DNA of 64,000 nt, taken from Beverwykella pulmonaria (taxonomy: Eukaryota > Ascomycota > Dothideomycetes > Pleosporales > Melanommataceae). Of the stretch, positions 1 to 64,000 are shown piece after piece; within the stretch, counting starts at the first letter, position 1; each line of letters opens with the position of its first letter. Where the stretch lies: positions 472,390-536,389 of the forward strand of contig BCHH01000002.1 of assembly GCA_001599595.1 (NCBI GenBank). The letters are read 5' to 3'. The notes below the pieces were generated by a model, which saw nothing but the letters and a program-made list of their open reading frames with translations, did not search any database and had not been told where the DNA came from. Both the position numbers and the translations under genes were made by a program.

Positions 1-514
1 ATTGTCTTGGCTGGCGGATGCTCAGAGGGCGGAGTGACAACAAAATGCATGGCAATGACTAGGAGCGGAAATTTCTTGCTGACTAACTCCTCGTTGTAGT
101 CTTGTAAACCTCTGGCTAACGTGGCTCGCGAGACTGTTGGAAGCCACATGTAAGTGTGAGAAAAGTATCTTTGGCCAACAAGCTCGAAACTGGTATTGTT
201 CTCCTTGAGCGTCCTCATAAGATGTGAGCTTCGATCCTATCAAGTCGGAGAACTTCGTCGAAACTCGCATATCTAGGCTCGCTTACAACTTCCAGCCCAC
301 CTAATTGATTGGTCTTAGGATACAGGTAGTCGATTGAGAGCCTGTTAGGCCGGGGAATTAGCAACCGCCAAGTAATGGCAGGGGCCGCTAAGACCGGCAA
401 ATCCTACCTGGAGCACCGGCTGCATGCGGGAACGATCTTGTCGCACTTCTTCTTGCTAGGTTTGCACTGTTGGCGGGTTCTTGTTGCGGTTGGAGAAGGA
501 GATGAAATGTTCAT
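1..514 (-). pseudogene. Decayed Zn2Cys6 fungal transcription factor, 3' part off the window
   Basis: On the minus strand an ATG at 514 opens exon 1 (514-408), followed by an intron (407-342, GTAGGA...CTAACAG) and exon 2 from 341. Exon 1 resembles a Zn2Cys6 DNA-binding finger: the C-x6-C, C-x6-C and C-x2-C spacings are present with the basic KKK stretch and the Pro of the linker. The first Cys of the usual six reads Arg and the last reads Tyr, so the binuclear zinc cluster could not form normally. Exon 2 reads in frame to a TGA at 215-217. The coding sense continues in another frame from about 219 to 1, giving the conserved middle-homology pattern of this family (YF...WLP.VSR, then a helical LLVIAMHF stretch). 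That implies a frameshift of two bases near 215-219. I read it as a pseudogene. A sequencing error is possible for the shift but would not explain the lost cysteines. Confidence 0.6.
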
Positions 515-1106
515 TGAGTGAGTGTCGTGGTGTTAATGAGTCGTGGAAATTCATCTACTTGGTTTGGGTCTAACCCTTCTAGGACGGTCGAAGAAATGCA
601 TTACTTTACCGATGCAATGGAAGATCGACGGGACTGTTGCTTCTGAGTGGACCTGGACTTATTGTTAACTATCTGATACGGGGAAACCCAGTCTGGTGGA
701 TACAGTAAGTACCCTGTGAATTATCGAGTCAATCCTAATGCCTTCGCACTAGAATCGCTCGCCATGTGGGCTCAATTGGAGTAGTGCAGTAGCCTAGATT
801 TTCCCCACTCAAATCTCCCGCATACCGCGTCCATTATAACGGAATAGGAATATTGGAAAGGTGCCGAATTGTAGTCGAGACCGGATTTGTAGAAATGCGT
901 ATCGCCCTATCTCCGAACGCCTAAAACGAAAAGAACTTTTTGGGGTTAGCGGCAAGAACATGGTTTGAATATTCGCTGTGTCGGTCTTCGCATTGCTGCC
1001 GTAATTCGTAATTATGCTTTCCAGGCTGAAACTGCTGCAGCATATAATTCCAGAGCCTGGCCAAGAGAACCTCGCAGACCTTATACGACCCCAATTGATT
1101 TCGAAG
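515..1106. other. Intergenic, nothing recognised
   Basis: Space between the decayed regulator (transcribed leftward) and the SDR gene (transcribed rightward). It should hold the promoter and 5' leader of the SDR. An in-frame upstream ATG at 1014 could extend the SDR by 31 residues. I see no RNA gene or repeat. Confidence 0.5.
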
Positions 1107-1901
1107 ATGTCTCTCAAGTACAACAAAGTCCTCTTAATCGGTGCCACATCCGGCATCGGGTTAGCCTACGCAGAGAAAGTGGTCGAAGATGGGAAGAAAG
1201 TTATCATTGTTGGCCGCCGGCAGGAGAACCTTGATGCTTTCGTGGAGAAGCACGGCAAGGACAAGGCCGAGGCCGTTGTGTTTGATATCACCCTCCTTGA
1301 CCAGATACCAGCCTTCGCAGCAGATATTACAAGCAGACATCCAGATCTGGACTGTGTGCTGCTCAACTCAGGAATCCAGCGGGGCTTCAACTTCTCCAAG
1401 CCCGACACCGTCGACCTGTCCGTTCTCGGATTGGAGTTTACCACCAACTACCTTGCCTACGTTCACTTGACGCACGCATTCATTCCGCATCTTCAGAAGC
1501 AAGAAAACGAGACAAGCCTCATATACACTTCATCCGGTCTCGCACTTGTTCCACTCGTTTCCCGTCCGAACTACTCAGCCTCCAAAGCTGCTCTCCATCA
1601 CTTCGTCCTCTGCCTGCGTGAGCAGCTCAAAGAAGGGCCAGGAAATATCAAGGTCATCGAGATCTTCCCTCCGGCGGTACAAACTGAGCTGCACGATGAG
1701 AAGCACCAGCCAGACATCAAGAATGGCAGAGCAATGGGAATGCCGCTAGATGAGTTTACCGAAACCTCGTGGTCGCGGCTGGTCAAGGGCGATGAGCAGA
1801 TACCGGTCGGATTCGTGGAGAATGCATTTAAGAGGTTTGAAGAAGCTCGGCAAGAGACGTTCCATATGATGATAAAGATGGTTAAGGCGCGCGATGAGTG
1901 A
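1107..1901 (+). CDS. Short-chain dehydrogenase/reductase (DltE-like SDR)
   Basis: Intronless, 264 aa from the ATG at 1107; an in-frame ATG at 1014 would add 31 residues that look unlike an SDR N-terminus, so 1107 is preferred. The Rossmann cofactor motif GATSGIG lies near residues 12-18, an NSG motif stands where NAG is usual near residue 91, and the catalytic Ser and YSASK (YxxxK) lie near residues 140-157. Length and motifs fit a classical NAD(P)H-dependent SDR of the oxidoreductase type often annotated DltE in fungi. The substrate cannot be told from sequence. There is no signal peptide, so the protein is probably cytosolic. Four tandem TGGATGG copies follow directly after the stop codon. 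Confidence 0.9.
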   Translation: MSLKYNKVLLIGATSGIGLAYAEKVVEDGKKVIIVGRRQENLDAFVEKHGKDKAEAVVFDITLLDQIPAFAADITSRHPDLDCVLLNSGIQRGFNFSKPDTVDLSVLGLEFTTNYLAYVHLTHAFIPHLQKQENETSLIYTSSGLALVPLVSRPNYSASKAALHHFVLCLREQLKEGPGNIKVIEIFPPAVQTELHDEKHQPDIKNGRAMGMPLDEFTETSWSRLVKGDEQIPVGFVENAFKRFEEARQETFHMMIKMVKARDE

Positions 1902-1905
1902 GGCG

Positions 1906-1933
1906 TGGATGGTGGATGGTGGATGGTGGATGG
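1906..1933. repeat. TGGATGG x4 minisatellite
   Basis: Four head-to-tail copies of the heptamer TGGATGG start five bases after the SDR stop codon, within its 3' untranslated region. Copy number is likely to vary between strains. Confidence 0.9.
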
Positions 1934-2320
1934 CATATGGCATCGGCCAGTGGACCCTGCTTGGCACAAGTAGCAAACTGCGAGACCTATCGTGAACACA
2001 CTACTATTTGTTGATTCGAACAATTACCATATGATGCTTCTTCGAATATAATGATGGCCCCAAAATGAGATTGTGTGAGGTTCCACTCACATACGCGGCA
2101 AAGGAGTCCGCGCCCGACGGACTAAACACAGCCTCAAATAGCGGCGGTCTCAAGGTGGGCACTTACCGAGCCCCTGCGCCGCAAACTCATGACAACGTGA
2201 AAGATCTCTCCACCACGACCACCATCAAATACGACAGTCTCCAGCGCTTCCTCCACCATCCACCCCCTCGAATTCACCATCTCATCTGCCCTGTGCTAGA
2301 CACCACAATCCATCTTCGCC

Positions 2321-3082
2321 ATGGCCGACGGACTGAGCAGTGCCATGACCAACCGGTCTCTGCGCGCGATCAAGACGGTATGAAAACATGGACCCAGCTC
2401 TCCAGCGCCCGATTAACTAATGCGATTGTAGGAGCTTGAATTTCTTGTCGACGCCAATGTCATCACATCGCAACAGTACGACACCATCATCAATCAACTC
2501 CCTCTCTCGGCCGCCGCTCGTGCCCCACAACCCGCTGCCCACGCCCCAGTCCAACAGATGGCCAACATGAGCGTGAAGAAAGACCCCGAGCCAGAGAAGA
2601 ACAGCAACGTCGGATACTACTCCAACAACTCGGCGAACCCTCCCCCACCTGCCTACCCAACACCGCCCGTCGCCCCCGCCGGCCCGCCCGCTCTTGCCTA
2701 CGCCTCTGCCATGTACCAGTACAACGCGCAAGACGCCGGCGATCTCGCGCTCATGCCCAACGACAAGATTGTCGTCACGGAATACATGAACAACGAGTGG
2801 TGGAAGGGCAAGAACGAGCGAACCGGACAGGAGGGTATCTTCCCCGCCAGCTACGTCCGTCGGGAGGAGAAGTCACTGCAACCGGTGCCGTCCCCAGCAC
2901 CCCAGCCTTCCAACTATGGCAACATGCCCTTGGACGTCAGCAACGGTGCCCAGCACCAGCCAGAACGCGTGCCTGGAAAGGGCGAGGAGGCTGGCAAGAA
3001 GTTTGGCAAGAAGCTGGGTAACGCCGCTATCTTTGGCGCTGGTGCGACCATCGGTGGCAAGATTGTCAACGGCATCTTTTAG
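2321..3082 (+). CDS. SH3-domain protein, Lsb1/Pin3-like
   Basis: Two exons, 2321-2377 and 2432-3082, with a 54-nt phase-0 intron containing an AACTAA branch site; 235 aa. A short helical N-terminus is followed by a Pro-rich stretch (PPPPAYPTPP) and one SH3 domain near residues 110-165: the ALYDY position reads AMYQY, then DLALMPND, EWWKG and the closing GIFPASYV. A Gly/Lys-rich C-terminal tail ends in NGIF. Length and layout match yeast Lsb1/Pin3 (about 240 aa), which bind the Arp2/3 activator Las17 and are linked to actin patches and prion induction. The role here is inferred from that family. The original ATG is followed at once by a good intron, so reading the second exon alone would miss the first 61 residues. 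Confidence 0.88.
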
Positions 3083-4411
3083 TAGTACTTTCTTCATAAT
3101 TGGGTTTTCCATTCATGTACGGGATAGCGGCGTTCAGGTTGTCAGGCCACTTGCGTGGATGATGGCTGTGAAGGATATTGGTTATTTGTGTATAGGGGAC
3201 GTGGGACCGAGGCTGCGAGGATGCCCAACGGTAGTGGACCATTTTAATTCTCCTGAAATTCATCATTCAGTCTTTGCAGTAACCCTATTGTCCAGTCACC
3301 ATACCTCACATTCACACTCCGGGCCTTCTAGAAAGCTTCCCAACTACATAATATTGCCACTTACGCACTTATGTCCGTCTTCCATGTTACTGTCTACTAC
3401 TTTGTAGCCACCACTTTGGTGGGTGCACACCAGCTTATTCACAGCCAAACATACGACACACGTTTGTCGTTGGGTTTGCAAGCTTTTTACTCTGCCCGGT
3501 AGGACATCCAGACCGCCATACCACTTATTGTTTCAAAATCAAATTCGACTGATTTTTCTGCTGTTCTGTCAAAGGATTGCCTGGAAATTCTGATGGAATT
3601 AGTCATTGTTTGTTTAGAGCAATTTACCTGCTTAAGAAGGCACAACGCGGTCACAAAGGAGCGTAGAGATATTTATATGACGACCTCGTCACATGACATC
3701 GCTTATTCCGGCGACCATCATGCTGTGTATATAGGCTCACTGCCGAGCCACCTTAACTCGGCACCTAGTTACCTTGTAATACAACCCGTTTTCAGCTCTC
3801 TGCTCAAATATCTGCCTGTCACAATTTATGCCGTAGTTTCTCTCCTTGATTTTCAAAGTTTATTATCGTTTCTGTTCTCTTCATAGTCCAAGCTTGTTGA
3901 AATGCCTTCTATTGCATCTGTGTTGAGCACCACAGACGCAAGGTCAGGGGCTTTTCATACCCAGTGCTAATGTTGCCAGTCTTTTTCAAGCTTTTTCGTA
4001 AGATCACAATCCTGTAGTGAACCTCCGTACAAAAGCTTGCCACTGAAATTCTAAACGTCTGATTGCAAGATTTGGTTGGAGGATATTTTCTCTACCTCTA
4101 ATGGCATCCAAATTCACCGAGTCGAGAGTTATAAGATGACTGAGGTTACGTAGTTGTTTTTAGCTATGCTTCCGATAGTTGGAGCACCTTAAGAGCCACC
4201 CTACTATAGAGGACAACAATATAATTGGCTGCCGTAGTATGTACGGTCATATATTAAATGCCCGTACGGAGACCGGGTATATTGCACAACACAACAGACA
4301 TCTTGACAGACCACCACATACATCTATATCGCTAGATCACTACCTCGCCTTCTCAAGTGTTATCCTTTCCCCGCACTCGAATGAACAGCTCCAATTCAAG
4401 CAGTCTTCGAA
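3083..4411. other. Intergenic, about 1.3 kb, nothing recognised
   Basis: It holds the 3' end of the SH3 gene and the promoter of the downstream membrane-protein gene. Short open frames (for example 3593-3886) have no recognisable motif. It looks more AT-rich to the eye than the flanking genes. I see no tRNA or element boundary. Confidence 0.4.
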
Positions 4412-6111
4412 ATGATACAAACTAATGCCACCGATCAAGGCAATACGACATTTAGTAAGTGCTTCCAAACCTTGGCTCCATTGAATGAATATCAATATAT
4501 TTCCCAGCCACCGACCCGAACGCTCGTTACGTATCGTGGCAGAGTGTATTTTGGCCCATCATCGCTTGCATGTTCAATGTCATGCTGCAGAACTCTGGTC
4601 GTGTCCTCGGATCCTTCGACTACCGTCTCACGTTACGCTCTTCAGTTTTCGTCTGTGCTCTGGATACGGTTCTAATCCTCGTAAAGTTTGCTTTAATGTT
4701 GAGCGTTGGGTGCTCGGTTAGGGTAGCGGCACAACATGTCTGGTACGATCGGTTTCGTGAGCATCCACTGGAATTTCCAAATGAAATATGGACAGTACCC
4801 AATCATACCGATTGCGAGAACCAAACAGAATTTCAAGGCCGAGAACTCTCCACAGTTCAGGTCACTCTGCAGGCTCCGAGCAGGCTCTGGATAGAGGCTG
4901 GCCCTTTGCGTCCACCAAGACCTTCACCGCGATCGAAACTGATTGCCCTACCGGAATCCTCTTCTCTTGAAGGGCGCATACTCCATGGATTGAAAATGGA
5001 TGGAATGTTCTCCAGTCAACATCAGTACGACGAATTCAACAATGCTATAGAGCAAGAAACCGAGCCTACTTCTACCACACACAGCCTGCGGACCGACTCT
5101 GTCATGGTAACTACGGGGAATATGCTAGCCAGCTTAGAAGACACAAACATGCATCACGGTTCCGGCATAAATCGCATATGGCAGCTCAATATGATAGCCT
5201 TTAGTTTCGGTGTCTTACCCCAAATAATCAAAGTCTTCGGTATGCACGGAATCGCAAGCTCAAAAGCTATCGTCGCTGTCTTTCTCGTCGCTTTCCTGGT
5301 ACCCGAGGCGTTACGTCTACTTGCTGGAACTGCAGGCGCCGTTGATCTCCACCCAATGCCCATCGTCTCGCTCGCGAAGAAAAGGTTTAACGTCGCGCAG
5401 GAAATTCTCAATGTCATACTACTTCACGTTCAACTCGTGTGCTTTTTTACTTTGTTCAATATTTTCTCTTGGGCGCGCTTGTCACCGCTGTTTGAGCTTT
5501 GTATTATCGCATTCTGTGTTTCGCTCATTCTCTTCTTTGTTCTGTTTAGAATCAGTCGTCGAGCGGTATATGTTGTCACCGGTCTCCGGCATAGTGCCCT
5601 GTACAAGGTCACGAATCATTTATTTAGCGATATGGAGCGGATTCCACGGGCCATGAAAAGTCTTTTCAACACTGCAGAACGAGTAAACCGCACGGTCAAT
5701 AACCACGGCTCGCGCATCCTAGGCATTGATCCCACTGGCGTAGAAAGCTATATAGCTACATGTATATACGCCATTATCGTTTTCACAATTGTAGCATTGA
5801 TGATGGTGTTTAGCAGAGAGGGATCTCAATTATTATCATACCTCAAGATCGAACATGCAGGTATCATCTTCGTTACCTACATTATTCTCTTTATGCCTGT
5901 ATTTCCTTTGCTATCTTGCTTGGTTTATCGCGTACTTTTCCTAGGGTCGCTGTCAAAATATCCACGGAGAGTATTCAAAGTCCGGTCTCTGAATGAGTTT
6001 CTCTCGCTCTTGTTTGCGTTGTGTAATTTTGGGGCTACATTTATACTTTACTTCGAGTACTTTAAACAGGAAGGCACGTATAAACCTAGCTGGACTGATA
6101 AACTTGGGTAA
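4412..6111 (+). CDS. Multi-pass membrane protein of unknown function
   Basis: Two exons, 4412-4454 and 4508-6111, with a 53-nt intron (GTAAGT...CCCAG); 548 aa. Joining exon 1 recovers a first hydrophobic segment (residues about 25-37). Further hydrophobic segments follow near residues 50-75, 225-240, 255-280, 310-330, 340-365, 430-450, 465-495 and 510-530, suggesting eight or nine membrane passes with a soluble loop of about 130 residues after the second. That loop is hydrophilic and rich in Pro, Ser and Thr. I do not recognise the family. The gene is convergent with a zinc-ribbon/transmembrane gene 312 bp away. Confidence 0.75.
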
Positions 6112-6423
6112 AGGGTATACAATAAAAATAATGAGCTTTCAACGCCCGCACAATTGCGTACGCACAACATATTTCCATCTGCGAGGGAGTGTTTCCTACG
6201 ACCTCCCCAACCACCAAGATCTAGCTCTAAGACAAGAGGATTTCTTGTTTGACACCCTCGCTATGCGTACGCCAGAAATAGTAACAGCACTATTACTTTC
6301 CCCATATTATCTCTTTGTAAGTAACAAGTCTTCGTTTGGGAATATTCGTCTCGAAAAGCAGAACATATAGGAAAATCTCGTTGCAAGTAGGACTAGCAAA
6401 TTACCATTAACATTATTACCCGC

Positions 6424-8524
6424 CTACTCATCCTTTCCATACTTCAAGCTGCTCAAAAACGTACTCCAAAATATACTCAGCATCGCCACCATAATCGACA
6501 GCGGTACTGACGCATTCTGGAAATCGCCGCCATGGCCCAGCTCAAACAGCCACAAGAAGAAGAACACCAAAGGTGGAAGTATGCATACCAGATTGTAGAG
6601 GACCACCAGCCGAAAATACACAGCTTGTCTTGCGTAGAGTCCCCAGAAGGTTTCGCGCTGCTCACTGCGTTCGTCTAGCTGTAACTGTTTCTTTGGGAGA
6701 AGGGAGAGAATCTCATCGTTGTGTCCTCTCCTAGCTAGGGCAGTGCATCCGCAGTTTCGTCGGCGGCGCAAGAAATGTCGATAACAGAGGATTGACGACG
6801 TGTTAGCATAGAATCGTTTGCGGAACTCGTGCTTGCTGATAGGAGGCACGTCGGACATAGGCTTGGGATTATACAAATAGTCCACGTTGTTAATGTCTGG
6901 ATATTCATCCCTCATCTTGGGTGCAAAGCAGAGTTCGTCAAATTTCTCGAACTGTTCATTAGCGTTAGCGATGACGAGAGGGAAATGAAATGACATTGAG
7001 ACGAGAAGGTACTGACTCGGTAGAAGTCACAGTGTGAGTAGTGCCAGACGCTAAGATAGTATCGCAGTAGTCCACGAAGCTTGAAGTACTCTAAGCGAAG
7101 AGCGAGGAAAAAATCTGTGGTGCTGATTCCAGCCACAGGAATTTGTGAGAGACGGTAGTCTCCTGCAGACTGGACTACAAGCAGAACTCGCAGTGAGGAG
7201 GTCTGCAATGAACTGGGTTGCTGTGGCTGTCGAATGGTATAACTAGTGTGGCTTGATGTTCTTGACGTCGGTTGCGGCCGAGGAGTATTCTGAGGCAAAG
7301 GCTGACTACCGTGAGATGAAGTAGGTCGAGATAGAGCCTTTTGTGGTTGCTGAGGGGGTAGAGCACTTGACATTTTTGAGCCTGCCCCCGGCGTCGTTGA
7401 TACATATTTCCACAGCAAACGATTTAGCTGTGCCGCGAAGGCCTCAGGCACCTCAGCCCATCTTTCCTCGCCACAACTCTAATGATCAAATTAACATCTT
7501 GCTTCAAACGTATGTGAAAGAACTCACATACACATGTCCATTGAACTCGAGCCTGACCACTGGCAAGGGGATATCGAGGTTGACACAATGGCCACCAATC
7601 CCATCTCGCCCCCGACCAGTTTTCAACCTTGATCTTGAAGTGGTTCAGTCGGCTTGTATCATTGTCTCTCAAAGTACTGATAGTTTCAGGAGACTGACAC
7701 AGCTCCTTGGCTAGAATCCGGCCTCCAGTCCACGAACCGTTCTCTGAAGTGGGCAGAATCTTCTCGGCTCTTTTAGCCATATTCATCAGGCTCGTATGAA
7801 AAGTTGGATGAATGAAGTTCTTGAGTTTCCCGTACAGGGCACCTATTGCTTGGCTTGATGTTATGAACTGTCTCATCGTAGACAGATCCCACGATCTGTT
7901 TGCGTTTCGTTTCGCCTCTTCGGGTTTAGGATCGTCTTCAACTTCTTCATCTTCGGCCTCATCGTCGAAGATATCCAACTCATCAATTGCATACTCGGCC
8001 TGTACCACAACAGATACTCCACTCCTTCTGTCACTAGTTGCATTCGCTAGCCATCTAACTTTTGCACAAATTTCCCAAGACACGGTTGCGGCTTTTGCAC
8101 CAAGAAACTCTGCTATTTGTTGCTGTTCAGGAGTCTCAGCTTCAGATCGTAAATTGGTAGAGAATTGCTTCAGTAGACGGCGCCAACCTCGTTGCAAGGT
8201 TTCTCTGGGGATCCTATCCTCGCTCAAGGCCGCATCGATGTAGAGTTTGTGCAAATTCGGTTCGTTCCACAGGAGACGGTTTAAGTCTTGGAGGACGATT
8301 TCATCAGGGACGCTCGCAGGTACTGGTGTGGTTGTGTCGGCGCCTGCAGCAAGCGCCGTGGTCGTGTCTCCATAGTCCCACACTGTATCTGGCTTCGGAT
8401 ATGGGATCTCAATCTCGTAATCGATTTCACCTTGGACATAATCGCAGGCTGGACAAAAGTCTGGTGCTAGGCTGGTGAGATTGGACGCACCACATTTCGG
8501 GCAGGTCCACGTCGACGGGCCCAT
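6424..8524 (-). CDS. RanBP2-type zinc-ribbon protein with two C-terminal TM segments
   Basis: Three exons on the minus strand (8524-7532, 7478-7017, 6951-6424), both introns phase 0 (53 and 65 nt); 660 aa. The N-terminus carries W-x-C-x2-C-x3-N-x8-C-x2-C, the spacing of a RanBP2-type zinc finger (residues 6-27). An acidic stretch lies near residues 190-205. The intron-1 join restores a WTCSCGEERWAEVP motif preceded by WDWWPL. The second exon has a linker rich in Gln, Pro and Ser and then a YFKLRGLLRYYLS region. The C-terminus has an HEFRKRFY motif and two hydrophobic segments near residues 600-620 and 632-650. I have an impression that this C-terminal layout recurs in Pezizomycotina proteins of unknown role, but cannot search. 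Function unknown. Confidence 0.78.
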
Positions 8525-9156
8525 GGTTGTTGAGAAAATTCGAAGAGAAGAAACAATGTGAGAACATGTAGTAGAAGATAACAGTTGACGACATCTCCGA
8601 TCTATAAGGAATATTTTGGTCCTCGTAAAAGCAAAGATAAGCGCAAGGCTGAACCTCAGCCTGTTCCTTACTCTTTACCCTATTAGTGTCTGTAGATACT
8701 ATTTATAGGCTAGTTCAACTGGACTTGTTGGAGCTGAATACTGAAAAGATGGGTGTCGTATTTTGTTGTTGTCAAGGACGACAGAATGTTAAAGTACTTT
8801 GTGTTACCATGTCTAAAGTAGTCTAGCAATTATATAGACTATCGAAATAGATGTTGACTTGCAGAGTTCTGCCCCATCTGCCAGCGAAATCTTTGAAATT
8901 CTAATAGAAGTAGCCTTGAGAACAGTGACCCGCACTCACACACCTAACTATTATGGAACATCTATCCAACATCAGACCTCTAACGCCTCGTCAGAGAACT
9001 CAGAAAGTCTCGGCGACGATACCATTTGTCATAAGGATACGCCACACGACCCGCGCCACATCCACAATCCGGCAATAAGGAAGCTAACCCCGCAATCCAG
9101 GCACCGTCTTGTCATGCATCTCTCCAGCAATTCAACAATACTATCAAAGCCCCATT
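8525..9156. other. Divergent promoter region
   Basis: Shared upstream region of the zinc-ribbon gene (leftward) and the carboxylesterase (rightward). It is AT-rich around 8560-8830. No recognisable operator or RNA gene. Confidence 0.5.
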
Positions 9157-10870
9157 ATGGAAAAGCCGTCAAAGCCTTATATTCGCGACCTCGAATTTAA
9201 AGGCTTCGTCGAAGGCCTCACATACATCGACAAGAAATCTCAACCGCTCTGCCACTACTTCGGCGGCATCCCTTTTGCTCTTCCCCCAGTTGGGCCCTTC
9301 AGATGGCAGAAACCAAGGCCGCTTCCAGCTTGCTATAGATACGGAACGCGCGCAAATCCGGGGGCATTTACTGGAAAATGCGGCGTTTGTCCTCAGCCGG
9401 AATGGCGAGAGAATAAGGTTGACACTTCGCTCTTCGATGAGAATTGTCTGCAGTCGAATATCTGGATACCGATTGGGGATCCACCCAGGGGAGGTTTGAT
9501 ATAGAATGCGTCAATCCATGAACTGTGATTAACTTGTGGATTAGGATGGCCCGTACTATTCTGGATACGTAAGTAAACCATCTGTACCTGTGTGCTACCT
9601 ATATTGACTACGTGCAGACGGCGGGTTCCTTCAGTTCGGGAATGCAAACGAGGATGATGTGCGCGCTCTACTCAGCGAAACCACATGCAAAGCCATTATT
9701 GTCTGTCCTGGATATCGCTTAAATCTCTTCGGCTTCCTCGCCTCTTCTGAGCTACGCGAAGCCTCGGCCGATTTCGCCGCCAATGTTGGATTCTGGGACC
9801 AGCGACTGGCACTCGAATGGACGTGGCAGAACATCAGCTACTTCGGGGGAGATTCTTCGAACATCACCATTGGTGGTTACTCGGCGGGCTCCCACTCAAC
9901 CTTCCACCAACTAGCCTATGACCTTGGGGTTTCCGACTCGAAGAGTATCGTTCGCAGGGCACTCATGTTCTCCAATGGACCCGGCATGCAGCCCAAATCA
10001 TTCGACGAGGCGCAGGTACAATTCAACGAGCTTCTTGAGAAACTCCAGATCCCTCTCGATCTATCTGCAGCAGAGAAGCTCGCGAAACTCCGCTCCATAG
10101 AGCCCGAGACGCTCATCAAGGCAAGCGAGCACATGAAGTACCATCAATTCCGCGCTACGACCGATGGTGAATTCGTGCGCCATGGGCTGTTGAACGAGAT
10201 TGATAATGGAGGCTTTGCCCGACAAATGAAGCGCAGAGGGATCAAGCTCATCATAGGAGAGTGTCGGGATGAGCACTTTGTCTATGGCTCATGGAGGCCA
10301 CCGAAGAACAGCTTTGACAGCTTGTTTCGACGGCTGCAGGCTGATTACCCGCTTGCAGCCTGCGAGGCTTTGGTAGAACACTACTATCCGAACCAGAAAC
10401 TGCCCGCTGGCTGCAAGGATTGGCCCGATGCTTTCGGGAGAATCTATGCAGATATACAGATCCATCATCTCGAGCGAGGAATGGTGAATTCCCTCGTTCG
10501 ACACGGCGCGGGCGATCTCATCTTCAGATACCGCATGGAATGGCGAGCACAGTGTTGCGACCAATGGTGCCCTAAGAATTGGGGCGTCACACATGGCACC
10601 GATATGGCGATCTGGTTTTGGGGCAGCGATAGCACGTTGAGCAAGAAGGAAAAGCTACTAGCGAAGAAGTCGTTCGTGGACAATCTGGCGAAGTTCCTGA
10701 ATGGTGAAGAGATGGACTGGGGTACTAAGCACCCACTTAGTATTCGAATTCTGACGCCAGAGGGCAAGATTGTCTGTGAGGTAGACAAGAGAATGGAAGA
10801 GGGGCTCAAGGTTTGGGAGGTTTTGAGGAAGGTAGGTGCAACAGGCTTGCCAGTCAGTGCGAAGTTATGA
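9157..10870 (+). CDS. Type-B carboxylesterase / lipase family protein
   Basis: Three exons: 9157-9493, a 24-nt microexon 9545-9568, and 9618-10870, with introns of 51 and 49 nt; 537 aa. Splicing restores the family core, reading WPVLFWIH and then GGFLQFG, which forms the oxyanion hole. The nucleophile elbow GYSAG sits in the usual context FGGDSSNITIGGYSAG. The acidic member is probably the Glu in IIGECRDEHF and the His is in THGTDMAIW. No signal peptide is seen at the chosen ATG, so the enzyme is probably intracellular. The substrate is unknown: the family hydrolyses carboxylic esters and also contains non-catalytic relatives, but here the triad appears complete. Confidence 0.9.
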
Positions 10871-11831
10871 ATTTCTACTTTTCATTCCTAATCCAAGGTA
10901 TCGTACAGTGGAGAAAGAGCTATCAGAAATGGAAAAGTCCCTTCATTTTCGTTTTTCATGAGTCGATCTGCCTCAAAGACTCCAGCGAGGGGCTGAGAGA
11001 ACACACATGCCAAAAGCTAATCCATCATTTAGACCAGAGGGAGCTATCTACCAAGAATCCCATCGTAGCGATTGTTGCAAAATATTGTACTTCGTTGATC
11101 TTATTCCTTTGTCGACTTCTCCGTATCTCCTTCACTCTAATTGGTAAAGCTGGGGTCTAAGCTTGTTCTCTACAGTTGTTGGTGTGCAGTTGTTGAAGTT
11201 GGTGGCTCTACCTCTGTGTGTGTGTGTGTGTGTGTTCCTTAGGTTTGCGGTCGAGGGTGCTAAGGGCTCATTTGTTGGTTGTAGCGTTAGACGCTGTAGA
11301 TCTTTCGCGTGCCTTGGACGGGAGAGTGTTGGTTCAGTGAGTAGAGAAAAGGTCTGAATTTGAGGGGAGTGGCTGAGTAAGTAGCTATGTGGCTAGTAAT
11401 TAAAGAGTTATGTGATAAACGTATTAACGTATTAATCCATGTCACGGCAAACAAGAGCAACTATAACCGTGGAATGAACCAAGAAACCAACTCAGACACA
11501 ACCCAGCTACGCCAAACGTTGCCTCGCGCATATCTTGGAAAATAGGAACCATAAAATATCACTTCGCCCCAACCCTTGCAATATAAACAATAACACTCGC
11601 TAAACCTTCGTCTCACCTAGATCCAACAACACAAACAATACAATCAAAAAAAAAACCTGCCCTATCCCCCTTCTCACCTCTTCACCTTCAACTCCAAAAC
11701 GGCCCAAAATCATTCATCTGACCCAACACCCTCCTCCTTTCCTCTTCATCCTGCCCATTCCTCGAAATGCTACATCGCTATCAGCACCCACTCATCATCA
11801 AACCAGATCAAATGGTAGAAAATTGAGCAAC
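10871..11831. other. Intergenic, about 1 kb
   Basis: 3' regions of the esterase (from the left) and of the carbonic-anhydrase-like gene (from the right) meet here, so the region is convergent. It contains a TG dinucleotide run and an A-rich run near 11645. Nothing else recognised. Confidence 0.5.
11215..11235. repeat. (TG)10 microsatellite
   Basis: About ten uninterrupted TG repeats in the convergent spacer after the esterase gene. Confidence 0.9.
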
Positions 11832-12299
11832 TCACCTAACCTCCCTCAACTGCCCACTGGCAGTATCAAGCACATACCCCACAACCAAAATTCCGCTCCT
11901 CAAGTACGGGCTGGCCTTCAGCGCTGCGATATCAGACCTAATATTCGCTTCAACGGAGCCGGGAGACCACGCGCAGCCTATTCTCAATCAGCCAATCCAT
12001 CTGATTGTATCCTTTCAGGGTACTGAGGTGTGTTTCACATACCGGTGTGCTGCACAACTATAATCATACGTATCCCCGTCGTCTGATCGATGGAGTAAAG
12101 CGAGTTGATAGCGTCGCCGGTTCGACCTCCAGCTGTTTTGATCACTGAGGTACTACTGGCGGAGAGGTTGAAGTAGCGCGAGGGGTCGATGAGGGGATTG
12201 GATTCGCTACAGGAGACTGTGGAGGTTAGCTGTGGTTGCCGGGCTGCTTTGAATAACGAGAGGGGACGGGAGGAACGTACTGATGGCAAGGGCCGACAT
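11832..12299 (-). CDS. Miniature beta-carbonic-anhydrase-like protein
   Basis: Three exons on the minus strand: 12299-12281, 12216-12043 and 11977-11832, with introns of 64 and 65 nt; 112 aa, against roughly 165-230 for ordinary beta-carbonic anhydrases. The family core is clear: ALAIISCSES corresponds to the ALVISCSDSR motif, then KTAGGRTGDAINSL, IIVVQHTGC, and the C-terminal pattern GYVLDTASGQLREV. The zinc ligands Cys9, His63 and Cys66 are kept. The catalytic Asp-Arg pair two and four residues after the first Cys reads Glu11 and Asn13. The loop that normally follows the second Cys is largely absent. Reversible CO2 hydration is therefore doubtful. Small carbon disulfide or carbonyl sulfide hydrolases belong to this superfamily, but no specific role can be claimed. 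Confidence 0.72.
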
Positions 12300-13367
12300 G
12301 GTGTGAGCGCTGGTGGGTATATGTTGGGACGTTTCTGAATGAATGAGATGAATCCTAGTGTTGATCTGACACACTGACGATGCGAATGGGAAAGCGTGTG
12401 TTGAAGTATATGCGAATATGCTCAGATATGTTTGTATGTTGATATGATTAAAACCATCAACACTGTGGTATATTCTCAGGATTTTATACTACACCATCAC
12501 ACTGCCCTGTATCTCTACGGAACGCCCAAAACTTGGACACCGTCACCAGAACCCCAACCCGAAGCCTGCGGACCTACTTCCCATGCCTTGCCCGCACGCC
12601 TAATCCGGACGCCAGGATATACTGACGCACAAACACGGCTCACAAATCCCACAGAATGGATTTCCTCGGCCACCCTCGCGGCACTGGTCCAAAAGAAGCA
12701 GCATGCCAATCTCAAAAGTAACGCCCACACGTTTACTGATGGTGTGTAGATATACACAGCCTTAGGAGTTATTTCGGCAACTCGTTTAGTTATACTTGAG
12801 CCCGGGTGGCGGAGTAGTGTAACGAAGGCTCTGATGGTAGTATTCGGATGTATACTCGCCGTAGTCCGGAACAGGAAACACGTTGAAACTAGTCACAGAT
12901 GTCCAGGTGTGTGATTGGTTGCATCTCTAGTCTTTGGGCTAGCAGGAAAGCGAAACGGGCGTCGGTTGCCATTTGGTCAGTCAGCTCGGTCGGTTCATGG
13001 CTTGCGATGATCGATCCTGCGTATTGTTGATACGAGATCTGTGGTAGGCTAGTCTCTCTTGCCGTAGGAACTGCATTGCCTGCACACATGCATTACAGAA
13101 GTCTCATGGCGATTGGCTTGTTTGAGCATTTTGACTTGCTCAAACCGCCCAACAACTAACTACACACGCCCATCACGATCCTGCAAGCCCATCACACCAC
13201 CTTTTCTTACTCAAATCTTTGAAATCCAAATCACCGATGCCCATATTTCCTTTTGCGCCACAGTAGGAAAGAACAGGCGCGAGAAGCTGCACCGGGTACG
13301 CTTCATGCAGCCGACAAAGCTTCTCTCTGCAGATCAGGGCGTGCTCAATTACTAACGTCTATGTAAT
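12300..13367. other. Intergenic, about 1.1 kb, nothing recognised
   Basis: Upstream of the carbonic-anhydrase-like gene. Open frames of 80-105 codons overlap on both strands at 12432-12757 without motifs, so I do not call genes here. Confidence 0.4.
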
Positions 13368-13970
13368 TCACGCTTGAGCTGCCTGCCGATGCAGCACGCC
13401 GTCATGCCGTTGCACTCGCCGAATTCGCCGAAGCTTCGATCCCGCATCTCCCGCATGTGAGACACATCGATCTATGCCAGTTTTGTATCCGCCAAGAGGT
13501 GTGTGTACGATTAGTAACGCCGTACATTGTGGCATAGCTCTTGAGAAAGAAGAGAAACTGGCCGAGGCGATGACGAAACCCGTAGATACGGCGTGTCTGT
13601 CGGTGAGGATGCCTCGCGAGCGAGGTTGCCACGAGCTAAATGCGATATTGGTGCGAGTTAGGCCTTCAATCATCGAGATCTCCACCTCGCGCATGATGAT
13701 AACTAACCACGCTGGCCGCGGTATTCCCTCATTTCTTTTGATCCCGAACTCGATTTCGCTTTGTATAAATTGATAGTTGCCGACAGTGCCGGATCCTCTC
13801 CGAACGAGGCTTTTGGCGTCATAAAGGTGCAGTGGATGCGGAGAGCTTTTCTGACCAAGTCGTAATCGAGGATCGGCATTGTAAATGTGCATTGGGATAG
13901 ATGCGGGGTGTGGCGCTTCGATTTGGTAGAATATGGCTAAGTTTCGTGGAGGGGGAGCAAAAGCAAACAT
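13368..13970 (-). CDS. Possible gene, unknown product
   Basis: An open frame of 200 codons starting with ATG on the minus strand, in a region otherwise poor in long frames. The first 120 residues look protein-like in composition, with a soluble mixed helix pattern containing IIMREVEISMIEG. The last 80 look less so, and a second frame (13632-13402) carries a Cys-bearing ending, so an intron or frameshift near 13600 is possible. No family recognised. It may be a relic rather than a working gene. Confidence 0.3.
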   Translation of the reverse strand: MFAFAPPPRNLAIFYQIEAPHPASIPMHIYNADPRLRLGQKSSPHPLHLYDAKSLVRRGSGTVGNYQFIQSEIEFGIKRNEGIPRPAWLVIIMREVEISMIEGLTRTNIAFSSWQPRSRGILTDRHAVSTGFVIASASFSSFSRAMPQCTALLIVHTPLGGYKTGIDRCVSHAGDAGSKLRRIRRVQRHDGVLHRQAAQA

Positions 13971-14787
13971 ATCGGACCTAAGATCCCGAAAGCCGAGAAC
14001 GATGACATGCTAATGAAGATGAGGGAAGATTCTACACTAGAGATCATTCGGTGATTTTGATGTCAAATACTGAATCAGAGACAGTGTGATTTCCGAGCAC
14101 ACTGAGCCACCACCGTGCTGATTCCGCAATAATGTGAGGGTCCTTATTCTTACGCCATCAGTTGGGGCGCGGGTGTCGAGCGAAGCGGTGTTACAGTATG
14201 GCTGTGCATCCTCCGGCAAATAGTATATGGCTTAGCAAACCCAAACCGACTCTTCTGCCATCTGCCTAAGATTATTCGTCTGCATTGGGCATCTAGACTT
14301 GGCATGAAGGACAATGCAACATGATTAAGCGTATTTGATGTGCGATATTGCTTCCGATCCGGGAGTAGCTAGCTAGAACATAGTTTCGACCTTCCGAATG
14401 CCACGTTAATTTAAAAGCGTATCCAGTTTCTCCAAAAGTACGCTATACCAGCGAATATATAGTACGTGGGTAGAGTGGAAAAAAAAAAGTAACTGCTCGC
14501 TTATACTCTTTTCTCCTACAATGACCGCTAACCAAAGAGATCGAACCTGACGCGCCGGGGCTATGCGGAAAGTCATGATGGACTGAGTGAAAGTACAAGT
14601 AGATATAGGGTTTCATAAGGGAGAGATTCGTAATGTAGGTTCTTGATACACGTGGATCAATCAATTTCTCGTAAAAAGATGATTCCTGGTCGCTTTTGAA
14701 TGTATACTGGCGAGAAGTACGAGAACTCGCAAGGTTCCAAGACGGGAGATGCGAATCTCGTTCAGTTTCGTGACATGTAAGAACATA
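13971..14787. other. Intergenic, nothing recognised
   Basis: Between the uncertain frame at 13368-13970 and the stop codon of the PPxY membrane protein. It contains an A9 run near 14480. No motif-bearing frame or RNA gene seen. Confidence 0.4.
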
Positions 14788-15675
14788 TCACCCACTTGAC
14801 TGTGCTGTTTGGAAGCGGAGAAGGTCCCTGGCGGAAGAGTTAGGATGTCTGTCGGCCGTGTCCGGACGAGTGATATGAGTTGTCGCTGTATCTGGCCGAT
14901 CACTCGAGGGGTTATTGTGACCCAACCTCGCTTCATAACCAGGCGGTCTACCCCGCTCGATCTCGTCTCTCGATAGCGTTCTTAACGGTATCGTTAGACC
15001 GCTGGTTGAATCATGTGCCGCCATGACGTCTCCGTGTGCCACTGTAGTCTCGCTTTTCGGCTCATAGGGTGGCGGGGCTTCTCCATGCTCGTTGAGTCCC
15101 TCCTCGCGTCTGACAAACGCCGCAGTCTGGTTGTGCCTCCACGTTCCGTGCATCCATCTTCGCGTGTTGACCCAGCCATCCAGGTCCCTAGCCAAGGCGT
15201 TGTGTCCGCTCAATCGCATCTGTTCTTTCCGCCTCTTTCTGCGTCTGTGTATCCACCACAAGCCGAGCACGATGAAGAGGCCGAATGCTGCAAGAAAGAG
15301 GAAGTAGTAGTTGAAAACACTTTCTTTTCGTTGACTGTCCACGTCGGTAGGGTCGGTGGCGCTGGGGAAGAACTCTGGTTGGTAGGGGGTCTCGCGACTA
15401 ATCGTTGACGATGTGGTTGTATTCGGAGCCGACAGGATTGTGGAAAGGGTGTTTATTAAGCTATGGGAGCCAGCTCGAGAGATTGGAGTGCTAATTGCGG
15501 AGGGGCCAGAGGTTGATTTAGGGCCTAGTGGTACTGTTGTCGTTGAGCGGGGTGCATTGAGTGTTTGCGCGTACAAGGACCCAGGGAAGAGTGAGACGAA
15601 GAATAGTAGCGGTGACGAAAGCATGACATGTTGATGTCGATCCGTATAAGGAGGCCAGCGGCTTCTTCGAGCCAT
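14788..15675 (-). CDS. Single-pass membrane protein with two PPxY motifs
   Basis: Intronless on the minus strand. The first ATG is at 15675 (295 aa), but the in-frame ATG at 15624 (278 aa) gives a cleaner signal peptide (MLSSPLLFFVSLFPGSLYA), and I favour it as the working start. The order is: signal sequence, a Ser/Thr-rich extracellular stretch of about 75 residues, one membrane helix (YYFLFLAAFGLFIVLGLWW), a basic stop-transfer stretch RRRKRRK, then a cytosolic tail. The tail holds PPPY and PPGY, two PPxY motifs of the kind bound by WW domains of Rsp5/Nedd4 ubiquitin ligases. The layout resembles fungal membrane-sensor-like proteins with short extracellular Ser/Thr regions. The function is inferred only. 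Confidence 0.75.
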   Translation of the reverse strand: MARRSRWPPYTDRHQHVMLSSPLLFFVSLFPGSLYAQTLNAPRSTTTVPLGPKSTSGPSAISTPISRAGSHSLINTLSTILSAPNTTTSSTISRETPYQPEFFPSATDPTDVDSQRKESVFNYYFLFLAAFGLFIVLGLWWIHRRRKRRKEQMRLSGHNALARDLDGWVNTRRWMHGTWRHNQTAAFVRREEGLNEHGEAPPPYEPKSETTVAHGDVMAAHDSTSGLTIPLRTLSRDEIERGRPPGYEARLGHNNPSSDRPDTATTHITRPDTADRHPNSSARDLLRFQTAQSSG

Positions 15676-16132
15676 GGTTAGAAGCAACTACGCCCAGAGG
15701 GAAATTGTCGAAAAATGTTCTACTGGAAGGTGCCGGATTCCGTAGTCGTCGACGGTAAAGAGAAGTTGTGATATAGGAAAGGTGAAGGACATGAAGGCAA
15801 ACTCCTCTAGCCCACCGCGGAGCCTTCGGAGAGGGAATTGCGGCGGGACATGGTCTCAACAGAGCTGGACGACCTGAGCGTGAGCATGTGCATGTGCGAG
15901 CCAGCCTGCGAAGCGTGCGACGAACTGATATGGGTGTTGCGGATCCCCGGATCCGCGGGGACTCTAGCCCCGATGCGGAAAAGCGGTTGCACGCCATGAT
16001 TACTCTTCTCACGTTATCAACTAGCTTGGTAATATAATTCTACAAGAACGCCCTGTTGACCACCCGAAGCTCGATCTTCATTCCAACTTCACCCACTTGC
16101 CTACCAAAGAAGACTTCCAGCGACACTCGACA
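15676..16132. other. Divergent promoter between PPxY protein and TFB5 genes
   Basis: The two genes are transcribed away from each other from this 457-bp region. No defined operator recognised. Confidence 0.5.
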
Positions 16133-16457
16133 ATGGTCAAAGCTACTAGAGGTACCAAATAAATCCCCTTCTCGTCCTGTTACGCCCGCTGACCCTCCGC
16201 TAGGTACCCTCGTCAAGTGCGACGCGTCCATCAAAGCTATGCTTCTCGACATCGACAGCAAGCATCGCAACGACTTCATCATCGAAGAACTGGACGAGGA
16301 GCATGTCTTGGTGAAGGAAACCAAGATTGCGGAGCTTAAGCAGCGTCTGCAGAGTGTGCGCATACAACCCCGCCCCGTTCAGCTTCGCATCGCTAATGTA
16401 TCGCAGATGATGAAGGAACGTCTCAAGGAGCCCGAGAGCTCTGAATCGGAGGCTTAG
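16133..16457 (+). CDS. TFB5: TFIIH subunit Tfb5 (TTDA/GTF2H5 homologue)
   Basis: Two exons, 16133-16151 and 16204-16457, with a 52-nt intron; 90 aa. The protein begins MVKATRGTLVKCDASIKAML and continues with the family pattern DFIIEELDEEHVLVKE, matching the roughly 70-residue Tfb5 fold, plus a C-terminal extension of about 20 residues ending in acidic Glu/Ser. Tfb5 is the smallest core TFIIH subunit. It binds Tfb2/p52, stabilises the complex and supports nucleotide excision repair and RNA polymerase II initiation. The first exon is only 19 nt. The gene is convergent with the GFA-domain gene, only 88 bp from stop to stop. Confidence 0.92.
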
Positions 16458-16545
16458 ATGACGTCGAATTGGTTTTACTGCTACATCCCATACAACCACC
16501 CTGTCGATCCATCCCTTTCAACGATTATGATCCCATATACAACCA

Positions 16546-17113
16546 TCAAGACATCGTTTCGGCTTGCTTGGCGCCATCAATGGCCGATACCCAAGGAACG
16601 CGACTGGAGGCAAACAATTCAGCGACTGGCTTGAAGTCTGCCAGGGCGCTTCCATCGTCAAAGCAGCCAATCTTGTCCTCAGATGAGCCTAACGGAATAC
16701 ACGAGAGAGGTAGAAGGACATACCTTGACGACTTTCAACCCACGAAAGGCAGGCCCTTCGCGCCATAGGGTGGATCCGCAGTCGCCGCTGCCATTCAATT
16801 AGAACAACATCATGGTCTTCAACAGCAGAGCTTTTACCAGAAGAAACTGTTGATAGTGTTTCCGCTGTCGGCTTGCTTGCTGTACACCTTTGGGGTTCCT
16901 TTGAGTAGCGTGAAAGCATTATCGGGGAACAAGGCGTTGGTGCTATAGGTAGAACCAGTGGTCTTGCGACAGTCGGCACAATGGCAAAGGCCCTACAAAA
17001 ATGGAGATCAGCATTAGCCAAGACAATGAGACCAGGTGGCATACCTTCAAGGCAGGCTCTCCTTCCACCTCATAGCGAATGTTCCCGCACGCGCAGCCTC
17101 CAGCTTGTGTCAT
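16546..17113 (-). CDS. GFA/CENP-V-type zinc protein (DUF636)
   Basis: Four exons on the minus strand (17113-17045, 16992-16838, 16787-16724, 16677-16546); introns 52, 50 and 46 nt; 139 aa. Zinc-binding motifs in order: GGCACG (CxC, residues 7-9), LCHCADC (CxCxxC) and FFCGDCGSTLW (CxxC). This is the signature of the glutathione-dependent formaldehyde-activating (GFA)/CENP-V fold. These small cytosolic proteins bind zinc; some act on S-hydroxymethylglutathione, but most fungal members are uncharacterised. The third intron is the least certain: the frame requires the acceptor CTGAG, ten bases after a TTAG that would shift the frame. The C-terminal pattern (PVAELFASSRVPWV) supports the chosen frame. 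Confidence 0.85.
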
Positions 17114-17975
17114 TTCCAAGGAGTAAAGAATTGAGCTTTACGATAGAGATTAAGTGTGTGGTGAAGAGGACGGATGAGTGAAGTAATGGACTAGATTTGA
17201 TGAATAGACTTTGCTGACACCTTTTGGTGGACTTTATATCTTATGCTACCCCGCCTCTTGACTGCTGACAACATCACCAACAGTATCCCTGGAAACTATA
17301 TCATGTCGGTGCTAACCCTCTATGGAACGAGCGCTAAGCTCGCTCCTTCAAACACCAACAGTCGGAAGATTTGCTGCGGGTTGAAGGTGTTTAGTCGCCC
17401 GGTGCCTCCCGAATACCATTCGCCGAGGAAGAGTTCTCCAGACTCTGGATAGATGGAGGAAGAACGCGCTGGCGCAATCAATGATTAGTATACTACGGCG
17501 AGCTATGCTCACGTACCGGTACATGCACGAAACAGTATTCCAAATACTAGAGTAATGCCGACCGAGCGGCATGTGGAGTCATACAAGCCGATCTCCTCTT
17601 GCGAGTCGGATAAGCTTCAACCGCATTAATTTCACATTTCACACTCTTTCAGGAATGATCTGGCTTCTCATGTCTATGTGTAGAGCCGCATATCGTACCC
17701 AATGGCAGATAGCGAATCATTCGATATGTGGCGGGGTAATTCCGCGCTTCCTCGTCTACCTTCTTCAGGTTAGAGTGAATCACGTGAAAGCGAGACAATC
17801 CCGTGTTTCCTTGACTTCCATGAGGCACCGTTTGGCATTCACTCAAAGGCTTCCCAAACAATCTTGAAATAATGCGTCGTCACAAAGATGATCTCGTAGC
17901 TTCTTAGACATGGACTCGCTCACCACCTACAACAAATCATAACCCTTCCTCCCCAACCTACTACCCACACCCACA
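17114..17975. other. Intergenic, about 0.86 kb
   Basis: Divergent upstream region of the GFA gene (leftward) and the next small gene (rightward). Short frames on both strands show no motif. Confidence 0.45.
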
Positions 17976-18543
17976 ATGGCCGCCAACAACACCCCCAATG
18001 TCTGGACACAAATGGACTATGTGCCTCCACGGGGCCAATGTAATTTCAAACAATCCATCGTATCCGCCAAATGCCCCTGCCTGCGCTTCATGCTTCACCC
18101 TCTCAAGGTACGTAGTGCATCAGCAATCATCTCCAATCCGGCTAATTCCTCAATAGAGCGCATCTAGCTACGAATGCGATGGCTGCAATCACCACGCATC
18201 GTTTCACTCCATGGAGAACAGGACGGAGGACGAGATACGTAAGCGCTGGGCGCAGGAGGCGCAGGAGACGAAGGAGAAACAGGGTTTGGAGGATCAATTG
18301 GGTTCGAGGCCGAAGAAACGGACGAGAGAGTTGGAGTACAGTGGAGTTGTGGGGGGCTTGTACAGTCGGTATATCGAGAATGGCGCGTTAAATCCGGAGA
18401 GCCTGGAGGAGACAGGATCGAGCAAGACGAAGGGCAAGAAGAAGGGCGTAAAGACGGTAGTGGGCGCTCGAGGCGGGACGAGGTCGAGGGGCAAGGTTAC
18501 GGAGATTCCAGACGATGACGAAGACTATATTGAGCTAGATTGA
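17976..18543 (+). CDS. Small putative zinc-binding protein with basic tail
   Basis: Two exons, 17976-18107 and 18157-18543, with a 49-nt phase-0 intron; 172 aa. The join brings together a Cys/His set: CPC near residues 33-35 and CDGC followed by NHHASFH near residues 50-60, suggestive of one zinc site (CxC...CxxC/H). The rest is hydrophilic, with Lys/Arg clusters (RPKKR, KGKKKG) that could act in nuclear import and an acidic end (DDDEDYIELD). I do not recognise a named family; it looks like a lineage-specific ascomycete protein. Start chosen at the first ATG, in a sensible context. Confidence 0.7.
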
Positions 18544-18930
18544 GGTTAGGACAGAGTATGGAGTTGAGAACCCTAGCGTTTTGGGGTCGAGAAGACCGCC
18601 TTCGAACGGGGAAACGGGGAAGCAGGTCGCTTTATGATACCCCAAACAGCATCTCCTCAGGACTACATGAGTTCCCAGAATATGAATATAGAGCATATGC
18701 AATCTCGGGATGCTCAAAATACACCTTTTCAGTATTGTTGCAACTTTTCGAAAATGAACGCCAAGACATGACTTGCGGATTTCACTCAAGCCCATTCCAC
18801 GAAGTATCGAGCTTCACAACCTCACTCACCCAGCACCATGACAGCATACCAGCCACGAAGATAACACGCAATCTCTTCTCTCATTCCGCTCTCCACCCAA
18901 TCACCTCGGACACGCCCCCTCACCTCCACA
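18544..18930. other. Intergenic, upstream of MED1
   Basis: A 387-bp spacer holding the 3' end of the preceding gene and the MED1 promoter. Nothing else recognised. Confidence 0.5.
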
Positions 18931-21065
18931 ATGACGACCCCAACGCCCTCCACCAACACGCCGCAGAAGCACCTCGCAGCCTTCTCCTCACCCATACCGC
19001 GCAGCGTCCCCATGATGAACTACGATTCGCCTGCTGTAATGAACCTTCTGCAGGAAGGAGGTGTGGGCATGGGGATCAGCATGAGCGGCATGGGAATGAG
19101 CTCGCTCGGTCTAAGCGCAAGCGCAATGGGGCGCGCAGACGAGGACGAGCGGCGGCGGAGACTAGAGAACATCATTGCGACGCTGAAAACAAAACCTGGA
19201 AGGGTGGGTGAAGAGGGCATAATAGGATTGTGTAAGAAGGAGGGGCTGGATGTGGAGCGCGAGGAACTTCCTGGTGGTGTGGTTGTGCTTGCGCTGGTTA
19301 TTGGGAGCGAGGTCATGTGCGATGTCAGTTCTACGCTGTCGGAAAGTTAAGTGAGGAAGATGAAACTAAGTATCCACAGGTATTCGTGAAAAACGGCGAA
19401 ATCGAGAGCGTCAAGCTAGAAACAGCCATCGACCGCGAGCGCCCCGGCTTCAACTTTGGCCCCACGGGTTCCAAGATCCTCCTCGACAGTCTGAGTCCGC
19501 TTCCAGGGATGACCAAGATCAATCTTACACTAGAGCGCTTTTCCCACAACCTAGATAAACTCCTACGCATGGATAAGCTCAGTGCGCCGGAGAATGGAGG
19601 AGTGAGCTGCTACCAGGCCATCTTTGGTGTCTATACCAGTCTCAAGAAGCTGTTCGAACACGAAAAGAAGATGGCATTGGCAATACTGGACGCGAACACG
19701 CCTTTCGCCAGCCACAAGGCGGAAAGAGAAGTGCTATGCAAAAAGAGCGGACGTCCTCGAATCAATGCTGGAACATGCCTGGGCCTATCGCTAGAGTACT
19801 GGATGGACCGGCGACATCTGATCCCCAAAACCCCCCCAAAGCAACCCACTTCAGCTAAGGGCAAGGAGAAAATGGACATCGACTCGGCGCCCGAGGACAG
19901 CTATCCTGAGGATCGAGATACCGAAACTAACAAAATGTATGCCTTAACTATTGAGTGCGAATCTTCACCCTCTTCCATGTACTCGCCCATCCGCATATCA
20001 GATGCTTGGATCTCAGACGCCATCGAGAAAGCGCCAGACGCAAGCGCCGACATCGACAACATTCTTTCCAACACACCGTCCATAGATTGGCTAGATCCGC
20101 CAGACACTTATCTCCCTTCCGCGGCCCCAGGAGGTGACCATGATACTATGAATCTCGATGCTGCACCAGGCAGACTACCCAACATCCGGTTTGTTGCCAG
20201 GTTCAACCCGCCGCTCGTAGTCCCTCTTTCGGTATTCGTCACAATCCAGCAATCTTTCGGCTTGGACGTGCCACAGGATATCCGAGCCACGACCTTTATC
20301 GGGCTTGCGCTTCGACCTGGGGAGCCAGATCCGGGGTTAACGGGGATGGCAGGGGACTCGACGCAGGAGATTTGCAGCGAGAAGACGGTGTTAGTACTAA
20401 ATAGCGATGGAAAAGAAGAACAGCACACGCACGCCAATTCTCTCTACGTGCCTAAGACGGAATACTCGCGGACAATTGAGTCGCTACCTTTCCACCACCC
20501 CAAGCAACTAGTAGAAATTCTACCTACGCTGCGACAATACGCGTTCACGACGTCGCTGCTCCAGCATACATTCCATTCCACCTCAGCCTCAGCCTCAGCC
20601 TCAGCCTCAGCACTCGCGCCAATACAAACAGCTGCGACATCACAGTTCACACCCCCGCCTACACCCAACAAGAATCCCTCCCAGCCGCCACCCCTCCAAC
20701 TCGACACAACCCTCTACTACTCCCCGCCCTCTCCCCGCCTGACCCTCCACCTCCCCCATCCGCTCTCCTCCCCCTCCGCATCAACCTCCACCGACCTCTT
20801 GTCCTCCCTACTCTCCACCACCCTCTCTATACACCCGCCCCTCAAAATCAGCATCGACGTGGTGCCCAACGCTGACCTGGTAATCAGCGATCAGAACATC
20901 GTCGATGTCGCCCCTCCTTCGATTGGGAAAGGTGCAGATTTGGCGCTGGGCATTGAATTGAGTCGCGAGGATGAGAGGGTAAAGAAGCTGGCGAGGGGCC
21001 TGGATGTCTGTGCTGATTTGGGGGTATGGGGGGAATGGCTGAGGCGGGGTGTTGCAAGTGTGTAG
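18931..21065 (+). CDS. MED1: Mediator complex subunit 1 (Med1)
   Basis: Two exons, 18931-19323 and 19380-21065, with a 56-nt phase-0 intron whose donor is GTCAGT; 692 aa. The N-terminus is low-complexity (Thr/Pro, then Gly/Met/Ser), followed by the Med1 domain: a helical ERRRRLENIIATLKTK segment, the strand pair GSEVMCD-VFVKNGEIESVKLE restored by splicing, and the FSHNLDKLLRMDKLS and GTCLGLSLEYWMDRRHLIP regions typical of fungal Med1. The C-terminal third is rich in Ser, Pro and Ala. Med1 belongs to the Mediator middle module and links gene-specific activators to RNA polymerase II. The intron is easy to miss because the frame stays open for some distance into it. Confidence 0.88.
20581..20610. 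repeat. CCTCAG x5 in-frame microsatellite in MED1
   Basis: Five perfect CCTCAG copies encode a run of alternating Ser-Ala in the Med1 C-terminal low-complexity region. A six-base unit keeps the frame when copy number changes. Confidence 0.9.
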
Positions 21066-21608
21066 TTAGGTGAAGGAAAGGGAGAAGGAAGTTAAAGTGA
21101 AGAAAACTAGCACTCATATTTAGATACCTAGTATATCCATTTAGAATTGAGAGTTCAGCGCGCAATGTCTAGGTATTTGCTTGAATGTGGTAAGAAAAAA
21201 ATGTTATATGATCAGGGCAGAGAAATGAGCATAGCTGAAGTAGCGGCGACCCATGTGTCCGCAGTTAAGGGTGATGTGGGGCTGTTGCGACCGAGATAGT
21301 GTACAGTGCGGTCAGGGTATCAGCATCACAGCTATAAGACTAGTATTTGCGTTTGGGGTGAAGATTATTCTTCAATGATTCTCTAGATTACATTTCATCA
21401 TTCCACCCACGCATAGACCGTCCCGCTCCATTCTCCATTCCTGCTCTAGAAACAAATGTAGTGGGTATGAGGGTTTTGTGGATGGTAAGGGTATTGTGTG
21501 CAGTACACAATTGTGTTTATTCAAGTAGTGTTAGGGGCCAAGAGAGGTAGTAGGGTCGGCGGATGATTCCGAAGGGCAAAAGGGGGGGTATGATTATTAG
21601 AAGCCAAC
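21066..21608. other. Convergent 3' region of MED1 and glutamine synthetase
   Basis: The 543-bp spacer lies between two stop codons facing each other and contains only untranslated or terminator sequence as far as I can tell. Confidence 0.5.
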
Positions 21609-23242
21609 CTATGGCTTGTTAACCTCAACAACCATCTCCAAGTCGGCGTGCCCGGCCTTTGCCGCAAACTTGGCGACATCGGCGCCCTCGACCTTGCCGC
21701 AGAGCGTCTCCACCATGATGCCGGTGATCTGGTAGGGGTCGCCGTTGGACGCCGGGCGGCGGTCCTCGAAGTATCCCTTGCCCTCCTCAGCACACGCACG
21801 TGGGACACGGACTGATGAGCCACGGTTGGCCACACCCCAGGTGAACTTGTCGTACGACGACGTCTCGTGCTTGCCCGTCATGCGAAGCTGGTTGTCCTCG
21901 CCGTAGACGGACATGTGCTCCTTCTGGCGCTCAGCGAGCTTCTCCATGGCGGCCTCGATGTACTTCATGCCACCCTCCTCGCGCATCTCCTTGGTCGACA
22001 CGTTGGTGTGGAGACCAGCACCGTTCCAGTCGCCGGGGATCGGCTTGGGGGCAAAGGTCACCTTGGCGCCGAACTCTTCGGCAACACGGTGGAGGATGAA
22101 TCGGGAGATCCAGAGCTGATCGCCCACTGTATTACGTGATTAGCACGTGGCATAGCGGTGTGGCGGTAGCGGTAGCGCCGGGGGGGAATTCGGCACTTAC
22201 GATCAATACCCGGGCAAGGTCCAACTTGGTACTCCCACTGGGCAGGCATAACCTCGGCGTTGGTGCCAGAGATGTTGATGCCAGCATACATGCACGCCTT
22301 GTAGTGGGCCTCGACGATGTCACGGCAGAAGACCTTGCCGGTGCCGACGCCGCAGTAGTATGGGCCCTGGGGAGCCGGGAAGCCGTTCTTGGGCCAGCCA
22401 TACGGCCAGCCTTGGGCGTCGAGGAGTGTGTATTCCTGCTCCAGCCCGAACCAGAACTCGTGCGAGGCATGCGCCTTCATCACGATGGCAGCGTCGTGTC
22501 GGAAGTTATAAGCGTTGGGCTTGCCGTCCGATCCCCACGTCTCGCACATGACGATGATGTTGTCACTGCCAACGCGGAAGGGGTCCGGGTAGAAGGCGAC
22601 GGGGTGGAGGTGGACATCGGAGTTGTGGCCGGGGGCTTGGCCGGTGGATGAGCCGTCGAAGTTCCATTTGGGGAGCTGCTTCACATCGGTGATCTTTTTA
22701 TCGAGCGTCTGGGGGTCGCGGGCAGGTTAGCCGGCGTCTTTGAAAATTGGGCCATGGTGATGCGATTCCGCGCAGAATCGGCGTCTTCTCCACGCAGCGA
22801 CGACTGAACCTCAAAAAAGGTCGAGTTGTGCGCGCCTGAGGGGTAGAAGCTCTTATCGCGGGGTGTTGTCGATAAGGAAGCGCCAAAAGCAACACGCTGG
22901 CAACGCCTGCCAATTGATGCCCCGCACGACGAACACCGCCGGGATGTCGAAGAATGGAGGGAAAAAGGACTCAGGATGCTCACCTTGCATTTTGAGCGGA
23001 GGCCGTTAGAGCCGTCAATCCAGATGTACTCGGCAATGACCTTGCCGTTCTGCGGGAGCTTGAGGTACTTCTCGAGCTGCGCCGTCTGTTAGCCTGGTTC
23101 CGCTGCAGCACGCGAGCGGAGCAGCGCAGCACAACTTACATTGACGGTGTTGGACAGAATTGATGATTCGGCCTGCGCGATATTTGTGAGCAACAGCGTC
23201 CACACGGGCCAATTGGCGCGGTGGGCTGCGGAAACATACCAT
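21609..23242 (-). CDS. glnA: Glutamine synthetase
   Basis: Five exons on the minus strand: 23242-23240 (only the ATG), 23172-23140, 23076-22984, 22708-22201 and 22126-21609; introns 67, 63, 275 and 74 nt; 384 aa. The assembled start reads [12 protein letters not shown], then LEKYL...[11 protein letters not shown], and the family signatures [57 protein letters not shown] and [10 protein letters not shown] are intact. The enzyme condenses glutamate with ammonia using ATP in the cytosol and is the entry point of ammonium into glutamine. The length is slightly above yeast Gln1 (370 aa) because of a C-terminal extension ending VEVNKP. The upstream region has several HGATAR sites that could bind the GATA nitrogen regulator, though they are distant. 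Confidence 0.95.
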
Positions 23243-26200
23243 GACTGCGGTTGTGGAGGGTAGTGTGAGGGAGAAAGCGGTGGAGAGACTTCTGGTAAGG
23301 GGAGCAAGAATGGAAAACTGCAAAGGGAGGAGGATGGATGGCCGGGAAACGATAGCTGGGGGGGAAGTTCCTTAAGTAGTGTCTGCTCGGACTGCTGTGT
23401 CGGTCTGTGGCGGGACGCTGAGATAAATGTTAGGCTGGCCCTGGCAAAGAGGCGTCGCCGAACTGCTTCCGTGGGATGAAGAAGCAATGCAGAGCAATCA
23501 AGTCGCTCACAGCGCGTCTGCTAACACAGCTGGGGGCTCATTGCCGCCCCCTTCCTCCCCCCCTCCCCCCCAACTGAAGCCCACTCCATCTTAGCTGCCG
23601 CTTCTGCTGTTGAACCAGTGCTTTGGGCATCACCCTCGCCATACACCCACAAATTCTCCAGTGGTGTGAATAGAAACGCTGTTCTTGGTTCTCTTGTGTG
23701 GTGGCTCAGCGAGATGCTTTCGGAGGACAAAGACACGCCGGTTGGCCACGGCACCAGCCCCCGAGTCCCGACTTTGACCGCTATGTTCCTGGATATCATC
23801 GCCGCTCTCTATTTCCAAGACCACCAAGTGGCTAATAATCCCCCTCAACCGAGATAGTCAATCGTAGTCATAGTTTGAACCGGTAAGTGGCATCGTGTTC
23901 CGATTCTCACCGCTCCGTTACAAACATTGACTGCCGATCCACCGCAGCCGCAACTGACTCTTCGATACATTTACTCGATTCATTCTGTGATAGCTCTGTG
24001 TTCCTTACTTTGAATCCTGGCGACGAAGAGTGCGAGTCGCAGGTATGCAGAGCTTTCCAAAACCGTCTGCAGGCGACTATCTCTGAACATCCACATCCAT
24101 TCACGGCTGCAGCCCACCTCTACCGTTGCCATGGCCTGACGCAAGATGCAGGGCTCGTGGCGGGGGCCGATAAGGAACAAGGCGGACCAGTCGCATGCCC
24201 GCCGTCATTATTGCTCCACAACATCTCGATGATTTTCCTCCACTTCACGATACTCGACCTGTGCAACGGGTCACTTGTGTCGATTTCATTTATTCCCGCA
24301 AGTCTGGAGCCTACTCTACGGTCTTGATTAGATGAGGCGTGGGGAAGCAGCGAACATCCTCACACAAGCACGCACGCGAGCACTGTTCTTTGGGGGCTCC
24401 CACCATCTGGGGTTTACACGATGTAGGTTGGGGATTGAGGCTTTTTCGGGGGTCCGCCACGGCTTGCCAGCAGAGATTTTCCGCTGCCAACCACGCCCAG
24501 CAACCGCGCACCGCGTCGTGAAACCCCCCCAGCGAATTAGCAATTCCCGCATTGGCTAAAGCCCGCAATCTAACCCCAACATTCTCCTCGCCCAGACCCC
24601 ACGATTTGCAGATTTTTGCGTCCGTCCAAAGTCTCACTTCCCGAGAGAATGCATCGTTAAACAAGTCATGCACGATCATCGGGTGATGCAATGTCGGCCC
24701 AGAGGGTTCGAATCGTTCTCGGCTCTGACGTGCGTCCCCGCAAGTGCGGCGCAGAGAATGGTGGGGCAAGATAAGGATGCCCGTCTGCGAGCTGGTTGGC
24801 CGACGATGATTGATGCTCAAACGTAATGCGGCCCGCCGCACGAGGGGCCGTCGAGAAGGCTTCGTGTCAACTGATAGACTGATGCAAAGGTCATGGAGGG
24901 AGGGTGTGTGAGGTCTGAAGTTGAGCTTGAAGGAGTGTCAGGAGGTTGAAGATGAGCGATAAGGCTGGAAATTCGTGATTTGCGGCTGTGGCGGTGCTAA
25001 TGGCCGCATTGGGACGCGGCTCCACGTGCTATGGGGGTCTCAGATGCTTGTATTTTCCCCATACAGTATCAGAGCCTCGAGGATCACCAAGCTTCCACGT
25101 CCGGCTGTCGGCGAACGACGTTGAGCATAGTCCAGCACTGCGCTTTCCTAGACAGCCACGCGCTGGCCCACACAAACAAGGTCGAGTAGGGCCAAGTCCT
25201 GATTTCAGTCCACAGTCTCCCTTGAGCTTGGACTGAGGATCCGCATATCGGCATTCGGTGCATACGGTAGGCCAGAAGAGGGGCCTCGAGCGGTCGGTCG
25301 TGCTTCTAACAATTTCTTGCTTGTCATCCAGGGTATCTGAAACCCCGAGTGCTTGCTGAGAGAGATCGGGCGAAACACATGGGGGATTGGTGTGGTCATT
25401 GATTATTGGGTTCCGCCGCAGCCAGCTCAAAATGACCTTGGCAGGTGGGCATTGGTGGCGAGCCACTGTTCCTGCAGGAGGCAAGAGGACAGTCCCGAAA
25501 GGCTGCTTCGAGAGTGCCACCGGCACGCCGGGAGCTAGGGGAAGTAATAATCAACGGTACCAGCAGTCTGGTAATCGGGGTAGGCGTCATCGAACTCTGG
25601 GAGATCTGACGTGTTTGCTAGTCATACTCCGACACTCACAGCCCTGGCAGGTCGTTAGTCATCAGCATTTGCAAAGTGATCCTCAGAGACATTATCTGGT
25701 TAGTGCGTTCCCAATTGCCCTTTTCGCTCAACCGTTCCAGTACATGCGCCTCCAACCACTGCCGGGAGCGATGGTGGACGTTCGAGGCGTCCCGATGCCG
25801 CCAGCACCGTCAGTACCGTCAGTGAGCACATGGCGCGAGGCAACAAGACCCTTACCTTGGCAAGGCTTATCATCAGGTTGTAAAAGCACAGAAGCTTTGT
25901 GGGGGTGCGGCTATTAAAGGTCTCTGCTTTGAGGTCTCGCAAAAGCAGCTGCCATATGTCAGTCCAAGGAACAACCGCTCACGTGATAGACTACTCCGAT
26001 CGAGATTTGCCATACCGAGAAAGCCCTGTCTGACATGGCTAGTTAATTTCTTTCGTCTTCAAAAGACATGCGAATTGTTTGCTATAAGTTGCCAGCTCGA
26101 TTTGCCAGCGCTCCTTCGCTTTCCTCTCTTCGTCGTCCTCTTTTTAGCAACTCGATCATCATCATTTTCATCCAGCAGGCAGCCCCAAAGGTGTGGATCA

Positions 26201-26702
26201 TGCCACAACGGATCACTGCATAACTTTGAATCCACCAGGAGCCAGCAATAGTTAATACTAACTTTTGTCGTTCTTGGAAACACCTTCTTACACTAGAGTT
26301 CTTGTTTCGAATCTCGGGTTCTGGAGAGTTTGGCCTCCATTCGACTTGATTCTGTGACGCTAAAGTGTCATAAAGACAATGAGCTGATTATTGAATCAGA
26401 CCTGATGGAACATTGAATCGCTTGCTTCCTTCTAGTGAAACTGTTCAAACATTGTTTGGACAAACAGAGTAGTAGCTAGAAGGTGTCAGTGTTTCGTTGA
26501 CGGCGAAGTAGTACATGGCTCTGTCACCATACGGATTGTCGTTATGTTTGCGAATTAGTATATCTGGTCAAGTATGTGCCTGCTGTTGCTTCTCTTTCCT
26601 AATTCAAAATCTTGGAGTTACTTTGTCTGAGGTTGTTGCAAAACTGCGTCCGCCTACCAAGACCTCTCTCCATCAGGATTACAGTGAAACACAACATTCG
26701 CC
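23243..26702. other. Gene-poor 3.5 kb upstream of glutamine synthetase
   Basis: No motif-bearing coding frame found on either strand. Open frames up to 176 codons exist (for example 24841-24311 and 25526-25029, minus) but lack recognisable domains and overlap frames on the other strand. HGATAR/GATAAG sites occur at 23421-23426, 24169-24174, 24770-24775 and 24958-24963, compatible with GATA-factor control of the glutamine synthetase gene. No tRNA found. Confidence 0.45.
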
Positions 26703-27126
26703 ATGTGCCATACCGAGGATGTCTTTCATAAACCATGCCGCCACTGGGGGCGAGAGAGATTTGTAGGATGGCCATGCTGCCGCTCGAGGATCATAAATGG
26801 CCGCCACACTGGCTGTGGGTACATGGAAAAGATCGGTTCAGTAAATAGCAACGACTTATGCTTCGACTGCAAGTTCCGCCAGGCCCAAGGGGGAGGCTGG
26901 AAGCCATTTGCCAATGTAAGCAACGACGGATGGGCCAAGGTCGAGGAGAAGATTCGACTGCGATTCTTGGAGTCTAACGACCTTCTGTACGTTCGACATG
27001 GTGAGTGTCTTCCTCTTTCTATATGGGCATGATTTACTCATAATAGTCACAGCTACTCACTGTTACAGCGACATGAGATGGTTCGGCTATTGGAGGAGAT
27101 GGTTGTCGCCCAGATACGATATTTGA
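26703..27126 (+). CDS. Small Cys/His-rich protein, unknown
   Basis: Proposed exons 26703-27000 and 27053-27126 around a 52-nt intron (GTGAGT...TCACAG); 123 aa. The N-terminus has ordered Cys and His residues (MCHTEDVFHKPC, then PCC, GCGYM and CFDCKFRQ), which look like a zinc-binding or disulfide-linked set, followed by a helical WAKVEEKIRLRFLES stretch. The first exon is convincing as protein. The second is weak: an alternative acceptor six bases upstream keeps the same frame, while another at 27068 would change it. No named family recognised. I found no neighbour related to it. Confidence 0.45.
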
Positions 27127-28208
27127 GTAACTTCTGGTGTTCTTTCCACAATGATGTCATAAGAGAGTACCTCGCAAGCCAGGTCGTCCGAGTCGCAACT
27201 ATACCAATATACTATGTGAAAAAGAAGCGAATAGATAGATTCGCAAAATGGTGGACGGTGTGCAGAAGATGGAGAACAGAGAGGGGAGCACGCACGTGGC
27301 ACGTGGAAAGGATGGAGCGTAACTCTCGGACCGAAACAAATTGGCCAATGGGAAGCTCGATGATCAAATCGCTCCCCAACTCCATTCTGATCAAGCAGTC
27401 GAACAACACTGTATTCCGAACCTTCAGCTCTCATGTTCACAACATGCATGCCTTGTACTGGTCTCTCTTCTATCACAAAAGACGAGATGCTTTTGGTGAC
27501 CTATGAGTTGACGCGCCAATGCCATACTGGCCGTTCCACAAAGCTAGTCATCATTAGGCATAGCGGCTTCTCCCTATTTCAATATCTAATCAACCTCGTC
27601 TTATCCCCTGGGTCGACTTCCTCTTTCCCGATCCGCAGCCAATGATCAAATAACGGGGCATGCGGCCAGAGTATCTACCGAGAGCTTTTCAAATACATCC
27701 AGAATCTGGCTCTTCATCCAAGAGGAGAAGAGCAAATCGGATATAGTAATACCATTCGTCGTCAGTGAAGAGTCTCCGCGTGTCCTATGTAGTGTCTTGG
27801 TATACAGTCCGGCCGATATGAGAGATGTCAGGGGCACAAGCTTATTTCTCCACTTTCGTGGCACTTAGAACCACCCAACCCAATTCTAGTACGCACAAAG
27901 AATTTTGATTGAGGTACTTTGGATGGAATCATGGCCTTGTGAACGGCTTACTTCTGCATGCTGAGGTTACTCATCTGATAGCAACTAGTGTTGGCTTTCT
28001 GGCTCTATAGGCGTCTGATGAGTTGTCGTCTGCAAGCAGGACCTTTACTCTCATACTTGGAACCTTAGGCTAGTCTAATATGAGTATTTCTAGAGGCGAA
28101 GGTTGCTTGTACCTCTTTAAATTTGTATCTCTAGTCACTTTCGCAGCTGTGGAGAGCCCGCTGTCCAACTTCAACAGGCCCAAAGGCGGTTCTTTAGGGG
28201 ATTCTTCA
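27127..28208. other. Intergenic, about 1.1 kb, nothing recognised
   Basis: Open frames such as 27078-27506 and the opposite-strand 27476-27087 overlap and have no motif. No RNA gene or repeat seen. Confidence 0.4.
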
Positions 28209-28905
28209 ATGGTCGCTTCGGTCACCATTTTTGTCGCTTCTGCAGCAGCAATGCAAACGCATACAGTATATGTTGAGAAAGACGAGCACAAGGTCACTTC
28301 GGATACTACTCGGGTAAATATGGGCGTTGTTCGTACTTTTATTCCTAAATCACTTGCCCGTTGTTGACGAAGCTACGAGCCATTAAGTTCGGGTCCTATC
28401 GCACAAACCTTCAGTCGTTCGCGCTGAATTCAAGTATCCACGCCAACCATACGAGAACTATGGCTTCCTACACATCAATGCCGGAAATGAGTCACCTATA
28501 TGGACTGTAAAAAGCAACGACACCAATCAGATATTCTTTTACTGCTCTGCAAACAACTCTTGTATTCATCAGCAGATGGTTGGTGCGATTAATTCCGTAC
28601 GTGCTCACTTCCTCTTGTGCCGCTTCATTCTGATTGCTATAAGCCGACGATGACCGGACAACGATGATTCATTAAGGTTCCAGAAGGCGTTGACCAAGGA
28701 TGCAACGATAGTGCAACGTGGCAAGACAACAAGCACTCCTTCACCGACTGCTGGTGTGGCAGTTTCCTCATCGTACCGGGCTCTTTCAGCGGGCGCCATA
28801 GCCGTTGCCCGCGTCGCAATACTCATACTTATCGCTGCTTGCCTCTTCATCGGCCGCCTCAAGGCCCCCGAGCAGGAAGTGGATTGGCGGAGCACTGCCA
28901 TCTGA
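28209..28905 (+). CDS. Membrane-anchored cupredoxin-like surface protein
   Basis: Three exons, 28209-28332, 28388-28596 and 28684-28905 (introns 55 and 87 nt); 184 aa. No single frame shows it; the joined protein matches fungal 'extracellular serine-rich' cupredoxin-like proteins: a short signal peptide (MVASVTIFVASAAAM), HTVYVEKDEHKV, SVVRAEFKYPRQPYENYGF, then IFFYCSANNSCIHQQMVGAI, corresponding to the FYC....HC..GM copper loop. A Ser/Thr/Pro linker follows, then a membrane helix (LSAGAIAVARVAILILIA) and a short cytosolic tail. The first copper His of the fold reads Lys-Pro (HKPSVV where NHSVV is usual) and the loop His of HC is shifted, so copper binding is doubtful. These proteins sit at the cell surface; their role is mostly unknown. 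The second acceptor is the CCAG at 28683, chosen by frame. Confidence 0.62.
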
Positions 28906-30809
28906 CCATTGCCTCACAGTGTCATGTATTCGTTTTTACTACCGCAGTGTAAGGCCATGACAAGTCTACGTTCAGGGAATAGTACCGCCGTTTTCGCACC
29001 CAATGACCATTAGAGACAGGATGTAGTACCCGCATGCCCGTAACAAGGATCTAGGGTCTAGAGTGTGCAATTGAAGAGCGCAACGGTGAGTCCTGGAACA
29101 GATCGGGTTTATGGCAGAAGCCCCAATAGGAGGAGTTTACCTCTTCTTGGCCCAGATTTGGAGCTGATGAAGTTCGATGTCAGCCCTGAAACGCCACAGC
29201 GCCATCTGTCCATGCTGTGAAACCCACAAACTCCCCGGAAAATGGACGTGTCCGATGGAAAGCAGGGTAAAGGACGGTGTGGAAAGCGAAGCCTGCTCGG
29301 GACGTGAAAGGAAGAGAGGAGAATGCCGACCGACGTGTCGAGTAGTCTTGGCTGTGCACAAACATGTATTTCCTTACTTTGCTACATCGGTGTCTTCAAG
29401 AGATCAATGCTTCTTTTTTGCTCAGACCTGAGCTCACGCTAGCATAGTCATGGAACCGGAGAATTGGAGTCTTTGTTCGCTTGGGCTTGGTACTATCTGG
29501 GACGTTTGATCGGGACAGCACTAGCTGAAGACGTACCCACCTTGGAAATACTGTCACTGAATCATAATCCGGTAACGTGGATGCGCGCACCGACCACGCG
29601 AGAAAAAGGACGGCGACGTGCTTGGAATGCACACTAGTCGCAGCTGCGGAATACCTATCCCCTGACATCGACAAGCGACACTGTCTAGCATTGGTTGCGT
29701 GGACCCGCGGCCAATGGATCAAGCAAAGCCACACGGTTGAGTCGATACTACGGCTCCCAAGGACGTGGAATATTGGCCGAACTTGCGAGTCAAGGTCGGG
29801 TCTGCCGCTTGGGAGTAGGTCGACAGCCGCCAGAAGCGAGGCTAGGAACTGGCATGTGGGGGGGATGGTGTCTCGATTCGGGGCGCGTGGTGTTGGAGAT
29901 GCACCAAGGCGGGCAGAACAAATATGGATAACCAGTCGAGATGGCGCGACATGTTGGTCCACTCATCCGTGGGTGTCGCTGTGAGCAGCACCAGGGCTGA
30001 AGCCGCAGAGAGAGCGGGCGAGACGGGTTGGGATGTCCAATATTGGTGGTTGTGGTGGGAGTCAGGGCACAGATGGGTCGCGGCATCGCGGGAGATGGCC
30101 GAACGCATGCAGCCAAACGGCAACGGCAGAGAACCTTCCACGTGAATCATGTACATCTCCCCGGCGATCCAGGGTAGCCGGGCGATGAGAACGGCAGCCC
30201 GCTCCTAAACTCCAGGCGGATGGGGTATCTGTGCATCCGCGACAACCAGGGAAATTTCGCGACGGCCCTCTCTCTGTCGCTCTCATCAAGGCCGCACTCC
30301 CTCATGGCCATGCCCGCGACGCTGTTCTTCCTGCGTGCACCATTCCAGGCGTCTTTTTCTGGTCGTCCGTTATATTATCGATATTAATCCTCAAAGCAAC
30401 CGAACGGGTGGGTCGAAAACGGGCAGCATCTGGGATCGCCGCCAGGATCACTCTCACAAAGCCAATTCCAACCCCGACTCTGACCTCCTATCCTCGCTGC
30501 CGCCTCGTCTCACCCTCCACACACCTCTCCATCACCGCTCTCCACCTCTCCATTCCCGCCGACACCATGGGCCATTGATGGGGCTGTCCTTCCTTGCGAA
30601 TCCGACCTGCGCCGCTCTCTCAGCCTTCTCAGCACCCAGTATCGTTTTTGTTCGTTCCCCTGCGTCTTCAGGCCTTCGCATCTTCTCCTGAGCGCCTATT
30701 AATATAGTGCTACGCGGGCCCGCAGCACACGCATCGCAATCGCCATTTATCTACACACGTCCAGCGCCCTCCGGCACGCTGCCATTGCTCCCGCGCAATT
30801 CCGACCACT
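28906..30809. other. Gene-poor 1.9 kb, probable promoter and leader of the next gene
   Basis: Frames on both strands (29577-29984, 30231-30578 and others) lack motifs. A pyrimidine-rich, ATG-bearing stretch at about 30420-30800 is probably the 5' leader of the 1352-aa gene. No RNA gene seen. Confidence 0.4.
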
Positions 30810-33800
30810 ATGCATCGACACACGCGCTCAGACACCGGAGACATCTCCTCGCCGCGCTCCAGCCGCGCCCCCAGCTTTAGCAGCGACAGGCCCTCGGTCG
30901 CAGGCGCTGTAACGTTTCAGATGCCCTCCAGCGTCCGCCCAGCGCCTGCCTACATTGCTGCCTCGGTCGCCTCGCAGACTGTCACCGACCACCATAAGCA
31001 GCACAGCGAGCCGGCGTACGACCTAGACCACGATGACCTATCCGCTCACTTGGCCAACGCGCTCTTCTCGGAGCAGGCTCTCTGCTTGCTCAATGCCTTC
31101 CTCGACCACCTCCTGTTCGCATTCCTCTCGACGGCGCGATCGCCCTCCCTCACAGCCATCCGGCCTGCCATCACCGAGGTGCTCAAGCCGCGCCTGGCCC
31201 GCGAGGCAATGGCCACAGCCGATGAAGAGCTCCAGGGCCTGTTAGCCGGGGAGGATGACGAGGAGTTTCCGATGGACGGCAAGGCAGGCAACCACTGGGA
31301 CGTGGAGAAGGTCTGGAAGCGCACGCGTCTGCGGATCATGGTATACACTCGGCTGGGCGAGCTCGAGGATGAAGACGAAGAGCGCTATGTCCAGCAGGAG
31401 CGCGGGCTTAGCATGGACGCGAACGATGACGACGAGGCTGGTCTCGTGTCGTGGGCCTCGGCTATCTTTCTAACGTCCGTGATCGAGTATGTTGCGGAGC
31501 AAACACTTATTGTTTCTGGCCAGGCGGCCTTCGCCCGTACGGCGGCCAAAATGAAGAAGGCGGCCCGAGCCTCCCCGGGTGGCGAGGACCAGCCGCTAGA
31601 GCGCATAATTGTTGAAGATTTTGATGTGGAGAAGGTGGCTCTGAACTCGGCGCTAGGCAGACTTTGGAGGACCTGGAGGAAGCGAGTGCGCACCCCCATC
31701 AAACCCCTCTCACCTACTTCCCACGGGCCGCGCTACATGTCCAGCTTTACCAGTCTTCACCGCCGGAGGATCAGCCATGACCCCGTCGACGAGTACGAGG
31801 ACGTTTCCGAGGTGCCTGAACATAAACCTACCGAGACCGAAATCGCAGCCAACATTCCGCTCCCCATCAATGATAATGATGTAGCAGAGATTGAGGTGCC
31901 CGGTCTGGCACGTACCTTTGAAGAGACAGAAAGCAGCGGCACCGAAACCCCCATTGCGCGCCCTATGCGACCGTCGAGCTTCATTGTGCTCGCTCCTGCC
32001 GACACATTTAGGAGGAGATTGGCAAAAGAGCGTCCTGTATCAATGCCTCCACCCCAGACGCAGCCCTTGGTGGTCCCATCCAAATCGGATGCTCCTTCTC
32101 ATGCTGATGCTGGTGCCGACGAATTGGAATTCGAGACGCCCATGGAGAGAATGTCGGACGACGATTCGTATATAATGGACGAGCGCCAGGAGGGGATGTC
32201 TCACACAGAAGAGGACGATGACGATGACGAAGATGACGCCGACATGGTCGCGTTTGCTGCTTCAACCGGTATGGGTTTTGGCATGGGCCCTGGTCCTTTG
32301 AGTCAAGTAAAGACAGGCGGGTTTGATCATGATGATGGTGACTCTGTTGAGACTCCGACCCAGAGAGGCTATACTGGTCAGCCCCAGGTACTGTTAACAA
32401 AAAGACTGTCTATCAAGGAGTCTGGGCCTCCAGGAATAGTCCGCACGTATTCCACGCGCAGTTCCACGCCCCGTGACAGGACACCGTCTGCAACGCCTTC
32501 CGCAACGCCTTCTGCAACGCCGATAATAGACAGCACACCGTTCGCCGAAGACGAAGAAAGAGACGAGGACATGAGAGATCCCCATGCCATTGGGGTTGCA
32601 CACACTTCGAATGTGCCAATCGCTGCCAAACCATCCCCTCTGCTAGACACCGCTTCCAAAAACCAGGCTATGGGACACGCCAAACAAGCTGCGCTTGGGG
32701 GTTATGTGGAAGTTCTCCCTCGCAATTTTGCCACAGCGCCAATTGCAGCTCGTCGAACTCCAAGCCCCGAGAAAAATTTCAAACCAGATAGTGCCGCCCA
32801 GCCAACGCAAGTTCAGCAGAGAGATATCCAGCAGCGACAGGTTCAGCAGAGGGACTTCCAGCAGAAACAAGTTCTGCAGCGGGAGGTCCAACAGAAGGAA
32901 GTTCAACAGAGGGAAGGTCAACGTAGAGACGCTCCCCACAACGATACCACACGCGCAGACTTGGCTTTCCACGAGACCCGTCATCCCGCACTAGCACCCT
33001 TGCAAGAATCTGAGCGCTCAGCGACTAAATTGCAGCCGTCTGTCGTTCTCGAGAAACAAACCCAGGAAGGTCGACGTGGCGGCCCCTCTAATGGCAGCCC
33101 CTCTAATGGCAGCCGTGGAAGTCCTCCTCGGGAAAGCCCCCCAAGGCACAATGCTTCCAGAGCAACCCCTACAAAAGACAGCCCTTCGAAAGGCAGTCCG
33201 AAGCCCAACCGATCGATCCAATCTCGCGAAACTCCCAAACATAAGTCGCTTGAGGGCTCGCCTCGCCCACGCGCTAATACTACTGATGCAACTCCTGAAA
33301 ATAAGTCTACGCTGAAGCGTGTGTCTTCGTCTTCATCAACCGGCAGGTCTGTCTCCACTTCGATCCTCCACAGTGCTCGCGATTCAGATGTGAGTATCGG
33401 TGGCCGCCCTCGAGGCTTGAGTGGACGTATGTCCGAGGAAGATCGAGAGCGAGAGTTTGACTCACTCGTTAAGGGCGAGGAGACGGTTAAGTTTACGCTT
33501 ACTCCGCAGACTGTGCGTGACATCGATGTAAGAAGTTCGCTCTTCCTTGCTAAGATTCGGCTAACGTGGACAGGAACCTCCTATTGTGAAGAAGAAAGTC
33601 GAGCCTCAAAGGCCCACCACTGCCACCGTTACGGTCTATCCCCGTGTTAGTGCAGACAAGGACAATTCTTTTGGCTCGCAACATCTGCCAACACGCTCAG
33701 CTTCCCGAAGTAAAGGCCCTACAGCCTCACCTGGCAGATCCTCAAACAGGGCGATGTTGGCAAAACCGCTTGCTAGAGAACCGCGCATCCAGTCAGAGTC

Positions 33801-34914
33801 CATGCGGGACTTTGCGGATTTTATTCGATCTACCGGTCCTTCGGGGAACGAGGAGCGACCTGTACAACCATTTGTATCCTTATCTGGAACTGGTAACAAG
33901 TCTCTCAATGGTTCAACAGCTTCCCTCGGAGGACTTGCCAGGAAGTTGTCCACAAAACAAACACCGTCTCACTCTCATAATAACTCTATCTCGGGAGAAG
34001 GTCCGTCTACAAGGCATCGTGTTCACATGGAGCCGCGCAGTCCGGCTGGTCAGCGCAGTGGCAATGACGACCTGATCGACTTCATCCGCCAAGGACCACC
34101 GGGATCTGGCGGTGGACAGCATAGAATACCACGTAATGTAGCGCCGTTCAGATCCACGGTTGACTCGGACCAGTTCGACCGAATGCTTGACGACAATAGC
34201 AACGTTGAGTCCAACTATGGATCTCAGGTATCTACAACCTCGAAGCAATCCACCCATACCACGAACTCACGAACCGGCCTCTTACCATCAGCCAACGTCG
34301 TTCAGCCTGCGTACTCTAATGCCCCACAGAAGCTCTCGGGAAGCTTGTCAAATCCTGAACCTCACGTTCAACGCACTCGTCGCCGTGTCAAAGATCCTTA
34401 TGCAATCGATCTTTCAGACGACGAAGATGACGATCTTTTGACCGCCCTCCCAAAGCATGCCAAGCGTGAAGAGAGTCTGATGGATTTCTTGAACAATATG
34501 GAACCGCCTCCGAGCAATGAGCCGAAGCCACTGGTCCTCACCGGGGCCACTGTTGCTGCTGCTCGGGCTCGCATTCCGATCAATGGTACTGGTAGTCCCG
34601 CCACCAGTGCGTCATCCTCTGGAACCTTGGTTAAAAACGGCGTGAACCAGCGCTCCAACAAACTTGCCTCTGGACAACCCAGTCCGATGACCACATCATC
34701 TATAGGATCACCATCTCCTCAAAACCGTGGACCAAGAATTCAAGCCCGTGTCGCTGGTGCACGAGAGGCTACCGTCGGAAGGTCGGCCACTAACGACCTC
34801 GCTGACTTCCTCCGCAATTCGGGACCACCTGAGCCAGTGGCTCCCCGTGCCCCTCCCCCAAAGGAAGAAACAAAGCGTAGGTTCTGGCGGAAAAAGACTG
34901 CTGAAACGGCATGA
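30810..34914 (+). CDS. Large low-complexity protein with an H2A-like helical segment
   Basis: Two exons, 30810-33527 and 33574-34914, with a 46-nt intron; 1352 aa. After a disordered N-terminus, residues about 75-300 form the only globular-looking part: a helical LSAHLANALFSEQALCLLNAFLDHLLFAFLS segment split by an acidic insertion, then ASAIFLTSVIEYVAEQTLIV, which resembles the central alpha-2 helix of histone H2A-type folds. The remainder is disordered: acidic patches, a TPSATPSATP repeat, a Gln-rich repeat, Ser/Pro/Lys-rich segments, and three similar DFIR/DFLR-SGPP short motifs (near DFADFIRSTGPSG, DLIDFIRQGPPGS and DLADFLRNSGPPE) that may be repeated binding motifs. The protein ends in a basic tail. 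Family not recognised by name; a nuclear or scaffold role is inference. Confidence 0.8.
32811..32924. repeat. Degenerate Gln-rich coding repeat
   Basis: Imperfect tandem copies of a roughly 12-18 nt unit beginning GTTCAGCAG or GTCCAACAG encode repeated Val-Gln-Gln-(Arg/Lys) units within the large low-complexity protein. Reading frame is preserved throughout. Confidence 0.75.
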
Positions 34915-35748
34915 ACAAAACACCTACCACTTTTCGTGCAATTTTTCTATCATTTGAATGACTAGAAGAATATTTGGCTTTCAATTCTCATCTAGGATAT
35001 CTTGTAAGATTTCGGACCTGATGTTGTCGATGACCAGACTTCTCAGACTGGCTCTTCTTTAGTCATCATGCGGAACATAAAAGCATGACTCTTCTTTGAA
35101 CGTATTTATGGGTGGAATCCCTTCATGACATGTTGTGTCTGTATCTACGGATATAGACTTTGCCTTTTTTTCTCATACAAGGAAATATTATTGTTCGATT
35201 CTCATCTGAGCGTTAGCGATTGTTTCGCCGATTTATCCAGAGAGGGATTGGATAGAATGATTGGGGTATACGGGGTTGAATTTGTATTGATTCTTCTTTT
35301 TGTGGTTTAGGTACCTATTCATCAAATGACGTATCCATTTTCTTCCTTCCAACTTGACTACCTATTCAGCGACGCATAAGAGAAGAAGTCATATGTGCTT
35401 GCGTTTCTGTTGTAGGCGCGTCATAATGTTTTCTTCAGTCTCAACGAGTTAGAGTTGATGACAAATCAGTGCATACCACACGTGCTGATCTTACTTCCCC
35501 CCCAATCCACTCGCCCTGAACTTGCAATACTTTCTGACACGTCAGCTCTTGTAGAAACATCGACTAACCACTTTCCACACTGAGAACCTGCGGTATATCA
35601 AGAAGAATCAGGAGCACACTCCCACATTTTACTTCAGCATCCCCTCAGTTACGCAATCGACTCTGGTGTCTTGACACTTGGATATCAAACTCCTTTGCTT
35701 CCTTCCGGCGAAAAGTTGGCAGCCCACTCCCTACTCTCACCTACAATC
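34915..35748. other. Intergenic, about 0.83 kb
   Basis: 3' region of the large gene and promoter of the D-lactate dehydrogenase gene. It is T-rich around 35150-35350. Nothing else recognised. Confidence 0.45.
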
Positions 35749-37350
35749 ATGGCATCAGCATATTCGGACAAATCAACGCTCCCTCTCTCCGAGGCCCCGG
35801 CTTTGACATACAACCATAGCCCATCAAATATCACAACCCTACGCGAACAACTACTAGCCATCGAATCAACATCCATCCCTAGCATCTGTCTCTCCAAATC
35901 TTCCACCGCACACTCTCCTGCTAGCCCCTCGCATCACCCCTCCATCGTCTTCTATCCCAAATCCACAGCAGACGTGTCTTCCATCATGTCCGCATGCCAT
36001 GCGCACCGCATCGCCGTTACTTCTTTTGGGGGCGGGACGAGTCTAGGAGGAGCACTGGCGGCTACTAGAGGAGGTGTTTGTGTCGATTTCAGGGATATGA
36101 AGAGTGTTATTCAGGTCAATGAGGAGGATCAGGATGTTAGGGTCATGCCGGGGTTGGGATGGGTGGAGTTAAATGAGCAGCTGGAGGGGAGCGGATTTTG
36201 GGTGCCAGTTGATCCTGCAAGGGGGGCTAGTATCGGGGGTATGGTACGTATCCAGCTCTTGCGAATATTTGGGATTGGGAGTTGCTAATGAGGGGGAAGA
36301 TTGCAATGTCCTGCTCCGGCACAAACGCGTACCGCTACGGCACTATCAAGTCGCATATCATCTCCTTGACGCTTGTACTGGCTGATGGCACCGTTGTCAA
36401 GACAAGGAACCGCCCCCGCAAGTCCTCAGCCGGATACGATCTCACCTCCCTCGTCGTTGGTAGCGAAGGTACGCTTGCACTCGTCACGGAAGCGATTCTC
36501 AAAATTACGCCGTTGCCAAAGAATCTGTACGTTGGTGTTGCGACGTTCAAGACAATGCAAGACGGCGTTGATGTCGCAGTGCGGATATTGAAGAGTGGAA
36601 GTCAGCTTGAAGCGTTGGAATTGGCGGACCAGCATTGCCTACATGCTATTAATCACTCTGGACTCTCGCCATCCACTTTCTCCGAGAAGCCAACACTTTT
36701 CCTGAAATTCGCTGGCTCCCCACAGACAGTTCGGGAGCAGATTTCCTTCGTCACGCAACTCTGTTCCGAACAGTCTGCGCTGGGCACGGAGTTCACGAAT
36801 GAGAAGGAGAGAATGGACATCATCTGGGGGGCGCGGAAGTGTCTGGGCCACGCACTTGTCAGCATGAAGAAGGCCGATAGTGATCTATTCCTGAGCACCG
36901 ATGCAGCGGTTCCTGTATCTAAATTAGCGAAGCTAGTTAGTGAAAGCGATAGGATTGTAAAAGAAGAGGGAGACAAAAGCTGGTTTTGTGCGAGTGTAGG
37001 GCATGTCGGTGATGGTATGCCACCCCATTCCTCATTTCCTCTTCCCCCCTTCTTCTCCGTCATAGACTAATCTAATGTGAGGTTGAATAGGCAATGTCCA
37101 CACTGCAATCGTCTGTCCCGAAGACGCAAAAGAAGAGGCTGAGCAATTGCTAGGCAAGATTCAAAGACTGGCGCTAGAGCTCGAGGGCACGATTACAGGC
37201 GAGCATGGGATTGGACTCAAGTTGAGGGATTTGTTGAACGAGGAGGTTGGGGTTTTGGGTGTCGAGGTGATGAGGAGGGTTAAGTTTAGTTTGGATCCCA
37301 GGGGAATTTTGAATCCGGATAAGGTTGTGAGGCTGGAGGCGGGGATTTGA
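35749..37350 (+). CDS. FAD-linked D-lactate dehydrogenase / 2-hydroxyacid oxidase family
   Basis: Three exons, 35749-36243, 36300-37014 and 37091-37350, with introns of 56 and 76 nt; 489 aa. The PCMH-type FAD-binding domain shows FYPKSTADVSSIM, SFGGGTSLGG and PGLGWVELNEQL. The splice restores the phosphate-binding region ASIGGM-IAMSCSGTNAYRYG, and SAGYDLTSLVVGSEGTLALVTE follows. The C-terminal domain has the flavin/metal motifs GHVGDG-NVHTA and GTITGEHGIG. The enzyme oxidises D-lactate or a related D-2-hydroxyacid to the 2-oxoacid, passing electrons to cytochrome c or ubiquinone in mitochondrial relatives. Yeast Dld1 is longer (587 aa) with a mitochondrial presequence; this N-terminus is short and Ser/Pro-rich with no obvious presequence or membrane anchor, so the location is uncertain. 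Confidence 0.92.
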
Positions 37351-38405
37351 GAAGGGGGAAGGGAGGATGTCAGGCGAGGTGTGGTTATTAGATAGGGAGT
37401 CCGGCTAACTTTATTTTAACGGCAGATAGACCACCAACTCAGCGCTACTAAACGCCTTTGTACTCCACAAAGGCACTTTCCCATGATCATCGTTAGAAAA
37501 AAAAGCAAATCTCTTCGCTAACAAAGCAATCTTTGGGAATCTGAAAAGCACTACTTGCATTTAAGGATTCACTGAACTTCTTACCTAAGTCTTGAATGAG
37601 CGGCGCTTCAGCCATGCTCTAACATCTCGATGGATCTGGTATAAGACTTAAGGACTCTCATTAATGCAGGGTTACCCGTCTGGGACCGAATAAACGTTTC
37701 AAAATTCAGCAAATGTTTGTAACCCTCCCCGGAGCTTGAGTGCTGTTGTCAATTCTTCTCTTTTTAGATTGACTAGTAGACGATTGTATGGGGCAAGGAC
37801 ATTCTAAAAGTGGTCCGAAGGTACGGAAAAGAGGGCGTTCCGTTTTTCATCATTATTACGTATACAAGGTCGTAGGCATTCTTGTTTGCTAAACTCTGGG
37901 TTCTTCTCTCCAGTGAACATCGAAAGTCCGTAAATCAAACGAAACACGTGTGAGTTGATGTTGTTTCTCGCCAGTATCAAAATCTCGAGTTCTTATTTGC
38001 ATGTGGAGAACTTCTACATTCTGCCTCTATTGGTCTTCATGGCGTCTACTAAGAAGGCAGCCTCGATGAAATGGGTGCACTACTTGCTGAACACGACAGT
38101 TCCCACCACGGCTGGTATGTTTCGCGTTTTCGAAGACGTTAAAAGTGGGATCTCGATACGGGCATGATGCTAGGATATTACGACAAATGGGCCTAAAATG
38201 TCGTCTCCCTTGCCTTGCACAAAAGAGGATAAGATGCTGCGCTTTTGGGTGTCTTGGAGCCTTGGAGATGTGCTATATGGATCACCAGTGGGAGCATAGG
38301 AAGAAGGTCAGACGATGGGCCAGTACCTTGCACAGAGGGTAGCAATCCTATTGTCTTATGAGACCGTTGTTGGTCGTATCTTACATCTATTTCCTTTGTC
38401 TGACC
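37351..38405. other. Convergent spacer, about 1 kb, nothing recognised
   Basis: Lies between stop codons facing each other. The sequence is AT-rich near 37440-38000, with short frames only. Confidence 0.4.
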
Positions 38406-39828
38406 TTATTGTGCCTGCTCGAGCAGCTTCAGCCTCGTCAGTCCCGATCTTGCATTGAGCTGGCCCTCCGTGAATCCCGCCGCTTTTGACAGCGACTCGG
38501 CCTCCTTGTACTTCTGCTCCGCTTCCGCAAATCGACCTTCCATCTCTAAAAATTCCCCAAGATTATGCGTCGCGGTAGCGCATCCGATGTCGCACTCTTC
38601 ATTCCGACTCGGCGGTTTTATGGTGGCTGCTAAAGCGAGTGCTTTGCTGGCCCATTGCCGTGCATTGTCAACTAGTACTGAGCGTGAGGGTGGAGGGGTA
38701 TTCGAGAAGGAGGATGAGGATGGTGGCGGTGGCGTCTGTTGGGCGAGACATGTGGAAATATTGTTCACTATTACAGGTGTGAGTAGCCACGAACCATGCA
38801 AGGATGCATTGAGAACTGACTCAGTACTACAGCGTGGCATGTGTCGGGCGGACATAGCGCGAGGGCTTGAAGAAAGAGGGGGGTAGCTAGATAATGGGAG
38901 TTGTATTGCTCGTAGTGGTGTCCGAGGGCTGAGGCCGAGTTAATGGTTGCACGGGATAGACAGTGAGAGATCCAAGCAACATACCCTCGAATGTGGCGCC
39001 CATCTCCTCGTCTGTCATCCAATCGCCCTCTCCCTGCTTTACGCCCTCGGTTTCCCGCCTATTTCTTTCCTTCAGCACAGTCTCCACTGCATAGACCAGC
39101 CGCTTTTCTCCATCTTCTGGCTCGTTCATGTATTTCGAGTCGTAGAGCTGCGCCAGCTTTACGTGGATTTGCACTGTATTCTTCAGCACCCGTGATCTGT
39201 GTCCATCGTTCCAGTGCTTGTCACTGAACTCGTCCATCCAGCGCTGGCAGTCGACGCGCATAATCTCCAGCACATCGCAGGCCATCTGGTAATACCCCGC
39301 TTCCTCGAATAGCTGGGCAATCTTGTACTTGACGCCCATGATCTCGTCGCTGAAAGGGTCCATTCCCTCCTCCGTTGCCACCTGCAGTGCCTGTCGGAAA
39401 TACTTGTTCGCTTCCCGTAGGTCCTCGTGGGGTGGGGTGCTGTAGAAGAGGGCGCGTCGGAGCTTCTTCGCGACGGGCTCGGGGAAGTTATGGTAGGGTC
39501 GGATAATAACATTTTGGTAGTACCAGGGGATGTAGAAGACGGCGATCCCAGAGACGACGAGAATGCTGCTTCCGTTAGCTCTGCTTGGAAGCTCTGAGAA
39601 TCAGAGGCCGCACCATCCTACCGCAAAGGGAAACAAGACGGGGCTTCGCCTGAACTGTTCCCTGAACTGCTCTCGGAAAGTAGATTTGTATCGCCTTCCG
39701 CAGGCCTGTTGTATAGGATTCCATGTTGGTGGTGGGAGTTTTGAAAATGTGTGGGTTCTTGGGCGGATTTCGCATTGCGCGAAGCGGCCTACCCGCAAGG
39801 CGGCGCGGGGGAGGGTGCGAGAGAACAT
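38406..39828 (-). CDS. Mgr3-like mitochondrial TPR protein (i-AAA protease adaptor)
   Basis: Four exons on the minus strand (39828-39614, 39565-38985, 38928-38821, 38767-38406), introns 48, 56 and 53 nt; 421 aa. The N-terminus is Arg-rich without acidic residues (MFSRTLPRAALRVGRFA), a likely mitochondrial presequence. One membrane helix near residues 64-84 (VLFPFAVGCILVVSGIAVFYI) is completed across intron 1. TPR-like helices follow: EANKYFRQALQVA, KYKIAQLFEEAGYYQMACDVL, HVKLAQLYDS, SHYLATPLFLQALALCP, VVLMNNISTCLAQQ and HNLGEFLEMEGRFAEAEQKYKEA. Layout matches fungal Mgr3, which with Mgr1 helps recruit substrates to the Yme1 i-AAA protease in the inner membrane. The first donor is the atypical GTGCGG, chosen by frame. 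It shares a 237-bp promoter region with the HMCES gene. Confidence 0.8.
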
Positions 39829-40065
39829 GGCCTGCAGTTCATGTATGAATTGACATTGGACGGGTGCAATTGAGGCGCGATACGGCCTGGCGACAACTGA
39901 GGCGGTATTTTGGTGACAGCGGCCGTCATGACGGTCGCGATTGCGAAACTTCGTAGGACTTGAGATGACGTTGCTGCGTGGCCAATCATCTTCGCGCCGC
40001 CTACAGCTCCTCCACCGCATCTGCCTGCGTCCAACACCTAACAATGCTCTGAAGACATCGCCACC
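39829..40065. promoter_or_regulatory. Bidirectional promoter, Mgr3-like and HMCES-like genes
   Basis: Only 237 bp separate the two start codons, so both promoters must lie here or overlap into the genes. No TATA box or defined site could be singled out. Confidence 0.55.
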
Positions 40066-41583
40066 ATGTGCGGCCGATACGCGCTGGCGCTGGTGGGTTT
40101 ACGCTTCTTCTTTTCAATTTCACAGCTAACGCGCGACACAGCGGCCATCGGAAGTGCGCCGCCAGCTGGCGCAGTCCAACATGCCCGTGGAGGATGCTCC
40201 AGACGACGAGGGAACCACTCGACAGACGTACAACTTCGCGCCCGGCAATCATGGACTCGTGTACCGAGCGGACGGTCCCGATTACGGCGGCAGGCGGGGC
40301 CCTGACGACGGCCCCGAGCAAGACCCTAAAATGGACCAGGCTGGGACGGCCTCCGGGCTCGTCGACGACACAAAGTACAAGCTCCAGGCTATGAAATGGG
40401 GTGGGTAACGCGCATTGTCGCCGAGATGACGGTGCTGACATGCCATGCGAACCCCAGGGCTCATTCCGTTCTGGACCAAGCGCAACCCCGACTACGGATC
40501 CATGATGAAGACGATCAACTGTCGCGACGACTCGCTCTACGAGGATCGAGGCATGTGGACGAGCATGAAGAAGAAGAAGCGCTGCATCGTGGTCGCACAA
40601 GGCTTCTACGAATGGCTCAAGAAGAACAACGGCAAGGAGAAGCTCCCCCATTACACCAAGCGCAAGGATGGCCAGCTCATGTGCTTCGCGGGGCTGTGGG
40701 ACTGCGTGCAGTATGAAGGTGAGTATACCTGTGGTTGGCCAGGCCGTGGACGAGCGCGAGCATTCCAGGCTCACGTCTGCGTGCCACGTTTTCCCTGCCC
40801 CTGTGTTGCCCGGCAGTTGCCACCACTGACAACCGGCCAGACTCTGATGAGAAGCTGTATACGTATACCATCATCACCACCGACTCCAACAAGCAGCTCA
40901 AGTTCCTGCACGATCGCATGCCGGTGATTCTCGAGAATGGATCGGATGCAATTCGGACCTGGTTGGACCCGAACCGCACCGAATGGAGCAAAGATCTGCA
41001 AGCACTCCTGAAGCCATTCGAGGGCGAGCTAGAGTGCTACGCGGTAAGCAAAGAAGTCGGCAAGGTGGGCAATAACTCGCCCTCCTTTATCATCCCGATC
41101 GACAGCCCTGAAAATAAGAACAACATTGCGAACCTCTTTGGGAACCAACGAAAAGCCGCCAAGTCGAAGTCGGATGAGGGAACCGTGGACAAAATAGAGC
41201 GTGACATGGAAGAATCCAAGGCAAAGGGAATGAAACTTGAACACGACGTCAATGAGATGCGTGAAACCACGAACCGCGTGCAAGGTACTGACGATAGTGC
41301 GCCATTGCCTATCCTGGCCTCTCGAGTCGGCGAGGACTCGAAGGCCATCAAGCGTGAGCGCGGCGAAGCAGATGAAGACGATAGTGACACGGCAGCTGGT
41401 GCACCCCAACAGAAGCGTAGCATCACTGCCATGCCAGGGCCATCGCCAAAGAAGAGTCCCGTAAAGTCGCCTGCCAAGCCAGCGAAGAAGACGACCAGGA
41501 GTGCCACAAGCAATGGCAGCGCAGCCAAAAGTCCCTCCAAGGGCGATGGAAGCCGAAAAATCACATCATTTTTCAGCAAGTGA
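40066..41583 (+). CDS. HMCES/YedK-type abasic-site protein (SRAP domain)
   Basis: Four exons, 40066-40092, 40142-40400, 40458-40718 and 40841-41583 (introns 49, 57 and 122 nt); 429 aa. The start MCGRYAL supplies the N-terminal catalytic Cys2. Other SRAP residues are present: Asn near 40 (YNFAPGN), Glu near 147 (GFYEW) and His near 206 (HDRMPVIL). The core KWGLIPFWTK is restored by splicing. SRAP proteins form a covalent thiazolidine link with abasic sites in single-stranded DNA and protect them at replication forks. The C-terminal third is disordered, with Lys/Pro/Ser repeats (KKSPVKSPAKPAKK), and ends RKITSFFSK, resembling a PCNA-interacting motif. The nuclear role is inferred from the family. 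Confidence 0.93.
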
Positions 41584-42641
41584 TACACATATGGACTCGG
41601 ACAAGGCAATGGTCGGACATCATGTGGCCCATCTCGTCCGTCTATTTCCCACGGCTGGGCGTTCCCAGTGTTGCGGCGGTGAAGTTGGTTTAGGCATTGC
41701 GGCGCAATGGAGATCGGATGAGCAGTGTGATTCGCGGCGCGGGGCGGCAAAAGGCGTGGCAGCGACGGGTGACTAGTTTCTCATGCATGTCATTGCAGTT
41801 TGGCAGTTCCTCCGTACGCACCGCAGCGCAGAGGCGGCCTCTATTCGCTCTGTTCGACCCGACAGAGCGTTGAGTGCTGGCCTGCGATATTGTTTTGCGT
41901 GTAGAAGGCGGCGGCGGCGGCAGCGGCAGACAAAGGAGGGAATGCCCTGCGGGGAGAGGCAGCATCTTCGTTAACTATCTACGCATGCGGATTCAAATAT
42001 GTGCCCTATATTGCATGTGTCGTTGGTGGTGGTGCTCAAGAAGGATCGCGGATCGACGTCTTGCTGCGGCTGTGGGCGTCTGGCGACCTGTGCATGCCGC
42101 AGGGAAGATCCGAGGCGTGCCGTTGCCGTGGCCGTTGAACATTGAGTGGACGTGAAGGACAGCTCCACGGCTCTCTACTGCGACCTGTTTACACTCCACA
42201 CCCACATCCTGCCGCGCCTTGCATCTCTCCACTGGCGTCTGATTGCCCGCGTCGATGGATCTAGCCAGCCCTGCAGCTATTGCCATTACTTCGCGACCAA
42301 CATGCCCGCATCGAGATAGCTTTTGATCCTTCTTGGCCTTGGGTACCTCTCACATCTCCTGCCGCCAGCCTGCTCAACTGCCACCACCTGTCATGTAAGT
42401 GCCACAGCTGCCTTTCAGGCCATGCATATCCACAACTCTTCTTGTACTGGCCTTGCGCCTCGCTCCTTGCCGCTATTCCACGCTGTCCTTCTATCACCGC
42501 CGCTCGCGTGACAACCACGTCTCACCGCCCATCTATTCATCGAATCGTGTCTCCAATTTTTGATTTTTGCCGTTACTATTTCTGTGTGCGCATGCCTAAC
42601 GCACAGCCGAGCAGGCTCTTTCTGTATAATCTCCATTCAAG
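41584..42641. other. Intergenic, about 1.06 kb
   Basis: 3' end of the HMCES-like gene and the promoter plus leader of the 1200-aa fusion gene. Pyrimidine-rich stretches at 42330-42530 suit a fungal promoter. A short GGC-rich tract lies near 41905. No gene recognised. Confidence 0.45.
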
Positions 42642-45600
42642 ATGATGTCCCTTGCGGAGCTCCTTGCCCAGAACCAGCCACAGTTCCAAACACATCCCGC
42701 ACTCCTTGTCATCGGGCTGCAAAACGACTTCATCAAACCAGACGGGAGACTTCCCGTAAACACGGGCAATAAATTCCTCGACCGCATCGATACGCTGATT
42801 CCCAAATTTCGCCAGCTCTCCGCCAATGTCATCTGGATACAGACCGTCTACGAAGCGGATCGAATCGCCAATGACCCCTCTACGGGCGAGGGCGATGCTG
42901 TTGTCGTTGGTGGGCTAGTGGACGGCCTGGTCGACAGCAGCACAGACGACGACGACGACCTTCCAAAGGACCACATCCCGCCAACCCAGTCGAGATCATC
43001 GAAACACAAGCAGCGAGCCCTGGATCTTCTCAAAAGAGTATCGGCACGAAGACGGACCATCCCCCGCGAAGAAGCCCAGGCAGCAGCTGAAGAAGATGAA
43101 GAGCTTTTCCTGTTAAAAGCATCGAAGAAAGGAGCAGCCTGTCTGCCAAACACTCCCGGCGCAGAGTTCGCAGAGTTCGTCCAACCCAGGATTCAACCAT
43201 CGGACACGATTGTACGGACGTCAAACTACTCGGCTTTCCAGGGCACCTCGCTTCTGCTCATTCTGCGGGCAAAACTGGTCACGGAACTCTACATTTGCGG
43301 CTGCATTACGAACGTCTCTGTCCTTGCAACCGTCATCGACGCAGCTCGACATGGGATTAAAATCAACGTCGTTGAGGACTGCCTTGGCTTCCGCAGACAA
43401 CCACGGCATGACATAGCACTCAAGAGAATGGTCGAGTTCTTTGATGCCTATTTGGTCACGAGCACCGAGATTCTTAACGGTGACCCTGCCGAGGGTACCC
43501 AGCAACAGCCAGCATTGGAGAGTGGACCGAGGGGCACGGTTGACAAGCTCGAAGCCTTGGTGGGAAAATTAGAGCTGGGCGAGGATGGACTCGGACAGCA
43601 GCCAGGAGTCAGGTCGAGGAAGGCATCGTCCTCGAGAAGCGAGTTCCCGGCAATCACAATCAATGGTCACCAACGCACACCCTCTATTGCATCCAAGGCC
43701 GAGAGCCGCGCAACCACCGACACAAAACTGAGCGACGACCAGTTTGCAGAAATGCTAACCAAGGGCGCACAGATTTCCGTAGACGAGCGCGACAAACCCC
43801 CACCTCCCAAACAAAGCCTAGTCAAGTCAAAGATCCGCATGAGAACACGAAGCAGCAAGAGTAAGAAGGAAGGAAAAGAAGAAGACAAGAAATCAAAGGG
43901 CGACTCTAAAAAGGGCGAACCCAGCTCACACCAAGCTGCAGCTGAGACAGCCACCGACGGGTCACCGGTCAAGTCATCGGCAGAAGCTGCACCACCTGTT
44001 GAAGCGCCACGAACACCTGCGATTACGAAAGCTGAAAGCAGTGACAAGCTACGTGAAAGCCCTTCCAGGCGCCAACAACTGCTCAAGTCATCTTCTTCAC
44101 AGCCCGCTTTGTCGTCGGCCAGTCTTGAACGAACGCTACGATCGTCACCCTCACGCGTGCGCCTTGCTTTATCCCGATCCTCAAAGTCTGACTCAAAACT
44201 ACCACCCACCGAACTGCCCAAGTCACCAGCAAAAATTACCCCAGAACCTACGGAAAAATCACCCAAATCGCCCACGAAACCCACGGCAAAATCTCCAGAT
44301 CTTGCGGTGATATCACCTGCCAGACCTACCAGGGAAGCCCCAATTGCGCCGTTGAAATCCCCCGCGAGGCTTGCTGCAGAAGTTCCAAATCCACCGAAAT
44401 CACCTGCTAGACCTACCAGGGAAGCCCCAATTGCGCCGTTGAAATCCCCCGCGAGATCTGCTGTAGAAGTTCCAAATCCACCGAAATCACCTGCTAGATC
44501 TATTCCAGAAGCCATCATCTCATCATCCAAATCACCTGCCGAAAATAAGCCAGAAGCCTCGATCACGCCACCTAAGTCGCCTGCCAAAGCTCCTGCATCG
44601 GCTACAATTCTGCCGTCACCATCTACACCCTCAAACAAAATGGGCAAGAAACTGCAGTCTCTCGCCAACTTCCCCGTCTTGGGTCCTGGAGATGTCATAG
44701 CGGAAGGCGACTCTCACATTATTTACAACTTCTTCCCCAGCGACTTCAAACACCCAACAGATCCCTCGGCATCATTGAAGGACCTTATCTTCCAACAGCT
44801 GTATAACGAAATCCGATGGCAGAAGATGCTTCATCAGACGGGAGAGGTGCCACGTCTGGTGTGTTGCCAGGGCGAGTTTGGCGCTGACGGCTCTATGCCC
44901 GTCTACCGCCATCCTACCGACCAAGCACTTCCGCTCCTACATTTCTCCCCCAAAGTCAAAGTGATCCAAAGGCAAGCCGAAAAGCTAGTCGGTCACCCTC
45001 TGAACCACGTTCTTATCCAACTCTACCGTTCTGGTCAAGACTTCATCTCCGAGCACTCTGACAAGACACTTGACATCGTAAAGGGGTCCTCCATCGTCAA
45101 CGTCAGCTTCGGCGCCCAGCGAACAATGCGCCTCCGAACAAAGAAAGCAGACAAAGCTTCTGAAGAATCCAAGGACGCAGCCGAACGCACCACGCAACGC
45201 GTCGCCATGCCACACAACTCCATGTTCGTGCTAGGCCTCAAGTCCAACCAACGCTGGCTCCATGGCATCCAGCCCGACAAGCGCCTGCAATCTGAGCGCA
45301 GCTCAGTCGAGGAAGCCTACGGAGGCGCCCGCATCTCCCTGACCTTCCGCAATATCGGGACCTTCCTCGACGCTGAAGAGAACAAGATATGGGGCCAAGG
45401 CGCAACTTCTAAAGAACAGCGCGACGCGCAAGATGTTATTAACGATGACGAGGAAGAAAACGAGAAGGTGGTTCGCGCGTTTAGTCGAGAGAACCACCAA
45501 TCTGAGTTCGACTGGGACGAGTGGTACGGCGCGGGCTTTGATGTCTTGCACTTCCGTGCTCCGCCGGAAGATACGCCTATTCTTTTCGCGTCGCCCAATG

Positions 45601-46244
45601 CGGTCGAGAATAGAGTGGTAAAGCTATTTCTTGCGGAAACGAAGATCAATTACATCTATCTTGAAGCCCCGGCTCTGGAAAAGGAATACGAGAAAGAGCG
45701 CCAAGTCTGCTATAGGGATAATGATGTGAACCACACGCAGGTTATCAACGCGGTCCCTATTATTTGTTACTTGAATCAGTACCACCCGATTGACCGCGAC
45801 GACCGCGGGCGCGCCTGCACCGCGGCCTCGCACGAGATCTTCGCCCTGCTTGCCACTCTCCTTACATCCTGGAATAGCCGCAACGACCCAATATCCCACG
45901 CGACCTTCCTCAACACTATCTCTAGTTTCGAAGATCGGCTTAGTGCTGGTCCTGGCCCCTTCATCGCGGGACGCAGATTCTCCATAGGCGATTGCGCGGT
46001 TTGGCCAGCGCTGGATGAAATTGTGACGAATTGGGAGGGATGGAATGAGGAGGGATTTCCGTGTTTGACCGAGTATTATAGGTTGCTTTGGAAGAAAAGG
46101 AAGAGTGTTGCTAAGTTAAGGGCGAAGTTGCCGGAGATTAAGAAGGTAGCAGAGGTGGCGGAGAAGAAGGGGAAGGGAGCGGTGGAAGGGTTGGTAGAGA
46201 AGTCATCGAAGGTTGTGCTTGGGAAGTGCGAGGAAGAAGAGTGA
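42642..46244 (+). CDS. Isochorismatase-like / AlkB-like / GST-like three-domain protein
   Basis: Intronless, 1200 aa. Residues about 18-275 are isochorismatase-like: ALLVIGLQNDF with Asp29, NYSAFQGT, and CGCITNVSVLATVIDAARHG. The usual catalytic Lys reads Arg192 and the usual catalytic Cys reads Ser226. Residues about 340-690 are disordered Lys/Ser/Pro-rich repeats. Residues about 690-905 form an AlkB-type 2-oxoglutarate/Fe(II) dioxygenase with His805-x-Asp807, His874 and Arg897-x5-Arg903, a complete set. Residues about 965-1150 are GST-like: an N-terminal thioredoxin-like half (PILFASPNAVENRVVKLFLAE) and a C-terminal helical half (FIAGRRFSIGDCAVWPAL). AlkB proteins remove alkyl groups from nucleic acids or proteins oxidatively. 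A DNA or RNA repair role linked to thiol chemistry is inference. The end is Lys-rich. Confidence 0.9.
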   Translation: MMSLAELLAQNQPQFQTHPALLVIGLQNDFIKPDGRLPVNTGNKFLDRIDTLIPKFRQLSANVIWIQTVYEADRIANDPSTGEGDAVVVGGLVDGLVDSSTDDDDDLPKDHIPPTQSRSSKHKQRALDLLKRVSARRRTIPREEAQAAAEEDEELFLLKASKKGAACLPNTPGAEFAEFVQPRIQPSDTIVRTSNYSAFQGTSLLLILRAKLVTELYICGCITNVSVLATVIDAARHGIKINVVEDCLGFRRQPRHDIALKRMVEFFDAYLVTSTEILNGDPAEGTQQQPALESGPRGTVDKLEALVGKLELGEDGLGQQPGVRSRKASSSRSEFPAITINGHQRTPSIASKAESRATTDTKLSDDQFAEMLTKGAQISVDERDKPPPPKQSLVKSKIRMRTRSSKSKKEGKEEDKKSKGDSKKGEPSSHQAAAETATDGSPVKSSAEAAPPVEAPRTPAITKAESSDKLRESPSRRQQLLKSSSSQPALSSASLERTLRSSPSRVRLALSRSSKSDSKLPPTELPKSPAKITPEPTEKSPKSPTKPTAKSPDLAVISPARPTREAPIAPLKSPARLAAEVPNPPKSPARPTREAPIAPLKSPARSAVEVPNPPKSPARSIPEAIISSSKSPAENKPEASITPPKSPAKAPASATILPSPSTPSNKMGKKLQSLANFPVLGPGDVIAEGDSHIIYNFFPSDFKHPTDPSASLKDLIFQQLYNEIRWQKMLHQTGEVPRLVCCQGEFGADGSMPVYRHPTDQALPLLHFSPKVKVIQRQAEKLVGHPLNHVLIQLYRSGQDFISEHSDKTLDIVKGSSIVNVSFGAQRTMRLRTKKADKASEESKDAAERTTQRVAMPHNSMFVLGLKSNQRWLHGIQPDKRLQSERSSVEEAYGGARISLTFRNIGTFLDAEENKIWGQGATSKEQRDAQDVINDDEEENEKVVRAFSRENHQSEFDWDEWYGAGFDVLHFRAPPEDTPILFASPNAVENRVVKLFLAETKINYIYLEAPALEKEYEKERQVCYRDNDVNHTQVINAVPIICYLNQYHPIDRDDRGRACTAASHEIFALLATLLTSWNSRNDPISHATFLNTISSFEDRLSAGPGPFIAGRRFSIGDCAVWPALDEIVTNWEGWNEEGFPCLTEYYRLLWKKRKSVAKLRAKLPEIKKVAEVAEKKGKGAVEGLVEKSSKVVLGKCEEEE
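44313..44486. repeat. 87-bp in-frame tandem repeat, two copies
   Basis: Copy 1 is 44313-44399 and copy 2 is 44400-44486, differing at only a few bases. A degenerate third copy follows. Each copy encodes 29 residues of KSPAR-type Lys/Ser/Pro/Ala sequence in the linker of the fusion protein. Because the unit is a multiple of three, copy number can change without breaking the gene. Confidence 0.88.
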
Positions 46245-46847
46245 TCTTTGGCTATTTACTTTACGCATTGGGAGTTTCGATACCTATATCGAGGCATGTA
46301 AAATGGGTCAATAGAGCGGTCGCATTATTGTGAACGCCTCTTTTGTGTTGCATATATGTTTTTAGCTTTACTCATTGAGCGAGAATTTCCTTACTGGTCA
46401 TTCTTCCTTTCTCGGTGCATTTCCAGCTTAAAATAGTCTTAATCGCACTTGGTAGATAGAGTGCAGCATTTGGATTAATTCATCCATTTCCAGGACTATT
46501 TCACCCTGCCGGGCTCATTTTATTACACCGACTGCGAATAGTTGCACAAAAACACTCGATTCCCATGCGGAACCACGTAGTCTCATAGTATTGATGTGAA
46601 AACTCTCTCTTCGCACGTAAACGTCCCATGCTCATACTCAATCCTCGATCGCAGGCTAACCCCATACGGTCAACCTCGGCCCAGCCCTCAAGCTCCAACG
46701 ACTCGCGCGTGGACGTCAGATCAGATCCAACAATAATGCCGATACTCCTACCTACATTTTCTATTCTCCTCAAACCAAATTCGCCCTTCCCACTATACCA
46801 GCGCCCCTAATTACATTGTTGCTTTGGAAAACAAGAGACAGACGAAA
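46245..46847. other. Intergenic, 0.6 kb
   Basis: Between the fusion gene and the enoyl-CoA hydratase gene. Short overlapping frames at 46501-46810 show no motif. Confidence 0.45.
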
Positions 46848-48207
46848 ATGGCGACCGACTACAACTACGAGTTCTTCAACGTCTCGTTCCCCGTGGAATG
46901 GGTCGCACATGTGGAGATCAACCGGCCGGAGAAGATGAATGCTTTTAAGGAAGTGTGAGTACCTATTTCACGAATTCTGACTCTACACTTTTCCTGCTCC
47001 TTAGCCCTCTTGTTATCTGGGTTGAGAGTTCTCGTATCATATTGTCATGGGTTCCGATTCTACCATGAGATTCGCAATTGCTCAGCATAACATACACTTG
47101 AAGCTGACTTGTCATTTCATTCTTGATTCCTAATAATGTTGAACGAGTGCCGGTTATTCTGTTCTACTTGCCCGGAATGTTCATCTTGTCTTCTTGCATA
47201 TCTTGCCCCTCTACTGTCCTTCACCAATAGACCAAATTCTCTGCTTGTGCACATGTTTCAAAAAAAAAAGTATTAAGGACTTGCACTAAAAATTGCAGGA
47301 TGTGGCTCAATATCTCAAAGATCTTCCGCCGCCTCTCGCACGACCCCAACGTGCGCGCTGTAATCCTAACCGGAGCCGGCGAGCGCGCCTTCACAGCCGG
47401 TCTCGACGTACAGGTACGTACACACAGTACAAACTCCCCCTCCATGACCTTCTCCAACTCTTTGGAAGGAAACTCTTGAAACTCCATCCATGAAGAAAAG
47501 TGCTAAACAAGAGGTATGCAGGCGGCATCCGAAGGCACTCTTTCAGACAAACCAGACACAGACGGCGCCCGCAAAGCTAACGGCCTGCGACGCCACATCC
47601 TCGAATTCCAAGACTGCATCACGGATATCGAGAAGTGCGAGAAGCCCGTGATAGCCATCCTACACGCCATCTCCTTCGGCCTGGCCCTCGACATGTCTCT
47701 GGCATGTGACATCCGGCTTTCGACCTCCGACACCAAGTTCTCCGTAAAGGAAGTCGACATCGGCCTCGCTGCCGACATCGGCACCTTGTCCCGCCTTCCA
47801 CGCGCGGTGGGGAACCAGAGTTGGGTGAAGGATGTAGCCATGTCGGCACGGATCTTTGGGAGCGAAGAAGCGCTCAGAGTTGGGTTGGTCAGTGGCGTAT
47901 ATAAAGACAAGTCTGAAGCAGTTGCCGAGGTTAGTATCCCCCCTCCTTTCCCGGTCGGAGTGTTTTTGGAACAATGCTAATGTTGATGGGGAAATAGGGC
48001 ATAAAACTAGCGAGCCTGATCGCGTCCAAGAGCCCCGTTGCTGTGCTAGGCACAAAGGAGATCTTGAACTATTCGAGGGATAAGACCGTTGCGGATGGGC
48101 TTAATTATACGGCGGTTTGGAATGCGGCTATGTTGCAGACGCAGGATGTTAAGGATGCGATGCTGAGTGGGCTGCAGAGGCGGAAGCCTACGTTTTCGAA
48201 GTTGTAA
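46848..48207 (+). CDS. Peroxisomal enoyl-CoA hydratase/isomerase (dienoyl-CoA isomerase-like)
   Basis: Four exons, 46848-46954, 47299-47413, 47522-47929 and 47998-48207, with introns of 344, 108 and 68 nt; 279 aa. The crotonase fold is clear: VAHVEINRPEKMNAF, VRAVILTGAGERAFTAGLDV (oxyanion loop), KPVIAILHAISFGLALDMSLACDIRLST and VDIGLAADIGTLSRLPR. The Asp pair in the last motif (KEVDIGLAADIGTL) fits delta3,5-delta2,4-dienoyl-CoA isomerases, which act on odd-position double bonds in fatty-acid beta-oxidation. The protein ends in SKL, a canonical PTS1 peroxisomal signal. The first intron is unusually long for this window; it contains no coding sense. Confidence 0.9.
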
Positions 48208-48596
48208 ATTACTGTACAATAGGAGCCATTGGTCATCTAGAGAGTGGGAAAAGATAATCATCCGTACATGCATCATTCGAGATATATCACTGCAGGGCGA
48301 GTGGTCGAGCGGTTTACGATGTAGGAAAAAAGGATATTCATAAAGACGACAATTCGAGACGCATTAGATTAGTCACCTGCGGTATGTCAGGGCTATGAAA
48401 GCACACATGCATGGATTGAAAGAATTTTTCATTGACTCTGAGCGCCGTGAAGTGCTAATACCGGAAGGATTTGTCCGTTCCCAAGGCCCACCGCATGAGC
48501 ATATATCCCCTATGGCGTGCTACAGATGTAATTTATTGAATCATGACTTCATCCCCGTCATCCCCATGTCTCCCACTCGCGCGTCGCTAAAATCCC
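48208..48596. other. Convergent spacer
   Basis: 389 bp between the stop codons of the crotonase gene and RACK1. A tRNA-like patch near 48293 was examined and rejected. Confidence 0.5.
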
Positions 48597-49883
48597 TTAT
48601 GCCCTCGCCATCACGCCCCAGCAGCGAATACGGTTGTCGGTGTAACCAGCAAACAGAGTCTGTCCATCAGCGCTCCAGGCCAAGCTGACGCACTCGGGCT
48701 CCCTGCTCTTCTTGCCAACCTCCATGTACTCGGGCTTGAGCTCATCGACCTTGCTCTTCTTCTCGAGATCAAAGATGATGATGCTGGAGGCGGTGGCGGC
48801 GCACAGCCAGTAGCGGTTGGGGGAGAAGACGAGCGCGTGGATCTCGTCGCCGGCGGTGAGGGAGTATAGGTGCTTCGACTCGTTTAGGTCCCACAGCATA
48901 GTGGTTCCGTCCTTGCCGCCGGACGCGCACAGGGAACCGTCAGGGGAAATGGTGACGGTGTTGATGTATCCGGTGTGGCCGATGTGGTCGGTTTGAATGC
49001 GACAGGAGGCAAGTTCCCAGACCTGTTGTTACTTTGTTAGCCTCTTGTCGAAGGAAAATAGATTCGAGGGGGGGAAATTAACAAAGTTGTCGTATCAGGA
49101 AAAAGGTGAATGTTTGTCTCATCGCCCAAAGGCTCTGAAGTAGCAAATACTTTAGGATTCAATAAATCATCATGAACAGGAAATGTAGCGGCGCAACTGA
49201 ATATGAAAATATCTAAACCCACCTTGACCATCTTGTCCCAACCAGCGCTAACGATGACGGGGTTCTGGGGGTTCGGGCTGAACCTCACGCAAGACACCCA
49301 CTCGGTGTGGCCCTTATCGGTGATGGTGAACTTGCAGTCTCCGAGGGTGTTCCATAGTTTGATGGTTCGGTCGCGCGAACCGGAGACGATCTGGCGGTTG
49401 TCGGCGGAGAAGGAAACGGAGAGGACGTCGTTGGTGTGGCCGACGAATCGGCGGGTGGTCACACCGGTGGAGAGCTCCCACAGGCGGAGGGTCTTATCCC
49501 AGGACGAGGAGAGGGCGTATGCGCCGTCGGAGGAGATGACCTATAATCAGACAATTGTCAGCTCAGCCGTCCAACGACTTCCTAGCTTGCCAATTGCTCG
49601 CGGTCGCGGGAGAACGTACGCAGTCGGAGACGATGTGGGAGTGGCCGTGCAGACTACGCTTGGGGTATCCATACGAGGTCTCGTCGCGGGTGAGGTTCCA
49701 GATGATGAGGGTCTTGTCTCGGGATCCGGACAGGAGCATGTTCGGGCTGGCCGTTGGTTAGCATGCTGGCGCAATTGCGTCGCCAAATTGTTGGTAAACA
49801 TACTTCTCGAGGGACGTTGCCAGGGAGGTGACCCAGCCAGAGTGGCCCTCAAGGGTTCCGCGGAGTACCAACTGCTCGGCCAT
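48597..49883 (-). CDS. cpcB: RACK1 / guanine nucleotide-binding protein beta-like, ribosome-associated
   Basis: Four exons on the minus strand (49883-49804, 49746-49620, 49540-49223, 49022-48597), introns 57, 79 and 200 nt; 316 aa, the usual RACK1 length. Seven WD40 blades can be followed: [85 protein letters not shown] and the closing [11 protein letters not shown]. The protein (CpcB in Aspergillus, Cpc-2 in Neurospora, Asc1 in yeast) sits on the 40S subunit near the mRNA exit channel and links signalling to translation and amino-acid control. The third intron is long and carries a box C/D snoRNA, as the yeast ASC1 intron does. Confidence 0.96.
49088..49178 (-). ncRNA. Intronic box C/D snoRNA, U24 (snR24)-like
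   Basis: Within RACK1 intron 3, on the gene's strand. Box C ATGATGA is at 49173-49167 and box D CTGA at 49098-49095, with a short flanking stem (TGTT/GACA). An internal C' CGATGAG is at 49124-49118, and a CAGA D'-like box directly follows the antisense element GTATTTGCTACT (49150-49139). That element complements the 25S rRNA stretch containing AGTAGCAAATA, the known target of U24. In yeast the ASC1 intron hosts snR24, so host gene and guide agree. The second guide, before box D, does not show the familiar U24 match, so only one site is supported. Confidence 0.8.
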
Positions 49884-50519
49884 GATGACGATAGAGTGGC
49901 TGAAGCTGGAGATGAGGTCGGATCGCACTCGTGGTAGGTATTGAGACAGAGGGACAGTCCTTGACGGCGATGCGGAGAGGTCGAAAGTTGCTCGGCCAAA
50001 ATCGTTTCGTGTGCGCCTAGTCCCACCTCGGTAGCTTAAGCGAGAGCCGCTAGTCTGAGATTGACGGCAGCAACTTGCACCTCAGACGAGACCTCGCTTT
50101 GGATTGGGAGTGGAGGGTATCTCTTCTTTGGCTTTGCTCCTCTCTCACCTCTGAACAGGTACCTCAGTGGAAAGTCAAGAATTTTAAGCAGCAGGGTAAA
50201 AGGATGTATCGAACTCAGCAAAATCCTTTCGCGTCTTCCAAATGAACCGTTGCCCTAACTACTGAAGCCTCTATTCTAAGCTAAAGGTATACAGTACTGT
50301 TCAAGCCAAGCCAGGACTTCATCTGCGTTTCAATCTTGTCACGACCTCAAAACATCAAGTGCTGAATAATTTCTCCAACTCCTCTCCTAACTCCGGCTTT
50401 CGCCAAGCACGTCATCCCCGCCATTCCGAGCTTATGATGATTTGAAGGAACATAGCAACACCATCACCAGTACATACCTCAAGCAACAACACCCCCCAGC
50501 GTCGACTTTGAAATTCAAA
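49884..50519. other. Divergent promoter, RACK1 and NmrA-like genes
   Basis: 636 bp between the two start codons; contains leaders and promoters for both. Nothing else recognised. Confidence 0.5.
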
Positions 50520-51470
50520 ATGGCATTTGTCCCGGACGCGTCGCAAAAGATACTTCTCCTCGGCGCAGGCGAACTCGGTACCGCCTTCTTGCCACACCTC
50601 ACCTCATTACCCAACACCTATATCACGCTTGGCATCCGCACCATTTCCAAATACACGCATCTTGCCAGTCTAAACACTTCATTGCTATGTCTTGACTTAG
50701 CAGGGCCCTCTTCTGGCCTCGCGGAAACCTTTTCTAAATTTGATGTCGTGATCTCATGCACGGGCTTTGGACAGGACACCGGCAGCGTCACAAAACTCGC
50801 CAATGAGATTCTTGATGCTGGGAGACTGAGGAAAGAGGCGGGAAAGGAGAAACTGTGGTTCTTTCCGTGGCAGTGGGGTGTCGACTACGACATTACTGGG
50901 GACGGTGATGGCTTGATGCCACTGTTTGGGGAGCAGGTCGAAGTCCGGAATCTTCTGAGAACAAAAGCGAAAGAGTCGAACGTCAAATGGACGATTGTAT
51001 CGACAGGTATCTTTATGAGTTTCCTGTTCCAGCAATTCTGGGGCATTGTGGATGCGGAGAGCGAGGGTGTGTCCATACACGAGAGCATTACCGTACGTGC
51101 GTTGCGAAATTGGGACCACAAAGTTACCATCACGGATGTGGACGATATCGGCAAGGTGCTGGCGAGGATTGTAGCGGGGGAGGTCGAGAGTGAAGATCGT
51201 ATCGTGTATGTGGCTGGTGATACCGTTAGCTATGCGCAACTGGCGAATATCATTGAGCGGGTGGCGGGAGTCAAGGTGCAACGAGAAGAGTTGCCAGTTC
51301 AACATTTGAAGGACGAATTGGCAAAAGACCCGGACAATTTGATCAAAAAGTATCGAGTGGTGTTCGCCGGGGACGGCGTATGGTGGGACAAGACACTCAC
51401 AGTCAATCACCAGCTCAGCATTCCTGTCATTGATGTCGAGGCATATACGAAGAAGCATCTTGGTAGATAG
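50520..51470 (+). CDS. NmrA-like / isoflavone-reductase-like NAD(P)-binding protein
   Basis: Intronless, 316 aa from the ATG at 50520. A Rossmann motif near the N-terminus (ILLLGAGELGTAFLPHL) is of the GxGxxG type seen in atypical SDRs (NmrA, isoflavone and pinoresinol reductases). Then VVISCTGFG, WFFPWQWGVDYD, WTIVSTGIF, and a C-terminal region (VYVAGDTVSYAQLANIIERV) as in that family. Members either reduce phenolic substrates with NADPH or only sense the cofactor, as NmrA does in nitrogen repression. Which applies here is not visible. Cytosolic, with no targeting signal. Confidence 0.88.
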   Translation: MAFVPDASQKILLLGAGELGTAFLPHLTSLPNTYITLGIRTISKYTHLASLNTSLLCLDLAGPSSGLAETFSKFDVVISCTGFGQDTGSVTKLANEILDAGRLRKEAGKEKLWFFPWQWGVDYDITGDGDGLMPLFGEQVEVRNLLRTKAKESNVKWTIVSTGIFMSFLFQQFWGIVDAESEGVSIHESITVRALRNWDHKVTITDVDDIGKVLARIVAGEVESEDRIVYVAGDTVSYAQLANIIERVAGVKVQREELPVQHLKDELAKDPDNLIKKYRVVFAGDGVWWDKTLTVNHQLSIPVIDVEAYTKKHLGR

Positions 51471-51751
51471 TGCAACTTTAGAAAGAACTCTCTGTATCAT
51501 ACAAAAAATAAATGAAGGCCTTCGATGCCACTGTGGAAGTTCAGTGAACGGCTTGAATGGGAGGAACGAACGTACACTGGGTCGTCCACTCCCATGCTCA
51601 AAGAAGCCCTCGCATAGAGCATTCTCAATTGGCTATACGCGGCTCCGTAGTAGTTTGAACAAGCCAATTATTTATACGTCTTCTCTTGACTTTGCCCAAA
51701 ACGCCTGTTATGCCCCCTCATATCCGAGCACTAATCTGACCTTAAACGCAA

Positions 51752-52636
51752 CTAACGCCCGGGAGGACCACTGTTTGGTGGGAATGGGAAATTTCGCGGC
51801 GGCATACCACCAGGCGGTGGGAAAGGCATGTTCGCCGGGGGAGGGCCGGCGTTGTGCGGTGGTGGGAAGGGGAACGGCATGTTGGGTGGCGGTCCTCCCA
51901 TCGGTGGCGGAAATCCCATAGGAGGCATAGGACCTCCTGGGCCTCCTGGCCCTGCCATATTCGGTGGTGGAAATGGTGGCATGTTCGGTGGCATCGGGCC
52001 CGCTATTTTACATTAACTGTGAGGCCAAAATGTATCTATGATGAGACTTCTACTTACGTCCTCCTCGACCTCCCTGCATGAACGGCGGTGGTGGCATTCC
52101 TGGCATTCCAGGCATCGGCATTCCTCCTTTGAGTCAGTATATTGACATTGAAACACTTTCGAAGCAGCCCTTACCTGGTGGAGGGAAGCCGTGGGGCGGG
52201 AAACCGGGCGGCGGACCAAAACCGCCCATACCACCCATCGGATTCAGATTCTGGTTGAGAGGATTCGCTTGTCCTTCTGAGTTGTACGCGTCGGTAATAG
52301 AGTTGATGACAAGCTGTGTCTGCTCGCTGGAGATCTCTACAGAACGCATTAGCTCGAGGCTGGGGTTTCTGGATGCTGCATAGGTTTTTCGTACGCTCGT
52401 AGTATGACTGGACATTGCGCAGGTGGTTTCGACCATTGTTGTGGGCCTTTCGGACGCTCATAGAATCGTGGGTGAGATACACATCGCAATAGTCGCCTTC
52501 TTTTGTTAGTTATCGGATGCTCAGGCTCGGCGCATCGTGTCGAATAATGGACAGACACGGAGGAACCTACAGAAGAGTAAGAGGTGGTTAGTACAAGCTA
52601 TAATTGAAAGAAAGGGAAGAACTTATATTTTGGCAT
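51752..52636 (-). CDS. YHC1: U1 snRNP protein C (Yhc1 homologue)
   Basis: Six proposed exons on the minus strand: 52636-52623, a 14-nt microexon 52566-52553, 52496-52395, 52336-52175, 52126-52058 and 52002-51752; 203 aa. The U1-C zinc finger is plain: [25 protein letters not shown], then [18 protein letters not shown] and a Pro/Gly/Met-rich tail, as in ascomycete U1-C. The protein stabilises pairing of U1 snRNA with the 5' splice site. The 5' end is uncertain: the microexon uses a weak GTCCAT donor but is the only join I found that keeps the first zinc Cys (KFLRVCDYC). Using the nearer GTGTCT donor would lose it. The remaining four exons are firm. Confidence 0.82.
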
Positions 52637-53043
52637 ATTGGGCGGCGGTATTGGGTGAGTAGAGCGAGGGAGTGATTCGTCGTGCAACTGAGTGTCACTG
52701 AGTGTCGCGTTGGATGTTGAGGGTTGCGGAAGAGATATCTGGATGAGTTTTTCCGAGGTTTCTCCGTGGCTTGGCATTCCAACCATTCAGAGCATTCACA
52801 CATTGCAAAATCTTTGAGATACCACGAGTTTGCATTTATGCAAACTCTGTTCGTCTATCAAGAATCGGTCTATAGCGGGAGTAGAAAAATATGTCAAGGA
52901 TATCAGTTGTACAGAACAGCGGGGTTTTTGAGCCAGCCATGACCACGATTCAAGCGCCTAAAACTCCTAAAACACCAAACAAGTTCTTCGTTTCGACCAA
53001 CCGTTGCTCTTTTCCTGGTCATATGGAAATTACTAGTAGAGTC
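52637..53043. other. Spacer between U1-C and the transgelin-like gene
   Basis: 407 bp holding the U1-C promoter and the 3' end of the upstream gene; both genes are transcribed leftward. No other feature. Confidence 0.5.
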
Positions 53044-55115
53044 CTATCTCGGTCCAAATGGTCGCGGTCCAAGAATCTGCCTTCGTCCTCCCATGCCAAT
53101 CCCAGAGCCGACCTTATTCTGGTTATCGCCTCCAGTATATCCATACTGGTTCACATCCCAGCTCTGGCCCTCGCCCGTGCCGGCATTCGGGTCTCTTGGC
53201 GCGTTTTGCAAAGCGCGTTGCGACTCTTCCCATTCACGCTGACGCTCCCGCTCCCGCTCCATCTCTTTTTCCAGAAGCGACTTGGATGCCCAGCCGCCTG
53301 CTTGTGTCTTCTTCTGCGAAGCAGCACGACGAGCATCTTCCGCGGCACGTTCGGACGTGGAAGTAAGTTCGGGGGGAATATAGCTTGTCGGCTTGGAAAC
53401 TACGGGCGCAGGATTGGAAGCTAGGAAACGGTCGGTGCGACTTGTTTTTGAGTAGGCCGCGGGATCTGGAAGAGGCCGTGCTGAGACGGAGGGCTCTGGT
53501 AGTGGACGTACCGGCCGAGATGATGCGGCTGGCTCGGGAAGAGGACGCGCCGACTGTCTCACGGATTCTTTATGCTGCTGGCGGAGATATTCGCGCTCGT
53601 CGGAATTGGCCCACGAAGCCTGGCTGTCCTGTGGTGATGGGGCTCGGGGCGGTGGGCGAGGGCGACTACGGGACCGGTCTCGCACGCGACTCTTTGATCT
53701 TGAGCGCACTTTGCGACGCTCGTCATCTTTGAAACGCTCCTCGCGTTCAAGTTGGTATTGCCGCTCGCGCTCTTTGGCCTCCTCGAGTTGGCGCTCTAAC
53801 TCGGCAACGCGATCACGCTCCCCTCCGTGCTGGCTATTCCGCCGACTGCGGGGTTTGCTGGCCTCCTCGGCCTGGTATTGGCTAAGATACTGTCCCTTTA
53901 ATCGAGCATCGCTTCCTGCTCGCTTCCGCCGCGACTCCTGGTTGATCACTTCCAAGGCCTCACGCTCTTCCATCTGCCTCTGTTCCTCTTCCAGCTTCCA
54001 CTGCCTTTCTTGCTCCTCCCATTCCCGCTTCTGCTTCTCAAGCCGACGCTGCTCTGCCTCTCGTTGCTTGCGCGACTCCTCTTCCCACCTTCGTTCTTCG
54101 TCAATGCGGGCACGTTCTTCTTCGGCTTCTCGCTCAACGCGGCGCTTATGCTCGGCCTCCTCGGCGAGAACACGCAGACGTTCCTCCTCGGCTTCCTTCT
54201 CTCTGCGTTTTCGCTCCTTCTCTGCCATGTTGGGCACGTGGGGGCCTGCACTCGTGATTTGTCGTCGAGCTCCGAAAGATATGCCTTGATTGCCTTGACT
54301 CGCGCCGCCCATGTAGCCATACTGGTGGATGTTCCATGCTGGCGCTGTCATGCCCTCATCTGTCTTCTTGCTCCAGCTACTTACCGCGCCTGGGGGCGAC
54401 TTGGGCATACCATTAGAGGCTCTTGATGACGTAGAGCCGCCCGTCAGAGTAGGGCTTAGCGCCCTATCCGCGGGTGGTGGTCGGGCAAGTGGGTTGAATG
54501 TGGTCGAGCCGCTAGCGCTGCTGTTTATGCTAGGACCCCTGCTCCGTCCGAAACCAGGAGAACTAAGAGAGCTTCCATTCGTGTAGGCCCCTGCTCCGGT
54601 TGTCGATGGGCTCAGCGGACCTCCACCGCCGCGCTTGGGGCCAATGGTGGTCGGGAAATTGGACGGGTTCACAGAATTGGCGACTCGGCTGAAGGCGCCT
54701 AAACATTGCAAGACCTGGGTGGGATCCTTGGCTTCGTAAAGGTCGACTGTGAGAAATCGGTCGTGTGAGGGCATGCTCAGGGGCGGTTGTTCGCATGCGC
54801 GGAGGAAGTGCGAGATGTTCTCCATCTGTATAAAGGGCATGTTGGACTTTTTGAACTTGACGCCGGGGTTCGGGACTGCGAGGTTGATAAGTCTGGGTGG
54901 CAGTTAGCAGTCTGGTTACAAGCCTAGGTGAGAAGCGCTCCGGCGCACCTGCATAACACGGTGCCATCTTTCAGCGCATCCAGCAAATCCCCAGGAGGCA
55001 GCCGCTCTCCCAGTATGTCCTCTATCCAACTCCTCGCCTCATTTGCCGCCTGCGGTGTGTATCTGCCCATGCGCAACCTCTTCATGTCCTGGTCCAGCGA
55101 TGTGACAGACGCCAT
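53044..55115 (-). CDS. Calponin-homology protein with calponin repeats and long coiled coil (transgelin-like)
   Basis: Two exons on the minus strand, 55115-54949 and 54892-53044, with a 56-nt intron; 671 aa. A single CH domain spans about residues 20-130 (ANEARSWIEDILGERLPP, DGTVLCRLINLA, FIQMENISHFLRACE, DLYEAKDPTQVLQCLGAFSR), as in transgelin/Scp1. A Ser-rich linker leads to a calponin-type repeat near residue 242 (WNIHQYGYMGG). A highly charged Glu/Arg coiled coil covers about residues 270-450, then an Arg/Ser-rich stretch. A second calponin repeat near residue 634 (WDVNQYGYTGG) is followed closely by the C-terminus. Scp1-type proteins bundle actin; yeast Scp1 is only about 200 aa. The extended form suggests an actin cross-linker with two actin-binding ends, by inference. 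Confidence 0.88.
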
Positions 55116-55468
55116 AGTGGAGGGAGTGGGCGCAAACCGGGTGTATGCCTTGGGCAGGAAGACGTCGGGCGGGGCGGACGAGCGATGCGGCTGTTATATA
55201 AGCTGCGATGAAATAGGGAGGATAGCGATGCGCCCGTTTCGGCGGCCTAGGGGAAGTATGGCTGTATGAGTCCGGTGGTGTAAGGTTAGGTTCTGTATAT
55301 GCTGCATGCCAGCGGAGAGATGGCGTTGGTGGTGGGGGACGACGGAGTCGGGAATGAGAAAGGCGATGCGGGTGTGGCGCGCCCCAGCCACCCGACGAAC
55401 GTCACCAGCGGGCGCGTCGGTCTGCAGCCCGTGAGCCCAAAATTTCATCACACTCCAGCCGTACAGCC
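55116..55468. other. Divergent promoter, transgelin-like and NDUFAF2-like genes
   Basis: 353 bp between the two start codons. No defined site recognised. Confidence 0.5.
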
Positions 55469-56245
55469 ATGTCGCGGGCTCCTGGACCGATCCGAAAATT
55501 ATGGTACAGTTGGAAGATGAAGCAGCTTCCCTGGCGGAGCAAGTGGCTCATAGGTGTGTTCCCTGGGTCATGCGCGGCCAGCACACGACCATGGCAACGC
55601 CCACCTCTAACATCCCATCTCCAGGCTTCGACCTGGAAGGCAACACATTCTGGGAATTCAAGGATGCCCTGAATGCAGGCCGGCGGAGGAGAATCGTGAA
55701 GTACGGTCGATGGACGCACCACGGCGATGTCAAAGTTCCACGTCTGTCCACCCACGCACCCACGCACCGAATTCGCCCCGTACTGACTGCTGTCAGCGCA
55801 ATGGATGCAATGGCTGCGCCATACCCGCTTCGACCCTCCCACTCTTGCGGAACAGCAGGCCGACATATTCAGACAGCAGCAAATCAAGACGCTAGCAGCG
55901 CAGGCAGATGCTCGCTGGGCTGCGAAGCCCTCGTTTCTGGACGCTCCGGACAAGCAGCAACCAGCGCAGATGCTCCAATCAAGGGATCCAAACGCCGGCA
56001 TCCGGCCCACAGCCGTGGAGCAGGATGCCAGCAACTCTACTCGACCACTGCCGACAGTAAACGAGTCCGAAGACGTCATGGAAGAACCAGAATTATCCGA
56101 TGACGCTCCAAGCTTACGGACAAGGAAGTTGAGGAGCCAACCCAAGGCTGAAGATTCCCCGTGGAAGCAGCCCACAACGGGAAATCCAGGTGACCAGTGG
56201 CAGCCTGAACCATGGGCGCCAAAACTCGCGAAGAAAAGGGCGTGA
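55469..56245 (+). CDS. NDUFAF2: Mitochondrial complex I assembly factor, NDUFAF2-like
   Basis: Three exons, 55469-55553, 55625-55741 and 55797-56245 (introns 71 and 55 nt, the second with a GTCTGT donor); 216 aa. The B17.2/NDUFA12-type core reads IRKLWYSWKMKQLPWRSKWL, then GFDLEGNTFWEFKD, RRIVKYGRWTHHGDVKVPPQW and WLRHTRFDPPTLAEQQ. This family includes complex I subunit NDUFA12 and its paralogue, assembly factor NDUFAF2 (B17.2L). The long hydrophilic C-terminus, without the usual subunit ending, favours the assembly factor. It acts in the mitochondrial matrix in late assembly of the NADH dehydrogenase module. Confidence 0.85.
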
Positions 56246-56493
56246 TAGTTTTTGTGCGACCGTTTGTGTGGTAGGTCACCTATTTCTGTGTCTTACCTAT
56301 TTTCTTGGTTCACGACACCTCGTGAATCTGGATGAATCCTCGTGACGATTTTGGGGCAATCACATTCTCACCCATATTCTAAGCTACAATATAGATATTA
56401 TCTCCTCTCGTGCTCAACCTCCTCCTTTCTCGCTCTCCATTTTGCATTCTCAATCTGAGAAGTCCCTCTTGTATTCAGTCAATTTTTGCCAGA

Positions 56494-57710
56494 ATGGACT
56501 CAAACGACGTATCGATTCCTTCCGGTAATCCACGTCTCCCCTTGCTAGGTGATGCCTCTTCATGCGAAACACTCGGCTAACACGTTTGAAAGGTCAAACC
56601 GTAACTCCTGTTTACCCCATCCTGGAGCTCCCACGCGAAATCCAATCTAACGTCCTGCGTTTCTGTATCGAGCATCTCAGCCCCTTTGCCGGCTGTCCTT
56701 TGTCCGCCGCTCAGATCCACCTAGACCCGTGCATCGCCATCCTTCGTCGGGCCTCCCCCTTCCTCCTCAAAGAAACGGACCGCCACATTCTAAAATCATG
56801 GAAGGTGTTTGTGTCTGCAGACAACTTCACACGCATATCTACTACGTGGCACGCCAGCACAGATTTTCTCGTGGGAGTCGGCCGCGCCGAACCGCGACGG
56901 CTTCATTTCCAAGGAAACCACCATGGCTTAGAAAAGATTGAGCTGAAATTCTCAGCAGACTCGTATTTTGCATTCTTCGACGTGATGATCCAACCCTTTG
57001 ACGACCCCATTTGGAGAGACCAAAATGAATATATAGGCGCGGCGATGCATTTGAAGCATACGCGGCACCTTGTCCTTCATTTCGGAGAATCTTTCAACAA
57101 CCCTTGGTATAATTGTGGAAATCCACTTTGGGAGCAGGCTCCTGTAGTTGCGGGAAGCACCCAGTTGATTTGGGCGCCGAAGTTGAGGCAAAACGTCTGC
57201 AGTCATGGTCTGGTCATCGATTGGATCCTGTCCTATGCCTGGGCGAACAACTATCTCCAATACAAGACGCTCAAGTTAATAACGTTGGAAGGTAATATCC
57301 AACCTTGGGTCCACGAGAAATGGACCGCGATCTTCAAAAAGCACCGCGAAGATCCGGAATTCGAATTTAGCCCAGACATTGAAGCAATCGAGACCATCGG
57401 ACAGGCAGAGGCTGAGGAGCTGGGCGATGCATGGAATCCCGCAGACCATTACCCGCCTAGGTGTTCCTGCACCCTTAGATGCGACATCTTGCGTGGTGGC
57501 AAGCTGGAAAAAGATATAGGAGGTGTGCCGCGCGTGGATCTTGGGAGTTGGGAGCCGCCATTTAGGTGTGAAAGGGATAAGTTTATAGGGGATAGGAGTA
57601 AGGAGAGTGTGACACCGGTGTGGGTACTGGGAGAGGGGAAAGCGGAGGAGAAGAGGCGATGGGAGGAAAGCGAGGATAGGATGATATGGGACACTGTGGC
57701 ACAAGTGTGA
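56494..57710 (+). CDS. Hypothetical F-box-like fungal protein
   Basis: Two exons, 56494-56524 and 56593-57710, with a 68-nt intron; 382 aa. The N-terminus has a degenerate F-box-like segment (ILELPREIQSNVLRFCIEHL), common in large fungal families of unknown proteins, followed by a mixed globular region with many Trp and His residues (HLKHTRHLVLHFGES, APKLRQNV). Near the C-terminus CSCTLRC supplies a small Cys cluster. The F-box match is weak: only the Leu-Pro-x-Glu-Ile core is convincing. If real, it would connect to SCF ubiquitin ligases. No signal peptide or membrane segment. Confidence 0.72.
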
Positions 57711-58416
57711 GAACAGAGAGAGAAGAGCACCGCAGTTGGTTATTGCGCCTCTTTTGTTGCATCGCTATTGTGTCTTCCAGCGACCCGCTAAGCATTATTA
57801 TTGAGCCCACTAACGATTTACGAAGTGATTTCGCTTGGATCGCAATAGTCAAGATGTACCATTCCCAGTCCGCATCATTCGCAACAACTTCTACCCCGAC
57901 ACGATCCTTCCGATGCCCGTCTCAAAACTTACTCTGCGACCACAATCCGGAATCAGACTGCCACCTTCGACATTAACGCGATGCCCGTGATTCAACTACG
58001 TGTGTTATTGGTTGCAGGTACCGAATAAACTAACCCAGCGCCCTATCCTGCTTTTCTCTACAAGTCCCGGTTCAACAACGAGCTGCGCCGGATGGAGGTC
58101 GATTGGTGGAAGCTAACAATTTTCAGTCCTTGATATGACAGTTATTAACCAGGCAGGTGTCTCCCAGAACAGCAGTAAATTGAAAATCCCGGCTCCATCG
58201 GATGGGTAATATGGTCAATGTCAATTTAAACCAAACAGAACATTAAGAAATGGGAAGCGAGACGATGAGCCGGGTTTTCTTGGTGCGTGGAAAAATGGGA
58301 GACCGACAAGAAAAGGATTAATACCGGTACAGAGTAGATATATATGTGTATATATGTATACTGGAGGTTTGCACAGATCTTTTGCTTCTTGGTCTTGTTC
58401 CACCAAAACGCTCGTC
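57711..58416. other. Intergenic, 0.7 kb
   Basis: 3' end of the F-box-like gene and promoter of the GH43 gene. A short AT-repeat-like stretch (tatatatgtg) lies near 58338. Nothing else. Confidence 0.45.
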
Positions 58417-60007
58417 ATGTTGTCGCTCACACAACTTCTCTTGATCGCGATAGGCGTGCCGCACATCGTCACCGCAGCGAATTCTTGGATCGTCCCTGGT
58501 GCAGCATGGATGTCGACTTCGAACGCAAAGATTGACGCACATGGTGGCATGGTGTTGCAAAGAGGTGACACGTTTTACTGGGTTGGGCAGGCAGCGAGTC
58601 ACAGTACGTTCTCCTTCTTCCCCTCCATTTGCTGGTCCAAGAGAAGACCTGTAAACAAGAAGAAAATAAAAACGACATGAAAAAGAATAAGAATAACGTG
58701 AGAGAGTAAACCCATAGTAGAGAGCTAACCTAGATACATAGGTGTACAACCATACATGTATACCTCCACGGATCTCCTAAATTGGACGCCAGCGAAGAAC
58801 CCGCAGAACTCGATACAATGGATGTGGCGCCCAAAGTTAGCGAAGCCAAATGGGTCCTTCTGGGTAGCTCCCCTGACTTCTTAACATTCTTTTCCTAACT
58901 CTAATCACAGATCTACGGCCAAGTGGACCGCAACGTGCAAGCCATGGTATCCACAACCATAAACGACAACTACGTCCTGTCCGGCTCAAAAGTCACACTT
59001 CCCCCAAACGCATACACCTACTCCGACACGGGCATGTTCCAAGACGACGACGGGACTTGGTACCTCCTAACCTCGGCGGACCACAACAACGTACAAATCA
59101 ACAAGATCAACTCCGACGGCACCGTTGGTTCCCGCGTCGGGCTCATGGCAAAAGGCGCCTACGAAGCGCCCGGGATGTTCAAAGACAACGGGATCTATTA
59201 TCTCATTGTCTCCGGTAAGACCGGCTGGCGCTCCAATCCCAACTCGGTGTTCTGGGCCACGTCCCTAGGCGGGTCCTGGACCGGGCCAGTAGGCATTGCG
59301 CCCGAGGCGGAGAAAACGTATAATTCGCAGAATACGTTCGAGTTAACCGTAAAGGGGAGCAAGAAGACGACGTACGTGTATATGGGGGACAGCTGGGATA
59401 GTAAAGGCGGTCCGGATAGCAATTATGTGTGGTTGCCGATGAGCGTGGATAAGAATAGTAAGAAGGTGACGCTGGAGTATCATGCGCAGTGGAAGCTCAA
59501 TGTTCAGACGGGAGAGATCGTCACGCCGACTTTGAAGAAGAGGTATGAAGCGAGGGATGCCGAGATTGTGGGGCGAACGAGTATGTATAAACTGGGCTTG
59601 ATAGCTTTGAGGGATAATACTGATAGAAAAGCAGTTGGTGCAAACGGCAAGCGCAGTATGCCCCAAAGTACTTCATCCCCCTTTCCCCCTTTCCCGCCCT
59701 GCTAATAACCATACCAGTCACCCCCTCTACGCTTATGACCTTCCGCAATATCACCGGCCTCGGTGGCCGCCAATGGGTGCAACTCCACTACCGTGTCTCT
59801 GACCGCTCCGCGGGTGAAGCCCACATCTTCGTCAACGACGAACCTGCCGTTAACATTTCTGCTCTGAACCGTCGTGCTGGGTATCATGATGTCGTGCCCG
59901 TTGAGTTGAACTTGAGAGAAGGGAGTGGAAATACGATTTCAGTTGGGATGTCGGGGAGGGATAGTGCGGGCATTGTCGTGGAGGGAATCGAGGTTGTTGA
60001 GGATTAG
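58417..60007 (+). CDS. Secreted glycoside hydrolase family 43, probable exo-beta-1,3-galactanase type
   Basis: Four exons, 58417-58603, 58742-58863, 58911-59655 and 59718-60007 (introns 138, 47 and 62 nt); 447 aa. Signal peptide MLSLTQLLLIAIGVPHIVTA, then IDAHGGMVLQRGDTFYWVGQ, YTSTDLLNW, MWRPKLAK, SDTGMFQDDDGTWYLL (central Asp) and YEAPGMFKDNGIYYLIVSG (acid Glu). These blades mark the five-bladed GH43 fold. The NSQNTF motif offers a Gln where subfamily 24 enzymes lack the usual base. A C-terminal beta-sandwich (YRVSDRSAGEAHIFVNDEPAVNI) resembles a CBM35-like module. Likely target: side-chain-bearing beta-1,3-galactan of arabinogalactan proteins in plant cell walls. The substrate is inferred from the subfamily. 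Confidence 0.88.
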
Positions 60008-60539
60008 AATGGTGGAAGAAGCGTGAGGGCTAGACTAAAAGTGGAGACGGTTTGGCTAAGAGTACGTTTGAGTGGTTTGGATCGATCTCTATTGCATCTA
60101 AAAATTAATTCTGAGCAATGCAATATTCTGAAATATCCTACCGCGGTATGGGATATAGCGCCCACTAAACCTAAACACATATATGACTACACGTGAAACA
60201 CACAGACTACCTAAATGTACGGCTATGAATGTGGGGCATTCGAGCGCAAAATATCAGGAATTATGCACCCTTTTCCAGCTAGGAACGCTCTGTTCAGTTG
60301 AGATATCATTATTGAAACTCCATATCACTCGCAATGTGTGGAAAACTGAATGAATGATGGACAGGCATGGACGGAAGATAGGTGTGGAGTTCCACGCTTT
60401 TCCATACACAAATAACACTTCAGAATCCTCGTGAGAGTTGATCCGTTGTTTGCATGATGTAAACGTTGACCTGTAAGCCTTGTCTGCATTGGACAGAAAA
60501 TGTTTCGTGGCCTAGTGATATGTCGCAGGGAGCTCTTCG
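60008..60539. other. Intergenic, nothing recognised
   Basis: 3' flank of GH43, AT-rich. It marks the passage from the conserved gene row to the accessory right end. Confidence 0.4.
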
Positions 60540-60915
60540 CTAGTCGCTACTGTCGATTACAACAACGTGGACGTCAAAATCGTGGGTCTTATCGGTTCTT
60601 GGAGTGTCTTTCTGCTGGGAAAGCTCTTCCTCTCTTGGAACGTAGACCGCCTCCATGAACAAGTCCAAGCTGCAGTGACGAGAATGTAGCTGATCGGTGA
60701 AATACCCACTACATTTGATCCCTATCTGGATTCTCCTGCTCATAGTCAGCCCGCAGAAGCAGATACCCGGGAAAAACTCGTCGCCGTAGTCGAAGTTGTA
60801 CTTTTATCAGATTCCGAATAAGAGTAGCAGAACTACGGGCAGCAGCATTCAGGCGGGAAACAAATCGAGGGTAGTCATAGTAGAGTGGCTCGTTCTTCCG
60901 CCACATTGTAGCCAT
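60540..60915 (-). CDS. Small hypothetical protein
   Basis: Proposed exons 60915-60802 and 60725-60540 on the minus strand with a 76-nt intron (GTACAA...TCCAG); 99 aa. The N-terminal exon is helical and basic; the C-terminal exon ends with an acidic stretch HVVVIDSSD. No motif identifies a family. The acceptor was chosen so that both open stretches join in frame. It might be a relic of a larger gene, since the neighbouring region is full of decayed sequence. Confidence 0.35.
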
Positions 60916-61005
60916 ATATGCGGTAAACTAGCTTGCATTCTCGTTACTCGTTGGATTCCCGCCTCTTGACTGAGGTTTTGATGTAAAAGTTCTCTAACGT
61001 AATAA

Positions 61006-62400
61006 ATTCACGAGATAACGAATATTCCAGGGTTAACGCTTCAAGGGGCCCCTTTATCTCGGTTTAGCGTCAACGAGCGATTGTTGTGGATTGAACACCG
61101 CCATATCAAGCTTGAAGAAGATAAAGCGTGCTCATCACTAGGGATTTTTGACGTCTACATACTACCTATATATGGCGAAGGGACAACTATGACATTTAAA
61201 CGGCTCATGGACGAGATTAGCAAGCTGAAGAAATGCATCCAAGATTTACACCTTACTAATCCCCGTGATGATAAGAAGCGAATTGAGGATACTAAGGGTG
61301 GCTTGCTGAAGGACTCGTACCGCTAGATTCTCAATAATACAGACTTCCGACAATGGCATGACGACCAGTAGAGCCAACTGCTATGGATTAAGGGCGACCC
61401 CGGCAAGGGTAAGACGATGCTACTCTGCGGCATTGTCAACAAGCTTGAGAAGTCAGTGTCTAAGACAGACATCATGTCCTATTTCTTCTGCCAAGCCACA
61501 GACTCGCGAATTAACAACGCCACGGCCGTGCTGCGAAGTCTGCTTTACTTGCTTGTTGAACAGCGGCTATTGCTTATCTCGCATATACAGAAGAAGCACA
61601 ACTATGTAGGCAAAGTTCTCTTTAAGGACGCAAATGCCTAGGTTGCCTTGTCCAAGATTTTCAAAAACATTCTGCAGGACGCGAGCCTAAAGACAACCTA
61701 CCTAGTTGTTAACGCTCTTGACAAATGCATTACTAATTTGCTAAAGCCCTTAGACTTTATTGTCTATACTTTGTTATCCTCTGTCTGTGTAAAATGGCTT
61801 TTGTTAAGTTAGAACAAGCTCCACATTAAGCAGAAACTAAGATTTACTAATAAGCAGACAAGACTAAGTTTTGAACTAAAGGAAAATGCAGAGCAGGTAT
61901 CTTGCGCTGTCTACGTGTATATTAACAATAGGCTGTCCTGTCTTAAGTTAGTTCAAGACAACAGTAACCTAACAGTTTGTATACGAGACATCCTGCGCTA
62001 AAAGGCAAATAGCACATTCCTTTAGGTTGCACTTATTGTCTAGGAGCTTGAGAGGCCCAAGAACTAGGATCCTTTACAGGTGGTGGAAGAAGTGCCAACA
62101 GACCTACACTAGCTGTACAGTTGCATAGTGAACTAGATCTAACAACTTGCAAAGAGAAACTCAGAGGTTTGCCAGCTTATACTTTCTATTGCTACTGTTG
62201 CATATTGTCTACTCTACCTACGGACAGGTCATTGCGACTATGGGATATAAGGACGGAAACGTGTCGCAGCACTTTGGAGGTCCATTTTAACCTGGTCCGC
62301 GCCATAGCCTTCTCGCCAGACGGCAAGTATCTGGATACAAATAGAGGGCAAATTCTTCTCTACCCACTTTCCTCTAGCACTTCTTCTCTTCAAGGAAAAG
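61006..62400 (+). pseudogene. Stop-riddled HET-NACHT-WD40 (NLR-type) gene
   Basis: A single frame from about 61006 shows the end of a HET domain (LQGAPLSRFSVNERLLW, EEDKA.SSLGIFDVYILPIYGEG), a linker with DPRDD-like NPRDDKKRIEDTKGG, then a NACHT NTPase with Walker A GDPGKGKT at about 61396-61419 and Walker B-like LVVNALDK near 61707. Premature stops interrupt this frame at 61324, 61369, 61639, 61810 and near 62000. They fit CAG-to-TAG or TGG-to-TAG changes, as expected from repeat-induced point mutation. A WD40 repeat remnant (SLRLWDIRTETC) lies at about 62229-62330. Such fungal NLR-like proteins control heterokaryon incompatibility and possibly immunity. This copy is dead. Confidence 0.85.
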
Positions 62401-62846
62401 AGTTATCTAGACTTTTGTTGAGGATCAGTGGGTAACATTAAATGAACGACCTCTACTTTAGCTTCCCCATGACTATAGACCTGATGGATTTGAACAAACC
62501 TTTATAGCGGTATCTAAGGGTATAATTTGCTTAGGGCATAATGGGCATCTGTGTGCCTCGGCTACATAACTCAGGGATATGGTCAAGGCACAGGGGCTCA
62601 CGCGGCGAGCACGTGTGTGATGGGAACAACGGTTACCGTCACAGCATCTTACTATCCTCAAGATTAATTTAGAGGACTTATCGCTGTAAGTGGTCTTGTA
62701 AACTTGTTCTTTTATAGCATGTATTTTTACAGCTTTTAGTTGATAAATAGGTTAGGGGATCAGCGAATACTCAGACTAAAAGTTTCCTTCCAGAATTTTC
62801 AATTTAGTGTCAGTATTGGAATTGTGAACGAATACGAAAAGGGAGT
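62401..62846. other. AT-rich spacer with decayed sequence
   Basis: Between the WD40 remnant and the ankyrin gene. The frames are short and I recognise nothing certain. It may be further decayed repeat sequence. Confidence 0.35.
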
Positions 62847-64000
62847 TCATGTCTGCGCCTTTTTAAAGTTACACCGCATACATATCACGAATCCGCAATC
62901 TGTGCAAAAGGACAGCCCTTTCGCAGATATCTCGCAAGATTGACAAGTTTTGCGTACCCTACACCTCCACAGACCTGAAGGATGATTGCAGTCAGCCTCT
63001 GGTAGAAGATTTGACTTAGTTGTTACTCGGCTTCTCTGATCTGCCTCCTTTCTCATCCTAGACCAAGCCTCTCTTACAGAGTCATGTCTCTCTGACCGAG
63101 CACTCTCAATTCTTGATTCCCCCTGAAGTACTTTCTGCGCAGCAGCAAATTGGTTGGCCGTTTCCTTTTCATATGTTTGGGTTATATCCTGAGCTTCTCC
63201 TCCTATTGCCATCTTTTGTCGGTCCTGAGATTTCGCTACGACTGTTTTGTGTTCTGCCACAGTTCTTTTCTTCTTCCTCTTCTTGGCACAGTCCCGGTCT
63301 CGTTTCGCAAGTTCGATAGCAAGTTGCTTTTCTTTCTTTTCCTCTGCCCACGCTACTTCTTCACGTCTTTCCATCGACATGCGCCACATTCCGAACAGTT
63401 TTTGATCTTGCAACGAAATCTCATACGCCTCAACTGCCGCACCTTTCTCTGATAGCATTTTGGCGACAGGGTTAGAGCGTTTTTTTCCAATAGAAACTGG
63501 GCGCCTTCCCTGCGCATCTTCTGTCATAGGGTCCGCGTTGTTTGATAAGAGCAACATCACCACCCGTGCTTGCTCTAGCGAGTTCCGGCGTTGCATTGTA
63601 ACGGCGTAGTGTAGTGGTGTTCGAAGCCACCCGTCGCGAGCTTCAATATCCATACCCTGATCGATCAAGATTCTCAGAGTAGGTGTAAGTCCCATCGCGG
63701 CCGCCATGTGGACATTTGTGCAGCTGCACAATTCAGGAGGATAGGATGACGAAGAGATGGCTCCATAATTGATCAAGAGCCTTGCAACAGGATCAGATCC
63801 GTAGCATAGAGCAATTTGAAGTGGTGTCATGGAAATCGACATAGAACCGAAACCTAAACACCTGAGCGGATGTGGTATTGTCTCCACGTTTAAAGCTTCA
63901 ATATCTGCACCCTCAGCGAGCGATAGCCAAGCGGTTCGCCTCAATCCACGTTGTGCAGCCCATATTAATGCCGACCCTCTAGTTCCACGCACATCAAGGG
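62847..64000 (-). CDS. Ankyrin-repeat protein with C-terminal zinc-finger-like domain, 5' partial
   Basis: One open frame on the minus strand runs from the right edge to a stop at 62847 (about 384 residues visible); the start lies beyond the window. Ankyrin repeats: GSALIWAAQRGLRRTAWLSL, TPLQIALCYGSDPVARLLIN, VHMAAAMGLTPTLRILIDQG and TPLHYAV. A long charged helical stretch (RREEVAWAEEKKEKQLAIEL...) follows, then a C-terminal Cys/His cluster: CNHPSGLWRC, CQSC, CTDC and CMRC, like a RING- or B-box-type zinc fold. Domain order suggests a scaffold or NLR-related protein. It lies head-on to the dead NLR remnant. The frame is uninterrupted, so this gene is probably alive. Confidence 0.8.
   Translation of the reverse strand, partial: LDVRGTRGSALIWAAQRGLRRTAWLSLAEGADIEALNVETIPHPLRCLGFGSMSISMTPLQIALCYGSDPVARLLINYGAISSSSYPPELCSCTNVHMAAAMGLTPTLRILIDQGMDIEARDGWLRTPLHYAVTMQRRNSLEQARVVMLLLSNNADPMTEDAQGRRPVSIGKKRSNPVAKMLSEKGAAVEAYEISLQDQKLFGMWRMSMERREEVAWAEEKKEKQLAIELAKRDRDCAKKRKKKRTVAEHKTVVAKSQDRQKMAIGGEAQDITQTYEKETANQFAAAQKVLQGESRIESARSERHDSVREAWSRMRKEADQRSRVTTKSNLLPEADCNHPSGLWRCRVRKTCQSCEISAKGLSFCTDCGFVICMRCNFKKAQT

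Follow-up and report, generated by a model that had tools for sequence, protein, structure and literature searches.

The window analysed here, a stretch of 64,000 nucleotides from the ascomycete Beverwykella pulmonaria, encodes a protein of 1200 amino acids that we take, with moderate confidence, to be a dealkylase of the AlkB family, in a subfamily of its own (iso-AlkB), fused from a bacterial-type gene pair and carrying hydrolase and glutathione S-transferase (GST) folds whose active sites look decayed. Iso-AlkB proteins are defined by a hydrolase fold, followed by an AlkB domain with the signature QxY...HxDK[TS] and a C-terminal extension, and the window protein has all of these. The initial annotation had described a single uninterrupted frame with three folds and a complete AlkB-type iron/2-oxoglutarate (2OG) site, and both descriptions hold. 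The frame is real and runs from an isochorismatase fold via AlkB to a GST-like part (Table 1); domain searches matched the isochorismatase fold, AlkB and GST_C_2 (33.4 bits versus a cut-off of 24.9), the N half of the GST being borderline; and the three-module order is kept in other Pezizomycotina, with entries from Dothideomycetes, Eurotiomycetes and Sordariomycetes. No paper describing a hydrolase-AlkB-GST fusion was found in a literature search.

Table 1. Features of the fusion gene, in positions of the window
Feature	Position	Strand	Basis or remark
Whole gene, 1200-aa single open frame	42642..46244	+	relatives 71-75% identical across 98-100% of the length
Isochorismatase-fold module, residues 17-283, catalytic residues lost	42690..43490	+	domain and fold matches
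Gly25 codon, replaces catalytic Asp	42714..42716	+	G 119/121 rows, 2 gaps; paralogues D
Thr193 codon, replaces catalytic Lys	43218..43220	+	T 120/121 rows, A 1; paralogues K, one R
Ser226 codon, replaces catalytic Cys	43317..43319	+	S 106, N 15 of 121 rows; paralogues C
Low-confidence linker, residues 286-665	43497..44636	+	low-complexity sequence
87-bp tandem repeat, 2.2 copies, KSPAR units, inside linker	44312..44502	+	
AlkB (2OG-Fe(II) dioxygenase) module, about residues 682-910	44685..45371	+	
Gln793 codon (QxY), replaces usual Asn of NxY	45018..45020	+	Q 234/234 rows
His805-Ser-Asp807, iron ligands one and two	45054..45062	+	
Thr809 codon, H+4 position (AlkB D135)	45066..45068	+	T 221, S 13 of 234 rows; bacterial relatives T 9/9
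His874, iron ligand three	45261..45263	+	
Arg897-x5-Arg903	45330..45350	+	
Conserved extension after AlkB, residues 917-970	45390..45551	+	present in bacterial relatives too
GST-like N half (thioredoxin-like), residues 976-1049	45567..45788	+	
GST-like C half (helical), residues 1056-1160	45807..46121	+	

Amongst the three modules, only AlkB retains its catalytic residues. It has the double-stranded beta-helix fold of the family, its HxD...H iron ligands and RxxxxxR motif are present and invariant, and ALKBH2/3 are, among the matches listed, the closest solved structures by sequence as well as by fold, a relationship with which a role in the damage response would fit. Compared with human ALKBH2 and ALKBH3 and with E. 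coli AlkB, however, the window protein has QxY instead of NxY and belongs to a family with Thr or Ser at H+4, and it adds flanking modules and the C-terminal extension. The ALKBH2-type combination of NxY with an acidic H+4 residue, which is found in human ALKBH2 and in one AlkB of the same genome (L003), is absent from the family, with QxY as well as Thr/Ser at H+4 in 234/234 rows. These rows comprise 240 fungal proteins minus six without the motif used to excise the AlkB piece, three of which cover the site and agree while three end short of it. Two points count against our reading: other AlkBs of the genome likewise have non-acidic residues at this position (Ala in L002, Leu in L004, Ser in L005 and L006), and having Gln in place of the usual 2OG-side Asn could weaken catalysis. 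The subfamily gives a reason for revisiting why filamentous fungi retain several ALKBH2/3-like genes.

With respect to function, the AlkB module would oxidise an alkyl group off a nucleobase, and the hydrolase and GST modules might act as scaffold, as docking domains for nucleic acids or partners, or as ligand-binding domains. In one screen, no variant was more active on m1G than engineered AlkB D135T (PMC7968990), and D135T is linked to m1G also in PMC11065319. By analogy, Thr at the D135 position suggests that neutral guanine substituted at N1 may be preferred over m1A/m3C, and a guanine-N1 substrate is a testable guess because the H+4 Thr matches this most active variant; with its base-contacting position shared with a laboratory-evolved m1G demethylase, the subfamily lends itself to a direct test of substrate. 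More tentative, and in our judgement rather doubtful as a whole, is the scenario in which iso-AlkB is the natural counterpart of AlkB D135T, acting on m1G or carbonyl-derived exocyclic guanine adducts. In myxobacteria it would then be part of an operon of two genes for defence against electrophiles, together with a hydrolase domain that is active and a GST, and after fusion in filamentous fungi the two detoxifying modules would have become pseudoenzyme domains for docking or sensing.

The first module has an isochorismatase-like fold by domain match and structure comparison. Isochorismatase-like and nicotinamidase cysteine hydrolases have the triad D-K-C (PMC3581539), in place of which the window protein reads G-T-S. 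The three positions (25/193/226) were anchored on paralogues from the same genome, which read D-[KR]-C in 5/5 aligned cases (of 11 other loci), and the triad Cys is present in 0/172 fungal rows, i.e., the window protein, its 120 closest relatives and 51/120 of a further set (>600 aa), of which a few lack N-terminal sequence, with gaps at position 25, and three (P0125, P0130, P0132) align poorly. An active cysteine hydrolase in the window protein is rejected on its residues. Since Eurotiomycete and Sordariomycete rows retain the triad D and K (DKS, DKG), their hydrolase module may keep some activity. D-K-G occurs in 11/172 rows, the named ones being Sordariomycetes. The isochorismatases PhzD and EntB have D-K-G and function without the Cys, and with its G-T-S the window protein differs from the PhzD/EntB/VibB type as well.

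Residues of the pocket strands and loops (G25, Q27, T193, Y196, F199, G220, C221, N224) are invariant or nearly so despite the loss of the triad, as would be expected if the non-catalytic pocket bound a small ligand gating the AlkB module. However, such conservation could also reflect folding or dimerisation, the ligand is purely hypothetical, and some AlkBs of the family come without a hydrolase module (e.g., Verruconis, 346 aa), unless these are split gene models, so that we regard a ligand-gated AlkB as an unlikely explanation.

The hydrolase-AlkB fusion is also encoded by myxobacteria, where the relatives carry the same signature, QxY...HxDKT/S, and C-terminal extension as the fungal members. 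The nine bacterial relatives counted exclude L023 and L051 (G481; a frame with the hydrolase part and an incomplete AlkB). At four loci (L021, L039, L040, L050) the hydrolase reads D-K-C, and the fusion gene runs with its stop 4 bp into the start of the next gene, which codes separately for a canonical GST. The protein of Sorangium cellulosum So0157-2 (L021) has the same module order as the window protein, the motif QxY...HSDKT and 48% identity over 204 AlkB residues, but its GST is encoded by a separate gene, its D-K-C and GST motifs are intact, and it has no long linker. A fifth prokaryote locus (L024, Sulfurospirillaceae) has a hydrolase match alone (28%). On viral contigs 16 pattern matches included no relative, and on plasmids the Sorangium protein found no match.

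In trees with fungal members hand-picked for spread (26/240 in one, 22/240 in the other), the fungi form one clade ordered by class (98/96, tree with 22/240), while the root is unsure and L042 and L037 are long branches that group with the fungi (100/99). We conclude that the fungal protein probably descends, by fusion, from a myxobacterial-type gene pair consisting of hydrolase-AlkB and GST, the direction of transfer being deduced from the sampled Pezizomycotina and Myxococcota. The pair would have been fused into one fungal chain, which would then have been inherited vertically in the sampled fungi while the flanking hydrolase and GST sites decayed. Alternatively, the hydrolase-AlkB fusion might have been born in fungi and moved to myxobacteria: it is patchy in the sampled Myxococcota (7/377 genomes at E 1e-20, one of the seven with AlkB only), yet occurs in three fungal classes, and the grouping of L042 and L037 with the fungi would agree with this. 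We consider this order of events improbable, as the intact D-K-C and the separate GST gene with its overlapping start look ancestral, and the fungi fall into one clade within a set of greater variety. Descent from a bacterial pair would turn an odd list of domains into a testable history, leading from overlapping genes to one fungal chain with two of its three active sites apparently decayed.

The origin of the GST part is less clear-cut. Its match to GST_C_2 is what the window protein shares with GSTs, the glutathione-site residues not being kept; in the structure comparison, the best 50 of at least 999 matches held no GST chains and were filled by the other modules. Glutathione binding in GSTs involves a cis-Pro and an E-S motif. 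The latter is absent in 10/10 aligned fungal rows, and the window protein has neither of them, nor the Ser that the operon GSTs carry in their catalytic loop; the cis-Pro place is still Pro in three Eurotiomycete rows. Ser984 is found in 107/119 near rows and in 52/75 distant rows with a GST, and some role for it is conceivable. An HMM of 51 more distant fungal GST rows gave the four operon GSTs 57-60 bits and the best of 12 controls 37.6 (control loci, including six from Sorangium, were scored over all frames). However, with an HMM of the 137 closest rows one control (24.9 bits) scored higher than any of the operon GSTs (13.9-20.1), and an HMM built on the latter showed no preference for fungal GSTs over bacterial ones; because of these two results, support for descent of the fungal GST part from the operon gene is no more than moderate.

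The proposed coupling of dealkylation with the other modules survives in part: some functional tie is indicated by the overlap of the hydrolase-AlkB and GST genes at four myxobacterial loci, while hydrolase chemistry and, given the GST residues lost, glutathione sensing find no support; the hydrolase-fold pocket might conceivably bind some other ligand. For the same reasons a trifunctional enzyme, with all modules catalysing reactions of a single pathway for damage or detoxification, seems very unlikely for the window protein, even though the three folds are conserved together in one chain, the myxobacterial relatives have an intact D-K-C and a canonical GST, and the D-K-G of Sordariomycete rows is that of isochorismatases working without Cys.

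Judging from its published description, Fusarium graminearum ALKBH2 (FGRRES_09872, 933 aa; PMC10826363) is a probable orthologue of the window protein, because length, PF13532 and ALKBH2/3 clade agree. It is treated there as a putative m6A eraser, and the word 'isochorismatase' is absent from the text available for that paper; a literature search for FGSG_09872 returned no paper.

The linker of 380 low-complexity residues separates modules one and two, as might be seen if separate genes or introns had been joined by read-through, but such an artefact is rejected with near certainty, as the module order is identical across the three fungal classes and modules one and two are also fused in intron-free bacteria. 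The window protein has 20 S/T-P sites, a number inside the range of shuffled sequences (12.5 on average, 22 at most). Its S/T-P-x-K/R sites number 12, versus a mean of 2.1 and a maximum of 8 in shuffles. A CDK-regulated linker is not claimed, the family median being 6 S/T-P and the count in the window protein being raised by the tandem repeat. A pattern scan of the window protein found no PIP-box or APIM motifs, and its five NCBIfam matches were all below the families' own cut-offs. The fusion gene has a SRAP gene as its neighbour.

Three domains are fused in one open frame, as claimed in the initial annotation: along its 1200 codons Pfam matches first an isochorismatase domain, then the AlkB-type 2OG-FeII_Oxy_2 domain and last the GST-type halves. 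A 380-residue linker, in which model confidence is low, separates the isochorismatase and AlkB modules and carries an 87-bp tandem repeat; linker length ranges from 181 to 437 (n = 121 family rows). Inside this variable linker lies a basic stretch, of which several positions are conserved in more than 80% of the 121 rows and which is perhaps a nuclear signal or a nucleic-acid contact.

Coordinates of the fusion frame and of related features
Feature	Position	Strand	Basis
Single 1200-codon open frame	window 42642-46244	+	open frame reading
Basic linker stretch KSKIRMRTRSSKSKK, residues 395-409	window 43824-43868		
SRAP/HMCES-type gene	window 40066-41583	+	PF02586, 103.7 and 82.7 bits, two overlapping frames
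Bacterial iso-AlkB L022	4527-5762	+	
Bacterial iso-AlkB L041	2619-3902	+	
Stand-alone ALKBH2-like protein L003	G000:C15:578889-582284		
ALKBH2/3-like protein L004	G000:C22:51533-54874		

In a protein search yielding 355 relatives, each of the 120 listed carries both isochorismatase and AlkB Pfam labels; Pleomassaria siparia and Trematosphaeria pertusa are the closest named relatives among the matches listed and point to a pleosporalean fungus, and the named species recognised among the 120 are Dothideomycetes. With the AlkB-GST half as query, the 120 listed of 1565 matches include shorter fusions in Aspergillus, Metarhizium, Beauveria, Cordyceps, Microsporum and Xylariaceae, a Venturia form without the GST part, and AlkB only in Verruconis and Microthyrium; some of the latter shorter forms (Venturia, Verruconis, Microthyrium) may be split gene models. 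Among the 235 aligned rows, 188 carry the GST-like part, and the A. niger hydrolase domain as sole query matched just 8 proteins of stand-alone length. Pfam entry PF24470 is named 'Isochorismatase, thioredoxin-like', and depositors' labels include 'isochorismatase family' and 'DNA oxidative demethylase ALKBH2'. Given the fungal spread of fusions, PF24470 and these labels, the architecture is therefore old and already visible in databases; literature searches on the isochorismatase-AlkB fusion found no paper describing it. What this analysis adds is the pattern of decay, the gene pair in bacteria and a D135T-like signature.

The AlkB residues H805, D807, H874, R897 and R903 are invariant across the rows covering them. 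In all 234 fungal rows besides the window, Gln replaces Asn of NxY, and the residue four past the first iron His (H+4) is Thr (221) or Ser (13); of six rows left out of this count, three agree with the signature and three are truncated at the site. The bacterial members of this family (iso-AlkBs) have Gln and Thr in 9/9, while human ALKBH2, the own-genome L003 and ordinary myxobacterial AlkBs (L065-L067) have NxY and Glu at H+4. A missing acid is by itself not unique, because H+4 is Leu in L004 and L043, Ala in L002, and Ser in L005 and L006. By the H131-x-D133-x-D135 spacing, H+4 corresponds to D135 of E. coli AlkB. According to two studies, D135 touches the base, and D135S and, more strongly, D135T gain m1G activity (PMC7968990, PMC11065319). 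The family thus naturally bears the change that turns AlkB into an in-vitro m1G enzyme.

The catalytic triad of the superfamily to which the hydrolase module belongs is D-K-C (PMC3581539). Five hydrolase paralogues from the same genome (45.6 Mb, 31 contigs) read DKC (four) or DRC (one), and the window aligned to them reads G25-T193-S226. Among 172 fungal rows the triad is GTS in 105, DKS in 26, GTN in 13 and DKG in 11, the remaining 17 showing eleven rarer or gapped states; the catalytic Cys occurs in none of the 172. Aspergillus and Microsporum read DKS, Sordariomycetes DKG, Phyllosticta GKS and Venturia NTS; the rows closest to the window are mostly GTS or GTN, and two rows, P0160 and P0199, read DKS, the former clustering with Dothideomycetes. 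At the sequence level, these states indicate that Cys is absent everywhere sampled and that Asp and Lys were lost within the lineage of the window protein.

When prokaryote genomes were scanned with the family alignment, five loci came up, four of which lie in Myxococcota and match AlkB. In Sorangium cellulosum So0157-2 (L021), a gene for a 495-aa hydrolase-AlkB protein (Pfam 131.9 and 99.5 bits) has a 4-bp overlap between its stop and the start of a second gene, which encodes a 238-aa GST with GST_N and GST_C domains. Relatives were found in 7/377 genomes of a phylum sample (E 1e-20, counting the query's genome and one AlkB-only match), in 9/183 of an order sample (E 1e-40, counting the query's genome, one broken and one cut copy), and in 5/377 with the iso-AlkB L042 as query. 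Such an overlapping GST gene is present at four of the nine iso-AlkB loci read (L021, L039, L040, L050), all with triad D-K-C. No GST match was found beside L020 (-KC, its module cut by a contig end), L042 (DKS), L037 (DKG, on a contig of only 3.2 kb), L022 or L041; in the last two, the hydrolase module is shortened and its catalytic residues are gone, a loss paralleling the decay in fungal iso-AlkBs. The copy of the hydrolase-AlkB gene in S. cellulosum So ce26 (L023) is broken and partly deleted, its pieces corresponding to query residues 224-256, 255-334 and 461-494.

Between the window protein and the Sorangium protein, identity is 48% in AlkB (204 residues) and 35% in the hydrolase (104 residues); the A. 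niger protein is 47% identical to L042 across 273 residues of AlkB and extension. In the AlkB tree fungi form one clade (98/96), and a split (100/99) sets fungi, L042 and L037 against seven other bacterial rows, the root being unsure and L042 and L037 having long branches. An HMM of 51 more distant fungal GST rows ranked the four operon GSTs top (57-60 bits, against 37.6 for the highest-scoring of 12 control GST loci), whereas with an HMM of the 137 closest rows a control (24.9 bits) exceeded them (13.9-20.1), and an operon-GST HMM showed no preference for fungal GSTs. The simplest reading is that a bacterial-type gene pair fused in the ancestor of the sampled fungi; transfer from fungi to bacteria would be an admissible, if less simple, reading.

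In an alignment of the operon GSTs with ten fungal rows, none of the latter has the GST E-S motif, which leaves the proposed glutathione sensing unsupported; at the cis-Pro place, Pro is kept in the three Eurotiomycete rows only. Ser984, which precedes the operon-GST catalytic loop in the alignment, is present in 107/119 near and 52/75 distant rows and may have some role. Judged by their residues, the hydrolase and GST modules look like pseudoenzymes. Beyond what is directly in hand, namely the folds of modules one and two, the residues, their conservation and the bacterial gene pair, the AlkB module would dealkylate a nucleobase, perhaps an N1-substituted guanine, and the other two folds would hold, dock or sense instead of catalysing. 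The initial interpretation was half right: AlkB stands at the centre and the tie between modules is real, while glutathione sensing finds no support. From length and clade alone, the 933-aa ALKBH2 of F. graminearum is presumably the orthologue; in its study, it is up during ascospore formation, deletion strains show normal growth and ascospore formation, and the word 'MMS' does not occur (PMC10826363).

The SRAP/HMCES-type gene sits some 1.06 kb upstream of the fusion frame, in the same orientation, making two adjacent DNA-damage-type genes; its protein starts with Met-Cys and ends in KITSFFSK, which looks PIP-box-like. The stand-alone L003 carries LDSFFKP near its N terminus, PIP-box-like but without Gln. 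L004 has a C-terminal Cys/His pattern that resembles a GRF zinc finger.
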